Part shown: in pieces, positions 1-64,000 of the stretch | Position numbering within the stretch: the first letter of the stretch is position 1 | Layout: each line of letters begins with the position of its first letter | Origin: an uncultured Bacteroidales bacterium | GTDB taxonomy: Bacteria; Bacteroidota; Bacteroidia; Bacteroidales; ML635J-15 | Assembly (NCBI GenBank): GCA_937982115.1 | Contig: CALJNE010000036.1 | Coordinates: forward strand, 1 to 64,000 | Reading direction: 5' to 3' | Length of the DNA stretch: 64,000 nt | Position numbers and translations under genes: made by a program | The notes under the pieces: model-generated | Told to the model about the DNA's origin: nothing | Database searches by the model: none | Seen by the model: the letters and a program-made list of their open reading frames with translations, nothing else

Positions 1-3000
1 GCTGGTTCGCACTCTATTACTTACACTATTGTTAACGGTGCTTGTACTAACTTCACTACTTACAATATCGCCGTTGACCAATCGGTAGATGCAACTATTA
101 CTCCGGCAGGACCATTCTGTGACAATATAGATCCTGTAACATTAACAGCAAATAGTCCCGGTGGAATTTGGTCAGGCGATGGAATTATTGATCAATTTGC
201 AGGTATTTTCTCTCCTGCAGTTGCAGGTGCCGGCACTCATACAATTCAATACTCAGTAGTAAATGGAACCTGTTCTGATTCGTATAGTATTGATATTGAA
301 ATTCAGGCAGCTCCTTTTGTTGAAATCCTAACTAGTGGTAGTTTCTGTGAAAATGATCCAATACAAACATTTTTAGCAAATCCTGCAGGCGGATTTTGGG
401 GCGGACCCGGAATGAACCTTATCGGAGAATTTAACCCCGCTGTTGCAGGACCGGGAACTCACACTATAAGTTACTTATATTCAATAGGAGTTTGTCAGGT
501 TGTTGTTAGTGTTGACATTACTGTAGATGAATTTATTATTGCTCAGATTACATCGGGTGATACTTTCTGTTTTAACGATAATCCAACATATCTAACAGCA
601 ACTAACCCCGGAGGTGTTTGGGTTGGCGATGGTTTAGATATAGATGGCTTGTTTGATGCTCAGGCTGCTGGTATTGGCACGCATAATATCTCATACACAA
701 TTGTGAATGGTTCGTGTACAAGCACTGATAATCAAACTATAACAGTACTTCCTAATCCTGATGCTACTATAACGGATGTTTTACCGGTGTGTTTAAATAC
801 TCCTCCTTTTGATATGATTGCTGCTACAACAGGTGGAACATGGAGCGGTCAAGGTATCTCCGATCAAATTTCCGGAACTTTTGATCCTTATTTGGCCGGC
901 GTTGGAGTACACACTATTTACTACGAAATTACTGTTGATGGTTGCTACTCTATTGACAGTACAGAAATTACAGTTTATGATTTACCTGTTGTTTCGATTA
1001 CTGGGTTAGATCCGGAATACTGCTTAAATTCTCCTGAGGTTATTGTAACTGTTAATCCCTTAGGTGGTATTTTGAGCGGAAATGGAATTAGTGGAAATAT
1101 ATTTAATCCTGCATTTGCCGGTGATGGTATCCACATCATAAATTATACTTATACCGACACTAACGGTTGTACTAATTCTACTGAATTTGAAGTAACTGTT
1201 CACGAATTACCGATCCTTAGTATCACTGATATAAACAATCATTATTGTGAAAATAACGATATTGTTTATCCTACTTTATTACCCGAAGGTGGAACTTTGG
1301 AAGGGCCGGGAGTTGTTGGTTATTCTTTTGATCCTGCGATTGCAGGTCCCGGTGTTCATGAATTAATTTATTATTTCACAGATGCTAATAACTGTACTGA
1401 TACCGCTCGAGTAACTATACAAGTTACAGATGTACCTCAAATCAGTTACAGTCTTACAGAACCTTCGTGCTTCGGTTATTCCGACGGAAGTATCCAAACA
1501 TCAGTCGTTGGCGGTTCTGCACCTTATGATTATTTATGGGGCGATCCAATAAATTCAACCCAGCCGGATTTACTTGATGTGCCTGGAGGTATGTATTATA
1601 TAACCGTTACTGATGCCCTTGGTTGTGCAAAAGTTGACAGTGTTTTCTTAAATCAACCTCTGCAAATTGCAATAAATACTATTATCATTGAAGAACCTAC
1701 CTGTTTCCAACAAACCAACGGAATGATTGTAGTTCTCGCTGCTGATGGTTTTCCGCCTTACGACTACCAATGGAATGACCCGGGTAATACAAATTCAAAT
1801 GTATTACTGGATGTTCCGGCCGGGGTTTATACAGTTACTGTTACTAATAACAACGGTTGCTTAAACTCACAAACATACGATTTACATGAAGTCTCAGACA
1901 TTGTAGCAACTGTTAATGAAATTCAATATCCTTCTTGTTTTGACAGTCGAGATGGAATGGTAAGTCTTAACCTTTCGGGTGGTACTGCTCCATTAACTGT
2001 TGTTTGGAATACAATTCCTCCTTCTTCAGGAACAACTCTAAATAACATAGGAGCCGGAACTTACAACTACACGGTAACTGATGTTAATGGATGCCAAACT
2101 CAAGGAAGTGTAGAAGTTTTTGAGCCCCTCCCAATTGAAGCTGATTTCATTGTTACTCCGGTTAATTGCGGGGTTTCTCGTGGTTCGATAATCACTTCAA
2201 CTCAAGGCGGAACTCCTCCTTTCACTTATGAATGGTCAAATGGTTCTACTTCTCAAAACTTGTTTAACATTCCCGCTGGTTTACATTCTGTAACTATTAC
2301 AGATGCCAAAAATTGTATGATTGCTTATGATGTTGTGGTTGAGGCTCTAAACGGTCTGGATGTTTCTATACGACCAATAACTTTTAACAAATGTTATAAA
2401 GATGAAATTGCCTCTTTAACCGTATCTGTGTCTTCATTCGCCGATAATATCAACTACTTATGGAACAACGGCAGCACAAATGATTCTATTTTTAACTTGC
2501 CTGCGGGTATTTACAGTATTACTGTTACTGACAGTTGGGGATGTAGAGGTATTGACAGTATAGTTGTTACTCAACCGGAATTACTCGCAATTAATTTAAC
2601 TACATCTAACATTAATTGTAACGGCTACGGAGACGGTTCGGCCTCAATTATCGTTACAGGTGGTACTACTCCTTACAGCATATTATGGTTTAACGGGTCA
2701 AATCAATACACTATAACGAACCTTGAACCCGGACCGGTTTCAGTTACTGTTACTGACGAAAACGGATGTATTGCCTCTGCATCCGGAGCTATTAGTCAAC
2801 CGGATGATCCTCTAAAAGTTGAACTTTTCATTCAAGGAATAAGTTGCTTCGGAGCAATGGATGCTTCCATTAATGCTGTTGCAACAGGAGGTGTTCCTCC
2901 ATTCAATTATTACTGGTACTATAATGGAGTCGAAGTTAATGGCTCTACTTTAAGATTCCTTGACGCAGGCACTTACAATCTAACTGTTACCGACAGAAAT

Positions 3001-3543
3001 GGTTGTATTGTGGATACTTCTGTTGTTATTACTCAACCACAAAGATTGGCTGCAAACTTTATAACAGGACCTACTTCTTGCAGAGGTAATCACGATGGTT
3101 ATTTTGTTGTTAATGCCTTTGGCGGAACACCTCCGTATAGTTACTTTATGTTCGACGATATCGAAGTTCAAAACTTTGTTGATAGTCTTTTTGCAGGTAC
3201 ATATAGTATAATTGTTAAAGATACTAACAATTGTGCGATTACAGTAGGACCTATTATTGTACCGGAAAATGACAGAAATTGTCTTAACATTCCGGCTGCT
3301 TTCTCTCCAAATGACGACGGATTTAATGATGTATGGTATATTGAAAACATTCACCTCTACCCGCGTGCAATTATTCAGATATACAATAGATGGGGACAAT
3401 TACTATATGAAAAGAGAGGCACCGAAGGTTATTGGGATGGAACTTACAATGGAAAACCGGTTCCTACCGGAGTATATCTGTATAATATAATACTTAACAA
3501 CGAAGATGATCCTATCGTAGGAACAGTTACTGTTATTAGATAA
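1..3543 (+). CDS. Giant T9SS-secreted adhesin with SprB repeats, 5' end cut by the window
   Basis: The reading frame is open from base 1, so the first 1180 residues visible here are the C-terminal part of a larger cell-surface protein. In order they hold one partial and six complete Ig-like modules of about 75 residues, each with a GGxWxGxGI core and an AGxGxHTIxY strand, then eight SprB-type repeats ending in TVTDxxGC, then a type B sorting domain (last ~90 residues, with SPNDDGFNDVW and IYNRWGQLLYE). By family knowledge the type B C-terminal domain sends proteins through the type IX secretion system to the surface, as for SprB-like gliding adhesins. Each module carries two cysteines, which suggests disulfides. 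An ATG at 412 is internal, not the start. The exact ligand is unknown. A hairpin lies just downstream. Confidence 0.93.
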   Translation, partial: AGSHSITYTIVNGACTNFTTYNIAVDQSVDATITPAGPFCDNIDPVTLTANSPGGIWSGDGIIDQFAGIFSPAVAGAGTHTIQYSVVNGTCSDSYSIDIEIQAAPFVEILTSGSFCENDPIQTFLANPAGGFWGGPGMNLIGEFNPAVAGPGTHTISYLYSIGVCQVVVSVDITVDEFIIAQITSGDTFCFNDNPTYLTATNPGGVWVGDGLDIDGLFDAQAAGIGTHNISYTIVNGSCTSTDNQTITVLPNPDATITDVLPVCLNTPPFDMIAATTGGTWSGQGISDQISGTFDPYLAGVGVHTIYYEITVDGCYSIDSTEITVYDLPVVSITGLDPEYCLNSPEVIVTVNPLGGILSGNGISGNIFNPAFAGDGIHIINYTYTDTNGCTNSTEFEVTVHELPILSITDINNHYCENNDIVYPTLLPEGGTLEGPGVVGYSFDPAIAGPGVHELIYYFTDANNCTDTARVTIQVTDVPQISYSLTEPSCFGYSDGSIQTSVVGGSAPYDYLWGDPINSTQPDLLDVPGGMYYITVTDALGCAKVDSVFLNQPLQIAINTIIIEEPTCFQQTNGMIVVLAADGFPPYDYQWNDPGNTNSNVLLDVPAGVYTVTVTNNNGCLNSQTYDLHEVSDIVATVNEIQYPSCFDSRDGMVSLNLSGGTAPLTVVWNTIPPSSGTTLNNIGAGTYNYTVTDVNGCQTQGSVEVFEPLPIEADFIVTPVNCGVSRGSIITSTQGGTPPFTYEWSNGSTSQNLFNIPAGLHSVTITDAKNCMIAYDVVVEALNGLDVSIRPITFNKCYKDEIASLTVSVSSFADNINYLWNNGSTNDSIFNLPAGIYSITVTDSWGCRGIDSIVVTQPELLAINLTTSNINCNGYGDGSASIIVTGGTTPYSILWFNGSNQYTITNLEPGPVSVTVTDENGCIASASGAISQPDDPLKVELFIQGISCFGAMDASINAVATGGVPPFNYYWYYNGVEVNGSTLRFLDAGTYNLTVTDRNGCIVDTSVVITQPQRLAANFITGPTSCRGNHDGYFVVNAFGGTPPYSYFMFDDIEVQNFVDSLFAGTYSIIVKDTNNCAITVGPIIVPENDRNCLNIPAAFSPNDDGFNDVWYIENIHLYPRAIIQIYNRWGQLLYEKRGTEGYWDGTYNGKPVPTGVYLYNIILNNEDDPIVGTVTVIR
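88..1425 (+). repeat. Six tandem ~75-residue Ig-like modules (GGxWxGxGI type)
   Basis: Six in-frame protein repeats of about 225 bp each. Every copy has a Cys near its start (e.g. PFCDN, SFCEN, TFCFN), a GG-aromatic/Leu-x-G-x-G core, a phrase like FxPxxAGxGxH, and a second Cys before the last strand. DNA copies are strongly diverged, so recombination between them is probably old. The remains of a further copy occupy bases 1-87. Confidence 0.8.
1441..3270 (+). repeat. Eight tandem SprB-type repeats
   Basis: Eight in-frame repeats of roughly 73-80 residues. Each has a Cys followed by a DG/N motif, a GGxxPYxYxW strand, a turn such as LxNIPAGxY, then TVTDxxGC. This matches the SprB repeat family of Bacteroidota surface adhesins. 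The fifth copy lacks the GG-PY motif and has a degenerate centre. Confidence 0.85.
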
Positions 3544-3560
3544 TTAGATATAAAGTTTGG

Positions 3561-3583
3561 GAATATTGGTCTTTCCAATATCT
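3561..3583. terminator. Hairpin between convergent genes
   Basis: Seven-base inverted repeat ATATTGG / CCAATAT (3563-3569 and 3575-3581) with a five-base loop, lying between the adhesin stop and the stop of the opposing ComF-like gene. No clear T-run follows on either strand, so its action as a bidirectional terminator is inferred from position. Confidence 0.4.
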
Positions 3584-4339
3584 CTAAGCTTTTGCAAGAA
3601 CTGCTAAACTTAGCTTTAAGCCAGGTATTTTTAATAATTCTTCTCCACAGGCTTCAATTGTTGAACCGGTAGTAACAACATCGTCAACAAGCAATACGTG
3701 TTTATCTGTCAACATGTCAATATCTGTTACTGAAAATTTTCCGGAAACATTTTCCCAACGTTCTTCTTTACTCATTTTTGTTTGAGTAACAGTATATTCA
3801 TTCCTTATAAACAAATGATCGAAAGCCGGTTTCTGAAGTATCTTAGAAATACCTTGAGCTATCATATAACTTTGGTTATAGCCCCTTTCCTTTTCTCTTT
3901 TTTTATGTAAAGGAACAGGAACTATAATATCAATATCGTTAAAGTTTTTTGAATCCAACATCAAAGCTCCCAATTCCTTGCCCAGCATAATCCCAATTTG
4001 AGGCTTATTTTTGTATTTTAATAAATGAAGTAAATGCCTGTATGCCGAGGCTTTTTGAAAGTAAAACAAGGCTGTTGCTTTTTCAAGTCTTAATCTGCCC
4101 GCAAAAAGATCAATAATCTGATTTTCCTGAGGAAATTTACAATAATCTGTTCGCGGAAGATGATACAAGCATTTCAAACACAATAAATTCTCTCCCCTAT
4201 GAAGAAGAGCTCCGCATACAAGACAAGTATCCGGAAAAATTAAATTTATAAAATCTTCGATATACTCTTTGACAATTCCCAAAACAACAAGTTTTTTCAA
4301 AATTAAACAAAATTTATGGAAAAATTTTTTCACTAACAT
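3584..4339 (-). CDS. ComF family phosphoribosyltransferase-like protein
   Basis: 251 residues. An N-terminal zinc-finger-like pair of CxxC motifs (CLVCG and CLKC, about residues 39-60) is followed by a PRTase fold with VPVPLHKKREKERGYNQ and the PRPP-binding loop LLVDDVVTTGSTIE near residues 215-228. This is the ComF/GntX layout, in which the family is linked to DNA uptake in some bacteria. In Bacteroidota its role is mostly untested. The stretch ahead of the zinc finger (about 38 residues) is longer than usual, so a later non-ATG start is possible. It converges on the adhesin and stands alone as a transcription unit. Confidence 0.85.
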   Translation of the reverse strand: MLVKKFFHKFCLILKKLVVLGIVKEYIEDFINLIFPDTCLVCGALLHRGENLLCLKCLYHLPRTDYCKFPQENQIIDLFAGRLRLEKATALFYFQKASAYRHLLHLLKYKNKPQIGIMLGKELGALMLDSKNFNDIDIIVPVPLHKKREKERGYNQSYMIAQGISKILQKPAFDHLFIRNEYTVTQTKMSKEERWENVSGKFSVTDIDMLTDKHVLLVDDVVTTGSTIEACGEELLKIPGLKLSLAVLAKA

Positions 4340-4383
4340 CTTTTTCTACAGTGAAAAAAATATAAACCATAAAATTTAAAGTC

Positions 4384-6267
4384 ATGAGAACAAAAATCGT
4401 TTTAACAGTAATTTTGCTTTATTCAATAATCATTTTATTAAATGCAAAAAACAGTATCTCCGGATACGTTACAGACACAAAATCCGGAAATTCTATCCCT
4501 AACATTGAAGTAAAGCTTAGCTCAACAAATTTTTCTACCATAACTGTAAAAACTGACAATGTGGGATTTTATAAATTTGATAATTTGAATGACGGAATTT
4601 ATTCTATTTCCATAAAGTCTTCTAATTATCAATCTTATGAAAGCAAAAAAATTACATTATCGGGAAATGCAGATTATAAATTAAACATTAATCTTAATCC
4701 CGGCGAAAAATTATACAATAAAAAGGATGAAGACAGATATCGCTACGTAAAACCATCTGGAGGAATTAATGTAAAATCAAGTGCTGCTTATGAATACTCA
4801 AACTATTCCGGACAACCCGTTATGTATAATTCGTATGATGACAGCTACATCAATTATAACACTGAAACTTACGACTATATCTCGGAAAATACCTTTAAGA
4901 AAGTTATTGATCATCCTCTTTCAACTTTTTCGATTGACGTTGACAAAGCGGCTTATGCAAATGTCCGCAGATTTTTGAACAATTCGCAGATGCCTTACAA
5001 AGATGCGGTAAGAATCGAAGAAATGATTAATTATTTTGATTATAATTACCCAAAACCAAAAGGGAATGATGCTTTCAGCACATATTTAGAATTAGGAACC
5101 TGCCCATGGAATTCGAAAAACCAATTATTATTGATTGGCATTCAAGGAAAAACTATTGATGAAGACAATTTGCCACCAAATAATCTTGTATTCTTGATAG
5201 ATGTTTCAGGCTCAATGGCTCCGGAAAACAGATTGCCATTATTAAAAAAATCGTTTAGAATACTCGTTGATAAACTCAGATCTCAGGACAAAGTAGCAAT
5301 AGTAGTTTATGCAGGAGCAGCAGGACTCGTTTTACCATCCACTACGGGTAACGAAAAAGAGAAAATACTTTCGGCCATTGACAGGTTAAATGCCGGCGGT
5401 TCAACTGCAGGAGGAGAAGGAATAAGACTTGCATATCAAATAGCCGAAGAAAATTTTATCCCAAATGCCAATAACAGAATAATTTTAGCTTCAGACGGTG
5501 ATTTTAACGTCGGTATCAGCAGCACTTCCGAACTTGAAAGATTTATCGAATCAAAAAGAGATCTTGGAATTTACCTAACAATTTTAGGATTTGGAATTGG
5601 TAACTATAAGGACTCCAGATTTGAAACTCTCTCTAATAAAGGTAATGGCAACTATTTCTACATTGATAACATTCTGGAAGCAAAAAAAGTATTCGACCAC
5701 GAACTCTGGGGAACTCTTTTTACTATTGCAAACGACGTAAAGATCCAAATAGAATTTAATCCTGCTAAGATTAAAGAATATAGACTCATCGGTTACGAAA
5801 ACAGATTACTGAATAAAGAAGATTTTAATAATGATAAAAAAGATGCAGGAGATATTGGTTGCGGGCATTCAGTAACTGCTTTATACGAATTAGTCCCGAC
5901 TGATGGTATTTCAACAGATTCCGATGTTGACCCATTAAACTATCAAAGCTTACAAATAAAAAACAGCAGCGATTTAATGACTCTGAAAATACGTTACAAA
6001 ATCCCCGGCGAACAAACAAGCAAATTAATTACTAGTAAAATCACCGAAAAAGACATTAAATCTAAAAATTTTTCCGATAAATTTCTTTTCGCATCTGCTG
6101 TGGCCGAATTTGGAATGTTACTTAGAGATTCAGAATTTAAAGGCTCTTCGACTTACGAAAGTGTTCTGGAATTAGCTAACAAGGCTAACTTAAAAGACAA
6201 TTACGGATATATCAATGAATTTAAAGGCCTGGTTGAGAAAGCTAAACTATTGTCAAAATACGAATAA
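4384..6267 (+). CDS. YfbK-like von Willebrand factor A domain protein
   Basis: 627 residues. A signal peptide (about 1-21) precedes a carboxypeptidase-regulatory-like beta domain (about 24-100, with SGYVTDTKSGNSIPNIEV). A low-complexity Tyr/Ser linker follows, then the vWF_A N-terminal domain (about 170-245), a VWA domain with an intact MIDAS motif DVSGSMAPE near residue 270, and a C-terminal DUF3520-type region. This is the architecture of YfbK-like envelope proteins, which bind a divalent metal and probably act as protein-interaction scaffolds. No Cys follows the signal peptide, so it is probably periplasmic or secreted rather than a lipoprotein. A strong terminator follows the gene. Confidence 0.88.
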   Translation: MRTKIVLTVILLYSIIILLNAKNSISGYVTDTKSGNSIPNIEVKLSSTNFSTITVKTDNVGFYKFDNLNDGIYSISIKSSNYQSYESKKITLSGNADYKLNINLNPGEKLYNKKDEDRYRYVKPSGGINVKSSAAYEYSNYSGQPVMYNSYDDSYINYNTETYDYISENTFKKVIDHPLSTFSIDVDKAAYANVRRFLNNSQMPYKDAVRIEEMINYFDYNYPKPKGNDAFSTYLELGTCPWNSKNQLLLIGIQGKTIDEDNLPPNNLVFLIDVSGSMAPENRLPLLKKSFRILVDKLRSQDKVAIVVYAGAAGLVLPSTTGNEKEKILSAIDRLNAGGSTAGGEGIRLAYQIAEENFIPNANNRIILASDGDFNVGISSTSELERFIESKRDLGIYLTILGFGIGNYKDSRFETLSNKGNGNYFYIDNILEAKKVFDHELWGTLFTIANDVKIQIEFNPAKIKEYRLIGYENRLLNKEDFNNDKKDAGDIGCGHSVTALYELVPTDGISTDSDVDPLNYQSLQIKNSSDLMTLKIRYKIPGEQTSKLITSKITEKDIKSKNFSDKFLFASAVAEFGMLLRDSEFKGSSTYESVLELANKANLKDNYGYINEFKGLVEKAKLLSKYE

Positions 6268-6290
6268 AAAAGTATAAATAAAAATCTCTT

Positions 6291-6330
6291 ACCTCGAATT
6301 TAAACCAAAACAAGTTCGAGGTATTTTTTA
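6291..6330 (+). terminator. Rho-independent terminator after the VWA gene
   Basis: ACCTCGAA at 6291-6298 pairs with TTCGAGGT at 6315-6322. The stem can be lengthened by a T-G and two T-A pairs, and it is followed by a T-rich tract at 6324-6335. It lies 23 bases after the stop codon. Confidence 0.8.
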
Positions 6331-6353
6331 TTTTAGTATTTTTACCATAAAAA

Positions 6354-7343
6354 ATGAAACTCATAACCTCTGTTGATATTCCGAACTACGACTTTAAAAT
6401 TAATTACGATTCCTCGTTGATATTTTCAGGGTCTTGCTTTGCCGAAAATATGGGCGAAAAACTTTTAGAACGAAAATTTAACACCACAATAAATCCAACG
6501 GGAATAAATTACAATCCTATTTCATTGGCAAATTCCATTAACAGAGCTATAAATCAAATCCCGGTCTCCGAAAATGAACTTTTCTTTCACGAAGGAGTTT
6601 GGCATCATTTCGAATTTCACAGTCGTTTATCAAATACAGACAAGTATAAAACTTTAAATCAAATAAACACAGCTATAAATGATTTTTCAGATAAACTGAA
6701 ATCAGCAGACTTTATATTTATCAGCCTGGGAACTGCAATGGTTTTTGAACTTAATAGTACTTCTCAAACAGTTGCAAATTGTCATAAACTTCCGGCAAAA
6801 AACTTTACTCACAGAATTATTTCAGCTGAAGAATTTGAAAACATCTGGGAAAACTTGCTTAACAATTTTTTTACTTTCAATAAAAAAGTTAAAGTTGTTT
6901 TCACGGTAAGTCCCGTAAGATATTTTAACGATGGTGCTATCTCCAATTCGTTTTCAAAAGCGATATTATTCACCGGGTTATTAAAACTATTGAACAATTC
7001 TCTTTTTAAAAGTAGAATTTATTATTTCCCAGCATACGAAATTTTAATTGACGAATTAAGGGATTACAGGTATTATGCCGAGGATCTTATTCATCCCTCA
7101 ACTTTGGCTATAAACTATATTTATGAAAAATTTTCCGAAGCTTATTTTGATAAATCCACTCAAAATTTGATAAAACAAATTGAAAAAATCTTAATGGCAA
7201 GATTGCATCGCCCATTTAATCCGGATTCAAACGAATACAGAAAGTTTTGCAGAAAAAACCTTGATAAAATACATGCAATTCTATCCAAACATCCGGATTT
7301 AAATTTTACTGAAGAAATAAACTACTTCAAAAAGTTTGCTTAA
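6354..7343 (+). CDS. GSCFA domain protein
   Basis: 329 residues. The family-defining GSCFA motif is at residues 26-30 (LIFSGSCFAENMG), followed by NPTGINYNP and, towards the C terminus, DLIHPSTLAINYIYEKF. The last motif resembles the Asp-x-x-His catalytic block of SGNH/GDSL hydrolases, so an esterase-like role is possible, but the family has no firmly known reaction. No signal peptide is visible, so it is probably cytoplasmic. A near-consensus -7 element TATTTTTA (6337-6344) sits ten bases before the ATG. The stop lies three bases from the stop of the opposing gene. Confidence 0.87.
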   Translation: MKLITSVDIPNYDFKINYDSSLIFSGSCFAENMGEKLLERKFNTTINPTGINYNPISLANSINRAINQIPVSENELFFHEGVWHHFEFHSRLSNTDKYKTLNQINTAINDFSDKLKSADFIFISLGTAMVFELNSTSQTVANCHKLPAKNFTHRIISAEEFENIWENLLNNFFTFNKKVKVVFTVSPVRYFNDGAISNSFSKAILFTGLLKLLNNSLFKSRIYYFPAYEILIDELRDYRYYAEDLIHPSTLAINYIYEKFSEAYFDKSTQNLIKQIEKILMARLHRPFNPDSNEYRKFCRKNLDKIHAILSKHPDLNFTEEINYFKKFA

Positions 7344-7346
7344 CAA

Positions 7347-8048
7347 CTATTTGCAAGAACCAATATTATTATAGCAATTTTTCAATTTTTCCAGAAAATC
7401 AACTTTTAGACCCTTTCTGAAAATTCTGACCATATCAATAATTCCTTTATCTTTTACCACAAAGCACTTTGCTGCATCGAAGGAGGCGCCTGTCCAGGAG
7501 CTTTTAAACAGTTTTACTTTGGAGGCAAATTGTTCCCATGTTAAATCATTATCAACAATAAAATAACCAATATCTGACAATCTGGTATCAATAAACATAT
7601 CTTCTCCAACAGCTTCCAGTTTGAAAATTTTTGTTATTTTTATCAATGCATCTGTGTTTTCAATATCTCTAACTTTCTTTTTAAGTGCAAAACCACAATT
7701 TTTAAATTCCTCCTGCAATTTTTTAATTTCGGAATAATCTTCAAGCCCGGTTATCCGAACAGCAGAACAAGTTTTGTTACCTACGGTAATTTCAGCATGG
7801 GCAGCATTAAAATCATGCGGAAACTTCTGCTTTACTTTTGCGGCAAATCTTAAAATCTGTTCAAAATTATAAGTTTCATCGGTCACAATATAAACAAATT
7901 TAGGCTTTATATCCTGAGGAGCATTTCCATAATATCCCCGAAAAACATCAAACGATTCCAAAATACAGGTATTTGGAATAGCTATTTTTTCTAAACACCA
8001 GAGATTTTCTACCTTGGTTAAACAACCGAATAATTCCAATTTTTGCAT
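7347..8048 (-). CDS. Protein of unknown function, 233 residues
   Basis: Not recognised. It is a soluble protein with no signal peptide or membrane segment, with mixed alpha/beta character, eight cysteines and many lysines. A noticeable segment is WTGASFDAAKCFVVKDKG (about residues 186-203). Codon use is like that of its neighbours, it has a normal ATG start and it is tail-to-tail with the GSCFA gene, all of which argue for a real gene. About 100 bases of AT-rich DNA separate it from rmlB downstream on the same strand, so co-transcription is uncertain. Confidence 0.7.
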   Translation of the reverse strand: MQKLELFGCLTKVENLWCLEKIAIPNTCILESFDVFRGYYGNAPQDIKPKFVYIVTDETYNFEQILRFAAKVKQKFPHDFNAAHAEITVGNKTCSAVRITGLEDYSEIKKLQEEFKNCGFALKKKVRDIENTDALIKITKIFKLEAVGEDMFIDTRLSDIGYFIVDNDLTWEQFASKVKLFKSSWTGASFDAAKCFVVKDKGIIDMVRIFRKGLKVDFLEKLKNCYNNIGSCK

Positions 8049-8148
8049 AACTTATAATTTATAAATATAATTTATAAAGTTATACGAAAGTTGCAAAATA
8101 TTGTTTCAAAAAAAATTGCTTACTGCTTAATACAAAAAGAAATTTTTA

Positions 8149-9201
8149 TTATCGGTCTTTATACATTAGTTCGTAATAATTTCGATATTCTCCAGAAACA
8201 ACTTCATTAAGCCATTCCTCATTTGAAAGATACCAATCAACAGTTTTTTCGAGTCCCTGCTCAAAATTAACAGTTGGTTTCCAGCCCAATTCTTTCATAA
8301 TTTTTGAAGAATCAATGGCATAACGCAAATCGTGTCCGGCTCTGTCTTTAACAAAAGTAATAAGCCCTGCTGATGTTCCGGGAGTTCTGTTGAGTTTTTT
8401 GTCCATCACTTCACAAAGCTTGTGTATAAGATCTATATTCTTCCATTCATTATTCCCGCCAATATTATAAGTTTCGCCGGATTCTCCATGATGAAAAATC
8501 AAATCAATTGCAGCAGCGTGGTCTTCAACATATAACCAGTCACGAACATTTTCTCCCTTTCCATATACAGGTATTGGTTTCATGGTTTTTATATTATTTA
8601 TGGCTAAAGGAATAAGTTTTTCGGGAAATTGATTAGGTCCGTAATTATTCGAGCAATTCGAAATTACTGCAGGTAAACCGTAAGTATGATTGTATGCTCT
8701 AACGAGGTGGTCGCTGCTGGCTTTTGAAGCCGAATACGGAGAACGTGGATCGTAAGGAGTTTCTTCGGTAAAATATCCATCCTCTCCAAGCGAACCGTAA
8801 ACCTCATCAGTGGAGATATGATAAAAGAGTTTTCCGTTATAATTATCCTGCCACAAAAATTTAGCAGCATTTAGCAGGTTAACAGTTCCAACAATATTAG
8901 TAAGGATAAATTCTTTGGGATTTGAAATGCTTCTGTCAACATGAGATTCAGCTGCCAGATGGATGATCCCATCGGGATTATATTTTTTGAAAACAGAAAA
9001 TATTGCCTCCTCATCAACTATGTCGGATTTTTCAAAAATATAATTTGGAAAATTTTCAATATCCTTCAGGTTTTTTAAGTTTCCCGCATAAGTTAACTTA
9101 TCAAGGTTTACTATTCTGTAATTCGGATAATTTTTTACGAATCTTCTTACAACATGCGAGCCAATAAACCCTGCTCCTCCGGTAATGATTATGGTTTTCA
9201 T
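8149..9201 (-). CDS. rfbB: dTDP-glucose 4,6-dehydratase
   Basis: 350 residues, the normal length for RmlB/RfbB. It converts dTDP-D-glucose to dTDP-4-keto-6-deoxy-D-glucose in dTDP-rhamnose and related sugar synthesis. Visible signatures: the Rossmann motif GGAGFIGSH (7-15), HLAAESHVDRSI, STDEVYG with its catalytic Thr-Asp-Glu, and the YSASKASSDH Tyr-x3-Lys near residue 155, then NNYGPNQFPEKLIP and the RDWLYVEDH segment. No rmlA, rmlC or rmlD is adjacent, so the rest of the pathway must lie elsewhere. It may feed the polysaccharide locus at 46-54 kb. A near-consensus -7 element (TATCTTTA on the minus strand, 9213-9220) precedes the ATG. Confidence 0.95.
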   Translation of the reverse strand: MKTIIITGGAGFIGSHVVRRFVKNYPNYRIVNLDKLTYAGNLKNLKDIENFPNYIFEKSDIVDEEAIFSVFKKYNPDGIIHLAAESHVDRSISNPKEFILTNIVGTVNLLNAAKFLWQDNYNGKLFYHISTDEVYGSLGEDGYFTEETPYDPRSPYSASKASSDHLVRAYNHTYGLPAVISNCSNNYGPNQFPEKLIPLAINNIKTMKPIPVYGKGENVRDWLYVEDHAAAIDLIFHHGESGETYNIGGNNEWKNIDLIHKLCEVMDKKLNRTPGTSAGLITFVKDRAGHDLRYAIDSSKIMKELGWKPTVNFEQGLEKTVDWYLSNEEWLNEVVSGEYRNYYELMYKDR

Positions 9202-9436
9202 ATTTTTTCCGGTAAAGATAAAAGAAAATTAATTTTAGTCCTGCATTTTTGAATAGAAATTTTTTATAACTGTTAAATGGCTTTATAGCGGTTTGCTGAA
9301 AATTCTATAAAAAATAAGAAAATTTTTCCCTCAGAATTTGATGATTTCTGAAAGCATTAATTATTTTTGTATAAACCATACGAAATTGGAATAAACATGA
9401 GTTGTCTGTAATTTTAAAACTAATAAGATAAAATAT

Positions 9437-10085
9437 ATGAGAAAAATTGTCATGATTCATATTTTAGTTTTGATGACATTTGTTTTTTGGGGGACAAACA
9501 AAGTCAATAGATTTTAAGGAAATTAAACGCACTGCAGATAGTAATTGTTATGAGAAGTTATTTGTCCGATTCATCGCTAACGATACTCCATTATCTATAT
9601 AATATTCTATTATGGACAAGTTTATAGAAAAAACTATAAACCATACGCAAGACACGATTCTATTCGAGTGTTTAGACGTTTATGTGAAAAATAATAAAAA
9701 TTAAATAGATTTTCATAAAGTGCTTAGTTATACCAATCAGATATTAACTGATTTCTCTTTTTATATAGAACACATTCATATTACAGGAATTGCTCATGAT
9801 GAATTGGGCATTAAAGATTCAGCAGCAATATGGTTGTATAAATACGACAAGCTTATCAGGACAATTCTCGCTTCAGGAGACGGGAAAACTCCAAAGACAG
9901 CGTTTATTGTTACAAAAATTTCTGATGAATATTGGATTTTAAATGCTTTTGGACTGAAATTCACAGAACAGTCTCTTATAAATAAGAAAAAGAAATACTA
10001 TGACGTAATCCATCTTGCAGAAAATAAATACGGTATCAGTAAGTTATATTTTGATATAAACTTCTTTTTTGGGAAATGGCGTTAG
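9437..10085 (+). pseudogene. Decayed DUF4919-like secreted protein
   Basis: A signal-peptide-like start (ATG 9437, MRKIVMIHILVLMTF) runs into a five-G tract at 9489-9493. Removing one G restores a frame continuing as QTKSIDFKEIKRTADSNCYE. That frame is then interrupted by TAA at 9600 and TAA at 9702 and is open from there to 10085. The last part carries ILASGDGKTPKTAFIV, then SDEYWILNAFGLK, QSLI and LYFDI, the C-terminal signature I associate with DUF4919 proteins of Bacteroidota. So one frameshift and two in-frame stops separate pieces of one gene. The function of intact members is unknown. A GTG at 9720 could still start a 121-residue product, but this looks like a relic. Confidence 0.65.
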
Positions 10086-10275
10086 AAAAACTCCAGCCAA
10101 CACACAATATTGGACATTTCTGATGATAAATAGCAGGGAAAATCTGAATGGATTTATGTAAAACTTAAAGGGGAAGAATATAAAACAAACAACGACTTTA
10201 TCTTTAATTCCAATAGCAATACTTTACAACCCACGACTTATTTAAAATTAACATATTGTTCAACTTGTTTGTGAA
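10086..10275 (+). pseudogene. Unidentified coding remnant
   Basis: Frame 10095-10275 reads as protein-like sequence broken by a TAG at 10131. After the stop it runs QGKSEWIYVKLKGEEY and ends at TGA 10273-10275. There is no start codon or plausible promoter. It may be the 3' end of a second lost gene or of the same one. The family is not recognised. The rest of this gap (10276-10461) is AT-rich and holds only the -7 element below. Confidence 0.35.
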
Positions 10276-10438
10276 ATAAATGCTGGCCACAATTAATCAT
10301 TATAATATCTTTGTTTATTACTAGTAACCGGTTTTAAAGCTTTACAGTTCCTGATTCAAAGTACATTCTATTTTGCAATATGTTGTCAATTTTAACGTTT
10401 TATTGGTAAAACATAAGGTACATTACAACAAAATTAAC

Positions 10439-10446
10439 TAACTTTG
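10439..10446 (+). promoter_or_regulatory. -7 promoter element of the DUF4837 gene
   Basis: TAACTTTG matches the Bacteroidota -7 consensus TAnnTTTG exactly and ends 15 bases before the ATG at 10462. No good -33 element is seen at the expected distance. Confidence 0.45.
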
Positions 10447-10461
10447 TAATAAAAAATTTTT

Positions 10462-11469
10462 ATGAATACATACTTAATAAAACGAAGCATTTTATTGATT
10501 GTAATTTTTTCCGGGACATTTTTATTTTTCTCATGTAATAATCCAAAAGTAAAACCGACTCCAACAGCTCATGGCCTTGCGGGAGATATTGTTGTGGTAA
10601 TGCAAAACGAAAACTGGAACAGTGAATTTGGCGATAGCCTCCGGGCTATTTTCGAGCAGGATTGTCCGGCTGTGCCTATGGAAGAACCATTGTTTGATTT
10701 GCATCAGATCCCAAAGGAAAAGTTTAAAGACCAAAATTTGTATCACCGTAATATCATTTTTCTCGAAATAAATCCAAACATCGAAAAACCAAAAATAAGT
10801 ATCATTAAAGATAAGTATGCAAAAAAACAGATATTTGTAAATATTGCTGTTAGAAATCTTCCCGACTATGTTGAATTGATAGAAAAAAACAAAGATGCTC
10901 TTATAAAAGTATTTCTGGAAGCCGACAGAGATCGCTGGGTAGAAACTCTACAAACGCACTATAACAAAACCATAAGTAAACAACTTAGAGACAAATACAA
11001 CATTTCGGTAAAAATTCCCAAAAATTATCAATTATATGAATATCGCGACACTTTTGCATGGATGGGACATGAGACAAGAGATTATACAATGAATATTATT
11101 TTTTACTCCTGGCCTTTGACGGATTCTTCATCATATTCGCCGGAATATCTTATTTCCATGCGAAATTTAGTTTTAAAGGACAATGTTCCGGGACAGCTGC
11201 CGGGAACCTACATGACTACCGAAACAAAATATGATTACCCGATAGTTGAAGTTATTAATCATAATTTTCTTGAAACAGCAATTATGCGAGGATTATGGAG
11301 AGTACACGGCGACTTTATGGGTGGGGCATTTGTCGCTTATTATAAAAAAGATATTCCGAGAAAAAGAATGGTATGCATGGAAGGATTTGTATTTTATCCT
11401 AATAATGAAGTTCGCGATAAAATTCGATTATTGGAAAACTCATTATACACTTTCGACTTGCTTAAATAA
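10462..11469 (+). CDS. DUF4837 family lipoprotein
   Basis: 335 residues. The N terminus is a lipoprotein signal peptide with the lipobox FFSC (Cys25). The rest matches the DUF4837 layout known from Bacteroidota, beginning with GLAGDIVVVMQNENW and ending in a conserved block with GDFMGGAFVAYYKKD. The family is widespread in the phylum but has no assigned function. The protein is expected in the periplasm, anchored to a membrane by its lipid. It is followed after 56 bases by ssb, which has its own promoter. Confidence 0.85.
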   Translation: MNTYLIKRSILLIVIFSGTFLFFSCNNPKVKPTPTAHGLAGDIVVVMQNENWNSEFGDSLRAIFEQDCPAVPMEEPLFDLHQIPKEKFKDQNLYHRNIIFLEINPNIEKPKISIIKDKYAKKQIFVNIAVRNLPDYVELIEKNKDALIKVFLEADRDRWVETLQTHYNKTISKQLRDKYNISVKIPKNYQLYEYRDTFAWMGHETRDYTMNIIFYSWPLTDSSSYSPEYLISMRNLVLKDNVPGQLPGTYMTTETKYDYPIVEVINHNFLETAIMRGLWRVHGDFMGGAFVAYYKKDIPRKRMVCMEGFVFYPNNEVRDKIRLLENSLYTFDLLK

Positions 11470-11480
11470 CATTAAATATT

Positions 11481-11512
11481 TTTCCAAATTATTGAAAATC
11501 ATTTTATTTTTG
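11481..11512 (+). promoter_or_regulatory. Promoter of ssb
   Basis: TTTC (11481-11484), 20-base spacer, TATTTTTG (11505-11512). The -7 part is a perfect TAnnTTTG. The -33 part differs from TTTG by one base. The ATG follows 13 bases after the -7 box, leaving a leader of only a few bases. Confidence 0.6.
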
Positions 11513-11525
11513 TAAAAAAAATATC

Positions 11526-12029
11526 ATGAATCTGAATAAAGTATTACTTATAGGAAGATTAGGAAAAGATCCTGAAGTTAATTATTACAAACCCGACTCT
11601 CCTATTGCTAAATTCGCTCTGGCAACATCAGAATATTATTTAGGAAAAAACGGCGAAAAAATTGAATCAACAGAATGGCATAATATTGTTTGCTGGAACA
11701 ATAACGCCAAATTTGCAGAAAGATACCTCCAAAAAGGTATGCTAGTTTACATCGAAGGCAGAATAGCTACAAGAAAATGGGAGGGTAGTGATAAAACCAC
11801 TAGATATACTACTGAAATTGTTGTTCAGGATATAAAAATCCTCGAAAAAAAATCTGAATCAAGAGAACCTGAAATGGAGCAAAATCAACCTCTAATTGAA
11901 AATCAGGTAACTGTAACTACAGATACAACAGCAACAAATCAGGGAAATGAAGTCATTAACCCGGAAGTCCCTAATTCTAATATTGATTTTACCATTGACC
12001 AGGACAATAATGATGATCTCCCTTTTTAA
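11526..12029 (+). CDS. ssb: Single-stranded DNA-binding protein
   Basis: 167 residues. The OB fold (about 1-105) begins MNLNKVLLIGRLGKDPE and includes EWHNIVCWNNNAKFAERYL and KGMLVYIEGRI, typical of bacterial SSB. A Gln/Thr/Asn-rich linker follows, then the acidic tail DDLPF that recruits replication and repair partners. It coats single-stranded DNA in replication, recombination and repair. gldE starts 16 bases downstream, so ssb-gldE-gldD-PPTase is probably one transcript. I recall ssb near gldE in other Bacteroidota. Confidence 0.97.
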   Translation: MNLNKVLLIGRLGKDPEVNYYKPDSPIAKFALATSEYYLGKNGEKIESTEWHNIVCWNNNAKFAERYLQKGMLVYIEGRIATRKWEGSDKTTRYTTEIVVQDIKILEKKSESREPEMEQNQPLIENQVTVTTDTTATNQGNEVINPEVPNSNIDFTIDQDNNDDLPF

Positions 12030-12045
12030 TTAAAATTTTACAGAC

Positions 12046-13371
12046 TTGGACCCTGAACCGTATTTAAATACCGCAATATTTCTTAATATTTCTGGCAATG
12101 CTGACACATTCACACTAATCAGCATTTTTGCAACTGCTATTTTGCTAATATTTTCCGGACTTATTAGCGGGTCAGAAGTTGCTTTCTTCAGCATAAACAA
12201 AAATGAACTAATAAAACTAAAATCGTCTAAAAGTAAAAATTGTAAACTTATTATAAAAACTCTTGATTCCCCAAACTACTTGCTAGCAACAATTTTAATT
12301 GCAAATAATTTTATAAATATCGCAATAATCATATTGTCCACATACATCACCACAACATTCCTTGAAGGAGTTGAAAATAAAGTTTTAATTATTCTAACTC
12401 AACTTATAGGTGTTACATTTTTAATTCTTTTAATCGGAGAAATATTTCCAAAAATAATTGCAGGTAAAAAGCCTGTTCGATTTGCAAAGATAATGGCTTT
12501 TCCAATTAGAATCTTGTATATTATATTTTATCCGGCCAGTTATATATTGGTTAATTCAACAAAATTTGTAAACAAAAAAGTTGAAGCAAAACATAAATCA
12601 AATATAAGCATCGAAGAACTTTCGCATGCTATAGAATTAGCTTCCGAAGAATTAAAAGAAGAAAAAGAGATGCTTGAGGGAATTGTTAACTCAACAAACC
12701 TCGAAGTCAAAGATATCATGACTCAAAGAATCAATGTTTTTGCAATTGAATATAACTCATCTTTTCCCGAAATTCTGGATAAAATAATTGATGCAGCATA
12801 CTCTCGAATACCTGTATATTCAGAAAACCTCGACAACATTAAAGGAATTCTTTACATCAAAGATTTGTTACCTTATATTTACTTAACAAATAAAGAAGAC
12901 TTTAGATGGCAAAAACTTGTTCGTAACCACTATCTTGTTCCCGAAACAAAAAAAATAAATGAATTACTAAAAGAATTTCAAACAAAAAAACTACATATTG
13001 CTATTGTTGTTGATGAATATGGAGGTGTGAGCGGAATTGTAACTCTGGAAGATATTCTCGAAGAATTTGTGGGCGAGATAAACGATGAATCGGACTTAGA
13101 AGAAAAACTTTATGAAAAAACTGCTGAAAATGAGTATATCTTTGACGCAAAAACATCAATTGTTGATTTTTGTAAATTATTCGACATTGATTACAAAGAT
13201 TTTCAGGAAATAAAAGGAGAATCCGACAGTCTTGCAGGACTGTTGCTTGAAATTAATGGTGAAATTCCCGAAAAAAATAAAACAATAAATGTTCTTAATT
13301 TTGAGTTTTCAGTTGTTGCTGCTGATGAACGAAGAATTAAAAAAATTAAAGTTAAAAAAACTCATGAATAA
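12046..13371 (+). CDS. gldE: Gliding-motility-associated protein GldE (CNNM/CBS/CorC)
   Basis: 441 residues. A CNNM (DUF21) domain with about four membrane segments (about 20-200, including SGLISGSEVAFFSI) is followed by a CBS pair (about 225-345, with SRIPVYSENLDNIKGILYIK and VVDEYGGVSGIVTLEDILEE) and a CorC/HlyC domain to the end. This is the HlyC/CorC family. GldE is the version adjacent to gldD in Bacteroidota and supports gliding/T9SS function in Flavobacterium. The start is TTG at 12046 (MDPEPYL). A DPxP N terminus is typical of GldE, and no in-frame ATG lies nearby. Confidence 0.93.
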   Translation: MDPEPYLNTAIFLNISGNADTFTLISIFATAILLIFSGLISGSEVAFFSINKNELIKLKSSKSKNCKLIIKTLDSPNYLLATILIANNFINIAIIILSTYITTTFLEGVENKVLIILTQLIGVTFLILLIGEIFPKIIAGKKPVRFAKIMAFPIRILYIIFYPASYILVNSTKFVNKKVEAKHKSNISIEELSHAIELASEELKEEKEMLEGIVNSTNLEVKDIMTQRINVFAIEYNSSFPEILDKIIDAAYSRIPVYSENLDNIKGILYIKDLLPYIYLTNKEDFRWQKLVRNHYLVPETKKINELLKEFQTKKLHIAIVVDEYGGVSGIVTLEDILEEFVGEINDESDLEEKLYEKTAENEYIFDAKTSIVDFCKLFDIDYKDFQEIKGESDSLAGLLLEINGEIPEKNKTINVLNFEFSVVAADERRIKKIKVKKTHE

Positions 13372-13930
13372 AATTTCTATTTTAATACTGATATTGTTGT
13401 CGGCATTAATATTCTCTTGTGGGCAAAAGCCTTCGACACCAAAACCCAAAGGTTATTTCAGAATTGATTTTCCTAAACACGAATATAAAACTTATGACGA
13501 CGATTGCCCGTTCAAATTTGAATTACCGGTTTATTCATTTATTATTAAAGAACGAGAAGAATATTGCTGGATGGATATATATTTCCCTAAATATAAAGCT
13601 ACTATTTACTTAACCTATAAACAGGTGAATAACAATCTGGTAGAATTACTCGACGACAACCACGAGTTTATTTATAAACATACAGTAAAAGCTGATGCAA
13701 TAAATGAACGCAGGTTTGAAAACGATTCTGCACAAGTTTACGGGTTTTATTACGAACTCAAAGGAAATACAGCAACTCCAATACAGTTCTTCTTAACCGA
13801 CAGCATAAATCATTTTTTACGAGGTTCTTTATATTTTAGCACATCGCCAAATAAAGACTCTTTAAAGCCGGTAATTGAATTTATTTCCAAAGACATTGTT
13901 CATTTTATGGAATCATTCCGATGGAAATAA
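13364..13930 (+). CDS. gldD: Gliding-motility lipoprotein GldD
   Basis: 188 residues from the ATG at 13364, which overlaps the end of gldE by eight bases. Upstream in-frame codons exist back to 13289 but lie inside gldE. The chosen start gives a clean lipoprotein signal peptide with lipobox IFSC (Cys19). The body, with KGYFRIDFPKHEYKTYDDDCP and YFSTSPNKDSLKPV, matches GldD, a lipoprotein needed for gliding motility and secretion in Flavobacterium johnsoniae. It overlaps the next gene by ten bases, which implies translational coupling. Confidence 0.93.
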   Translation: MNKISILILILLSALIFSCGQKPSTPKPKGYFRIDFPKHEYKTYDDDCPFKFELPVYSFIIKEREEYCWMDIYFPKYKATIYLTYKQVNNNLVELLDDNHEFIYKHTVKADAINERRFENDSAQVYGFYYELKGNTATPIQFFLTDSINHFLRGSLYFSTSPNKDSLKPVIEFISKDIVHFMESFRWK

Positions 13931-14544
13931 ATAATGTTTATAAAAAATATATTGACGACAACTCTGTTCTGGCAATCACAAAAATTGACAAAAACGAGCA
14001 TAAGCTTAGAAATATCTGCATTTTGAGTGATGTTGATTTATTTTTACTTGAACACTCCTCTTCGCCACAAAGAAGACTTGAAATTTTAAATGTAAGATTT
14101 TTATTAAAAGAACTTTTAATTTCGGAAAATATAACTTACAAAAACAGGAAGCCAATTATCGAAAACGGATTTATCAGCATTTCACATTCCGATAAGTATG
14201 CAGGTATAATATATTCTCGTAACAGGCAGTATTCTATTGACATAGAAGAACTCGACGGCAGAATTCTACGAATCTCGAAAAGAGCTTTCAATGAAAGAGA
14301 ACTTGATATCGCTAAAAATGATATTATTATTCTTAATCATTTATGGAACGCTAAAGAATGCGTCTATAAATTAGCTGGGTCAAAAGGAATTGAATTTAAA
14401 ACACAAATCTTATTCGAGGAATTTATCAATCAGGGTTCTGCAATTTTCAGTTTAAATACAAATTCAAATAAAACATTTTTTATAATTTATTTTGATTCTT
14501 TTGACAATCATACATTGGCTTATGCAAAAATTTTAGAAGAATAA
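13921..14544 (+). CDS. 4'-phosphopantetheinyl transferase superfamily protein
   Basis: 207 residues. The signatures of the Sfp/AcpT superfamily are present: ISISHSDKYAGI, the metal-binding Asp in YSIDIEELDGRI (about residue 107), and LWNAKECVYKLAGSKGI (about 141-157, the W-x-x-KE-x-x-x-K block). It moves the phosphopantetheine arm of CoA onto acyl or peptidyl carrier proteins. Two-domain spacing is of the Sfp type, but the chain is shorter than typical Sfp. It overlaps gldD by ten bases, so it is made together with a gliding lipoprotein. Its carrier-protein target is not in the window. Confidence 0.88.
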   Translation: MEINNVYKKYIDDNSVLAITKIDKNEHKLRNICILSDVDLFLLEHSSSPQRRLEILNVRFLLKELLISENITYKNRKPIIENGFISISHSDKYAGIIYSRNRQYSIDIEELDGRILRISKRAFNERELDIAKNDIIILNHLWNAKECVYKLAGSKGIEFKTQILFEEFINQGSAIFSLNTNSNKTFFIIYFDSFDNHTLAYAKILEE

Positions 14545-14581
14545 TATTCTTTCACATGCAAATTTCTCCATCACCTAACCC

Positions 14582-14626
14582 CCAACCAACTAACTAACCA
14601 TCTAACTAACTAACTAACTAACTAAC
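14582..14626. repeat. CTAA tetranucleotide microsatellite
   Basis: Six perfect CTAA units at 14602-14625, preceded by an imperfect run (CCAAC, CTAACTAAC). On the minus strand this reads as TTAG repeats. The sialidase stop codon (TAG, 14622-14624) is inside the array. Confidence 0.9.
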
Positions 14627-15935
14627 ACTCCCTCATCCCTTTTTTTGATTTTTTCTTCTTCTTTTTAACCGGATTTAATTTATTTTCAACAGCACATTTA
14701 ATGTGAGCATCAAGTGGCATATCATAAATTGAGAGAGCATCCTTGCCCTCGGTAGCCCAGATTAAGTCAAAACTTGCGAGTGTTATATTCATAGGCAAGA
14801 ATTGATTTTGAAATTTTGCACCTGCTTCATATATGCAGTGGATAATTCCATTTGGAGACACTGCTAAATCGGAATATCCGGCAAACCCCGAATCAATTAC
14901 TTTTGAAACAGGAAAAGTGTTTGCTTCGTCATAACTTATCCTTAAAGTAAGATTTGATCTTTGTCGTTTGGGAGCAGCTTTAAAATTGGAGGGACGTTTT
15001 GCTGTCCATGGAATCATTCTGGAGTCCGGATTTACAAACAGAATTCTATTTTTCTCCTGATACGGGATCATTGAAAAACGAATCATTGAGGCATGACAAA
15101 TTGGTTCAAAAAAATTATCGGAAAAATAAGGCTGAGACCAATTACTTATCCCATCAGGGCTTATGCTAATAAGTCTTCGGTAATTTATGGATTCGTTTCT
15201 AATATTAAACATAACTTCTCCACTTGTTAATTCTACAGCAGTAGCCTCGTTCGGAAAGACAAGAGTATCATTATGAGGAGAGATTATATCACCTAAAAGC
15301 CAGGATTTTCCGAAATCATCACTATATAAAACAGATGTTATACTGGGATAATGTGCTAAAGTATTGCTGTTTGGATCGGTCAAAGTGGTTGATGACAGCC
15401 AAATTGGAACAATGATTCTTCCATTGCGTAATTGTATTCCATGTCCCGGGCCCGTAGCAACAACTTTCCAATCATATTTTGATCTAAATCCCTCGAAGGC
15501 ATCAGAAATATTTATCGGCACTGACCATGATAGACCTTCATCATCACTATAAGTATAAAAAACTTTCTGATAATTTGAAACATACAATAAATGTATTCTA
15601 TTTGTAAAGTAATCCACAACGGGTACAATGTTCGATGTGTGAGTATTGTATTCATTAAATAACACCCGGGGTTCAGTCCATGAATTACCACCGTCGTAAC
15701 TTGATCTCATAACCACAGAAGAATCATCCCAGTCGCCTCCTTGCCCCTTTCTACCTTCTGTGAATACCAAAATATTATTATGTGAGGTGCAGACTATGGA
15801 TGGTACTCTGTAGATATAAAAACCAAATGTACCTGATTCAAATAAAATTTGTTTCTTAAAAAATCCTTGATCCTGTCCTCTAAGGATTTGTGAAAAAACA
15901 AAAAAAAACAAAAAAATAAAACCGATTCTCTTCAT
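14622..15935 (-). CDS. Secreted sialidase-family protein (BNR/Asp-box, GH33-like)
   Basis: 437 residues. A signal peptide (about 1-20) precedes a six-bladed propeller. The YRVPSIV motif carries the first Arg of the sialidase triad, GDWDDSSVV the acid/base Asp region, and Asp boxes occur at SYDGGNSW, YSDDEGLSW and YSDDFGKSW. Family members release terminal sialic acids from glycans. Whether this one has that specificity cannot be read from the sequence. The C terminus is unusual: after the normal family ending (about residue 410) comes a lysine-rich tail (KKKKKKSKKG) whose stop lies in a TTAG microsatellite. No T9SS sorting domain is visible, so it is probably periplasmic or exported by another route. 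Confidence 0.85.
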   Translation of the reverse strand: MKRIGFIFLFFFVFSQILRGQDQGFFKKQILFESGTFGFYIYRVPSIVCTSHNNILVFTEGRKGQGGDWDDSSVVMRSSYDGGNSWTEPRVLFNEYNTHTSNIVPVVDYFTNRIHLLYVSNYQKVFYTYSDDEGLSWSVPINISDAFEGFRSKYDWKVVATGPGHGIQLRNGRIIVPIWLSSTTLTDPNSNTLAHYPSITSVLYSDDFGKSWLLGDIISPHNDTLVFPNEATAVELTSGEVMFNIRNESINYRRLISISPDGISNWSQPYFSDNFFEPICHASMIRFSMIPYQEKNRILFVNPDSRMIPWTAKRPSNFKAAPKRQRSNLTLRISYDEANTFPVSKVIDSGFAGYSDLAVSPNGIIHCIYEAGAKFQNQFLPMNITLASFDLIWATEGKDALSIYDMPLDAHIKCAVENKLNPVKKKKKKSKKGMREC

Positions 15936-15948
15936 AAAATTGTTTTTA

Positions 15949-15956
15949 CAAAAATA
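15949..15956 (-). promoter_or_regulatory. -7 promoter element of the sialidase gene
   Basis: Minus-strand TATTTTTG, a perfect TAnnTTTG, ending 13 bases before the ATG at 15935. No matching -33 element was found. Confidence 0.4.
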
Positions 15957-16042
15957 ATTTATTTTTGTTATTTAATGTTTTTAACATTATCAACTTTTAA
16001 TTTTTTAAAAAAAATGTTTTCTTTGACCTAAAATAAATTTTA

Positions 16043-17302
16043 ATGGGTTTTAAGAAAAACAAAAAAGCATTAGCCGTCATTCTTATTCTTTTTTTGGCAA
16101 TTTCCGTAACCATAATTGTTATACTAAGAAAACAAACCAGAGAAGAACCGATCTCTGAAATAACAGAACCAGAACCGGAGTTAAAATACGGTATTCCTGT
16201 TGATGATTGGATTATTATTCAAGACACTGTAAGAAAAGGGGATTATCTCGGTACTATACTAAACAAATATGGTATTAGTGCTCAAAAAATTGACAAAATT
16301 GCAAAAATGTCTTCTGATACTTTTAATACAACTATGATTAGTATTGGAAGAATTTATACTGTATTTGCCGACACTATCATTGATTCTATTCCTCAAGCTA
16401 AAATTTTCGTTTATGAAAACACAAAAACAAAATACACCCTATACGATTTCAGAAATCCTGATACAATTATCATACGTAAGTTAGAAAAGAACGTTGACAC
16501 AGTTAGAAGAACTGCTACAGGAGTTATTAACTCTTCGCTATGGAATGCCATAGTTGACAAAGGATATTCCTGGGATATAGCCTTAGCAATGACTAAAGTT
16601 TTTGGATGGTCGGTTGATTTTTATGCTCTACAAAAAGGAGACTGTTTTAAAGTTATTTATGATGAACTTTTTGTTGAAAATGAACGCGTTGGACTGGAAA
16701 GCATTAAAACCGGTATTTTTTATCACAACGGCAAAGAATTTTGGGCAATTCCTTTTGTTCAGGATTCTGTCCTAAATTTTTACGATACTTCCGGTAACAA
16801 TCTACGTAAAACATTTATGACCGCCCCGCTCGAATATACCAGTGTAAGCTCACGTTATTCCCATGCAAGAATGCACCCAATTTTTAATCAAGTTAGAGAA
16901 CATCTTGCGGTAGATTTCTCTGCTCCTATGGGAACCCCTGTTTATGCTGCCTCGGATGGGGTTATCGAAACCAGAACCTATGGTACAGGTGCAGGAAATT
17001 ATGTTGTAATACGTCATAACAGCGTTTATAAAACTGTTTACATGCACCTTTCGAGGTTTGGAGATATTCAGGTTGGACAACATGTAACTCAAGGTCAAAT
17101 TATTGGATACGTCGGCAGTACCGGATGGTCAACCGGACCTCATTTACACTACGAAATTCATGAAAACGGACGAAAAATTGACCCTCTCAGTTTTAAACCT
17201 CCTCCTGCTGAACCTGTGGATTCCGCTCATAGAGAAAGATTTGATAAGGAAAAACAACTCTGGATTAAGGAGCTTAATAAAATAAAATTAGAAGATAATT
17301 AA
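16043..17302 (+). CDS. M23 (LytM-type) peptidase with membrane anchor
   Basis: 419 residues. One N-terminal membrane segment (about 8-30) is followed by a LysM/OapA-like region (about 65-110) and a C-terminal zinc endopeptidase domain. The catalytic motifs are complete: HPIFNQVREHLAVDF (about 276-291, His and Asp ligands) and GPHLHYEIHENG (about 366, HxH). The domain normally cleaves peptide cross-links of peptidoglycan. A complete active site suggests an active enzyme rather than an EnvC/NlpD-type activator. It is divergently transcribed from the sialidase gene with a 107-base AT-rich spacer. Confidence 0.9.
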   Translation: MGFKKNKKALAVILILFLAISVTIIVILRKQTREEPISEITEPEPELKYGIPVDDWIIIQDTVRKGDYLGTILNKYGISAQKIDKIAKMSSDTFNTTMISIGRIYTVFADTIIDSIPQAKIFVYENTKTKYTLYDFRNPDTIIIRKLEKNVDTVRRTATGVINSSLWNAIVDKGYSWDIALAMTKVFGWSVDFYALQKGDCFKVIYDELFVENERVGLESIKTGIFYHNGKEFWAIPFVQDSVLNFYDTSGNNLRKTFMTAPLEYTSVSSRYSHARMHPIFNQVREHLAVDFSAPMGTPVYAASDGVIETRTYGTGAGNYVVIRHNSVYKTVYMHLSRFGDIQVGQHVTQGQIIGYVGSTGWSTGPHLHYEIHENGRKIDPLSFKPPPAEPVDSAHRERFDKEKQLWIKELNKIKLEDN

Positions 17303-17818
17303 TCGAAAATCACCTAAATTCATCTTTACATATATTTATTTTTAGAGCTTTTGTATTTATTAAAAAGACTTTTGTTTAAAAATACTTGCGTTTCAATCTG
17401 TCTATTTTTTTGAGTTTTTAGGATGTTTTTTAAAGAAAATTTTGTTTTGGTTTTGCCTTAAATGATTTTCATGCAATGATTTTTTACAAAATAAATCAAC
17501 AAATTTTCATTTTTCCAAAAATCACGCAGAATTGAAGGCTTTTTGTGATGTTTACAACCTTCAAAAAATGTCAAATTTTCCCCTCCTTGTTTATATTTAT
17601 TGCATTTATTTATAGCTTTTATGTTACTCTTTTGAAACATAATTGAATTTTTTAAATATTTTATTTAAGCCTGGTATTTTTTGTACTTAAACCTATAAAT
17701 ATTTGCACTTTATATCATTGTAAAGTAGCCAAATATCATTACTCTTCAGCAAATTTGACTTTTTTTCTACACCATATTAATTTTACATAAGATGTTCTAC
17801 CGATAAACTGAAAGATAT
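17303..17818. other. Gene-free AT-rich interval with one inverted repeat
   Basis: 516 bases without a convincing gene. It holds a seven-base inverted repeat TTGAAGG (17532-17538) / CCTTCAA (17558-17564) with a 19-base loop but no T-run. A 60-codon minus-strand reading frame over it is probably chance. No consensus promoter is seen close to the next ATG. Confidence 0.5.
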
Positions 17819-20602
17819 ATGAAAAGGATTTTAAACATACTTTCCTTATTTATTTTAGCTTCGATCATTTCGAATGCACAGTCTTCCATGTTCCATTTTT
17901 ATGAAGACTTTGAAAATCAAGAAAATACAAACTTATGGACATCAAACACATTATCCGGTAATGCTGTATGGACAAAGTTAAACGGGTTAGCCTATGGTAA
18001 CTACACTACCTTTGAAAATGGAAATTTTAACATGAGCTTTTATTCATATAATTACAATTCTGATTCTGCCGAATTAATAAGCCCGACAATTAATCTTTCA
18101 AATTCAGAAAATCCTGTTCTCCATTTTTATTTATTAAATCCGGCATGGTGGCTTGACCAGGATACTTTAAAAATTTACTATAGAATTAATACACAAAGCA
18201 ATTGGATATTATTAGCTGTAATTTTTGAAAATTTACAAACCTGGTCCGAATACAAGTTTGCACTACCCGATAAATCCAATACAATGCAAATTAAATTTAC
18301 AGCAGTAAGCGGCTACGGTTATGGAATTGGTATTGATAATATATTAATTTATGAAGGAACTAATTGTGTTGAAAATAAAAATGTATTAATCGAAAACGTA
18401 AAAGAAACATCAGCAAGAATATCATGGTCAGCTAATACTGATATTTACTATACACAAATTGAATACGGAGCACAAGGGTTTTCAATAAATTCGGGCATAA
18501 GAATAAACAATATTACCAATAATTTTATAGATATAAATAATTTAAATCCAGACACAGATTACGATTTTTACATAAGAACGCTTTGCCTTGAAGGAACCGG
18601 AAATTGGCAAGGACCTTTCCCTCTTACAACTACTTGTATCATTGGACAAAATTTACCATACATTGAAAGTTTCGAAAATCCTCAAAATCCTTTGGAATGC
18701 TGGCAAATATCTTATGCAAATAATAATCATTCTGATGCTAATCAAATGATTGTCTGTAATAATGAAGCATATCACGGAACAAAATCATTCAGATTTTCTT
18801 CAATAGCTCCGGGAAATCCTTATGATCAATATTTTATCAGTCCGTTATTAGATTTACCGGCTAATACCGAACTCAGTTTCTTTTATAAAGCCTTAGAAGG
18901 AAGTCAGGAAATTGTTTCTGTAGGATTTTCCCAAAATTCACAAAATCCCTTAAGTTCTATTAATTGGATTACGGACATTAGCAATGCTGACCAAAACTGG
19001 AAACAATTCAGAACTATTGTACCCGAAAATGCAAAATATTTGATCATTCATTACAAGAGTGTATTTCAATATTATTTCTACATTGATAAAATCAGATTTG
19101 GATTTCCGCTTAATTGTTCTCAACCAGAAACTCCACATGTGGAGTTTGTTGCAGAAAATTTTGCCGTTATTAATTTTAATATAGATGAAAATACTCTCTT
19201 TGCCGAATATGGAACTCATGGTTTTACTAAAGGACAGGGAACAATAATAAACTTATACGATTCTACAATTTATCTTACAAACCTGAATCCGTTTACTCAA
19301 TATGATATATATTTAGTTGAAAATTGTGAAGGATTGCTTATTTATTCAAATCCTCTGACTTTCACAACCAAAGGAATTTGTCCAGACATTCAAAATATCC
19401 ATTGTGCCTCATTAGCCTACAACAAAGCTATTATTCATTGGGATGCAACTCTTGAATACACAACTTATAATCTTGAATACGGCATCAGCGGATTCGAAAA
19501 GGGTACAGGAACTCTCATTGCCGGTTCTCATTGCAACAATATTACATTAACTTCATTAACTCCAGAAACTACTTATGATGTTTATGTTCAGGCATTTTGT
19601 CAGACTTATGGCACTTTTTCAAACTGGTCGGAGGTATTTACATTTACAACTCCTTCAAAAGACAGTACAGATGTCAATAATCCCGATGATCCCGAAGAAG
19701 ATAATACTATCCTTACAAATCTTGAGGATCCTCATCATGAAACAAATAATAACGACACAATAAATAATTTCAGAAAGATTAAAACAGAAATATCTTTAAT
19801 AAATTCTCAAAACTATTTCTGCAACCAAACCGCCGTAATAAGCAATTTTGGAATTACACTTACAAACATTGATTCTTTAATAATACCAAAAGGGGCAGAA
19901 ATCTGTTTTATGTTTCAACAGAAAAAAAATATACCCGGAATTTTCTTTAAATACATCACAGAAGATGAAATATTTCCACAACATTCAGTAATTATTGATT
20001 TTAACTACAATGTCAATTTTGAGGATAATTATTACAAAAAATATTACATAAATCCGGTAAGTAATCTTCTTGAATTTTCGATGAAAATAAATTACTTTGA
20101 ATTTACATCTATCACTCAAAACTTAAGTTTCGAAAACTATAATATAATTACTTCGGAATTTCCGGTAGATGTAAGACCTGTTTTTACTGTTAATCCGGAT
20201 TTTGTTCAAATTCAAGAAATTATTTGGTCGGATAATTACTGTGATTTAAATAGGTTCATTTACAATCCCGGAGAATATAATTTAACTATAAAAACTGAAT
20301 ACTGTACCTCTTTTGCTTCATTGTCAGTAATTTCTATAGAAGATGACCCGAATCCGGACAACAATAATGAGGAGTTTAACATAGAAGTATATCCTAATAC
20401 TGATAATTCGGGCTATATTATCCATTCTAATAAAACACCAAACAGAATTCAAGTTTTTGATTCTGCCGGTAAATTGGTTTTAAATGTTTTGACAGCAGAA
20501 AATTCCTATAATTTGATTACAAATAATTATGCTCAAGGGATATATTATGTGAAAGTATTATCAAATAATGAAGCAGAGACAACCAAGGTGTTTATAGAAT
20601 AA
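17819..20602 (+). CDS. T9SS type A cargo protein with fibronectin III and cleaved-adhesin-like domains
   Basis: 927 residues. After a signal peptide ending at about residue 20 (ISNAQ) come a MAM/cleaved-adhesin-like lectin-fold domain (about 27-180), a fibronectin III domain (about 185-275, with NLNPDTDYDFYIRTLC), a second cleaved-adhesin-like domain (about 280-435, starting LPYIESFENPQNPLECW), two more fibronectin III-like domains (about 438-615), an Asp/Asn-rich linker and an unassigned beta region. The type A sorting domain fills the last ~75 residues (IEVYPNTDNSGY, GIYYVKVLSN). The protein is expected on the cell surface after T9SS export, with binding rather than catalytic domains. The next gene starts six bases on, so the two are co-transcribed. 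Confidence 0.9.
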   Translation: MKRILNILSLFILASIISNAQSSMFHFYEDFENQENTNLWTSNTLSGNAVWTKLNGLAYGNYTTFENGNFNMSFYSYNYNSDSAELISPTINLSNSENPVLHFYLLNPAWWLDQDTLKIYYRINTQSNWILLAVIFENLQTWSEYKFALPDKSNTMQIKFTAVSGYGYGIGIDNILIYEGTNCVENKNVLIENVKETSARISWSANTDIYYTQIEYGAQGFSINSGIRINNITNNFIDINNLNPDTDYDFYIRTLCLEGTGNWQGPFPLTTTCIIGQNLPYIESFENPQNPLECWQISYANNNHSDANQMIVCNNEAYHGTKSFRFSSIAPGNPYDQYFISPLLDLPANTELSFFYKALEGSQEIVSVGFSQNSQNPLSSINWITDISNADQNWKQFRTIVPENAKYLIIHYKSVFQYYFYIDKIRFGFPLNCSQPETPHVEFVAENFAVINFNIDENTLFAEYGTHGFTKGQGTIINLYDSTIYLTNLNPFTQYDIYLVENCEGLLIYSNPLTFTTKGICPDIQNIHCASLAYNKAIIHWDATLEYTTYNLEYGISGFEKGTGTLIAGSHCNNITLTSLTPETTYDVYVQAFCQTYGTFSNWSEVFTFTTPSKDSTDVNNPDDPEEDNTILTNLEDPHHETNNNDTINNFRKIKTEISLINSQNYFCNQTAVISNFGITLTNIDSLIIPKGAEICFMFQQKKNIPGIFFKYITEDEIFPQHSVIIDFNYNVNFEDNYYKKYYINPVSNLLEFSMKINYFEFTSITQNLSFENYNIITSEFPVDVRPVFTVNPDFVQIQEIIWSDNYCDLNRFIYNPGEYNLTIKTEYCTSFASLSVISIEDDPNPDNNNEEFNIEVYPNTDNSGYIIHSNKTPNRIQVFDSAGKLVLNVLTAENSYNLITNNYAQGIYYVKVLSNNEAETTKVFIE

Positions 20603-20608
20603 AACTTT

Positions 20609-23600
20609 ATGTTAAAAAAATGGGAAAATATTGCGGTTGGAATAATTCTATCTATAAACATCAATGTTATAGGTCAAACATTGAGCAATAACTTTTTGTT
20701 CCCAACTGAAATAGTACTAAGCGAAACTAACATTTTTGAGATTTCCGCAAATTTTGAAAATCCTTATTATGTTCAATCTGCTCCGTCTTGTTCGAGAAAT
20801 TACGCAGGTATTGAATTTTATTTTTCCTTTACAATAGATGAATCTCATTTTCCTTTAAAAATTAATTCTGAATTTAAAAAAACTGTTGACCACGGTATTT
20901 CTTTGTATCTTGATTCTGAATATTCTCAAGAAATTGAATGTGGACAGGCAATTAGCAGCTCTATTTCTTTGAGTATAATTGACACTTTATTTTTAAACAA
21001 AAAAGTTTACGGTCGTATCTGGATATACGATGCAGGTGATATTTCAAAAATAAAGTTGATTTTTGATAAAGCGGCTAATTCTTATGCAAAAATACCGGTT
21101 ATTGGAGTTCAATCAATGACTCCGGAGCAATTAGTAAATAATGTTTTGATTTCCGGTTGTGTACAGGCTTTCAATGTACAATACACAGGTCATCCAGAAG
21201 CAATGGGATTTTTTACTAACGGAGTTCCTGGTCTTGATTTTAACTCTGGGATAATACTTTCAACAGGAAAAGCTGTTAACGCTGCTGGTCCTAACAATTC
21301 TCCGGCAAGGTCAACAAATTTTCAATATCCCGGTGATGCTTTATTGAGTTCAATCATTAACCGACAAACTTTTGATGCAGCGATTCTGAAATTTGACTTT
21401 ATTCCGGCAGGTAACGTAATTTCTTTTCAATATGTTTTTGGCAGTGAAGAGTATGAAGAATATGTAGGCGGACATTTCAACGATATTTTTGCTTTTCACA
21501 TTTCGGGAGGTCCGGAAAATTATAACAATAAAAATTTAGCCATTATTCCCGGCACAAATAATACTACGGTAAGTATTAATAATGTAAATCACATCACTAA
21601 TACTCAATTTTACAGAAACAATGACAACGGACAGCATCTGCAATTTGACGGACATACTGTTACATTAACTGCATCAACCAGCGTTACTCCTTGCGAAACT
21701 TATCATATCAGATTAAGTATTGCCGATGCTGCTGATGCAATTTTTGACAGCGGGGTATTTATTAAAGCCGGCAGTTTTGTTAGTAGAACAATGCCACTTG
21801 TTAAAAACGATAATGGCTGGTTAATGGTTGACAAAACTTACGAAGGCTGCGAAAATAAATTGATTTTTGCAAGAAGCGATAATTACTATATTAATCAACA
21901 GATGACTTTTGATATTGAAATATCCGGTTCTGCAAGTCCTTCAGAAGATTACACTCCTTTACCCACCCAAATATCAATACCGGCAGGACAGGAATATATT
22001 GAAATTCCTTACACCGTATTTCCAGATGGAATTTTTGAAGGAGAAGAAGAAATAAAAATTAAAATTTTTACCGGTTGCCAATGCGGAATTGAATTTTACG
22101 AATATACTATTAGAATTTTTGATGAAATAAATCTTTCAGGAACAATTACCGATAATTCTCCTAAATGTGCAGGCGAAACTATAAATGCAAGTTTACATAT
22201 AAACAATTTGCCTGAATATTATCATATAGTTTGGAATACCGGACATCAAAACACAACAAATATTTCGTTTTCGGCTGAAGAGTCGTTTATGTTGAGAGCA
22301 GAAATTCATTATCCTTGCGGAGTTGAAGTTGTTGAAAAGTGGATTGACATTTTACCTCGACCTCAAGCTAACTTTTTTACTAACAGTCCGGTTTGCGAAG
22401 GACAGGATGTTGTGATGACGGCAAACAATGGAATTTCATACCTATGGAAAGGACCAAATGGTTTTAATTCCACAGAACAATCTGTTATTCTTACAAATGC
22501 ACAAAATCTCCAATCAGGAACTTACGGACTTACCGTTACCGGCGAAAACGGATGTAAATTTGTAAAATTATTTGATATACAAATTAATCAATGGCCAAAT
22601 CCCCAACTTAACGATAATTACATTTTCTGTGAAAGAGATAACATTAATATCAGCACAGGAAACTACTACAGTTACTTGTGGTCAGGACCAAATAACTGGA
22701 CATCCCAAAATAATGCTTTGATAATAAATCAATCTATACCACAATTATCCGGAATTTATTATCTTACGGTTAGCGACGAAATCGGATGTACAGGAAGCAC
22801 TCAAACCAACATCAGCATAAACCCCTCACCTACTGCTACCATAATTGCCCCACAAAACCTATGTTATCACGACAGTTTCATTCTTTTGGGAAATACTTCA
22901 GATATTAATTATTGGATTCTGCCGGATGGAAATACAATAAATTCAAATTCATTTTCGGTTAACCAGGCAGAACTGACACATTCCGGAACATACTCTTATT
23001 ATCTGGAAAACAGTTTTGGTTGCAGAGATTCTGCTTCCGCAATAATTACAGTAATATATCCCGATGCTACGATATTAAGCACAGGGCCTTTTTGTGCCGA
23101 TGGTAATGTTATTAGTCTTCAATCTCAATATTCGGGAGGAAACTGGTCAGGTGAAATTATTTCAGATGCAAATTCCGGTAGTGTAAATACACAATCGTTG
23201 AATACAGGATTTTATCAAGTAGTGTATCATATCGGCTTTCCGGGATGCGAAGATTCTGATACTGCATTAATTTATTTCGAACAAATGCCTCAAATTCAGT
23301 TTGATGATGTTCCTCAACAAATCTGCAACTCAGAGCACCAAATACAACTCAAAGCTTATCCTGCAGGCGGATTTTGGGAAGGTCCAGGTATAATAAATTC
23401 TGCCGAAGGAATCTTTAACCCACAAATTTGCACATCCGGAAGTGCATACTTTACCTATACCTTTAATACAGAAACCTGCAATGTAAGAGACAGTGTTAAC
23501 ATTCAAATTTTAAATTCTCCGCAGGTTCATATTACAAATGCTCCCGAACATATTTGTGTTAACGATAATCAAATCTATCTCACGGCGACAATTTCCGGTG

Positions 23601-26600
23601 GTATCTGGTCGGGTGCCGGAATTATGAATGCCGTTACCGGACGCTTTAAACCTTCTGTTGCAGATGTCGGAACTCATACAATTTATTATACCTTTCAAAA
23701 TGAATACTGCACAGCAAAAGATTCTATTTTAATTACGGTTGATGAATTTATTCCTGCAAATGCAGGTAATGACATAAGTATATGCAACAATATTGATTTT
23801 TACAATCTTCCTGTTGATTCAAATTCATTCTGGACAGGCCTGGGAATTTTGGATTCTTCAGCAGGAATTTTCAGTCCGTCATTATCAGGAATAGGAAATT
23901 TTCCATTAGTTTTAACCATTACAAACGAATCTTGTACCTCAAAAGATACCATAAACATTAACGTTATAGATACTGATATTGTACAGGTAATTTATCCTCA
24001 ACAAGTATGTATGTATGATGGCTCAATTTTTCCACAAACGAACAGCAATGGTCTTACATTTTCGGGAAATGGAATAACAAACGCAACTACCGGAGAATTT
24101 AATCCGCTTATTGCCGGAGAAGGAATACATCAAATTACATTTAATTATTCTAATGGAGAATGTTATTTTTCTGATACTCTGTTAATAAATGTTTTACCAG
24201 CTCTTAATCCGGAATTTTCCTATCAATCTGCTTTTTGCAGTGAGAACTCACCCGTGGTTTTAACTCCGCTTACTTCGGGAGGAATATGGTTAGGCGACGG
24301 AATTATTGACACTGAAAATGGTGTTTTTGACCCGTCTCAGGCTAACACAATAAACATTGTTACTTACACTGTTTCAAACGAAACCTGCACATCAGTATCT
24401 ACTGCTACAATCTATGTTTACGACAATTCCTTAAACTTTGAACTTTTAAGCCCTTCTCAATTTTGTATGTCCGACGAAGAATTTGAACTCCAGGTTTTGC
24501 CTCCGGGAGGAAATTTTAGCGGTCCCGGAATCATAAACAATAAATTAATTCCTTCTTTAGCTGGTAGCGGCGAACATACAATTACATACTCTTATGGTAG
24601 CGGAACATGTTTCAATTCAATTGATTTTACATTGACTGTGGGTGATGAAATCTATATTGATATAGAATTACCACAAACAATCTGCAAAAACTCCGACCCA
24701 ATTTTACTCCCACTTTCTATCGAAAATATTTATTGGTCGGGAGATGCTGTAATAAACAATATTTTTTATCCTTCTATTGCAAGCCCCGGAAATAATACAA
24801 TTTATGCAAATATTGCCATTAACGCTTGCCAGAAAACTTTTACTTATGATATTTTTATTAAAGACCTTATCCAACCGGTTATTACAAATGTATCTTATGC
24901 TTATTGTCAAAATTACGGCTTTATTTATCCGGACTTTTATCCCGAAAATGGAGTTGTGAGCGGCATAAATCTTGACTCACTAAACAGAATAAATACTTAC
25001 GACTTAAGTCCGGGAATTTATCAGATTATTTATACCGTTGAAAATGAAGGTTGTTACTCAAGCAATTCTCACATTTTTGAAATTTTACCAATACCAGCAA
25101 CTGAAATTATTTTACCTTCAGATAATTATTGCATTAACTCAGGGGAAGTGGTAATTCATTCTATTCCGGCAGGAGGTTGGTTCGAAAATATAGAAATCTC
25201 CGGGAACTCATTTTTCCCTTCAACTTTCGGTATCGGTGAACACATAATATTGTATGGGTACACCGCTCCCAACGGTTGTACCTCATATACACACAAACAA
25301 ATCACAATTTATGAGCAACCGGAGATTTCTTTTGAAATTTTAAATCCTGTTTCTTGCTTCGGTGCTAATGATGCCTCCGTTAAAGCAATCACAAATATAC
25401 CGTCAGAGATTTTCTGGATTGGGCAGGACAGTGTAATTTCTCCGATACTTTCAAATGTTTCTGAAGGTTGGCATAAAGTTATGGCAATTTCAGAGTTTGG
25501 ATGCACGACTGTTGATTCAGTTTATTTAGCCTCACCTGCCCCGCTTAATGTACAGATTTCAGGAACCCAACAACTTCAATGTCCCGGAAATGAGAATGCC
25601 ATACTTACCGCAAACTGCTTTGGCGGCACTGCCCCATACAGTTATCTATGGAATACGGGACAAACAAGTCCTACAATATCTGAACTTTCTGCAGGAGAAT
25701 ATTCACTTACCATTACCGATAACAAGCTTTGTTCAGAAATTGTCTCATTCACCATTTTTCCGCCAGACACAATTGAAGTGGAAATTCTCTCTAAAAATCC
25801 CGGATGTTTCGGCTATTCTGACGGAGAAATAGAAATAATTACAAATACTCAAAACTCTTCGATTGTCTGGAATGATAATAACTCAACTTTGTTTTTACGA
25901 GAGAATTTAGTTGCCGGAAATTACGCTTTTGAAATCACTTACAACAATATTTGTAAATTTAACGGCGAAGTAAGTTTAGTCCAACCCGAAGAAATGAAAA
26001 TTCTTGCTACCGTTACAGATGTAAATTGCGAAAATAATTTTGGTAGCATTTTAATAACTGTAACAGGTGGTACTGAACCCTATGAATTTTTGTGGAACAA
26101 CGGTGAAAGTTTGAATTTTTTAGAAAATATACCCGCCGGTGTTTATGAATTAACCGTTACAGACTCAAATAATTGTTTTTTTGATACAGTTATTACAATT
26201 ATTGCAAACGGTAATCTTACGGTAAACATTCAAGAAGTTTCGCCCATAAAATGTTATAATGAAGCTGATGGAAGTTTAATTGCTATTTCGGAAAACACTG
26301 ATGTCGCATATTTGTGGAGTACAGGCGAAGAATCTCAACAAATTTCAGGTTTGCAAGCAGGAAGCTATTATTTAACAATTACTGACGAAAAAGGCTGTAC
26401 AGGAACAGCTGAATACACATTACAAAATCCCAATCCTATAATTAGAGAAATTAGTTTTATTCCTGTTATGTGTTTTGGAGAAAATACCGGAGAAATCAGA
26501 ATTTCATTAAATTTACCTGAAAGCGAATTATTCTGTGTTTGGAACGATGGTTTCTTTGGTTTGAACAGAGAAAATCTATATTCAGGAACATATTATTTTA

Positions 26601-27397
26601 CCATTACGGATGCAAACGGATGTTCCGCTTCAGACAGTGTTTTTATAGACGAGCCGGTCTCTCCGCTCAACATTGATATTTCGTTCAGCAATCCAAAATG
26701 CTATAATTCAAACGACGGAGAAATTATTGCTTTTGCTTCGGGAGGCGTTCCACCTTATTATTTTGAATGGAGATTTAAAGAATATTCATATTACGATTCA
26801 AAAATTAAAAATTTGCCTGCTGGAACTTATTTTTTAATCGTTTCTGATTCAAATGCTTGCAAAACAGAAACAATTATCATACTTACAGAACCCGAACAGA
26901 TAAAAACAAATGCTATAAGTTTTCCGGTTAGTTGTAATAACAATCCTGACGGTAAAATAATAATAAAAACTACAGGCGGCTCATCTCCATATATTTACCT
27001 GGTAAACAACAGAATTTACAATGATTCTATAATTGAAAAACTGCCTCCGGGATTGTTTGCAATTAAGACCATTGATAGTAACAATTGCCATTCGGAAGAA
27101 ATATCTGTCTCAATACCGGATTCCGAACTTGAATGCTTGATAATTCCAAATGCTTTTACTCCAAACGGCGATGGAATCAACGACAACTGGGAAATTCAAT
27201 ACTTAGAACTTTATTCGGATGTAACTATTCAAGTCTATAATCGTTGGGGCCAAATTGTTTACGAAACAAATACTCCTTCTCAAAAATGGGATGGAACATC
27301 AAATTCACATCCTTTACCCTCCGGTACTTACCTTTATATAATCTTTTTAAACAATGGAAAACATAAAATTCAAGGTTCTGTTAGTATCTTAAGATAA
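20609..27397 (+). CDS. Giant choice-of-anchor-L adhesin with SprB repeats and type B T9SS sorting domain
   Basis: 2262 residues. Order of parts: signal peptide ending NVIGQ (about 22); N-terminal beta domain; choice-of-anchor L domain (about 172-390, with GLDFNSGIILSTG and VFGSEEYEEYVGG); Calx-beta-like stretch (about 430-500, with IFEGEEEIKIKI); Ig-like/PKD-like modules (about 510-815); ten GGxW-type modules (about 819-1567); eight SprB repeats (about 1568-2170); type B sorting domain at the end (TPNGDGINDNW, VYNRWGQIVYE). By family knowledge it is exported by the T9SS and exposed on the surface, probably for attachment or gliding. It has the same ordered tail as the adhesin at 1-3543 but is strongly diverged in sequence. 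A promoter for the kinase operon begins four bases after its stop. Confidence 0.93.
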   Translation: MLKKWENIAVGIILSININVIGQTLSNNFLFPTEIVLSETNIFEISANFENPYYVQSAPSCSRNYAGIEFYFSFTIDESHFPLKINSEFKKTVDHGISLYLDSEYSQEIECGQAISSSISLSIIDTLFLNKKVYGRIWIYDAGDISKIKLIFDKAANSYAKIPVIGVQSMTPEQLVNNVLISGCVQAFNVQYTGHPEAMGFFTNGVPGLDFNSGIILSTGKAVNAAGPNNSPARSTNFQYPGDALLSSIINRQTFDAAILKFDFIPAGNVISFQYVFGSEEYEEYVGGHFNDIFAFHISGGPENYNNKNLAIIPGTNNTTVSINNVNHITNTQFYRNNDNGQHLQFDGHTVTLTASTSVTPCETYHIRLSIADAADAIFDSGVFIKAGSFVSRTMPLVKNDNGWLMVDKTYEGCENKLIFARSDNYYINQQMTFDIEISGSASPSEDYTPLPTQISIPAGQEYIEIPYTVFPDGIFEGEEEIKIKIFTGCQCGIEFYEYTIRIFDEINLSGTITDNSPKCAGETINASLHINNLPEYYHIVWNTGHQNTTNISFSAEESFMLRAEIHYPCGVEVVEKWIDILPRPQANFFTNSPVCEGQDVVMTANNGISYLWKGPNGFNSTEQSVILTNAQNLQSGTYGLTVTGENGCKFVKLFDIQINQWPNPQLNDNYIFCERDNINISTGNYYSYLWSGPNNWTSQNNALIINQSIPQLSGIYYLTVSDEIGCTGSTQTNISINPSPTATIIAPQNLCYHDSFILLGNTSDINYWILPDGNTINSNSFSVNQAELTHSGTYSYYLENSFGCRDSASAIITVIYPDATILSTGPFCADGNVISLQSQYSGGNWSGEIISDANSGSVNTQSLNTGFYQVVYHIGFPGCEDSDTALIYFEQMPQIQFDDVPQQICNSEHQIQLKAYPAGGFWEGPGIINSAEGIFNPQICTSGSAYFTYTFNTETCNVRDSVNIQILNSPQVHITNAPEHICVNDNQIYLTATISGGIWSGAGIMNAVTGRFKPSVADVGTHTIYYTFQNEYCTAKDSILITVDEFIPANAGNDISICNNIDFYNLPVDSNSFWTGLGILDSSAGIFSPSLSGIGNFPLVLTITNESCTSKDTININVIDTDIVQVIYPQQVCMYDGSIFPQTNSNGLTFSGNGITNATTGEFNPLIAGEGIHQITFNYSNGECYFSDTLLINVLPALNPEFSYQSAFCSENSPVVLTPLTSGGIWLGDGIIDTENGVFDPSQANTINIVTYTVSNETCTSVSTATIYVYDNSLNFELLSPSQFCMSDEEFELQVLPPGGNFSGPGIINNKLIPSLAGSGEHTITYSYGSGTCFNSIDFTLTVGDEIYIDIELPQTICKNSDPILLPLSIENIYWSGDAVINNIFYPSIASPGNNTIYANIAINACQKTFTYDIFIKDLIQPVITNVSYAYCQNYGFIYPDFYPENGVVSGINLDSLNRINTYDLSPGIYQIIYTVENEGCYSSNSHIFEILPIPATEIILPSDNYCINSGEVVIHSIPAGGWFENIEISGNSFFPSTFGIGEHIILYGYTAPNGCTSYTHKQITIYEQPEISFEILNPVSCFGANDASVKAITNIPSEIFWIGQDSVISPILSNVSEGWHKVMAISEFGCTTVDSVYLASPAPLNVQISGTQQLQCPGNENAILTANCFGGTAPYSYLWNTGQTSPTISELSAGEYSLTITDNKLCSEIVSFTIFPPDTIEVEILSKNPGCFGYSDGEIEIITNTQNSSIVWNDNNSTLFLRENLVAGNYAFEITYNNICKFNGEVSLVQPEEMKILATVTDVNCENNFGSILITVTGGTEPYEFLWNNGESLNFLENIPAGVYELTVTDSNNCFFDTVITIIANGNLTVNIQEVSPIKCYNEADGSLIAISENTDVAYLWSTGEESQQISGLQAGSYYLTITDEKGCTGTAEYTLQNPNPIIREISFIPVMCFGENTGEIRISLNLPESELFCVWNDGFFGLNRENLYSGTYYFTITDANGCSASDSVFIDEPVSPLNIDISFSNPKCYNSNDGEIIAFASGGVPPYYFEWRFKEYSYYDSKIKNLPAGTYFLIVSDSNACKTETIIILTEPEQIKTNAISFPVSCNNNPDGKIIIKTTGGSSPYIYLVNNRIYNDSIIEKLPPGLFAIKTIDSNNCHSEEISVSIPDSELECLIIPNAFTPNGDGINDNWEIQYLELYSDVTIQVYNRWGQIVYETNTPSQKWDGTSNSHPLPSGTYLYIIFLNNGKHKIQGSVSILR
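23063..25310 (+). repeat. Ten tandem GGxW-type Ig-like modules
   Basis: Ten in-frame copies of about 75 residues, the same family as those at 88-1425. Copies two, three and six keep the GGxW-x-G-x-G core. Copies eight to ten are degenerate (for example YWSGDAV, GVVSGIN). Cysteines at equivalent positions are kept in nearly all copies. Confidence 0.78.
25311..27122 (+). repeat. Eight tandem SprB-type repeats
   Basis: Eight in-frame copies of about 75 residues with the Cys-x3..5-DG start, a YLW/EW strand and an LTITDxxxC end. Copies two, four, seven and eight retain GG-x-x-PY. The first, third and sixth are degenerate there. Confidence 0.8.
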
Positions 27398-27400
27398 TTT

Positions 27401-27431
27401 TTTCGCACTAAAAGATATTTTCGTATATTTG
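27401..27431 (+). promoter_or_regulatory. Promoter of the signalling operon
   Basis: TTTC (27401-27404), 19-base spacer, TATATTTG (27424-27431, perfect TAnnTTTG). It begins four bases after the adhesin stop and ends 30 bases before the ATG at 27462, so the kinase genes can be expressed apart from the adhesin. Confidence 0.55.
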
Positions 27432-27461
27432 AAGATAAATTGAACCTTGAAATCTTTTTCT

Positions 27462-30400
27462 ATGACAAGCAGAAAAAAAATAATTTTTATTTATGCACTC
27501 ATATTAGCATCAATAATTTCTGCATTTATTATTTTTATTCATACAAGACCCGTCGTAAAAGTTAACTATAATGAGCGTTCGGTTGAGTTTTACAACAACC
27601 TGTCAGCACTAAACAAAATTATTGAATCAAATAATATTTTAAGGAATAATATTTTTTTACTGATTAACGATAACGAAAATTTTTATTCTACAGACAGCAT
27701 TCTTAAAAAAATTCATAATTACTCCCTTTCAATGGATTCTGCATTAAATCAATTGCAAATCATAGAAAGAACATATTTACAAAACATAAAAACAAACCTC
27801 GATTTGCATTATAAAAATATTTTAAACTTGTATTATAATGACAAAAAACAAGCGGCTTATAATCAATTTATTGAAGAATTTAATCCTCTCAGCTTAAAAT
27901 TTAATGAAGTATGTTTTGAATACTCGAACAGAGAAATAAAATCACATTCAAGATTTTTAAAATCCATTGAAAAAGGGAAACAAGATTTAATGCTTTATTT
28001 TATTGTAATACTTATTTTATTGACTTCAGGCTTTGTAATTTTTCTAAGAACATTTACTCAAACAGAAAAGAATTACTTTAAAAAATTATACGACATTGAA
28101 AATTTGCAAAAAACAAATTTGTTTTTTAAAAAACTTTTAGATAAGGAAAAGAAATTAATAAATGTTTTCTCTTCGGCTGGAATAGGAATGGTGATTTTAG
28201 ACTTTTCCGAATCTACTGCTTTTGCAGATACTAAAGCTGCACAAATATTAGGGTTAAATACTGTCGGAAACGAAATTTCAAGTGCAAATAATTTTGTTTT
28301 CGACATAAATGAAATTAATAATGTTTTTCCTCATCAAGATATTTTGAAAAATTACAATATCACAAAAAAATCCGATTCTGTAATAAGTTTTGAAATTTCT
28401 CATCCTTTAAAAGGAAAAGTGATTATAAAGTTTTTCTCATCAATCATCTATGATGAAAATTCCGGCGAAGTAAAAGAAATATACTCGATTGTCAGGGATA
28501 TTAGCGAAGAGAAAAAAAACAAAGAATTAAAAGAAAAATATTATCATTTTATTAAAAGTATAAGTTCTAAAAACAAACTCGGATATTGGGAGTGGGATAC
28601 TTCGAAACCAAAACCCGATGTTTCTGATGAATGGCTCAAGATTTTTGGCATTGATAGAGATGTGTATGAAAATTCAACTGTTGACCATCTGGTATCGTAC
28701 TGGGACAAAGAATCTTTGCAACTTGTTGTGAAAAGAATGCAAATGATGAAAAAAGCCCAAATTTCCGAATTTTTTGATGAATATATTTTTAATCATCCCG
28801 TTAAAGGTAAGATGTATATCGAAGTTTTTGGAAAAATTGTTGATTATACTCCTCAGGGAAAAGCAATTTATCAAGGTTATCATAAAGATACTTCAGAGTT
28901 TAAGAAACTTAAATCCGATTTGGAATTAATATCAAAAGAAAGAAAATTTTTAACCGAAAACTTCCCGCTGCCTTTACTTATTGCAGAAGAAAAAGATTTA
29001 AACAACAAACAAAATTATTACTTTGTTGTCATTAATTCAGAATTTGAATTATTAACAAACATTAATAGATCTTCCATCATAAACAAACCCATAAAGCAAA
29101 TTACCGAAATTGCATTTCAGGAAGATATCCTGAATGAAATAGAAACATTACAAAAAAACAAAAAATTACAATTTGATGTTTTTGACGAAAAATTAAAAAA
29201 ACATCTCGAAGTGTTTGCTTTTATGCTTAATGATAAGCGGTTTGCTGTTATTTTTACCGATATTAGTGAAAACAAAAAACTACTCGAATACTATAAAAAT
29301 CATGAATCATTAAGCAAATATTTAACGAATTATTCCGAAAAAGCGATATTATTCATAAAGCCTGAAACTTTTAAAATAATTTACTCAAACTCAAAAGCCA
29401 AAGAATTTTTTAATGCAACCTGTGATGAAGATTTTAAAAATCTCGATTTTATAAAACTTCAGACAAATAATTTACAAAAGGAAAAATTAATTTCATTTTT
29501 TATTAAACAAGCAAGCACAAATTTTGAAAAAATAAAGAATATACCACTAGAATGGGAATTTAGAAGATTTGACGGCTCCAAATTTTACGGAAAAATAAAA
29601 TTAAATAAAATTACCTACAACAACTCCGAAGTTATTATTGCCGAAATTAGCGATGTTACTGAATTTAGCGAGACTGTAAAAAAATACGAAAGAATTCAAC
29701 ATTGGCTTCAAAAAATAATTAATGCAATTCCATCATTACTGGTAGTAAAGGACAATTTTGGAAATATTTTAATGGCAAACGATATTTATCTCCAAACTTT
29801 CGGGCAAACTGCTGAAACAATTGTTGGTAAAAACAATAAAGAAATTTATCATCCGAGCGATGCTAACATAATACAACAAATTGATAACGAAGTTTCACAA
29901 TATGGAATCTCAAGAACTTATGAACAGAAACTTTTTATTTCAACCGGAGAACAAAGATATTTTTTGGTAAACAAAGTGCCGCTTAGAGATGAAAACAATA
30001 AAGTTTACGCCATAGTTTCCCATGCAACTGATATTACCCAGCTAAAAAACCTTGAAGAAAAACTCAGAACACTAAAAGATGAGGCAGTAAGTGCCAATCG
30101 AGCAAAATCTGTTTTTCTCGCAAACATGAGTCACGAGATTCGCACACCGTTAAATTCAATAATCGGTTTTTCAGAGATTCTGGCAAATATTGCTTCAGAC
30201 CTTGTTGTAAAAAATCATGCTCACTCTATACTCACAGCAGGCAAAGCTCTTTTAAATCTGATAAACGATGTTCTTGATCTGGCAAAAATCGAATCCGGAA
30301 AAATAAATCTCAATCCAGACTACCACGACCTAAATAAAATTCTCGATGAAATAAACAGCATCTTTAAATTACGAGCCGAAGAAAAAGGATTGAACTTTAA

Positions 30401-31505
30401 AGTAGTTTCAGATATTAAACAAGGTCTGGTTGTGAATATTGACGGACATAAAATTCGACAGGTTCTGCTTAATCTAGTTGGCAATGCAATAAAATTTACA
30501 GAAAAAGGATTTGTTGAAGTTAGCTTGAAACACAACTTAAAAGAAAATTCTCTCGCCGATATAGAAATAAAAGTGAGCGACAGCGGACCGGGAATTTCCG
30601 AATCCGATTTGAATAAAATATTTTTACCTTTCGAACAAGCCGGAAACATTGATAACCAAAAATTCGGAGGAACAGGCCTTGGACTGAGTATTTGCGACAA
30701 AATAATCAGATTAATGAACGGAAACATTTTAGTGGAAAGCAAATTTAATTACGGGACAACTTTTACTGTCAGTATCCCAAACATAGAATATGAATTAACA
30801 AATCAAATTTTTACCAAAAAATCTAAAAAAGTTCTTGAAGTGATTTTTGATAAAGCAAAAATTCTAATTACCGACGATGTAAAGGACAGCCGCGATATTT
30901 TAACCGGACATCTGAAAACCTACAATTTTGGAATATACGAAGCAGTTTCTGGCAATCACGCTTTACAATTAGTGAAACAAGTGAAACCCGATATTCTAAT
31001 CCTTGATATCAGACTTCCGGATATTTCGGGAATTGATATTGCTAAAGCCGTCAAAGAAGATATTTCGCCCAAAACAAAAATAATTGCATACACTGTTGCT
31101 ATTGACAAGATTCTTGTCGAAGAAAAAATAAACGAATACTTCGACGGATACATTACTAAACCCGTGATAAAGTCAGCACTCATTAACGAACTAAAAAAAT
31201 TCATCCCATACAAGGAAATATCTTCTTCAAAACCTAAAGAAAACAAATTATTCGCCTTTAATGATACAACAAAAAATATTATTAAAGATTTTCTTAGTAA
31301 AAACAACATTTCAGAACCTTCGGACTTTACAAAAAAATTACTGACTTTATTGATTTCAGAAATTAAAAACTCTTTCACAAGTTATAAAGACGAAGACTCC
31401 GAAAAACTCATTGACAGCCTCGAAAAAGCATTGATGGAATTCAATGTGGAAGTTATTGATTACTTTAAAAATTTATTCATAAATATTAAAAATGAAGAAA
31501 TCTAA
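27462..31505 (+). CDS. Hybrid sensor histidine kinase with multiple PAS domains and a receiver
   Basis: 1347 residues from the ATG at 27462. A TTG at 27447 is in frame but too near the promoter to be favoured. Two membrane segments (about 6-27 and 178-196) flank a helical periplasmic sensor, so the protein sits in the inner membrane. Four or five PAS/PAC-like domains follow (about 225-870). The kinase core is complete: FLANMSHEIRTPLNSI (about 883, phospho-His), NLVGNAIKFT (N box, about 1004), DSGPGISE (G1, about 1041) and GGTGLGLSI (G2, about 1070). A receiver (about 1131-1250) has the Asp in LILDIRLPD and the Lys in ITKP. The last ~95 residues are helical and unassigned. The next gene starts inside or just after its end. 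Confidence 0.92.
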   Translation: MTSRKKIIFIYALILASIISAFIIFIHTRPVVKVNYNERSVEFYNNLSALNKIIESNNILRNNIFLLINDNENFYSTDSILKKIHNYSLSMDSALNQLQIIERTYLQNIKTNLDLHYKNILNLYYNDKKQAAYNQFIEEFNPLSLKFNEVCFEYSNREIKSHSRFLKSIEKGKQDLMLYFIVILILLTSGFVIFLRTFTQTEKNYFKKLYDIENLQKTNLFFKKLLDKEKKLINVFSSAGIGMVILDFSESTAFADTKAAQILGLNTVGNEISSANNFVFDINEINNVFPHQDILKNYNITKKSDSVISFEISHPLKGKVIIKFFSSIIYDENSGEVKEIYSIVRDISEEKKNKELKEKYYHFIKSISSKNKLGYWEWDTSKPKPDVSDEWLKIFGIDRDVYENSTVDHLVSYWDKESLQLVVKRMQMMKKAQISEFFDEYIFNHPVKGKMYIEVFGKIVDYTPQGKAIYQGYHKDTSEFKKLKSDLELISKERKFLTENFPLPLLIAEEKDLNNKQNYYFVVINSEFELLTNINRSSIINKPIKQITEIAFQEDILNEIETLQKNKKLQFDVFDEKLKKHLEVFAFMLNDKRFAVIFTDISENKKLLEYYKNHESLSKYLTNYSEKAILFIKPETFKIIYSNSKAKEFFNATCDEDFKNLDFIKLQTNNLQKEKLISFFIKQASTNFEKIKNIPLEWEFRRFDGSKFYGKIKLNKITYNNSEVIIAEISDVTEFSETVKKYERIQHWLQKIINAIPSLLVVKDNFGNILMANDIYLQTFGQTAETIVGKNNKEIYHPSDANIIQQIDNEVSQYGISRTYEQKLFISTGEQRYFLVNKVPLRDENNKVYAIVSHATDITQLKNLEEKLRTLKDEAVSANRAKSVFLANMSHEIRTPLNSIIGFSEILANIASDLVVKNHAHSILTAGKALLNLINDVLDLAKIESGKINLNPDYHDLNKILDEINSIFKLRAEEKGLNFKVVSDIKQGLVVNIDGHKIRQVLLNLVGNAIKFTEKGFVEVSLKHNLKENSLADIEIKVSDSGPGISESDLNKIFLPFEQAGNIDNQKFGGTGLGLSICDKIIRLMNGNILVESKFNYGTTFTVSIPNIEYELTNQIFTKKSKKVLEVIFDKAKILITDDVKDSRDILTGHLKTYNFGIYEAVSGNHALQLVKQVKPDILILDIRLPDISGIDIAKAVKEDISPKTKIIAYTVAIDKILVEEKINEYFDGYITKPVIKSALINELKKFIPYKEISSSKPKENKLFAFNDTTKNIIKDFLSKNNISEPSDFTKKLLTLLISEIKNSFTSYKDEDSEKLIDSLEKALMEFNVEVIDYFKNLFINIKNEEI

Positions 31506-31527
31506 TTTTGCAAAACACATTAAAACT

Positions 31528-34500
31528 ATGAAAACCAAAATAATTATATTCATTCTTTTGTGTTTTTCATTCTCAACTTTTGCACAAATAAATCCTGAAT
31601 TAAAAAAAGTATTATCCAGAGAAGAAATTCAATATCTAAATAATAATAGAAAGCTTAAAGTAATTTTTTTGCAAAATGATTTTAGCCCCTATTGGTCATT
31701 TTTAAATAATTACGCGTTTGGCACAAATAAAGATTACCTCGATATTTTTCTGGAATATACCGGATTGAAATGCGATACAATAATTGTTTCGTGCCAGGAT
31801 GCTCTTAAACTTATGGAAAACGGGCAGGCCGACCTAATTCCTTTTATTACTAATTGCTATCAAGGAAACAAAATAACATTCTCACACAGAATTTTTAAAA
31901 CAAATTTGGTGATTATTTCAAAAAATAAAATAATAAATGAACTTACTGGCTTATCGGGCAATAATGTTGCGGTAGGGAAAAATATGTATGTAAAAAAATT
32001 TCTGGAACAAGAAATTGCCGGAATTAATCTCATTGAATACAACACCGAAAATGCTGCTCTTGATGCATTGCAGAATAATGAAGTAGATTTTTTTGCCGGA
32101 GAATATTTTACGTCATTAAATAAACTCAAAAACACAAACCATCAATTCCAAATAAACAAATATTTAGAGCCAATAAGTATTCATTTTGGAGTAAATAATA
32201 CCAATAAAATCCTTTTGAACATAGTAAACAAAGTTTTTACAATAATTGAGTTTAAGTACAAACAGAACATTTTGAAAAAATATAATCTAAACAACACAAT
32301 AACAGATTTTATACCATCTCCCGAAGAAATTGAGTATATAAATTCCTTACCCGTTTTAAAAGTTGGATACAAAACTTTTAGAATACCTGTTGAATATTCT
32401 GAGAATGGAAAGCTTAAAGGTTTTCTACCCGATATTAACAATTTGTTTTTTAGTCAACTTGGTCTAAAAACAGAATCAATATTATACGATGATTTGAATG
32501 AAATGTTTGAAGACCTGCGAACAGGAAAAATTGACATTATTGCAAGCTTGAACTATAATCCCGATAGAGCAAAAAAATTCCTTTTTTCAGATTCTTATTT
32601 AAAAAATTCTTTTGTTGTAGTTTCAAAACATAAACAAATTAACGATTTATCACAAGCAGAAGACCAAATTGCCGGCGTTTATTCTTCGTATTGGATTACA
32701 GATGAGCTATCAAAAAGATCTCCAAAAATAAAATTTGTCTTATACTCTGATATTGAAAAATTTTTTAATGACTTGAGTTCAAAAAAAATTAACTATGGAA
32801 TTATTAACAGGTTTTCATATTTATATTTTAAGAATAAATTAGACAAAAAAAACATCAACTTTTGTTATGAATTGCCATTTTGGGAAACAGTATGTTTTGC
32901 ACTTAACGAAAAACATTTTCAGCTGCTGCCAATTTTAAATCGAGCTATTCGCAGTACCGAAACCCAAACTATCAGCAATACAATATTACTCTGGCATATA
33001 AATAATTCTCAAAATACAAAAAAATCATTTACTAAAACTATTATTATCATAACAGTAATTTTGATATTTATTCACTCTCTATTGATATATTTCCTTAAAA
33101 AGCAATACAATAAAAAAATAAAAGTTCTAAAAACTTTAAATGAAATAAATCACAAAAATTCGGAGTATAAAAGAATTTACAATAGTTTAATGGACGTTTA
33201 TTTTAAACTAGATTTAAACGGAACCATACTTGAAATCAGTCCTTCGCTTACGGAAATCGGCGGTTACCTTCCGGATGAAGTTATTGGCAAAACCGACGCC
33301 TTTTTTTACTCCGAAATTTCTGAACGAGAATACATATATAAGAAGTTATACGAAACAGGAAAACTTTTTAACGAAAGAATACACTTGAAACATAAATCAG
33401 GAAAAATAGTTCCGGTTTCGGTAAATACTAAAATAGTTTTTGATGAAAATAATAATCCCTTATTTATTGAGGGATTTTTGAGAAATGTTGAAACTACTGT
33501 TCTACTTGAAAAAGAACTCGAAGAAAATATTAAAAAATTAGAATTTATTATTAACTCGGAAAAAATCGGTATTACAATTATTTCACCGTTGAATCGAACT
33601 TTTTCTGCAAATAATATATTCTACGACTTTTTTGAATTAACTCCTGATGAAAATTCCTCACAATCTTTTAATAAATTCTTTGATTTTGTGTCGGAATCTG
33701 ATCAAGTAATTATCAAAAAAGGATTTGATGCCATAATTTCTAAAAGAATAGAAGAATTTGAACACGAATTAAAAATAACAACAGCAAACAGAAATGAAAA
33801 ATACATATTCTCAAGATTTGTAAAATTCTCCGAAAAAGATAATGATATTTTAATTATTGGAATACACAAAGACGAAAGAGATACTGTTGCTTTAAGAAAT
33901 ACTATCAAAATTAACGAAATAGAATGCTCTTTGATGCAAAAGAATTTGAATCATTGCTTGCTTTACCTCGATAAAAATTTAAACATAATTCAAACAAAAA
34001 ATCTCTTAAACGAAATAGATACCGATATTACAGGAAAAAATCTTTGTGAGGTTTTTAATTTTGAAATAATTAAAGATAATGAAGGTAAAAATCTTAACAT
34101 TTCTGTTTTAAATAACATAATAAACTATCGAGATATAATTGCAAAAGCTATTATTATAAACTCAAAGCAAGAACATATAGAAAAATTTCTAACCCTATCA
34201 TTTACTAACTTGGATTTCGACAAAAACCTTATTTTATGTTTGATAATTGATAAAACAAGCCTTATTAAATCAAAAAAAGAATCAAAAGATTTAGCATTAC
34301 AAATACAAAAACTGAAAGAACTAAACGATAATTTTGTTGAAAGCATTGCCTATGAGCTTCGAGAACCTATTTCGGCAATAATAGGTTTTTCACAAATGCT
34401 CGAAGGGAACATCTACGATTTGAGTAAAAAAGAAAATTATCTGGAATTAATCAAAAAGAATTCTGATGAAATTGTGTCCATAATAGAATCGCTTAATACA

Positions 34501-35412
34501 TTATCTGATATTTCAGCCGGCAGATTAGAAATTTTTAAAAGTTCTTTCAACATAGTTTTGCTTATAGATGAAACCTTAAAAAGTTTATCTCAACAAATTG
34601 AATCAAAGAATCTTGGAATTGAAAAAATTATAAAAATTCCCAAAACGGCAGAAATAGTTTTTTCCGACTTGCAAAAAATAAGCAAGACTTTAAATTTTGT
34701 AACAAAACATATAATCGAAAACAACAATTCAGGTACGTTAATAATACAGGTATCATTGAAAGGAAAACTTCTTGAAATAAAAATGCAACCCAATTCTACA
34801 GAAATTGCCGAGAGTAAATACGAACTTATAGAAACATTTTTGCAAGGAAAGAAAAACACCAGATACTGGCTACAACTAAAAACTCTTTCAATTTTTATGG
34901 AGAATCTGGGCGGTTATTTAAAATTCTATTCAGCAAACAGCGGAGATTCTGCTATTATAGGTTTTGAAATATCAAATTATTCCGATAATATTAGTACTGA
35001 TAAAAAGATTTCCGATAAAGCAATTTCGAAAGAAAATCTAAAAGCAAAAATTTTAATTGTGGAAGACGAAGAGTTTAATTACATTTACCTATCGGAAATT
35101 TTTAAAATGTATGGATATGATTATATTATTGCAAACAACGGAATTCAAGCCATAGAAATAATAAAAGAAAAAGGAAATGAAATTGACCTTATCTTAATGG
35201 ATATACGAATACCTGATATGGATGGAATTAAAACAAGCATTGAAATAAGAAAATTCAATCAAAAAATTCCTATCATCATCCAAACAGCATTTAATTATGA
35301 TATGGATTATGAATTGAAAATTCAAAAATATTGTAATGATTTTATTCAAAAGCCAATAATTGCCGAGATTTTGATACATAAAATTGAAAACCTGTTAAAA
35401 AATAAAATATGA
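31528..35412 (+). CDS. BvgS-like double periplasmic-binding-domain sensor with a degenerate kinase core and intact receiver
   Basis: 1294 residues from the ATG at 31528, chosen because it gives a short signal peptide (MKTKIIIFILLCFSFSTFAQ). An in-frame ATG at 31492 would overlap the preceding gene by 14 bases. Two SBP_bac_3-type solute-binding domains (about 28-250 and 265-485) precede a membrane segment (about 500-520) and a PAS domain (about 550-680), then two less clear PAS-like regions. The HisKA-like helix reads IAYELREPISAIIGF: the phospho-accepting His is Tyr (codon TAT 34351-34353). The ATPase region lacks recognisable N, G1 and G2 boxes. The final receiver (about 1172-1290) is intact, with EDEE, LILMDIRIPDMDG and QKPI. 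It is probably a pseudokinase that signals through partners. Confidence 0.88.
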   Translation: MKTKIIIFILLCFSFSTFAQINPELKKVLSREEIQYLNNNRKLKVIFLQNDFSPYWSFLNNYAFGTNKDYLDIFLEYTGLKCDTIIVSCQDALKLMENGQADLIPFITNCYQGNKITFSHRIFKTNLVIISKNKIINELTGLSGNNVAVGKNMYVKKFLEQEIAGINLIEYNTENAALDALQNNEVDFFAGEYFTSLNKLKNTNHQFQINKYLEPISIHFGVNNTNKILLNIVNKVFTIIEFKYKQNILKKYNLNNTITDFIPSPEEIEYINSLPVLKVGYKTFRIPVEYSENGKLKGFLPDINNLFFSQLGLKTESILYDDLNEMFEDLRTGKIDIIASLNYNPDRAKKFLFSDSYLKNSFVVVSKHKQINDLSQAEDQIAGVYSSYWITDELSKRSPKIKFVLYSDIEKFFNDLSSKKINYGIINRFSYLYFKNKLDKKNINFCYELPFWETVCFALNEKHFQLLPILNRAIRSTETQTISNTILLWHINNSQNTKKSFTKTIIIITVILIFIHSLLIYFLKKQYNKKIKVLKTLNEINHKNSEYKRIYNSLMDVYFKLDLNGTILEISPSLTEIGGYLPDEVIGKTDAFFYSEISEREYIYKKLYETGKLFNERIHLKHKSGKIVPVSVNTKIVFDENNNPLFIEGFLRNVETTVLLEKELEENIKKLEFIINSEKIGITIISPLNRTFSANNIFYDFFELTPDENSSQSFNKFFDFVSESDQVIIKKGFDAIISKRIEEFEHELKITTANRNEKYIFSRFVKFSEKDNDILIIGIHKDERDTVALRNTIKINEIECSLMQKNLNHCLLYLDKNLNIIQTKNLLNEIDTDITGKNLCEVFNFEIIKDNEGKNLNISVLNNIINYRDIIAKAIIINSKQEHIEKFLTLSFTNLDFDKNLILCLIIDKTSLIKSKKESKDLALQIQKLKELNDNFVESIAYELREPISAIIGFSQMLEGNIYDLSKKENYLELIKKNSDEIVSIIESLNTLSDISAGRLEIFKSSFNIVLLIDETLKSLSQQIESKNLGIEKIIKIPKTAEIVFSDLQKISKTLNFVTKHIIENNNSGTLIIQVSLKGKLLEIKMQPNSTEIAESKYELIETFLQGKKNTRYWLQLKTLSIFMENLGGYLKFYSANSGDSAIIGFEISNYSDNISTDKKISDKAISKENLKAKILIVEDEEFNYIYLSEIFKMYGYDYIIANNGIQAIEIIKEKGNEIDLILMDIRIPDMDGIKTSIEIRKFNQKIPIIIQTAFNYDMDYELKIQKYCNDFIQKPIIAEILIHKIENLLKNKI

Positions 35413-36551
35413 ACAGTAGAATTTTAATCGTTGACGACAGACCGAAAAATATTCAGATACTTGCTAATCATCTCACAAATGATGGTTACGATGTAGAATA
35501 TGCCACAAGTGGTAAAGAAGCAATAAAAATTCTCGAAAAAGAAGATTTCGACTTAATCCTTCTGGATGTGATGATGCCGGGAATAGATGGTTTTGAAACC
35601 TGCAAAAGAATTAAAAAACTCGAGAATAAAAGTAACATTCCCATTATTTTTGTTACGGCAAAAACCGATATTGACAGTATAACGTTAGGATTCGAATACG
35701 GCGGCGTTGATTATATCTCCAAACCTTTCAAAGCCGATGAACTTCTTGTAAGAGTAAAAACGCATATCGAACTTAAAAAAGCAAAAGATATGCTTAATTA
35801 TCATAAATCCTATCTCGAAAAAAGAGAAGATTTCTATAACAAGGAAATAAACAAACTCAAAAAAGCCTTATTAGAAAAAAATAAGCAATTTGAATCAATA
35901 TGCAACCATTACAGCGAAATCTTAAATCTTTATAACCAGGCAATATCAAAAATACAAATACAAACATCCATTCCACTGAGCTTATTAAAAGCTGAACAAA
36001 TAAACGAAAAGCAAACTGCATTATTATTGGAATTGGAAAAAGCAATAAAAAATAATGCTAAAGATATAGATTTACTTAATCAATATCACGATATTCTCAG
36101 TTTAAGGGAAAAAGCCCTGAAACTAAAAGATGTTTTTGTTGCTAAAGTTATTGCTGATGCAATTAACCTAAACTCAAATAAAATTAATCTGCTCCAACTG
36201 AACATAAATACTAATATTAATAATGAAACTACAATCAAAGCAGACACAGAATATATTAAGGCAGCTTTTGCGTCATTGCTTGGTTTCATTATTGAAAATT
36301 CCGATAAGGCAGAAACAATAAATATTGATGTTACAAAATCTGACGACGAAATTGCCATAAGCATTATTAAATCACACAAACAATTCGAAAAAGAGTTAAT
36401 ACTGTATCCTCATAAAATAATTATCGAAAACAAAAAACAGAATTTCAATTTATTTCTATCGAGTTTTATTTTCGAAATTCACAACTTTAAATTTAAAATT
36501 GGTAACAATAACGAAGGAGGAGCCTATATTCGAGTCAATATTTCAAAATAG
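35409..36551 (+). CDS. Receiver-domain protein with coiled coil and ATPase-like C terminus
   Basis: 380 residues, starting within the stop of the previous gene (ATGA overlap). The N-terminal receiver (about 1-120) is complete: VDDRPKN acidic pocket, LLLDVMMPGIDGF phospho-Asp near residue 53, VTAKT and SKPF. A long lysine/glutamate-rich coiled coil (about 125-240) follows. The C-terminal 140 residues resemble a histidine-kinase ATPase fold (ADTEYIKAAFASLLGFIIEN, INIDVTKSDDEIAISI) but without a recognisable N-box Asn or glycine-rich lid. There is no DNA-binding or cyclic-nucleotide domain, so the output must be through protein contact. It is the end of the three-gene operon. Confidence 0.85.
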   Translation: MNSRILIVDDRPKNIQILANHLTNDGYDVEYATSGKEAIKILEKEDFDLILLDVMMPGIDGFETCKRIKKLENKSNIPIIFVTAKTDIDSITLGFEYGGVDYISKPFKADELLVRVKTHIELKKAKDMLNYHKSYLEKREDFYNKEINKLKKALLEKNKQFESICNHYSEILNLYNQAISKIQIQTSIPLSLLKAEQINEKQTALLLELEKAIKNNAKDIDLLNQYHDILSLREKALKLKDVFVAKVIADAINLNSNKINLLQLNINTNINNETTIKADTEYIKAAFASLLGFIIENSDKAETINIDVTKSDDEIAISIIKSHKQFEKELILYPHKIIIENKKQNFNLFLSSFIFEIHNFKFKIGNNNEGGAYIRVNISK

Positions 36552-36595
36552 TATTTACCGCTTCGATTATAAGGCTAACTTTTATTAAATCAAGA

Positions 36596-36625
36596 GTTGT
36601 AATTTTATGATTTATTGTATTTTTG
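36596..36625 (+). promoter_or_regulatory. Promoter of leuS
   Basis: GTTG (36596-36599), 18-base spacer, TATTTTTG (36618-36625). The -7 box is perfect and ends 11 bases before ATG 36637. An upstream in-frame ATG at 36607 lies inside the promoter and so is unlikely to be used. Confidence 0.5.
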
Positions 36626-36636
36626 CCAAAAAAAAT

Positions 36637-39417
36637 ATGGAATACAATTTTCGTGAGATACAAATAAAGTGGCAAAAATATTGGAGAGAAAATAAAACTT
36701 ACAAAGTAGATATTGACAAAACAAAACCAAAATATTACGTTCTGGATATGTTCCCTTATCCTTCCGGAGCAGGACTTCATGTAGGACATCCGTTAGGATA
36801 TATTGCTTCGGACATTTTTTCGAGATATAAAGTCCATAAAGGTTTTAATGTATTACATCCGATGGGATATGATGCTTTTGGGCTTCCGGCAGAGCAGTAT
36901 GCAATACAAACAGGAACACATCCTGCAATTACTACCGAAAAAAACATTCAACGCTATCGCGAACAACTTGATAATATTGGTTTTTCGTACGACTGGGACA
37001 GAGAAATCAGAACCTGTGACCCAAAATATTACAAGTGGACTCAATGGGTAGTGATACAATTATTTAAACATTACTACGATAACGATTTAAATCGTGCCAA
37101 TCCAATAAAATTTTTAGAAGAAAAATTTGAAAAATACGGTTCTTCGGAAGTTAATGCTGTACATTCCGAACACGAAGAATTTACTGCCGAAGAATGGCAA
37201 AAAATGGATTACAAAAAACGTCAGGAGATTCTGATGAATTACAGGTTGATGTATTTGTCGGAAGCTTATGTAAACTGGTGTCCGAAATTAGGTACAGTAC
37301 TTGCCAACGACGAAGTGGTTGATGGTTTTTCGGTAAGAGGCGGATATCCTGTAGAAAGAAAAAAAATGAAGCAATGGCTGCTTAGAATTACAGCCTATGC
37401 TCAAAGATTACTCGATGGATTTGCAACAATAGATTGGCCTGAACCTGTGGTTGAGATTCAGACAAATTGGATTGGACGCAGCGAAGGTGCAACAATATTT
37501 TTTGAAATTGCTGATTCTAATCACAAAATTGAAGTTTTTACAACACGCCCCGATACAATTTACGGAGCAACTTTTATGGTACTTGCTCCCGAACATGAAA
37601 TGTCTCTTGAAATTGCAAGCCCCGAATACAGGCAACAGGTTTCAGATTATATTCAATGGGCAAAAAATCGTTCAGAAGTAGAACGAATGGCTGAAAAAAA
37701 GGTAAGTGGACAGTTTACAGGTTCGTATGCAATAAATCCTTTTACCAAACAACAAATTCCTATTTACATTGCTGATTATGTTTTGATTGGATACGGTACG
37801 GGAGCAATTATGGCAGTACCTGCCCACGACAGCAGAGACTTTGCCTTTGCACGTCATTTTAATTTACCGATAATTCAGGTTGTTCAACGTCCAAACGAAG
37901 ATAATATTCCGGTTGAAGAATGGTCAGAATCCTATGATTCAAAAGAAGGAATAATGATTAATTCCGGTATTATTAATGGTTTAGAGGTTAAAGATGCAAT
38001 AAAAACGATCATAGAAAAAATCGAAGAATCCGAAATTGGTAAAAAGAAGGTAAACTACAGATTGCGAGATGCAATTTTTGGAAGACAAAGATATTGGGGA
38101 GAGCCAATTCCGATTTATTATAAAGACGGAATACCTCATGCTTTAAGTATCGAAGAACTTCCTCTTGAGCTTCCTGAAATAGACAAATTCTTGCCCACCG
38201 AAGAAGGCGAACCTCCATTAGCCAGAGCAAAAAACTGGAAAACATTCGACGGATATCCTCTCGAAACTTCTACAATGCCTGGCTTTGCCGGTTCATCGGG
38301 ATATTACCTCCGATACATGGACCCGCACAACGAATGGGAATTAGTGTCTGAAAAAGCCGTTAATTATTGGCATAATGTTGACCTTTATATCGGAGGCAGA
38401 GAACATGCTACCGGACATCTAATATATGCAAGATTCTGGAATAAATTTCTTTACGACCTAGGATTAGTTCCAAAAGATGAACCTTTCCAGAAACTCGTAA
38501 ATCAAGGAATGATTCAAGGACGTTCTAATTTTGTTTACAGAATCACAGGAACAAATACTTTTGTATCCTACAACCTCAAAGATAAATACGAAACGCAAAA
38601 AATACATGTTGACATCAATATTGTTAATAACGATATTCTGGACCTTGACAAATTCCGTAAATGGCAGCCTGAATTCGAAAATGCAGAGTTTATTCTCGAA
38701 GACGACGGCAAGTACCACTGCGGCTGGGAAATTGAAAAAATGTCAAAATCAATGCACAATGTTCAAAACCCGGACGATATTGTTGAAAAATACGGTGCCG
38801 ACACACTCAGAATTTACGAAATGTTTTTAGGCCCTATTGAACAAGCAAAACCATGGGATACAAATGGAATTGAAGGAGCTTTCAGATTCTTGAAAAAATT
38901 CTGGAAGTTATTCTTTAACAATAAAAATGAGTTTTATCTCTCTGACGAACAACCTGATTTAAACGAATTGAAAATCCTGCATAAAACCATAAAAAAAGTA
39001 AGCGACGACATCGAAAAATTGGCCTTCAATACTGCAATCAGCTCCTTGATGATTTGCGTAAATGAACTTAACAATTGCAATAAACGTAAAATACTCGAAC
39101 CTTTGTGTATTTTAATGTCTCCTTTTGCACCCCATATCGCAGAAGAACTATGGCATTTAGCCGGACATAACGACAGCGTAACAAAACAAAGCTGGCCAGT
39201 ATATAATGATGCTTACACACAAGAAAATACTTTCAATTATCCTATTTCGTTTAATGGTAAAACAAGATTTAATCTCGATCTTGACATCAACTTGAACAAT
39301 GAACAAATAAAAGAGATTGTTCTAAACAATGAAAACTCTAAAAAATGGATTGAAGGTAAAGAAATTGTGAAAATCATAATTGTACCACGGAAGATAGTTA
39401 ATATAGTTGTTAAGTAG
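36637..39417 (+). CDS. leuS: Leucine-tRNA ligase
   Basis: 926 residues from ATG 36637 ([16 protein letters not shown], the usual start of the family). It charges tRNA-Leu with leucine in the cytoplasm. Visible: the class I HIGH-type motif in [10 protein letters not shown] (about 47-56), the editing domain with [20 protein letters not shown] and the [15 protein letters not shown] segment, the KMSKS loop ([10 protein letters not shown], about 700-709) and the C-terminal anticodon-binding domain. Length is ordinary for Bacteroidota. The promoter directly before the start makes it independent of the signalling operon. Confidence 0.97.
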
Positions 39418-39734
39418 CAGATTTATATTTTACATTAAAATTAAATACTTAAAACAACATTTTGAATATAAATAATGCTATGTTTTGTTAAATTTTTCTT
39501 AAAAAACAATATATTAAATATTATTAAAATAAATATTAGACAAACTCATTTTTGTTTTTTATCATTATTATCATACATTTCGTTGTGTATTTTTCATTTT
39601 TTATGCATTTTTCAGCATTAAATTAGCATGGGTATTAATACGTATTTTTTAAGTCAAAGCACAATATAATTTTATTTAAAAAGAGCAAATAAAATTTCTT
39701 AATTATTTTTGAAAGTTAACCAAATTTCATTATT
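39418..39734. other. Gene-free AT-rich interval upstream of the TonB receptor
   Basis: 317 bases, very AT-rich, with no open frame of note and no clear terminator for leuS. The only recognisable signal is a perfect -7 element TATTTTTG at 39704-39711, ending 23 bases before the receptor ATG. No -33 match sits at the usual distance. Confidence 0.5.
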
Positions 39735-42206
39735 ATGAGGAAATCTTTACTTTTATTCCTTTATGTTTGTTTTCTGAGCATTATTTCTTACTCGCAGACA
39801 GTGCAGCTTTCGGGAAAAGTAACAGAAAAAGGTTCAAATACCGGCTTATACGGAGTAAATATAATGATAAAAAACAAATTGGTTGCCGATAGCAAATTAC
39901 TTGGAACGACAACAGATTTTGATGGTAACTACAGAATAGCATTGTACCCCGGACAATATGAAGTAAAATTTGTTTACATTGGCTTTGAAGAAGTTAAGAA
40001 AGACATTGAACTTATTGTCGGAAAGCCGGAAGTAATTAACATTGAATTAGCTCCAAAAGCAGAGATTATCGAAGAGGTGGTTGTGAGTGCCGGAAAATAC
40101 GAGCAAAAACTTTCAGAAGTAACAGTTTCGATGGAAGTTATGAAACCACAAACCATCGAAAACCTTAATGCACTTACTTTAGATTATGCTTTAAATGCAA
40201 TTCCCGGAGTTGACATTAACGATAGCCAAGTGAGTATTAGAGCCACTACCGGATGGAGCTACGGAGCAGGTAGCCGAGTTATAATTCTTATGGATGAACT
40301 TCCTATTATGTCGGCTGATGCCGGAGACGTAAAATGGAATTTTGTACCTATCGAAAATGTTTCGCAAGTTGAAATTGTAAAAGGAGCAAGTTCAGCACTA
40401 TTTGGTTCTTCCGCGTTAGGCGGGGTAATAAATGTTAGAAGTGCTTATCCCACAGATAAACCAGTTACAAAAGTTTCGTATTTCTGTGGAGTATATGGTA
40501 AACCCAATGATTTAAGAAATAAATGGTGGGAAAAAGAGTTTTTCTCAAGTAATAATAATAGTCCTTTAAATCCATATAATATACCATTAAGAGACGAGAT
40601 TTTTTACTGGGTTAGAAGCCCGATGTATTCAGGATTAAGTTTTCATCATGCCCAACAATTGGACAATCTTGATTTATCATTGGGAGGAAATCATTTTATA
40701 AATGAAGGTTATCGTGAATCCGAATACGAAAGACGCAGCAGATTTAATGCAAATCTTAGATACCGCAGTGAAAAAATTCAAGGTCTTGCTGCTGGACTCA
40801 ATTCAAATTTTATGGCTGTTGACAAAAGTGATTTCTTTATGTGGAAATCAGATACTAATGCATATCAACCCAACTTATTGTTTGGAGATGCAGCTCCAAC
40901 TCAAGGTTTCAGAATGAACATTGACCCATTTATTTATTATTATAAACCAAATGGCTCAAAATATAGCCTAAGAACAAGATATTTCAGAACTGAAAATGTA
41001 ATTCCAAATGACACATTAAAAAATTCACTCGGACATACATTTTACGGAGAATTTCAATATCAGACCTCCATCAAAGAAAAATGGAATATCACAGCCGGAA
41101 TTGTAGAATCATATTCAATGATTCAAGCCAATCTTTTTGGAGATCATACTTCAAACAATCTTGCCGGATATGCTCAGGTTGATGTTAAATTCGGCAGATT
41201 AAAACTTTCGGGTGGATTAAGAGCTGAATCATTCAGAATAGATTCAGTGTTAACGGAATCTTTAATTGAAACTCGATCTACTAACCACAATTCAATGAAT
41301 ATTCCGTTTAAGCCGGTTTTCAGATCAGGAGCAAATTATGCAGTTACCGACAATACTTTTATAAGGGCTTCGGTCGGGCAAGGATACAGATTCCCATCAA
41401 TTGCTGAAAAATTTACAGCAACAAGTCTTGGTATGGTACAGATTTTTCCAAATCCTCACCTAGAACCCGAAGAAGGATGGAGTGCAGAAATTGGGATTAA
41501 ACAAGGCTATAGACTAAGAAAATGGAGAGGTTTTGCCGACCTAGCAATATATAAACAGGAAATATACAACACAATGGAGTTTAACTTCGCTTTTGTTGAT
41601 ACATCAACTTATCTGGCTGTTCCGCCAAACTCAGGAGGATTACCCGGATTCCAGGCACAAAATATCGGCAACATTGTTATTACAGGATTAGATGCTTCTG
41701 CTTCTATTGGCGGAAAAGTAAGAAAAGTTTTAATCACAGGAATGGCAGGTTATAACTATAATTATCCGGTTTATAAAAATTATGTTGATACCACTGCTTC
41801 GAGTTTGTCTCCAATTCTCAAATACAGAAATAAACATACTATTAAAGCAGATTTGAACATCGAAACAAAGAGAATTTCCGTTGGTACAACAATAATTTAT
41901 AAATCACCCATTGAAAATGTTGACAGACTATTTTGCGACGAGAGAGACAGATATTCTGTTGATACCGTAACTTACGACTCTTACCGCTTATTCAGTTCAT
42001 TTTTACTTCCCGGGTATTGGGATTATAGAATAGAAAATGTTCAAAAACCGTATTTTAACATTGATGTAAGATTCTCTTTTATTTTCAGTGAAAAATTACG
42101 AGCTTCATTCATTGTAAAAAATTTATTAAATCAGGAATATGTTGGACGTCCGGGAGATATGCACCCACCACGTCGCTTTGAAATTATGATTAGCAGCAAT
42201 TTTTAG
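39735..42206 (+). CDS. TonB-dependent outer-membrane receptor
   Basis: 823 residues. A signal peptide ending ISYSQ (about 20) is followed by a carboxypeptidase-regulatory-like domain (about 24-110, VQLSGKVTEKGSNTGLYGVN), a plug domain (about 115-235, with IIEEVVVSAGKYEQ and VEIVKGASSALFGSSALGGV) and a beta-barrel ending VKNLLNQEYVGRPGDM and a final aromatic Phe. It brings a bound substrate across the outer membrane using TonB energy. The substrate cannot be told. No SusD partner is next to it, so it is not a classical polysaccharide-utilisation pair. The small T9SS protein 22 bases downstream is likely to be co-expressed. Confidence 0.93.
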   Translation: MRKSLLLFLYVCFLSIISYSQTVQLSGKVTEKGSNTGLYGVNIMIKNKLVADSKLLGTTTDFDGNYRIALYPGQYEVKFVYIGFEEVKKDIELIVGKPEVINIELAPKAEIIEEVVVSAGKYEQKLSEVTVSMEVMKPQTIENLNALTLDYALNAIPGVDINDSQVSIRATTGWSYGAGSRVIILMDELPIMSADAGDVKWNFVPIENVSQVEIVKGASSALFGSSALGGVINVRSAYPTDKPVTKVSYFCGVYGKPNDLRNKWWEKEFFSSNNNSPLNPYNIPLRDEIFYWVRSPMYSGLSFHHAQQLDNLDLSLGGNHFINEGYRESEYERRSRFNANLRYRSEKIQGLAAGLNSNFMAVDKSDFFMWKSDTNAYQPNLLFGDAAPTQGFRMNIDPFIYYYKPNGSKYSLRTRYFRTENVIPNDTLKNSLGHTFYGEFQYQTSIKEKWNITAGIVESYSMIQANLFGDHTSNNLAGYAQVDVKFGRLKLSGGLRAESFRIDSVLTESLIETRSTNHNSMNIPFKPVFRSGANYAVTDNTFIRASVGQGYRFPSIAEKFTATSLGMVQIFPNPHLEPEEGWSAEIGIKQGYRLRKWRGFADLAIYKQEIYNTMEFNFAFVDTSTYLAVPPNSGGLPGFQAQNIGNIVITGLDASASIGGKVRKVLITGMAGYNYNYPVYKNYVDTTASSLSPILKYRNKHTIKADLNIETKRISVGTTIIYKSPIENVDRLFCDERDRYSVDTVTYDSYRLFSSFLLPGYWDYRIENVQKPYFNIDVRFSFIFSEKLRASFIVKNLLNQEYVGRPGDMHPPRRFEIMISSNF

Positions 42207-42228
42207 AATGAACCAAAACTAATATATT

Positions 42229-43197
42229 ATGAAAAATTTGTTTTTACTTTTTAGCTTTTTAGGTTTTGCCTTAGTGACAAACGCACAAATCTGTAATCCA
42301 CCTTGTACTCCCGACCCTACTTGTGTAGATGTTTTAAATCCGGGAGAAGTTTGTCCTGAAGTTTTACCTGTTGGTTATGAAGGAGTTTATTACGATGAAA
42401 CTGTTACTGTTATTCCTCCTTCATCTTACATGGGACTACCGGTTATTCATTCCATTAAAATTACAAATGTTTCCGGGCTTCCGCAAGGAATGACATGGTG
42501 TAAAAGTCAAGATATCTTTCTTGTAACTAATCCAGCTACAAGGTACTGCTGTCAACTCTATGGAACACCTGAACAAGCCGGTGAGTATCCATTAACTCTT
42601 ACAATTGTGCCTTACGTTAATGTTTTTGGTCAACCGGTAGCACAAAATCCTGTTACAGATGACACTTCACTGGTAGTTATAATTCTTCCTCCTCCACCTG
42701 TTGCTGATTTTTCTGCAGCAGCTACAGCAGTTCAGATTAACGAACCTGTACAATTTCAAGATTTGAGCTCGGGAAATCCATCTGCATGGGAATGGACTTT
42801 TGAAGGCGGAACTCCCGAAACCAGCATTGAACAAAATCCGACAGTAATTTACATTGCTGCAGGAACTTATGATGTAACACTCACTGTTCACAGTGAATCA
42901 GGAAGTTCAACCTTAACAAAAGAAGATTATATTGTTGTTTCAGATTTATCGGGAATAAATAATACATTGCCAGAAAATGTAAAAATTTATCCTAATCCGG
43001 CAAGTTCACAAATTACTATTGAAGCAGCAAATATCAAAGAAATTAAAATCACTGATATGCTTGGAAAGATTGTATTTTCTTCAAAATCAGATCAGGATAA
43101 ACATGTTATTGATGTAAGCAATTTTAATAAAGCAACTTACTTCATCACTGTAATTACAAGTTCAGGAGAAATTACAAAGTCAATTACAATTAAATAA
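42229..43197 (+). CDS. Small T9SS type A cargo protein with a PKD domain
   Basis: 322 residues. Signal peptide ending VTNAQ (about 20), then a Cys-rich beta domain (about 21-145, starting ICNPPCTPDPTCVD), a PKD domain (about 152-240, with FQDLSSGNPSAWEWTFEGG) and a type A sorting domain (VKIYPNPASSQITIEA to KSITIK). The sorting domain implies export by the T9SS and attachment to the surface or release. The N-terminal domain is not a named enzyme family. I expect an Ig-like fold. Its place right behind a TonB receptor suggests a joint function in substrate binding, which is inference. A strong terminator follows. Confidence 0.88.
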   Translation: MKNLFLLFSFLGFALVTNAQICNPPCTPDPTCVDVLNPGEVCPEVLPVGYEGVYYDETVTVIPPSSYMGLPVIHSIKITNVSGLPQGMTWCKSQDIFLVTNPATRYCCQLYGTPEQAGEYPLTLTIVPYVNVFGQPVAQNPVTDDTSLVVIILPPPPVADFSAAATAVQINEPVQFQDLSSGNPSAWEWTFEGGTPETSIEQNPTVIYIAAGTYDVTLTVHSESGSSTLTKEDYIVVSDLSGINNTLPENVKIYPNPASSQITIEAANIKEIKITDMLGKIVFSSKSDQDKHVIDVSNFNKATYFITVITSSGEITKSITIK

Positions 43198-43215
43198 CAT
43201 TGCTTTATTCTAAAG

Positions 43216-43246
43216 AAAAAGGGTCAACATTGTTTGACCTTTTTTT
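43216..43246 (+). terminator. Rho-independent terminator
   Basis: GGTCAA (43222-43227) pairs with TTGACC (43234-43239). The stem is extended by flanking A and T runs, and seven T residues follow. It ends the TonB receptor/T9SS protein unit. The A-tract on the other side would also let it act for the opposing uvrA transcript. Confidence 0.85.
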
Positions 43247-43389
43247 ATGCCAAAATTGAACTTAATTCCGAATTTTGAAATTCATAATTTGCCATAAAGG
43301 CGATTATAACGGGGATTAAGCGGTCGTCGAAACACCGTGAATCGCAAAGCCGTACTCACTTAGCATAAATTCACTACATTTATAATGCT
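43247..43389. other. Short GC-richer intergenic island
   Basis: Between the terminator and the uvrA stop, roughly 43291-43365 is clearly richer in G and C than the surrounding spacers (segments such as AAGCGGTCGTCG and GCAAAGCCGTAC). No gene or RNA family was recognised in it. Confidence 0.35.
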
Positions 43390-46230
43390 TTATACGTGTT
43401 GAATTTGTAATTCTTTTTTCAGAAATTCTGCCGTAAAAGAATTACAATTCTCAGCAACAAATTCCGGAGTACCTTGAGCAACAATCTGGCCGCCGTTTTC
43501 ACCGCCTTCCGGTCCCAAATCTATAATCCAATCGGCAGACTTTATAATATCCATATTATGTTCGATGATTACTATGCTATTTCCCCTGTCAATCAACGAC
43601 TGTAACACATTCAACAAGATTCTTATATCATCAAAGTGCAATCCTGTTGTAGGTTCATCAAGGATGTACAAAGTTTTACCGGTATCTTTTTTCATTAGTT
43701 CGGTTGCAAGTTTTATTCTTTGAGCCTCGCCTCCTGAAAGTGTGGTAGCCGATTGTCCTAAACTTACATACCCCAGTCCAATTTGTTGAAGTATTACAAG
43801 TTTTTTATGAATATGTGGAATATTTTCAAAAAACTCCGTAGCCGCATTTATTGTCAGATTCAAAACATCCGAAATAGATTTACCTTTAAAACGAACTTCG
43901 AGGGTTTCGCGATTATACCTTTTACCCAGACAACTTTCGCACAATACGCTTACATCGGGAAGAAAATTCATTTCAATAACTTTAACTCCGGCTCCTTTAC
44001 AAGTTTCGCATCTGCCTCCTTTTACGTTAAAAGAAAACCTTCCTGCTTTGTATCCCCTTATTTGAGATTCAGGTAAGCTAGCAAAAAGTTCGCGTATGTC
44101 GGTAAAAAGTCCGGTATAGGTAGCCGGATTAGATCTTGGTGTTCGGCCTATAGGTTCTTGTGTAACTTCTATAAATTTATCAATATTTTCTAAACCTTTT
44201 ATATCATCATATTCTAGAGGCATTGCAGTGGAATTATAAAAATGTCTTGACAATATCGGCACCAAAGTTTCGTTGAGTAATGTTGACTTCCCGCTGCCGG
44301 ATACACCGGTAATTACCACAAGACCTCCAAGAGGAATGTCAACATTAAGATTTTTTAAATTATTACCTCTAGCTCCATAAATGCTGATTTTTTGCCTGCT
44401 CACATCCCTTCTCTTTGATGGAACCGGAATTTCAAGTTTTGCATTCAAATAATTTGCAGTAATAGTATGAGCCAGGAGCAATTGTTGGGGAGTTCCGGTG
44501 AAAACAATTTCCCCTCCTTTTCGACCGGCACCCGGACCAATATCAACAACAAAATCCGACTCTAAAATCATATCCTTATCATGTTCTACGACGATAACTG
44601 TATTCCCTCTATCACGTAGTTGTTTCAAAGAATTTATTAATCTCTGATTGTCGCGTTGATGCAGACCGATACTTGGTTCATCAAGAATGTACAAAACATT
44701 AACCAGACGACTTCCGATTTGTGTAGCAAGACGAATTCGTTGAGATTCTCCACCCGATAAACTCGAAGCCGGGCGATTCAAACTCAAATAATCGAGTCCT
44801 ACATCAAGTAAAAATCCCAGTCTGGAAACAACTTCTTTAATAATTTCTTCAGATATTTTTCGTTCTCGCTCGCCAATCTCAGGGCCAATGGATTCCAGAA
44901 AATTTTTCAAGTCCAAAATACTCATTTGACTGAGTTCGGCAATATTTTTACCACCAAATTTAAAATACAAAGATTCTTGTTTTAATCTTGTGCCGTTACA
45001 CTTAGGACAGGTAATGTATTTATTAAACCGCAATGATGAACGATTTGAGTATGGATCTTTAAGTTCTTCTTCCTGTCTTTCTTTTACAAGATTAACAATA
45101 CCATTAAACTCAACAACGTAATTAGAATTTTCTCCAAGAGGAGTATTGGTAAGTCTAATCCCTTCGGGATAGCCGAATAAAACGGCATCAAGACATTCTT
45201 CGGACAATTCTCTGACAGGAGTTTTTAAAGAAAAATTCAATTTTTCAGCCAAAGCTTCCAAAATCCAAAACTGCATGGAATTTTTATACTTGCCCAAAAA
45301 AGAAATTGCACCGTTATAAATTGATAAAGAATCATCCGGAATAATTTTGCTAATATCAATATCAGTAATTACACCAAGACCGTTACATTTTGAGCAAGCT
45401 CCTTGAGGCGAATTGAAAGAAAAAGTGTGAGGTGCAGGTTCTTTATATGAAATACTACTTGTCGGGCACATCAAAAAACGACTGAAATAACGAGGTTTTT
45501 CAACATTCTTCTCAATAATCATAATTACTCCTTTACCAATTGACATGGCAAGGTCTATGGATTTTTTCAATCGTTTTCTGTCTTCCTCTTTAATTACAAA
45601 CTTATCAACTACAAGCTCTATAAAATGAGTTTTATAACGATCCAGCTTAAGGGTTGGCGCCATTTCAGAAATTAGTCCATCAATTCTGGCTTGAATAAAA
45701 CCTTTTTTACGCAAGTTTTCAAAAAGTTCTTTATAATGTCCTTTACGTCCATCAACTAATGGAGAAAGAATAAAAACCGGTTTGGATTCATATTCTTTTA
45801 TAATGATGTCGGCAATTTGGTCATCAGAATATCTGACCATTTTTTCACCGGTAACATAAGAATAGGCTGTGGAAGCTCGAGCAAAGAGCAATCTTAGAAA
45901 GTCGTAAATTTCTGTAATTGTACCAACAGTTGAACGTGGATTTTTTACTGTAGTTTTTTGCTCGATGGCTATTACAGGGCTTAATCCGGTAATAATATCT
46001 ACATCCGGTCTTTCGAGTTTACCGATAAACTGACGGGCGTAAGCAGAAAATGTTTCCATATACCTTCGTTGACCTTCGGCATAAATAGTATCAAAGGCAA
46101 GAGATGATTTTCCGCTGCCACTAAGTCCGGTAATAACATTCAGCTTATATTGAGGGATATCTACATCAATGTTTTTTAGGTTATGAACTCTGGCCCCTCT
46201 TACCGAAATTAACCCTTCGTTTTTTTTCAT
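43390..46230 (-). CDS. uvrA: Excinuclease ABC subunit UvrA
   Basis: 946 residues, normal length. It is the damage-recognition ATPase of nucleotide excision repair. Two ABC ATPase halves are visible, with Walker A at GLSGSGKSSLAF (about 35-46) and GVSGSGKSTLL (about 640), signature motifs SLSGGESQRIRLA and TLSGGEAQRIKLA, and Walker B ILDEPS/ILDEPT. Zinc-finger cysteines are CPKCNG in the first half and CETCKG...CESC in the second. It starts five bases after the lytic transglycosylase on the same strand, so it is probably the last gene of the exopolysaccharide transcript. Confidence 0.98.
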   Translation of the reverse strand: MKKNEGLISVRGARVHNLKNIDVDIPQYKLNVITGLSGSGKSSLAFDTIYAEGQRRYMETFSAYARQFIGKLERPDVDIITGLSPVIAIEQKTTVKNPRSTVGTITEIYDFLRLLFARASTAYSYVTGEKMVRYSDDQIADIIIKEYESKPVFILSPLVDGRKGHYKELFENLRKKGFIQARIDGLISEMAPTLKLDRYKTHFIELVVDKFVIKEEDRKRLKKSIDLAMSIGKGVIMIIEKNVEKPRYFSRFLMCPTSSISYKEPAPHTFSFNSPQGACSKCNGLGVITDIDISKIIPDDSLSIYNGAISFLGKYKNSMQFWILEALAEKLNFSLKTPVRELSEECLDAVLFGYPEGIRLTNTPLGENSNYVVEFNGIVNLVKERQEEELKDPYSNRSSLRFNKYITCPKCNGTRLKQESLYFKFGGKNIAELSQMSILDLKNFLESIGPEIGERERKISEEIIKEVVSRLGFLLDVGLDYLSLNRPASSLSGGESQRIRLATQIGSRLVNVLYILDEPSIGLHQRDNQRLINSLKQLRDRGNTVIVVEHDKDMILESDFVVDIGPGAGRKGGEIVFTGTPQQLLLAHTITANYLNAKLEIPVPSKRRDVSRQKISIYGARGNNLKNLNVDIPLGGLVVITGVSGSGKSTLLNETLVPILSRHFYNSTAMPLEYDDIKGLENIDKFIEVTQEPIGRTPRSNPATYTGLFTDIRELFASLPESQIRGYKAGRFSFNVKGGRCETCKGAGVKVIEMNFLPDVSVLCESCLGKRYNRETLEVRFKGKSISDVLNLTINAATEFFENIPHIHKKLVILQQIGLGYVSLGQSATTLSGGEAQRIKLATELMKKDTGKTLYILDEPTTGLHFDDIRILLNVLQSLIDRGNSIVIIEHNMDIIKSADWIIDLGPEGGENGGQIVAQGTPEFVAENCNSFTAEFLKKELQIQHV

Positions 46231-46235
46231 AAAAT

Positions 46236-47207
46236 CTACTTCTTGTCAGGAATATCACAAGGTCTTTGATCCCTTTCGGGAATAACAATTTTATACTCTT
46301 TTTTGTTTGGAATATTTAGCGATTTTCCTCTTATCCACGGATTGAAGTAGGTTAACATTTTATAATTAATTCCGTTATCGAAAGCAAATTGCACAAGGTC
46401 GTTGATGCTTGTATCAACAATTATTGTTCTAGTTTTTAAAGCTTTGTATAAATCTTTTTCTTCAAGATAAAATCCATAACGTTCGGGATTTTCCATTATT
46501 ATTTTCAGAGCTAATATTCTGAATACATATCTTGAAGTTTCATCATTAAGTTTTAGGTCATAATAAGAATTTACTCTTTGATATTCAATTTCTCTTTTTA
46601 AACCGCCAATTCCCATATTGTAAGCAGCTGCAGCAAGTGTCCAGCTGCCAAACATTCTGTATGCAGTTTGTAAATATTTGGCAGCAGCAAGCAGAGAAAT
46701 AGTAGGATTGTATCTTTCATCAATTTCTTGATTAACAATCATCTTATATTCCTGAGCCGTAGATTTCATAAATTGCCAAAATCCGGTTGCCCCCGAAGGG
46801 CTAATTACATTAGCCAGACCACTTTCGGCAACGCATAAATATTTCATGTCATCGGGAATATTATTTTCTTTAAGCAACTGTTCAATCTCAGGGAAAAATC
46901 TGTTTGCTCGTTTAATATATAACATCGTTGAAGAATGACGATAAGTATTAATAAGCATTTCTAAATCCAGTGATTCGTAAACATCAAATAAATGTAACGG
47001 CACCGGTTCACCGCAAAAACTTAAAGTATCCGGAATATATGGCTGGGAACCATGTATAAAAGGATATTCGTCAATTTCCTGTTTTTGCTGATTTACAATT
47101 CCGCCATCACTATCTTTCGAAAAAATAAAAATATTTGAGACTATTAACCCCAAACCAACTCCTAAAATTATAAAAAATGGAATTTTCACGTATTTCTTGT
47201 TTAACAT
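46236..47207 (-). CDS. Membrane-anchored lytic transglycosylase (SLT/MltD-like)
   Basis: 323 residues. An N-terminal membrane segment (about 9-29) anchors a periplasmic SLT domain (about 95-260). The catalytic Glu is in CVAESGLANVISPSGATGFW (Glu128), followed by RYNPTISLLAAAKYL and AAAAYNMGIGGL. These enzymes cut peptidoglycan glycan strands to 1,6-anhydro products. The C-terminal ~60 residues resemble a single degenerate LysM-like module (FNPWIRGKSLNIP). Its place within an exopolysaccharide cluster suggests it opens the cell wall for the export machine, which is inference. Confidence 0.9.
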   Translation of the reverse strand: MLNKKYVKIPFFIILGVGLGLIVSNIFIFSKDSDGGIVNQQKQEIDEYPFIHGSQPYIPDTLSFCGEPVPLHLFDVYESLDLEMLINTYRHSSTMLYIKRANRFFPEIEQLLKENNIPDDMKYLCVAESGLANVISPSGATGFWQFMKSTAQEYKMIVNQEIDERYNPTISLLAAAKYLQTAYRMFGSWTLAAAAYNMGIGGLKREIEYQRVNSYYDLKLNDETSRYVFRILALKIIMENPERYGFYLEEKDLYKALKTRTIIVDTSINDLVQFAFDNGINYKMLTYFNPWIRGKSLNIPNKKEYKIVIPERDQRPCDIPDKK

Positions 47208-47211
47208 CTGC

Positions 47212-48273
47212 TTACTTTGGTTTTGAAATATGAGTATTTATGTATAAAAGTAAAAACGTAATTAACGGAAAAATCATAAAATACCACAGTTTTTTGTATT
47301 CTATTGAGTTGGAGTTATTAATAAGATACAAAGCCACGATAACCCCTATTGTATTAAGAAAAAACAACAAAAATCCAACCCAACGTACCGAAAGTCCCAG
47401 ATAAAAAAGATGGTGAGTTGTATGATCTCTTCCGCCCACAAAAGGAGATTTTCCTTTTAGCATCCTGTTGATTGAGACAGTAGTTGTATCTGTTAATGGA
47501 ATAACATAAGCGAGAGAAACAATCAGAGCTTGTTTAAAGTTAAATGCATACTGCATCTCTTCAATTTTAATAGAATTCCAGAAAAATATTATCCCTACCC
47601 ATGCAAGAATTGCTCCCAGATATTGACTTCCATTATCCCCCATGTACATTTTAGAAGGATTCCAATTAAAAAATAAAAAAGCAAGTAATGATGCTGCTGT
47701 ACCTAACAGGATAAATTTTACCAGCATAGTAATTGTAACATCAAAGAATATACTACCAAAAATAACTCCAGAAATAATTGATAAGGAAACTAAACTTGTA
47801 ACAGCATCCATATTATCCAGCATATTTATGGAATTCATTATTCCAACAACCCAAAAAATTGTAATTGTATAATTAATCCATTCAATAGGCGAAATTTTAA
47901 TATATGCTCCCGAATAAATGAAAATTACTGAACAAATCAACTGTACTATAAATTTAAAAAAGGGCGAAGTATTTATTAAATCATCGGCAAGCCCCATAAA
48001 AAACGACAAAGTAACTATTATTAAGATGCTTATATATTCGCTTGAAACAAAAACCTCTTCATTAAACAAAATGAAATAAACTATCATTAACAAAAGAAAA
48101 ATTGAATAAAAACTAATTCCGCCAAAAATAGGTTTAGATTGTGTACTGAATCGTATCGCTGAATTATTAGCTTTTTTTACAAGAAATTTTATGGGTCTTC
48201 TAATAAAAAACCTATCTATTAAAACAGCAGTAATAAAAGACAACAAAAAAATTGTAACTAAAATATAATTCAT
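47212..48273 (-). CDS. MraY/WecA family undecaprenyl-phosphate sugar-1-phosphate transferase
   Basis: 353 residues with about ten membrane segments. Family signatures: GLADDLINTSP, NSINMLDNMDAV (the Mg-binding Asp pair), YMGDNGSQYLGA and the HHLFYLGLS loop with the conserved His pair. It transfers a sugar-1-phosphate, usually N-acetylglucosamine-1-phosphate, to undecaprenyl phosphate, the first step of a polysaccharide repeat unit. Its place between Wzc-like and cell-wall genes favours a WecA/TagO-type role over MraY itself. It overlaps the upstream kinase gene by four bases (ATGA), so translation is coupled. Confidence 0.92.
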   Translation of the reverse strand: MNYILVTIFLLSFITAVLIDRFFIRRPIKFLVKKANNSAIRFSTQSKPIFGGISFYSIFLLLMIVYFILFNEEVFVSSEYISILIIVTLSFFMGLADDLINTSPFFKFIVQLICSVIFIYSGAYIKISPIEWINYTITIFWVVGIMNSINMLDNMDAVTSLVSLSIISGVIFGSIFFDVTITMLVKFILLGTAASLLAFLFFNWNPSKMYMGDNGSQYLGAILAWVGIIFFWNSIKIEEMQYAFNFKQALIVSLAYVIPLTDTTTVSINRMLKGKSPFVGGRDHTTHHLFYLGLSVRWVGFLLFFLNTIGVIVALYLINNSNSIEYKKLWYFMIFPLITFLLLYINTHISKPK

Positions 48274-50735
48274 TTCTTTTTCTTTTTAAACTTATCAATA
48301 GTTTTTTCAATCGCATTTCTGGTATCTTCAACTTCTTCGCCGTAATAAGAGTTATGAATTTTTGTAAGATAGCCGTATCCATATCCGTAGGTTGAATAAC
48401 CATATTGATAACCATAACCGGTTTTGTATCCATATCCGTATCTGCCCGGACTACGAATAATTCCATTTAAAACTATTGATAAATTATTTAACTTGCTTGA
48501 CTCAGCAAAAGAGTTTACATTTTCAATAAATGATTTGGGACTTACACCTGCACGCATAACATAAATTGGATTATCCGCATAACCATAAGTAATTAAGGCA
48601 TCGGTAACAATTCCTATTGGAGGAGTGTCAATAATAAGAATGTCATACATTTTTTTTACAGAATCGATAAACTCTCTAACATTTTTCGATAAAATAAATT
48701 CTGCCGGATTGGGAGGTAAAGGTCCCGATGTAACATAATCAAGATTATCAAGCTCTGATTTGTTAATACATTCTTCGAGTTTATGTTTTCCGAGAATTAT
48801 TGTACTTACTCCCTTATTGTTATCAACATTAAAACATTTATGTAATCTTGGTTTTCGAAGATCAAAATCCATGATCAATACTTTTTTGTCGGACATTGCA
48901 TAAATTGCTCCGATATTTAATCCGACAAAAGTTTTTCCTTCACCTGCAATGGTTGAACTAATAGTAATAACTCTACATTTATCCTTTGGAGGATAAAATT
49001 CAAGATTAGTTCGAATATTTCGGAAAGCCTCTGCCATCATTGATTTTGGTCGCTGATGCACCACTACCTGAGAAACCTGCATCTCGACTTTAGCCATTGG
49101 AATACCTCCAATAACCGGAATATCAGAAAACTCTGAAATATCTAATGTTGTAAGTATTTTATTAAAAAGTAAATACCTAACAACCACAAATAACAAAGAA
49201 ACCAATAATGCAATTATAATAGACATAAATATTACCCGATTTAAAACAGGATAATCAGGAAACACTGGTATGGCAGCTTTTTCGAGTATAATATTATTAC
49301 TAACATAACCGGCCTGTGAAATCATTGTTTCAGCCTTGGTCTTAATCAGTTGAGTGTAAAAATTTTCGTTTATTGTATAAAGCCTGAGCAGCCGGGCATA
49401 TTCAATTTCATCATAAGTATTTTGATCGAGCGAATTCATTTCTAACTCTTTGATTCTCTGTGCAAGTTCCTTCTTTTCGCTTCTTAATCTTTGAATACTT
49501 GAATTTGTAAAATCTGCTATTGTTGCTTTGCGTGATGCAATTTGTTCGTCGAGAACTTTGATTCTGTGATTATTTGTGGTAACATCAAATAACAAAACCT
49601 CACGTCTGTTAATTAACTCTTGCAAAGAATTTAACATCGAACTAATAAATGCTTCCGATCGCTGACCGGCTAACATAGCCAAAAGTTCAAAAGTCTTTAT
49701 ATCGGGATTATTTTCGATTTCTGTTTTTATTTTTTCCAAAGTCATAATCTCAAAATCAATATTGAGCAACTTTGTTTCCAATTCAGAAATCTTAGAACTG
49801 TACAAATTTGTTTTACTGAGTAAAATTCTTTCATCAATGTCAACAATATTATTACGAACTCGGAAGTCATGTAATTCTTGTTCGGTATTGGTTAATTGAG
49901 AGAATACATGCTCCATTTGTTGATCAATATACTTCAGAATATTATTGGCACTTTCTTTCTTTTTATTCTCATCATATTCAATAAATTTTTCGGCTATAGT
50001 ATTTGCAATATCAGCCGCTTTTCTGGCATTATAATCTCTGTATGTAATTAAAATTGTTCCGGCAGTTTCGTTTAGAATTTGTATTTCTAATCTGGAAGTT
50101 ATTCCATTTAACAAAGTCTTTTGATTATTTATAATAAAGTAATATTCAGAATCAGCATTGTTAAGTTCTACCTCAAGGTCTTTTTTAGAAGGAAAATGTA
50201 TCATTATTTCCATACCAAGAACTGAAGTCCATTCTTCGGGTGTAATTAAATATTCATATTTTTGACCGGCAATTTCAAATGAAAGCTGGCATTTATATTC
50301 GGTAAATCGCATTGAGATTTTTTGATCATATACAATTGGGTTGTTTATTCGATATTTAACTTCAAAAGGACAGCTTGTATATAATTCTGTTGAAAGAAAT
50401 GTTCCCTGCCTGAAATAACTTACATCTACTGGCAGAACGTTTATTACATTTTTCAGAAACTCATTCGATCTGAGCAGCTCTATTGCTTGAGCCAGATCGG
50501 TTTCCATTATTCCGCTATTAATCCCCAGAATTTGATTGGTTTTATTTTCATTCTTTATCTGAATGACCGTACTGGATTTATAAACCGGACGAGTATAACG
50601 AAAATAAGCAAAACCTGAAGAAATAGAAATAATGAAAATTAAAATGATTATCCAAAGGTTTTTTCTTAAAATGGTGAAAAACGTATGCGGATCGAACCTT
50701 TGATTAAGAAATGGTATTTTATTTTTTGTCTCCAT
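48270..50735 (-). CDS. Wzc-like polysaccharide co-polymerase and bacterial tyrosine kinase
   Basis: 821 residues. N-terminal Wzz domain with one membrane segment (about 26-46), a long periplasmic coiled-coil region, a second membrane segment (about 495-520), and a cytoplasmic BY-kinase domain with Walker A STIAGEGKTFVGLN (about 592), Walker A' LIMDFDLRKP and Walker B ILIIDTPPIG. The tail before the lysine-rich end is a tyrosine cluster (GYGYKTGYGYQYGYSTYGYG, about 762-790), the autophosphorylation site type of this family. It controls chain length and export of exopolysaccharide together with the Wza-like protein encoded just upstream. Confidence 0.95.
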   Translation of the reverse strand: METKNKIPFLNQRFDPHTFFTILRKNLWIIILIFIISISSGFAYFRYTRPVYKSSTVIQIKNENKTNQILGINSGIMETDLAQAIELLRSNEFLKNVINVLPVDVSYFRQGTFLSTELYTSCPFEVKYRINNPIVYDQKISMRFTEYKCQLSFEIAGQKYEYLITPEEWTSVLGMEIMIHFPSKKDLEVELNNADSEYYFIINNQKTLLNGITSRLEIQILNETAGTILITYRDYNARKAADIANTIAEKFIEYDENKKKESANNILKYIDQQMEHVFSQLTNTEQELHDFRVRNNIVDIDERILLSKTNLYSSKISELETKLLNIDFEIMTLEKIKTEIENNPDIKTFELLAMLAGQRSEAFISSMLNSLQELINRREVLLFDVTTNNHRIKVLDEQIASRKATIADFTNSSIQRLRSEKKELAQRIKELEMNSLDQNTYDEIEYARLLRLYTINENFYTQLIKTKAETMISQAGYVSNNIILEKAAIPVFPDYPVLNRVIFMSIIIALLVSLLFVVVRYLLFNKILTTLDISEFSDIPVIGGIPMAKVEMQVSQVVVHQRPKSMMAEAFRNIRTNLEFYPPKDKCRVITISSTIAGEGKTFVGLNIGAIYAMSDKKVLIMDFDLRKPRLHKCFNVDNNKGVSTIILGKHKLEECINKSELDNLDYVTSGPLPPNPAEFILSKNVREFIDSVKKMYDILIIDTPPIGIVTDALITYGYADNPIYVMRAGVSPKSFIENVNSFAESSKLNNLSIVLNGIIRSPGRYGYGYKTGYGYQYGYSTYGYGYGYLTKIHNSYYGEEVEDTRNAIEKTIDKFKKKKK

Positions 50736-50741
50736 TAGTTG

Positions 50742-51521
50742 TTAATTTGAAGCTTTTAATTTAAAAAATACTCCGTAAATTGTCAATATGGTGGTTGTAA
50801 GCGTAAGATAAGGAGCTATTTCTCTCAATGCTCTGTTAATGTATTGTGGTCGGGAATCAATGTAAATAATATCATTGGCTTCGAGAATTATATTAGAATT
50901 TTTAAGGTCGGCAAGTGTGGAGATATTCCAATAATAAATCTCGGGATTTTTGGTAAGGTCTCCGCGTATAAGTTTTATTTTGAAGGCTTTGCTAATTTCG
51001 GTAAGTCCTCCGCTTTGGGCAATAGCTTCGATTAGAGTGAGATTTTCGGAAGGCATTTCTATAATTTTTGCTTTAGTACCGCTATCCATGAAAATTATAA
51101 CCTTTCGGTTTGTTACCTGCAAAAGAACAAAAGGATTTACGAAATAATTGGCATAAAGTTTCTCAAGATGATCTTCGGCTTCGCGAACGGTCATTCCGCT
51201 TATTTTTACTCTTCCCAAAATTGGGAGCTTTACATAACCATCGAACTCAACCGGAAACTCAAAACCTTGTTGATTGCGTTGAAAATTTGCACTGCTTTCA
51301 CTTACATTTCCGGTACCAAAAAAAGATTCGCCTTCGTTTGAAACAACTCTCAAAGCTATTCTGTCATAGGGATGAATTATATATTCATTTTTTGATGGCT
51401 CAAAGCTTGAAATCGGATAATTTTCATCGGTTTGAAACATTTCCGATGGCCTTAAAACTTTACATGAATTGGCAATAAAAAGTAAAATGACCAAATAAAA
51501 CAACAAAAACTTCTTTTTCAT
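50742..51521 (-). CDS. Wza-like polysaccharide export lipoprotein
   Basis: 259 residues. Lipoprotein signal peptide with Cys20 (IANSC), then a Poly_export domain (IIHPYDRIALRVVSNEG) and SLBB-type repeats (VKLPILGRVKISGMTVREAE; MPSENLTLIEAIAQSGG). A single C-terminal membrane segment (about 230-252) is present. It forms the outer-membrane or periplasmic export channel for polysaccharide, working with the Wzc-like kinase six bases downstream. A promoter sits 20-51 bases before its ATG. Confidence 0.93.
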   Translation of the reverse strand: MKKKFLLFYLVILLFIANSCKVLRPSEMFQTDENYPISSFEPSKNEYIIHPYDRIALRVVSNEGESFFGTGNVSESSANFQRNQQGFEFPVEFDGYVKLPILGRVKISGMTVREAEDHLEKLYANYFVNPFVLLQVTNRKVIIFMDSGTKAKIIEMPSENLTLIEAIAQSGGLTEISKAFKIKLIRGDLTKNPEIYYWNISTLADLKNSNIILEANDIIYIDSRPQYINRALREIAPYLTLTTTILTIYGVFFKLKASN

Positions 51522-51540
51522 TTTCTAATTTTTCAACTTA

Positions 51541-51572
51541 CAAAAATACGAATTTAATAATTAAAACGGAAA
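51541..51572 (-). promoter_or_regulatory. Promoter of the polysaccharide export operon
   Basis: On the minus strand: TTTC (51569-51572), 20-base spacer, TATTTTTG (51541-51548). The -7 box ends 19 bases before the ATG of the Wza-like gene and drives export lipoprotein, kinase, transferase, transglycosylase and uvrA. Confidence 0.6.
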
Positions 51573-51623
51573 AACTATTTTTTCTACGAAAATAAAAGTT
51601 TAAAAGTTGAGATAATTAGGATT

Positions 51624-52817
51624 CTAACTTTTTTTGCTTAGTAGAAGTTCATCGTAAAGTTTTTTTGTATCCTTAACAAGTCTGGTATAGTGAAAAGTCT
51701 CTTTTACAAATTCCCAGCCATGCTTTTTCATTTCATTTCTAAGAGCATCAGAATTAACCAGAGTAATAAGTTTTTGGCTAAAATCTTCGAGATTATTGTT
51801 ATCTGCTAAGAGGGCAGTTTTATTTTTAATAACAACGTCTTCAATCCCGCCAACATTAGTGCTCACTATTGGCGAATTTGCAGCTTGAGCCTCAATTAGT
51901 GAAACCGGAGTTCCTTCATTAAAAGATGTTAGTGCAGTAATATCTGTTGCTGCTAAAACTAAGTCAGCATCTTGAATCCATGAAGTAAAGAATAAATCTG
52001 CATCATAATTTGTACTTCCCGATTGAAAACATTTAAGACCTATAGAGTCTGCAAGTTCAACAAGTTTGGATCTTAATTCGCCGTCTCCAACGATAAAAGC
52101 TTTAATCTTTCGATTTGTGTTTTTCTTTACTTCAGCAACGGCTTTTACAAAAAGCTCATGATTTTTTACGGGAACTAATCTTCCGATTATTGTTATGACA
52201 ATTTCATCATCCTTAACATGATATAGATCCCTAAAGGTTTTTCTTTTAAAATCATAATTTTCCTGAAATCTCTCAAGGTCAAAACCCAGAGGAATCACTC
52301 TGAATTTTTCTTCAGGAGCAATTTTATGAACTTTACTAAGTTCGTATTTCTGGAGTTTGCTTATTGCTACAATAGCATCAGTTTTTTGGGCAAGTTGTCT
52401 TTCAATTGTTTTAAAAACTTTCGTTGTATGTTTATTGAAGTATGAATGAAAAATATGACCGTGAAAAGTATGGACAATAACCGGAACTTTTAGCTCTGCA
52501 GCGGCTCTTCGTCCTAAAAATCCCGATTTCGATGCATGAGTATGAACAATATCAGGTTTATATCTACGTATAATGTCTTTAATTTTATAATATGCAACAA
52601 GGTCGTTATATCCGATATCACGAGTCATTTCGGGAATTTTAAGAAAGTGTATTCCCAGCTTTTTAGCAATATAATCTGAACAAGCCTCATTTTTATCATT
52701 CATTCCACCCACAAGCAGAGTCTCATAACCGCTGTTGAGGTATTTTGTAAGGTAGGAAACGTTGTAGGTAGGTCCTCCCAGATTAAATCTATTAATTATT
52801 CGTAAAACTTTTGGCAT
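51624..52817 (-). CDS. Glycosyltransferase family 4 protein
   Basis: 397 residues with the two-domain GT-B fold of GT4. Visible: N-terminal NLGGPTYNVSYL acceptor-side loop, HTHASKSGFLGRRAA, the sugar-nucleotide domain start VPVKNHELFVKAV and the E-x7-E type segment SFNEGTPVSLIEAQAANSPI. It adds a sugar, probably to a lipid-linked or polysaccharide acceptor. Donor and acceptor cannot be read. One base separates it from asnB upstream on the same strand. The product belongs functionally with the export genes that follow. Confidence 0.92.
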   Translation of the reverse strand: MPKVLRIINRFNLGGPTYNVSYLTKYLNSGYETLLVGGMNDKNEACSDYIAKKLGIHFLKIPEMTRDIGYNDLVAYYKIKDIIRRYKPDIVHTHASKSGFLGRRAAAELKVPVIVHTFHGHIFHSYFNKHTTKVFKTIERQLAQKTDAIVAISKLQKYELSKVHKIAPEEKFRVIPLGFDLERFQENYDFKRKTFRDLYHVKDDEIVITIIGRLVPVKNHELFVKAVAEVKKNTNRKIKAFIVGDGELRSKLVELADSIGLKCFQSGSTNYDADLFFTSWIQDADLVLAATDITALTSFNEGTPVSLIEAQAANSPIVSTNVGGIEDVVIKNKTALLADNNNLEDFSQKLITLVNSDALRNEMKKHGWEFVKETFHYTRLVKDTKKLYDELLLSKKS

Positions 52818-52818
52818 A

Positions 52819-54705
52819 TCAGCAATAATATTTTTTCCACCAATATTGAAATACCACTAATGCCCATATTTTTGCGGGACTGTCTTCAGGATTTTTTGAT
52901 AACACCTGTTTTTTCAAAGTTTTTATCACATCATAATTAAAGATTTTTTGGTCATTAATAAAATCTTCGTTTAAAAGGTCATCATCAATCAAAGTCCACA
53001 ATTCTTTTTTAAACCAGGATTTTAAAGGCACTTCAAAACCATGCTTTGGTCTGTTTACAATATCCTCTGGCAATAAATCGGAGAAAGCGTCTTTTAATAT
53101 TTTTTTTCTATTGTTTGCTGTTATTTTAAAATACGATGGTAATCGAAATACAAAATCAACAACAGTATGATCCAAAAATGGGGTACGTACTTCAAGACTA
53201 TTAGCCATTGACATTAAATCAACTTTTGTAAGCATATCTCCTTGCAAGACTAAATGCATATCTTTATATAAGACGAAATTTAAGTCGTCGGAGTTGTTTG
53301 AAAGGCTGTTATATTTTGAAATAATTTTATTTATAATTTGATAATCGGGCGAAACTGTCAACAAATTATTTACATAATCATCAGAACCTATGGCTGCCCA
53401 ATAGAAATATCTTTCTTCAGGGGGAAGTTTAAATCCTTCAGCAAATCTGTTAAGTTGGCGTATATAATTTGTATATTTTGATGATCTTGATTTTGGTAGA
53501 TTTTTCCATAAAGGATTTAGAAGAGCTGTAAGTTTTTCTTTAGATCCTGCATATTTTGCCATAAAATGAGCTGAATGCTTATTGTAACCGGCAAACATTT
53601 CATCGGCACCATCACCGCTAAGGGCAACTGTTGCCTTTTGTCGTACCAATTTACTTAAACGATAAACGGCAATTGAAGAAGAATCGCCGAAAGGCTCGTC
53701 AAGATAGTCGAGAACATTAAAAACGTCTTCGAGCATATCTTTAGGCTGAATTAAAAAAGCCGTATGATTAGTTTTATATCTTTTAGCAAGTAATTCGGCA
53801 TATTTTGTTTCGTCGTAAAATTCTTCGTTCTTAAATCCTATTGAGAATGTGTTTAGATCTTTAGTATATTGCGAGGCAACTGCCGTGATAATACTTGAAT
53901 CAATCCCTCCGCTGAGGAAAGTACATATCGGAACATCAGCTATAAGTCTTCTTTTAACAGATTCAGAGAGCAATTCTCTCAGTTTTTTTGTAGAAGCATT
54001 GAAATCTGTTTCATAATCATTTTCAACCGGTACAGGTATTTGATAATATTTTTGCTTTTTGATTCCATATTTATTTACAATTAAGAAATGTCCGGGATTT
54101 AATTTGAATACATTTTCAAGTATGCTAATTTCAGTAGGCAGATAATTTAATTTAAAATAAAAATTCAGAGCAGAATAATTTAACTTTTTTTGAATACCAA
54201 ATACCAGCAATGATTTCAATTCTGACCCAAAAACAAAAAAATCATCATCCTTGTAACATAGTAAAGGATTTATTCCCATCCGATCTCTTGCCAAAAGTAA
54301 TTCTTCCTTTTGCAAATCGTAAAAAGCAAAAGCAAAACAGCCATTAATTTTTTCAATGGCTTTTTCGCGATATTTAATTAAAAGATATAGTAAAACTTCG
54401 GTATCAGAACGGCTAATGAATTTAACGCCATCGTTTTTAAGTTCGTCAACATAATCCTTAAAATTATAGAATTCACCATTGAAAATCAGAGCGAATTTTC
54501 TTTGAGAATCAAAAAAAGGTTGAGAAGCTGCCTGCGAAGTATCAATTACTGCAAGGCGAGTATGACCAAGACCTACATTATTATGAACAAAAATTCCGCT
54601 ATCATCAGGACCGCGGTTTTCGAGAACCTTAACTGCATTTTTCAGTCTGTCCTCAAATAATTTTGCCTCGTTATTAAAAGAAAGATATCCAAAAATACCA
54701 CACAT
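52819..54705 (-). CDS. asnB: Asparagine synthase (glutamine-hydrolysing)
   Basis: 628 residues. N-terminal class II glutaminase with catalytic Cys2 (MCGIFGYLSF), RLAVID and the FNGEFYNF motif. The synthetase domain carries the PP-loop FLSGGIDSSIITA (about 257) and LSGDGADEMFAGYNKH. Enzymes of this class make asparagine from aspartate and glutamine. Copies in polysaccharide clusters, as here between a glycosyltransferase and a peptidase, often amidate sugar carboxylates instead. Which applies is not shown by the sequence. It starts ten bases after the peptidase stop, so it shares that transcript. Confidence 0.93.
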   Translation of the reverse strand: MCGIFGYLSFNNEAKLFEDRLKNAVKVLENRGPDDSGIFVHNNVGLGHTRLAVIDTSQAASQPFFDSQRKFALIFNGEFYNFKDYVDELKNDGVKFISRSDTEVLLYLLIKYREKAIEKINGCFAFAFYDLQKEELLLARDRMGINPLLCYKDDDFFVFGSELKSLLVFGIQKKLNYSALNFYFKLNYLPTEISILENVFKLNPGHFLIVNKYGIKKQKYYQIPVPVENDYETDFNASTKKLRELLSESVKRRLIADVPICTFLSGGIDSSIITAVASQYTKDLNTFSIGFKNEEFYDETKYAELLAKRYKTNHTAFLIQPKDMLEDVFNVLDYLDEPFGDSSSIAVYRLSKLVRQKATVALSGDGADEMFAGYNKHSAHFMAKYAGSKEKLTALLNPLWKNLPKSRSSKYTNYIRQLNRFAEGFKLPPEERYFYWAAIGSDDYVNNLLTVSPDYQIINKIISKYNSLSNNSDDLNFVLYKDMHLVLQGDMLTKVDLMSMANSLEVRTPFLDHTVVDFVFRLPSYFKITANNRKKILKDAFSDLLPEDIVNRPKHGFEVPLKSWFKKELWTLIDDDLLNEDFINDQKIFNYDVIKTLKKQVLSKNPEDSPAKIWALVVFQYWWKKYYC

Positions 54706-54715
54706 ATAAAATATA

Positions 54716-56113
54716 TTAGTTATCTGAAGAAAACATCGGATCCCATGGAGGCAACACTATCGGTTTCTGATTCAGCAATTCCAGAGTTTTGGCATCCAGA
54801 TATTTTTTATTAATTACAACTCTAAACATATATTCATCGAACCATTCATCGGTAAATATCAAATAACCGTTATAACCATAAGAAGATCCCCAACTGTTTT
54901 CGAACATCCATTTAACAGGTTTATCATCTTTATCGGTATCAAGAGCCATCAACAACATGGCATGAGTTGAACCACTCTCGAAAGTTTTAATACGTTCTGC
55001 TTTGTTCATAGTAAATTTTATTCCGAGCAAACTTTCATAATCATAATTGTTAAGGTCGAGAGTTCCATCATTTTTATTAAGTTGTTTGCCTACATCACAA
55101 GAAGCATACAAAGCTTCATCGTTTTTAATACTTGCAATAGCAAATATCTTTAACTCCTCAGCAGGTAGGTTTAGGTATTTCCAGTTTTTACCTTCCAGAA
55201 CATTTCTGTCGTAAGAAATTTCATACATTTTATAATATTCTCTGGAAGGGTCATTCATTAACATAACATAATCATCCGATTTATAGTCGGGAAATAATTC
55301 TTTGAAAAACATTTGAGGTGTATAGGTTTTATAATCCTCGAGATTACCGTTTTTGTCAGCAAATCTATATTCGAAATTTATCGGAGGTTCGCCAAGGAAT
55401 AAAACAAGAATACGATATATCTCCGACATCATTCTTATTTTTTCATTATCAATTCTTTGTGAAGCAAGTTTTAATCTTTTCATATTCCTAAGATTCATTC
55501 CGTACTGGCGAAGAATTGATGATAAAACTTTGTTTAGTTTTGCAGTGTTTTCGGAATGGTATGTTTCGGGCATAACAGATTTAGGAACAACTCCGTATTT
55601 TTCTACAAGATTTGCAAAAGAATTCCAGACGCCTCCGTCTCCGATTGGATTTTTAAATAACCAATCATACATTTTGTCGTCTTCCGGCAATAGAGCAGTT
55701 TCTATACAAGTCTCAAGAAATAAATTTGATTTTTCCAGTAAATCATAAAAATACAAATAATTGGTTGAAAATTCAAAATTGTTCAGGCTTTTTGAATTTA
55801 TCACATAAGGTCTTAAAGTATTTAAACCCGTAAACATCCAACATCGGCCGGAACTTTTTTGATCTGTTATACCTGTTACTTTAACTTTATATTTAAAGTT
55901 GTAATCCGCTTTGCCAACAATATCTCTATTTATAGTTATACTATTCAGATCATTTGCTGACAGAGCATTTCTTAACGCTTTGTAATCATTGGATTTTTTT
56001 TTGTATTCTTCGCGAAAATGATTTAAAATCTCCTGATTCAATTGTTTCGTTTGAGAATACATACTTATAGAAATAAAAACAAAAAATAATACGAAAATCT
56101 GCTTAAAATTCAT
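54716..56113 (-). CDS. Secreted C1-family cysteine aminopeptidase (PepC/bleomycin hydrolase-like)
   Basis: 465 residues from ATG at 56113 (a GTG one codon upstream is also in frame). The active site is complete: Cys in SSGRCWMFTGLNTLR (about residue 89), His in GSTHAMLLMALD (about 382) and Asn in ENSWGSSYGYNGY (about 405). That is the C1B aminopeptidase C family. Unlike cytoplasmic PepC it has a signal peptide ending SMYSQ (about 20), so it acts in the periplasm or outside. It heads the asnB-glycosyltransferase transcript, and what links it to them is unclear. Confidence 0.92.
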   Translation of the reverse strand: MNFKQIFVLFFVFISISMYSQTKQLNQEILNHFREEYKKKSNDYKALRNALSANDLNSITINRDIVGKADYNFKYKVKVTGITDQKSSGRCWMFTGLNTLRPYVINSKSLNNFEFSTNYLYFYDLLEKSNLFLETCIETALLPEDDKMYDWLFKNPIGDGGVWNSFANLVEKYGVVPKSVMPETYHSENTAKLNKVLSSILRQYGMNLRNMKRLKLASQRIDNEKIRMMSEIYRILVLFLGEPPINFEYRFADKNGNLEDYKTYTPQMFFKELFPDYKSDDYVMLMNDPSREYYKMYEISYDRNVLEGKNWKYLNLPAEELKIFAIASIKNDEALYASCDVGKQLNKNDGTLDLNNYDYESLLGIKFTMNKAERIKTFESGSTHAMLLMALDTDKDDKPVKWMFENSWGSSYGYNGYLIFTDEWFDEYMFRVVINKKYLDAKTLELLNQKPIVLPPWDPMFSSDN

Positions 56114-56134
56114 CACAAAAATATTTTAGTTATG

Positions 56135-56167
56135 CAAAAATATGAAAATATCCCATACATTCCGAAA
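56135..56167 (-). promoter_or_regulatory. Promoter of the peptidase-asnB-glycosyltransferase unit
   Basis: On the minus strand: TTTC (56164-56167), 21-base spacer, TATTTTTG (56135-56142), ending 21 bases before the ATG at 56113. Confidence 0.55.
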
Positions 56168-56275
56168 TTAACAATGTTTAAATTAATAATTTTAAACGAA
56201 GTTGCAGGTAAAAGCAAATTTTATTTTTATGTTTTACAAGTGATATTTTGGGCAAAAAATTACAACAAAGCTTTA

Positions 56276-56283
56276 TATTTTTG
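56276..56283 (+). promoter_or_regulatory. -7 promoter element of the MFS transporter gene
   Basis: TATTTTTG, a perfect match, ending just eight bases before the ATG at 56292. A TTTG at 56247-56250 is 25 bases upstream, longer than the usual 19-21 spacer. Confidence 0.45.
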
Positions 56284-56291
56284 CGACCGAA

Positions 56292-57473
56292 ATGGATGCT
56301 CTAAAAAGAAATATAATTTGCCTGTACCTTATAAAAACAGCAAAATGGTTTATGCTTTATATGCCGATTATTGTATTGTTTTATCAGGAAAACGGGCTTA
56401 GTTTAAAGGATGTATTAACATTACAGGCGATCTATAGTATTGCCATAATTGTTCTGGAAATTCCGAGTGGATATTTGGCCGACATTTGGGGCAGGAAAAA
56501 CACTATGATTCTCGGAGCAATTTTAGGCACTTTAGGATTTGGCATCTATAGCCTCAGTTATGGATTTTGGGGTTTTCTGATTGCAGAACTAACACTTGGG
56601 ACAGCACAAAGTTTTATAAGCGGCAGTGATTCAGCATTATTATATGATACATTAAAATCAAAAAACAAAGAAGATCAATATATTAAATATGAAGGCAGAG
56701 TGCTTGCTTTAGGAAACTTTGCCGAAACTATTGCTGCAGTAGCAGGTGGTTTTATTGCTGCGATAAGTTTACGTTCAACATTTTATGCCCAAACTGCTGT
56801 TACATTTATAGCAATACCGGCAGCTATAGCATTAATAGAACCTCAAAAAACACATGAAATTGTAAAGTCCGGATTTAAACATATTTTAAAAGTGGTTAAA
56901 TTTTCGCTATTCGAATCAAAAGAATTAGCTTTAAACATCTTGCTTTCCAGTATTATTGGTTGTGCAACTCTAACAATGGCCTGGTTCCTGCAAGCCTATC
57001 TCACTCAAATTCAAAACTTTACAGAGTATCAAATTGGTATTGCCTGGTCGGTTGTGAATCTTACGGTGGGAATTTCAACCTTCTTTGCATACCAAATTGA
57101 AAAAAGGCTTGGTGTTAAAACTACCGTACTTTTAATAATTTTTATAATCAGCGGATCTTATGTTTATTTAGGTTATGATGAATCAATTGCAGCTTTTGTA
57201 ATAATTTGGTTATTTTATTTTACCAGAGGTCTTGCAACGCCTGTATTAAAAGATTATATAAATCGTTTTTGTGATCCTTCTGTAAGAGCAACAATATTAT
57301 CAGTTAGAAATTTTGTAATAAGATTATTCTTTTCGGGATTTGGTCCTTTTGTGGGATGGTACGCTGATTTATACAGTTTAAAGCAAGCCTTTGTTCTATC
57401 GGGAACAATTATTTTTATTGCCTCCTTCGTAACATTTTTATTTTACATACCTCAATTAAAACATAAAAATTGA
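56292..57473 (+). CDS. Major facilitator superfamily transporter
   Basis: 393 residues, about twelve membrane segments. MFS motif A-like segment SGYLADIWGRKNTMILGA (about 58-75) lies between segments two and three, and a related loop occurs in the second half. Proteins of this group are drug or small-molecule antiporters, but the substrate is unknown. A Bacteroidota -7 element ends eight bases before the ATG, so the mRNA is probably leaderless. It is divergent from the peptidase operon and followed by the aminolipid acyltransferase gene after 58 bases. Confidence 0.88.
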   Translation: MDALKRNIICLYLIKTAKWFMLYMPIIVLFYQENGLSLKDVLTLQAIYSIAIIVLEIPSGYLADIWGRKNTMILGAILGTLGFGIYSLSYGFWGFLIAELTLGTAQSFISGSDSALLYDTLKSKNKEDQYIKYEGRVLALGNFAETIAAVAGGFIAAISLRSTFYAQTAVTFIAIPAAIALIEPQKTHEIVKSGFKHILKVVKFSLFESKELALNILLSSIIGCATLTMAWFLQAYLTQIQNFTEYQIGIAWSVVNLTVGISTFFAYQIEKRLGVKTTVLLIIFIISGSYVYLGYDESIAAFVIIWLFYFTRGLATPVLKDYINRFCDPSVRATILSVRNFVIRLFFSGFGPFVGWYADLYSLKQAFVLSGTIIFIASFVTFLFYIPQLKHKN

Positions 57474-57531
57474 AAAACTATTTTTTTTATATTAAGATAA
57501 TTTATCATATTTGCAAAGTTTTAAAAGAGTA

Positions 57532-59274
57532 ATGGGTTCAGAACAGAAAATATTAGTTTCAAAACAAGAAGTTCGTAATTTATTTAAGACAAAAGGATGG
57601 TTGGGTAATCTTTTGGCATCTATTGTTATGAGCACCCTAAGATTAAACAAACTCAACCGTATATATCAACAGGTTTATGATGATGACGCTGTAAAATTTA
57701 CAGACAATTGCATTAAATTAAATAATATTAAAGTTAAAACATTTGACATTGATATTCAAAATATTCCACAAAGCGGACCTTGTATATTTTTTTTCAATCA
57801 TCCTTACGGTCTCCTTGATGCACTTATAATAATAAACGTTCTAATGAAAATTAGACCGGATGTTAAATTTATAGCAAATTTTTTATTAAAAAGAATAATC
57901 CCAATAGCTCCTTATCTATTTGGTGTTAATCCATTTGAAACAAGAAAAGAAGTATATTCAAGCCATTCCGGGTTAAAACAAATGTATGATCATTTAAAAA
58001 GCGGAAGAGCAGTTGTTATTTTACCTGCCGGAGAGGTTTCAACAAAATACGGTAAAAATAAGTTTGTTGAGGATAGAGAATGGCAAAGGAACATGATTAA
58101 ATTTGCCATGAATACAAATGTGCCTGTAATATCGGGATATTGCTCCGGAGAAAACAGTAAACTTTTTCATTTTGCAGGTAAGATTAATCCTTATTTAAGA
58201 ACAGCATTGTTACCTCGCGAATACTTAAACAAAAGAAACATAGAAGTTACGCTTCGATTCAGCTCGCCAATGTCGGCAAAAGCTATTTCTAAATTTAAAG
58301 ATCCTAAAGAACTCGGTAAATTTTTTAAATCCAAAACCTACTTGTTGCAGTACGATGATAAAAATTCAATAAAAACTACAGAACCTGTTCTTCAACCACT
58401 AAAAGAACTTTTACCCAAAGACGAAATTATTGAAGAAATAAGATCTTTACCCGAAGAATTTATTGTTTTAAAAAACGAAAATTATTGGTGCTATTTTATA
58501 AATAAAACTGATGCTCCAAAAATTTTTGAGCAAATATCCATTCTGCGAGAAAAAACTTTTCGCGAAGTAGGCGAAGGCACCGGAAAACCTTTTGACACAG
58601 ATCCCTACGATGAATATTATAAACACCTGATTCTCTGGGACAATGAAGAAGAAGAAATCGTAGGTTCATACAGAATCGGGTTAGGTAAAGAAATTCTGGA
58701 TAAATTCGGATTTGATGGATTTTATTTAAACTCGCTATTCAAATTTAATACGCGATTTAAAAGAATCCTTTCAAAATCAATGGAAATGGGTCGTTCTTTC
58801 ATTGTTTCACAGTATCAACGCAAACCATTATCATTATTCTTGTTGTGGAAAGGTATTTATCAAGTTACTCAAAAATATCCCGAATATAAATACTTAATAG
58901 GTCCAGCAAGCATTTCGAGTGAATATTCTCAAAACTCTCAAATTTTAATGGTAGAATATTTAAAAAGACATTATTTTGATTATAAACTCGAAAACATGGT
59001 TTCTCCAATTACACCATTCAAATATAAGAAAACACATCATCATAAAAATATTCTGGATATTATCGGTACTGACCTGAATAAACTCGACAGATTTATTAAA
59101 GATACTGATATAACCCGAAACGGTATTCCTGTTTTAATAAAGAAATATTTATCCTTAGGAGGAAAAATTGTGGATTTCAATGTTGATCCTGAGTTTAATT
59201 ATACAATTGATGGGCTTGTTGTTCTTGATATTGCCGTTGTTTCCAAAGAAGTTCTGGATGTTTATTCTAAATAA
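57532..59274 (+). CDS. Two-domain aminolipid acyltransferase (OlsF/GlsF-like)
   Basis: 580 residues from ATG 57532. A TTG at 57511 overlaps a -7-like box (CATATTTG, 57506-57513) and is rejected as start. The N-terminal half is a PlsC/OlsA-like O-acyltransferase with FNHPYGLLDALI (about 87-98) and LPAGEVSTK. The C-terminal half (about 305-560) is a GNAT-like N-acyltransferase of the OlsB/hemolysin type, with FREVGEGTGKPFDTDPYDEY and GSYRIGLG. Known fused enzymes of this order (OlsF) make ornithine lipid from ornithine in two acylations. In Bacteroidota the relatives can make glycine lipids instead. The amino acid used cannot be decided here. An aminotransferase follows after six bases. Confidence 0.85.
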   Translation: MGSEQKILVSKQEVRNLFKTKGWLGNLLASIVMSTLRLNKLNRIYQQVYDDDAVKFTDNCIKLNNIKVKTFDIDIQNIPQSGPCIFFFNHPYGLLDALIIINVLMKIRPDVKFIANFLLKRIIPIAPYLFGVNPFETRKEVYSSHSGLKQMYDHLKSGRAVVILPAGEVSTKYGKNKFVEDREWQRNMIKFAMNTNVPVISGYCSGENSKLFHFAGKINPYLRTALLPREYLNKRNIEVTLRFSSPMSAKAISKFKDPKELGKFFKSKTYLLQYDDKNSIKTTEPVLQPLKELLPKDEIIEEIRSLPEEFIVLKNENYWCYFINKTDAPKIFEQISILREKTFREVGEGTGKPFDTDPYDEYYKHLILWDNEEEEIVGSYRIGLGKEILDKFGFDGFYLNSLFKFNTRFKRILSKSMEMGRSFIVSQYQRKPLSLFLLWKGIYQVTQKYPEYKYLIGPASISSEYSQNSQILMVEYLKRHYFDYKLENMVSPITPFKYKKTHHHKNILDIIGTDLNKLDRFIKDTDITRNGIPVLIKKYLSLGGKIVDFNVDPEFNYTIDGLVVLDIAVVSKEVLDVYSK

Positions 59275-59280
59275 TTTCTG

Positions 59281-60405
59281 ATGGAAATTCAAGGTTCCTT
59301 AATTAGTTATTTCAGCAATCTTGTAAAAACCAAAGGGGGAATAAACCTTGCTCAGGGAATTCCGGCATTTCAACCACCGGCTGAACTGACCCAAAAGCTA
59401 ATTAAAATTGCCTCAGAAAATTATCATCAATATGCTCCGGGAACAGGAAACCAACTTTTACGACAATATCTCGACACCCATTATAAAATCCTGAAAAACG
59501 AAAATGAGTTTTTAATAACAAACGGAGCTACCGAAGCAATTTCATTAACATATAATTATTTAACCGAGTTTTTGCTTACTTCTAAGGAAATTAGAGCAGC
59601 TTCTTTTACACCTGCTTACGAATCATACATCCATTTGCCAAAAATATTCGGACATAAATATTACGCTTATACCATAAATGACTATAACTATTTTGATGAA
59701 AATGAATTTATAAAATTTGCAAAAAGTAATTCAATAAACGTATTTTTTGTAGCTTCGCCGGGTAATCCTTACGGTAAAACAATTTCCAAAGAGAAAATGC
59801 AAAAACTAATATCTATTTCGCAAGAAATTGGATTCTATTTGATATTAGATGCCGTTTACAAAGATTTGTATTTCACCCGACAGTCATATTATCCTATTGG
59901 CGAGTTACCTGAAAATGTTTTTTACGTAAACAGCTTTTCAAAAAAACTCTCGATTACCGGCTGGAGATTAGGTTATGTAATAATGAACAAAAAACATTTT
60001 GCAAAATTTTCGTATCTACACGACTATATAGGTTTATGTGCTCCATCAGTACTACAACAAGCAGTTGCAGAATTTCTTAGCGAGAATAATCCCGAAAATT
60101 ACCTTGACAATATTCGTAAAAAAATATATTCCAATTATCTAAATGCTTCAAAATTTCTGGAAAAAAGTGGTTTTTATATTCCGAATATTGACGGTGGTTA
60201 TTTTATATGGTGTAAATTACCTGAAAATATCGGCAATAGCCTGGATTTTGGAATAAAATTATATGAAAATTATCGCACTGCAATAATTCCCGGACGACAT
60301 TTCGGACAGGAATGGGATAGTTATATCAGAATAAATCTTGCACGCGAAGATAATGAACTAATTCCCGGAATTGAAAACATTTGCAAACTGGCTCAAAATC
60401 TATAA
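59281..60405 (+). CDS. PLP-dependent class I/II aminotransferase
   Basis: 374 residues. Family signatures: GGINLAQGIPAFQPP near the N terminus, NGATEAISLTYNYL, SPGNPYGKTISKEKM, DAVYKDLYF and the PLP lysine in SFSKKLSITGWRLGYV (about 218-234). An RINLAR arginine motif for the substrate carboxylate lies near the end. It most resembles the kynurenine/methionine aminotransferase type with fold I. The start ATG is six bases after the acyltransferase stop, so the pair shares a transcript. A link to the amino acid head-group of the lipid is possible but inferred. Confidence 0.9.
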   Translation: MEIQGSLISYFSNLVKTKGGINLAQGIPAFQPPAELTQKLIKIASENYHQYAPGTGNQLLRQYLDTHYKILKNENEFLITNGATEAISLTYNYLTEFLLTSKEIRAASFTPAYESYIHLPKIFGHKYYAYTINDYNYFDENEFIKFAKSNSINVFFVASPGNPYGKTISKEKMQKLISISQEIGFYLILDAVYKDLYFTRQSYYPIGELPENVFYVNSFSKKLSITGWRLGYVIMNKKHFAKFSYLHDYIGLCAPSVLQQAVAEFLSENNPENYLDNIRKKIYSNYLNASKFLEKSGFYIPNIDGGYFIWCKLPENIGNSLDFGIKLYENYRTAIIPGRHFGQEWDSYIRINLAREDNELIPGIENICKLAQNL

Positions 60406-60501
60406 TTATAATTTGTTTTTGTCTTATTTTATGAACCTTGTGAGTTTTTCTTTCAACAATGTTTAAACTTTTTTGTTAATCTCAAAACAAAATTTAAGAA
60501 A

Positions 60502-61416
60502 ATGCTGACAAAGTTGGAATACAACATTAAAGATCTTGAAAGTATTAGCGGAATTAAAGCCCATACTATCAGAATCTGGGAAAAAAGATATAATATTTTT
60601 GAGCCACAAAGAACTACTACAAATATCCGAAAATACACTGATTCGGAATTGAGGAAACTGCTTGCCATTGTGTATTTATTAAAATGCGGACATAAAATAG
60701 GTAAACTAAGTAAACTATCAAATGACGAACTTTTCGAACTGCTTAAAGAATGTGAAATTTACAATCAGAAAGAAGAATCCTATCTTATGGCAATGCTCAG
60801 TTTTGATGAAGAATATTTTGAGAATATGATTACTAAGTCAATCTCCCAATTTGGTTTTGATGAAACATTTACAAAATTGATTTATCCCTTACTCGACAAG
60901 ATCGGAATGCTATGGATTCAAGGCAGTATTTTACCTGTTCACGAACATTTTGTAACAAATATTATTCGTAAGAAAATTATTGCCGAAGCAGAAAAACAAA
61001 GCTTTGTTTCTCAAAAAAATTGCAAGGTTTTATTTGCTTTACCCGAAACCGAAGGACACGAAGCCAGTATTTTATATTCCTATTATTTAGCAAGAAAACT
61101 GGGTTTAAAAGCTCTATATCTTGGACAATTTGTTCCTCGTAAAGACCTTTATGAAGTTATAAGAAATTTTAATCCGGATTTTTTTGTAACTTTTTTTGTA
61201 ATAAAAATAGAAGATTCTCTCCTAAATGAAATTATATCCGATTACGAAAAGATATTTTCTAAAACAAAAATAATCATTTCAGGCAATCAAGTAATAGAGA
61301 GAAAATTAGAAATTAATCCTAATAAAACAAGAATTGTAAATAGCCCCGAAGAGATAAAATCTATCTTTGAGAAATGTGCCCAAAACTCATCTACAATTCT
61401 TTCCAGCCCAAATTGA
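60502..61416 (+). CDS. MerR-family regulator with cobalamin-binding domain (CarH/LitR-like)
   Basis: 304 residues. The MerR winged helix (about 6-75) contains IRIWEKRYNIFEPQRT and RKYTDSEL. The four-helix cap has W-x9-EH (WIQGSILPVHEHF, Trp ~138, Glu/His ~147-148), and the Rossmann domain has the lower-ligand His in LPETEGHEASIL (about 188). These are the features of adenosylcobalamin light-sensing repressors CarH/LitR. The Asp of the usual DxHxxG is Glu. Carotenoid or photolyase genes, the usual targets, are not adjacent. Its 3' end overlaps the opposing small gene by 26 bases. Confidence 0.9.
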   Translation: MLTKLEYNIKDLESISGIKAHTIRIWEKRYNIFEPQRTTTNIRKYTDSELRKLLAIVYLLKCGHKIGKLSKLSNDELFELLKECEIYNQKEESYLMAMLSFDEEYFENMITKSISQFGFDETFTKLIYPLLDKIGMLWIQGSILPVHEHFVTNIIRKKIIAEAEKQSFVSQKNCKVLFALPETEGHEASILYSYYLARKLGLKALYLGQFVPRKDLYEVIRNFNPDFFVTFFVIKIEDSLLNEIISDYEKIFSKTKIIISGNQVIERKLEINPNKTRIVNSPEEIKSIFEKCAQNSSTILSSPN

Positions 61417-61657
61417 TATAGGCTTCCAGAATCTTTTTTACCGTTTTAGAAGTAACAAATTCATCATTGACAAAAATTGTGTATTCATCCTTTAACGGAT
61501 CAATAACAACCTTCTTTATTTTTTTTGGCTTTTCCCAGGCTTTATCATAAATTTCCATTTCAGCAATTGGAACTAAATTGCAATCATATACACGTCTTAA
61601 TACAAATTTTGTGTATTTCTCATCCAAAAACACCTGATCTACAACTATCTTACTCAT
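61391..61657 (-). CDS. Small protein of unknown function, 88 residues
   Basis: Not recognised. Compact, charged, soluble protein (MSKIVVDQVFLDEKY start, YINLGWKEL end) with alternating beta-like strands and no signal peptide. Support for a real gene: normal ATG, a perfect -7 element 26 bases upstream, and neighbour-like codon use. It overlaps the end of the MerR gene by 26 bases in the convergent direction. Confidence 0.65.
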   Translation of the reverse strand: MSKIVVDQVFLDEKYTKFVLRRVYDCNLVPIAEMEIYDKAWEKPKKIKKVVIDPLKDEYTIFVNDEFVTSKTVKKILEAYINLGWKEL

Positions 61658-61683
61658 TCATTTAATTATTAAATTTTCATTGT

Positions 61684-61691
61684 CAAAAATA
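61684..61691 (-). promoter_or_regulatory. -7 promoter element of the 88-residue gene
   Basis: Minus-strand TATTTTTG, perfect TAnnTTTG, ending 26 bases before the ATG at 61657. No -33 match is seen at the usual distance. Confidence 0.4.
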
Positions 61692-61741
61692 AACACTTTA
61701 ATAATTCCATGCATAAATATTTTTAAATTCTAAACATATTT

Positions 61742-61773
61742 TTTCCATTCCGCCTGTAAATTTTCTAATTTTG
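61742..61773 (+). promoter_or_regulatory. Promoter of the metallophosphoesterase gene
   Basis: TTTC (61742-61745), 20-base spacer, TAATTTTG (61766-61773, perfect TAnnTTTG). It ends 22 bases before ATG 61796 and rules against the TTG at 61778 as start. Confidence 0.55.
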
Positions 61774-61795
61774 GATTTTGTTTTACAAATTCAGA

Positions 61796-63001
61796 ATGAA
61801 AATAATTATACTTAGAATCCTTTTGGCATCAATTTTCCCGATAATTGATTTTTTATTTTATCGGCTTTTAGTAAAAAGACATAAGAAATTAAACAACAAA
61901 AATTTCAAAATTTCTTACTGGACTTTCTGCATATTGCTGTACCTGAGCTCCTTATTTTTTACACTTTACAGAAATTACGATTTTAGGCTTAACTTTTGGG
62001 AAACATTTCAGATTATTGTAGTTATAATGATTTTAAATTATTTTCTAAAATTTATATTCCTTTTAACAGAATTACTCTTCTATCCGTTTAGCATACTTTG
62101 CAAGAAGAATACTTGTTCACGAAAATTGAAATACACCAAAATCATCATTCAAATAATTTTAATCACCGGACTTACAGTAATCATTTTGCATGGAATATTT
62201 TATGGTAGATTTGATTTTAAGGTAAATAGATATGAGTTAAAATTCGATAATCTGCCTAAGGAATTTAATAATTACAAAATTGTTCATATTTCGGATTTGC
62301 ATTTAGAAAATTTTAGAAAAAATCATGACAAACTAAAAGAAGCAATAAACATTATAAATGAATTAAACCCGGATATAATTGTTTTTACGGGAGATTTAGT
62401 TAGCAATCTTACGGCAGAAGCCAATGGATTTGAAAACATTCTGTCGGAATTAAATGCAAAAGATGGGATATTTGCCGTTACCGGAAATCACGATTATGGG
62501 ACTTACGTAAAATGGCCCGATGATGAAATGAAAAAGCAAAATTTTAAGCAACTTCAGGAATTCTATTCAAAAATTAATTGGAATTTACTCCTAAACGAAA
62601 AAATTGAAATTAGGAGAAACACTTCAAAGCTTGTAATTGCAGGTATAGAAAGCAGCGGAAAGCCTCCATTCAAAGGCAAAGCTGATATAAATAGTGCACT
62701 AATCAATACACGCGAAGAAGATTTTGTAATTTTACTCTCACACGACCCATCATTTTGGAAGTTGGAAATTCTTAAATACAAAAATATAATGTTAACTCTT
62801 TCGGGACATACACATTCCATGCAAATTGCTTGTTGTAATAATAAATACAGCCCCTCGTCACTGGTTTATAAAGAATGGTATGGTGAATACAAGTTTGAAA
62901 ACAAGTTTCTGATAGTAAATAACGGACTTGGATCTATTTTAATGCCATTACGAATTGGAGCATATCCTGAAATTGGTTTGATAACTTTACAATGCAAGTA
63001 A
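61796..63001 (+). CDS. Membrane-bound metallophosphoesterase
   Basis: 401 residues from ATG 61796. Four N-terminal membrane segments (about 5-25, 37-57, 65-90 and 112-133) are followed by a calcineurin-like phosphoesterase domain: HISDLHLENF (about 164, D-x-H), VFTGDLVSN, AVTGNHDYG (about 228, GNHD), LSHDPSFW and LSGHTHSMQ (about 335). All metal ligands are present. It resembles the YkuE/LpxG-type membrane phosphoesterases, so a lipid-linked phosphate is a plausible substrate, but this is not shown. A promoter lies directly upstream. Confidence 0.9.
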   Translation: MKIIILRILLASIFPIIDFLFYRLLVKRHKKLNNKNFKISYWTFCILLYLSSLFFTLYRNYDFRLNFWETFQIIVVIMILNYFLKFIFLLTELLFYPFSILCKKNTCSRKLKYTKIIIQIILITGLTVIILHGIFYGRFDFKVNRYELKFDNLPKEFNNYKIVHISDLHLENFRKNHDKLKEAINIINELNPDIIVFTGDLVSNLTAEANGFENILSELNAKDGIFAVTGNHDYGTYVKWPDDEMKKQNFKQLQEFYSKINWNLLLNEKIEIRRNTSKLVIAGIESSGKPPFKGKADINSALINTREEDFVILLSHDPSFWKLEILKYKNIMLTLSGHTHSMQIACCNNKYSPSSLVYKEWYGEYKFENKFLIVNNGLGSILMPLRIGAYPEIGLITLQCK

Positions 63002-63039
63002 AGTTTCAATTTTAAATTTTGTAAAAAACTAATTTATAC

Positions 63040-63070
63040 TTTCATAATTATTTCAATAATTCTATCTTTG
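63040..63070 (+). promoter_or_regulatory. Promoter of purQ
   Basis: TTTC (63040-63043), 19-base spacer, TATCTTTG (63063-63070, perfect TAnnTTTG), ending 22 bases before the ATG. Confidence 0.65.
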
Positions 63071-63092
63071 GAGAAAATTATAAATTAAGTTT

Positions 63093-63791
63093 ATGAAATT
63101 TGGAGTTGTAATATTTCCCGGATCGAATTGTGATCATGATATGACTTATGTATTGAGAAACATCCTCAAACAAGAAGTTGTTGAATTATGGCATAAAGAC
63201 ACAGACTTACAAAACTGCGATGCCATTGCAATTCCGGGAGGTTTTTCTTATGGTGATTATTTAAGATCAGGAGCTATTGCAAAATTTTCTCCCATAATGG
63301 GAAGTATCATAGAATTTGCAAACAATCGAGGTTTTGTATTCGGAGTATGCAACGGATTTCAGATTTTGTGCGAAGCAGGATTGTTGCCCGGAACTCTATT
63401 ACACAATACAAATCAAAAATTTATTTGCAAAAATCAGTACATAATTGCAGAAAATACTGATTCAGCAATGACAATGTTTGTAACCAAAGAAAAACCTCTA
63501 AAAATACCTATTGCTCACGGAGAAGGAAGGTATTATGCCCCCGATGACATCCTCAGCGAAATGATTCAAAACAATCAAATTATCTGGAGGTATTGCGACG
63601 AAAATGGTAAACTTACCGAAAAAGCAAATCCGAACGGATCATTGATGAATATTGCAGGTATTTGCAACAAAGAAAAAAATGTGTTCGGAATGATGCCTCA
63701 TCCCGAAAGAGCAGCTGACCCCGAATTAAAAAATACCGACGGTTTGGCTATCTTTAAATCTATTATAACTCATCTCAGAAACAAAAAATAG
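63093..63791 (+). CDS. purQ: Phosphoribosylformylglycinamidine synthase subunit PurQ
   Basis: 232 residues. Class I glutamine amidotransferase: oxyanion segment AIPGGFSYGDYLRSGAIAK, nucleophile Cys in FGVCNGFQIL (about 86), and the His-x-Glu pair in MMPHPERAADP (about 205-208). It supplies ammonia to PurL for the fourth step of purine synthesis. A separate small PurQ implies a split PurQ/PurL/PurS enzyme, while Bacteroides species use a single large fused PurL. The partners are not in the window. Confidence 0.95.
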   Translation: MKFGVVIFPGSNCDHDMTYVLRNILKQEVVELWHKDTDLQNCDAIAIPGGFSYGDYLRSGAIAKFSPIMGSIIEFANNRGFVFGVCNGFQILCEAGLLPGTLLHNTNQKFICKNQYIIAENTDSAMTMFVTKEKPLKIPIAHGEGRYYAPDDILSEMIQNNQIIWRYCDENGKLTEKANPNGSLMNIAGICNKEKNVFGMMPHPERAADPELKNTDGLAIFKSIITHLRNKK

Positions 63792-63892
63792 TTTTAATAA
63801 TTATAGCTTAATACTACCCAACACTTATTTTTTATCATTTAATTTTAATAATTCATTAAATTTTTTTAAGGTTTTCATAAACCTATTTTTAT

Positions 63893-63900
63893 TACTTTTG
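63893..63900 (+). promoter_or_regulatory. -7 promoter element of the last gene
   Basis: TACTTTTG, a perfect TAnnTTTG match, ending 22 bases before the ATG at 63923. No -33 match at the usual distance. Confidence 0.4.
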
Positions 63901-63922
63901 TTTAAATGCAAAATTTTCATTT

Positions 63923-64000
63923 ATGAATTTTAGATTTTTCAAAAGATTTTTAATTGTATTTCTGACATTTACTCTCTCACTACAATACGCAATCTCTCAA
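63923..64000 (+). CDS. Start of a secreted protein, cut by the window end
   Basis: Only 26 codons are visible: a signal peptide (MNFRFFKRFLIVFLTFTLSL, then QYAISQ) in an open frame to base 64000. The AISQ ending is a typical Bacteroidota signal-peptidase I site. The product is not identifiable. Confidence 0.6.
   Translation, partial: MNFRFFKRFLIVFLTFTLSLQYAISQ

Follow-up and report, generated by a model that had tools for sequence, protein, structure and literature searches.

The three-gene cassette described here, which lies in a window of 64,000 nucleotides from an uncultured Bacteroidales bacterium (the whole stretch analysed), suggests that kinases have been turned into receivers, with two dead kinases that keep intact receiver domains (genes 2 and 3) encoded beside one working kinase (gene 1). 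The initial annotation had described gene 2 (31528-35412) as a probable pseudokinase, and this observation is confirmed. On present sequence evidence, gene 1 would be the only competent kinase of the cassette, which comprises the following features.

27447 to 31505, + strand: gene 1, an intact hybrid histidine kinase with PAS domains, HisKA, HATPase_c and receiver (Pfam)
30132 to 30134, + strand: codon of the phosphoacceptor His896 of gene 1 (H896 invariant)
31528 to 35412, + strand: gene 2, a His-less hybrid kinase (translation, Pfam, alignment of copies)
31588 to 33090, + strand: region of gene 2 with two tandem periplasmic flytraps (SBP_bac_3; Pfam)
33163 to 33489, + strand: first PAS domain of gene 2 (Pfam)
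34327 to 34521, + strand: HisKA/DHp helix hairpin of gene 2 (PF00512, 40.8 bits; predicted helices)
34351 to 34353, + strand: Tyr942 at the phosphoacceptor column of gene 2, codon TAT (translation, codon read)
34525 to 35019, + strand: ATPase-like (CA) part of gene 2, without a recognisable N, G1, F or G2 box (Pfam, core alignment; histidine-kinase fold by prediction)
35050 to 35385, + strand: intact receiver of gene 2, Asp1225 at 35200-35202 (Pfam, invariant residues)
35409 to 36551, + strand: gene 3, with receiver, coil, His-less DHp-like part and degenerate CA-like part, the Rec-HK/LvrB architecture (ORF list, Pfam, alignments)
35421 to 35756, + strand: receiver of gene 3, Asp53 at 35565-35567 (Pfam, alignment)
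35913 to 36548, + strand: DHp-like and CA-like part of gene 3, without a phosphoacceptor His and with the ATP boxes lost in the window copy (alignments)

Gene 2 is a single open frame that translates to 1294 amino acids; an alternative ATG lies upstream in the same frame at 31492, and a stretch resembling a signal peptide (by eye) starts at 31528. Its Pfam matches comprise two SBP_bac_3 stretches, PAS, HisKA and Response_reg. The HisKA score of 40.8 bits, against a curated cut-off of 26.9, places the protein within PF00512, and the helix reads ESIAYELREPISAIIGF. The proposed replacement of His by Tyr is borne out by a direct reading of the codon, and among the six same-genus copies the phosphoacceptor column is occupied by Y, Y, Y, S, D and N, never by His. 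Alignment to canonical cores finds FVTKHIIENN at the N box position (canonical NLVGNAIKFT), KMQPNSTEIA at G1 (KVSDSGPGIS) and ----LQLKTL at G2 (GGTGLGLSIC), and Pfam lists no HATPase_c match in the protein (maximum E 10, with program filters dropping most matches above about 0.1), in keeping with the annotated lack of a clear N, G1 or G2 box. Gene 2 thus lacks both the phosphoacceptor His and the N, G1, F and G2 boxes of an active HisKA/HATPase_c kinase. The N, G1 and G2 boxes are lost in five of the six copies; the sixth, G003, retains N, G1 and most of G2, yet carries Tyr at the His column. An orthologue with His and complete ATP boxes, named beforehand as the counter-case to a pseudokinase, is therefore found in none of the six. 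As read from these residues, gene 2 should be unable to autophosphorylate at the DHp, and the protein of the window species probably binds no ATP. The receiver, by comparison, is as intact as had been claimed, with the acidic pair E1179 and D1180, the Asp D1225, T1253 at the Thr/Ser position and the Lys K1275 of a PF00072 hybrid-kinase receiver invariant in all six copies, the window's included.

Ahead of the membrane segment and PAS, gene 2 carries two tandem flytraps, the arrangement of BvgS/EvgS-type sensors. The best PDB sequence match of the flytrap region is BvgS (4q0c, E 1.6e-18), followed by EvgS (9ilw, 6.7e-14), so that the BvgS/EvgS-like sensor of the initial annotation is supported by both Pfam and PDB sequence matches. 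As in these sensors, a single protein combines tandem flytraps, TM, PAS, a kinase-like core and a receiver. BvgS/EvgS-type sensors, however, have an active kinase core and a C-terminal HPt, whereas the core of gene 2 is without His and ATP boxes, no Hpt match was found in the protein with Pfam, and the protein stops after the receiver. The further proposal that the protein binds a small molecule agrees with the flytraps of the window copy but is weakened as a conserved function; judged by length and alignment, the flytraps are present in two (G000 and G024) of the four copies with a complete N-terminus and absent from the other two (G003 and G019), and ligand binding is thus not the conserved job of gene 2. 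RcsD carries an HPt where gene 2 carries a receiver. Gene 2 resembles RcsD in its pseudo-histidine-kinase domain, RcsD being a protein that works beside a hybrid kinase (PMC3762810).

Gene 3, on which the initial annotation was silent, is another His-less kinase-like protein, and its start shares 4 bases with the end of gene 2. It matches a profile of eight canonical order-level Rec-HKs over its whole length (hhalign E 5.5e-83), with the same succession of Rec, coil, DHp and CA. The phosphoacceptor His of an LvrB-type protein is absent from all six genus copies; the residue at this column varies with the alignment (Q, E or D in gap-free alignments, N or I if the S-T-P/S-I-P motif serves as an anchor by eye) and is never His. 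HATPase_c is detectable at E up to 1 in five of the six copies, the window's being the exception, so nucleotide binding may persist in gene 3. The structure prediction for gene 3 (mean pLDDT 60.5, pTM 0.34) was too poor for use.

Gene 1 has an N-terminal membrane region (by eye) and a C-terminal extension of about 100 amino acids, and its SHEIRTP motif, N box and GxGLGL are present in all four genus copies seen. Gene 2 adjoins gene 3 in 6/6 genomes, leuS lies downstream of gene 3 in 5/5 other contigs, and at the level of the order a His-bearing kinase directly adjoins a Rec-HK in nine of the 13 loci read (L048-L060). The suggested link between gene 2 and the neighbouring intact kinase agrees with this conserved gene order.

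Every part compared of the cassette genes is under purifying selection (dN/dS well below 1), and in genes 2 and 3 the constraint is concentrated in the receivers. Identity of gene 2 to four non-sister copies is 23-32% for the DHp, 13-25% for the CA-like part and 45-56% for the receiver; the corresponding values for gene 3 are 24-28%, 22-29% and 74-82%. No other part of the cassette is as conserved as the gene 3 receiver, whose dN/dS against G014 is about 0.01. Against three copies, gene 1 shows 56-67% identity in the DHp, 35-47% in the CA and 33-47% in the receiver.

These observations are brought together, with somewhat more confidence than doubt, in a scheme where one kinase (gene 1) feeds two kinase-shaped receiver proteins (genes 2 and 3) whose output is conformational or by binding. 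His is found in none of six gene 2 copies, none of six gene 3 copies and all four gene 1 copies seen, which we count in its favor. Gene 1 would phosphorylate the receivers of genes 2 and 3, much as LvrB is phosphorylated by LvrA in Leptospira (PMC5863495). Genes 1 and 3 share the architecture of LvrA and LvrB and likewise lie in one gene cluster, but the His of gene 3 is lost in all six genus copies, whereas LvrA-LvrB-type relatives across the order mostly keep it in both proteins, and a third, His-less hybrid (gene 2) stands between the two. Genes 2 and 3 would pass on no phosphate from a His of their own, and the output would be a change in conformation or binding of these receiver-carrying scaffolds; no output domain was seen in the cassette. 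In the flytrap-bearing copies (G000, G024), a periplasmic ligand may tune the availability of the gene 2 receiver or docking surface. The genome encodes a possible HPt protein elsewhere (below cut-off), and the gene 2 receiver could therefore pass phosphate on instead of being terminal.

A docking role for the gene 2 DHp is conceivable because HisKA is still scored in five of the six copies. In a rather unlikely alternative, modelled on the Caulobacter pseudo-histidine kinase DivL, this dead DHp would bind the phosphorylated gene 3 receiver and the complex would alter gene 1 activity, so that information would run from receiver to pseudokinase. DivL (Tyr550) acts on CckA and has DivK~P as a binding partner (PMC4211667), and the high conservation of the gene 3 receiver would suit such a role. 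Gene 2 shares with DivL the Tyr at the phosphoacceptor site, PAS domains and a histidine-kinase fold (by prediction). DivL also heads the PDB matches of the predicted core fold (Foldseek 4q20_A, E 3.4e-14; VIA 4q20_B, Z 19.2 with an rmsd of 4.2 over 223 residues), level with HK853 entries; active kinases match this fold as well as DivL does. However, the would-be docking surface is the poorly conserved DHp, much altered in G024, G009 and G019. DivL itself retains the H-region, N, G1, F and G2 boxes (PMC4211667), whereas the window copy has lost them and only G003 keeps most; gene 2 also differs in its receiver and in the periplasmic flytraps of two copies.

Improbable, in our estimation, is a heterodimer of the RetS or ChrS kind, where gene 2 would pair with gene 1 through the DHp to block or retune it. 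By sequence, the solved cores nearest to the gene 2 core profile are GacS, RetS and SrrB (active or partly active), ahead of DivL, with GacS and RetS the best matches and both also among the fold matches. Native ChrS-HrrS heterodimers were seen in two-hybrid assays, and signalling was altered by a ChrS variant whose ATPase domain was broken (PMC9491836). The cores of genes 1 and 2 nevertheless fall into separate, distant clades, and the fast-diverging DHp of gene 2 contrasts with the well-conserved DHp of gene 1.

That gene 2 is still a kinase, with Tyr or another residue phosphorylated at least in box-bearing copies, is very improbable. G003 and the second Tyr protein of the genome (P0010, with complete N, G1, F and G2 boxes) would be the candidates, but DivL, the studied Tyr case, is reported to be without autokinase activity (PMC4211667), and the gene 2 column varies freely. 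Tyr may thus represent an easy loss, as the column is free and one CAY-to-TAY transition suffices to turn His into Tyr. A chemistry specific to Tyr is likewise not favored, since a second family has Y, E, D, T, Q and one H at this column. Scarcely credible, finally, is a relaxed, decaying and functionless gene or a sequencing error: the ATPase-like part diverges fast, but the six copies form one clade (support 100/100) without His and with all receiver residues, Tyr recurs in the 74% identical G014 copy, dN/dS is 0.14-0.26, those frames that were read are open, and gene 3 is a constant neighbor.

Tyr in gene 2 is also not a matter of chance, as His is absent from its six copies but present in 12 of the 14 PF00512 matches of the window's own genome (90.65% complete; column read on both strands, with L118, L123 and L124 read directly), the other two having Tyr. 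A tree for gene 3 (57 rows less five identical, 52 rows) indicates about four His changes among 50 related receiver-kinases, a count that may include gains and of which supported branches force at least three; two unclear rows, L106 and L101, were left out of this count, and L070_160, with a His displaced by one column (HisKA_3-like by eye), was counted as His-bearing. Further His-less receiver-kinases (L074_9992, L077, L080) fell below the coverage filter and lie outside the tree. In a crude exact-motif census of 295 genomes, the His pattern occurs in 230 and the Tyr pattern in 14, with four of the 14 matches in a kinase-like helix and about ten matches in a backwards control. Tentatively, and with less than even confidence, two kinases may have been converted to phosphate receivers, dead in catalysis and driven by one live kinase, with their receivers as the output, and this conversion may have been repeated as a common route in the hybrid and receiver-kinases of the order.

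Histidine pseudokinases are already known; of the histidine kinases sequenced, about 1% are reported to carry another residue in place of the phosphoacceptor His, and studies of bacterial pseudokinases are few (PMC5361649). What is new is a cassette with two dead kinases, of which searches of open-license literature showed no description. The gene 2 copies stand in several degrees of decay, with His lost while most ATP boxes are kept and the boxes lost thereafter. A live kinase accompanies these copies and relatives with His exist, which allows the order of the losses to be traced. The role of a dead kinase thereby becomes testable in a compact system of three proteins and, if the proposal is true, the passage from kinase to receiver would be a common evolutionary route in this order.

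Judged by sequence, gene 2 encodes a real, conserved pseudokinase, and the conserved cassette to which it belongs holds two kinase-like proteins that lack the phosphoacceptor His. The cassette comprises three genes:

27447-31505, forward strand: gene 1, hybrid histidine kinase
31528-35412, forward strand: gene 2, His-less hybrid
35409-36551, forward strand: gene 3, His-less receiver-kinase of 380 amino acids, overlapping gene 2 by 4 bases

The frame of gene 2 (31528-35412) translates to 1294 amino acids, in which Pfam places two SBP_bac_3 stretches, PAS domains, HisKA and Response_reg. The initial annotation had described a BvgS-like sensor with two flytraps, in agreement with these two stretches and with the best sequence matches of the flytrap region among solved structures, BvgS (4q0c, E 1.6e-18) and EvgS (9ilw, E 6.7e-14). 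Its further proposals of a Tyr in place of His, an ATPase part without N, G1 and G2 boxes and an intact receiver also stand: the DHp helix reads SIAYELREPI with a TAT phosphoacceptor codon at 34351-34353, none of the N, G1, F and G2 boxes can be recognised when the window copy is aligned to canonical cores, Pfam lists no HATPase_c at a maximum E of 10, and the receiver aligns as complete. The comparison with orthologues that it had named as a check finds no His at this column in the six genus copies, which carry Tyr in the window's own copy (G000), its sister G014 and G003, Ser in G024, Asp in G009 and Asn in G019. The receiver residues are kept in all six.

A search for gene 2 in 61 genomes at E 1e-40 returned five matches, in its own genome, G014, G024, G003 and one order-level genome, the last covering the kinase core only. 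A gene 3 profile, run over 149 genomes, found near-full-length gene 3 in 6 of 26 same-genus genomes, its own included, and gene 2 adjoins it in every one, the regions in G014 and G009 being truncated by contig ends. A single clade with support 100/100 unites the six gene 2 copies. The G003 copy retains N, G1 and most of G2 (HLIENSIKYT, YVSDTGSGIE, RGMGISLRIC) with an altered F box, and Pfam recognises HATPase_c in one of the six cores and HisKA in five. The simplest history would be that the common ancestor lost His and that the ATP site disappeared later from most lines.

Between G000 and G014, dN/dS of gene 2 by NG86 is about 0.26 in the ATPase-like part and 0.18 in the receiver, with rougher values of 0.18 in the PAS region compared and 0.14 in the DHp, since dS in the DHp and PAS parts is 0.9-1.3. 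A decaying gene was rejected on these ratios (0.14-0.26). Constraint on gene 2 is stronger in the receiver (45-56% identity to the four non-sister copies) than in the DHp (23-32%) or the ATPase-like part (13-25%). For the active gene 1, identity to three copies is higher in the DHp (56-67%) than in the ATPase domain (35-47%) or the receiver (33-47%).

The profile of gene 3 aligns over its whole length to eight His-bearing receiver-kinases of the order (hhalign E 5.5e-83), and its architecture is that of LvrB (PMC13269768). His is absent from the phosphoacceptor column in all six genus copies. In the alignment, G024 and G003 keep full or almost full ATP boxes, G009 and G019 have lost G2, and in G000 and G014 the boxes cannot be recognised; with E values of up to 1 allowed, Pfam still matches HATPase_c in five of the six copies, the window copy giving no match. 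No part of the cassette is better conserved than this receiver, which is 74-82% identical to non-sister copies, with dN/dS of about 0.01 against 0.23-0.25 in the remainder (G000 and G014). The receiver and following linker (LNYHK, then LEK; window 35409-35820) are nearly invariant in the genus, and the linker His was not seen among the order-level rows listed.

Gene 1 is canonical in the four copies seen. About 100 residues follow its receiver (window about 31206-31505) with no Pfam match over the cut-off, a stretch kept in four genus copies and, by length, in order-level copies. On the other contigs leuS follows the cassette (5/5). The giant 2262-aa adhesin-like gene upstream of the cassette in the window (20609-27397), which by eye has a gliding/T9SS-type C-terminus, holds the same place in both other contigs that reach that far (L044, L046). 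Pfam scans found no DNA-binding domain in the products of genes 1-3. The one HPt candidate in the genome (90.65% complete) falls below the Pfam cut-off; it is a short frame of 117 aa whose CHRIKSSVG motif resembles that of an HPt (L153, C6:55011-55190).

Among HisKA matches of this genome, 12 of 14 carry His and two Tyr. One of these two is gene 2, the other a hybrid kinase not linked to it:

L126:6349-8562 (contig C53, own genome), reverse strand: P0010, 738 amino acids, SYEIRNP, complete N, G1 and G2 boxes, receiver

Loss of His with a retained receiver recurs in the genus: the seven proteins of the P0010 clade that come from it read Y, Y, H, E, D, T and Q, the last two judged by eye, and the receiver Asp motif is present in all seven. 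In the receiver-kinase tree His is absent from 13 of 50 scored rows, requiring four changes, at least three of them forced by supported branches. A His-bearing kinase directly adjoins the receiver-kinase at 9 of 13 order-level loci (L048-L060). A larger kinase stands beside a His-less receiver-kinase at five of the loci listed (L048, L059, L075, L076, L094), with His in all five; none showed a gene 2-like hybrid without His next to the receiver-kinase. Receiver-kinases with N, R or D for His lie around 9983-11155 in L074, L075, L076, L077, L080 and L087. Two kinases reading MSYEIRTP, with N, G1 and G2 boxes that seem altered as well, occur in one other family of the order (L139, L140), and L070:2206-4622 holds two tandem receiver-kinases of one type, the first live with SHEIRTP and the second dead with SEEIKVP. 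A brief article from the authors of the DivL study puts substituted His at about 1% of histidine kinases (PMC5361649).

By their aligned residues, two of the three kinase-like cassette proteins lack a phosphoacceptor and, in the window species, ATP boxes, and both of them, the products of genes 2 and 3, have intact receivers. By analogy with LvrA, which phosphorylates LvrB (PMC5863495), gene 1 would phosphorylate both receivers, and output may pass through binding or conformation. Since G003 and G019 lack flytraps, sensing through them cannot be the core function that the copies of gene 2 share. Prediction of the gene 2 core from six sequences (mean pLDDT 81.1, pTM 0.74) suggests a retained histidine-kinase fold. 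RetS-like heterodimers and DivL-like docking stay as rivals to phosphorylation by gene 1. DivL ranks first in Foldseek (4q20_A, E 3.4e-14; HK853 5uht_A, 7.3e-14), a lead that is not meaningful because VIA-align ties it (Z 19.2) with HK853 entries (19.1-18.4) and the sequence profile places GacS (7.5e-23), RetS and SrrB ahead of DivL (1.5e-15). DivL itself has neither kinase nor phosphatase activity, and Y550H by itself does not bring activity back (PMC4211667).

In the literature searched, no arrangement of a live hybrid kinase, a His-less hybrid and a His-less receiver-kinase was found. Pseudokinases of the kind to which gene 2 belongs are already known from DivL (PMC4211667), a laboratory-evolved ChrS variant (PMC9491836) and RcsD (PMC3762810).
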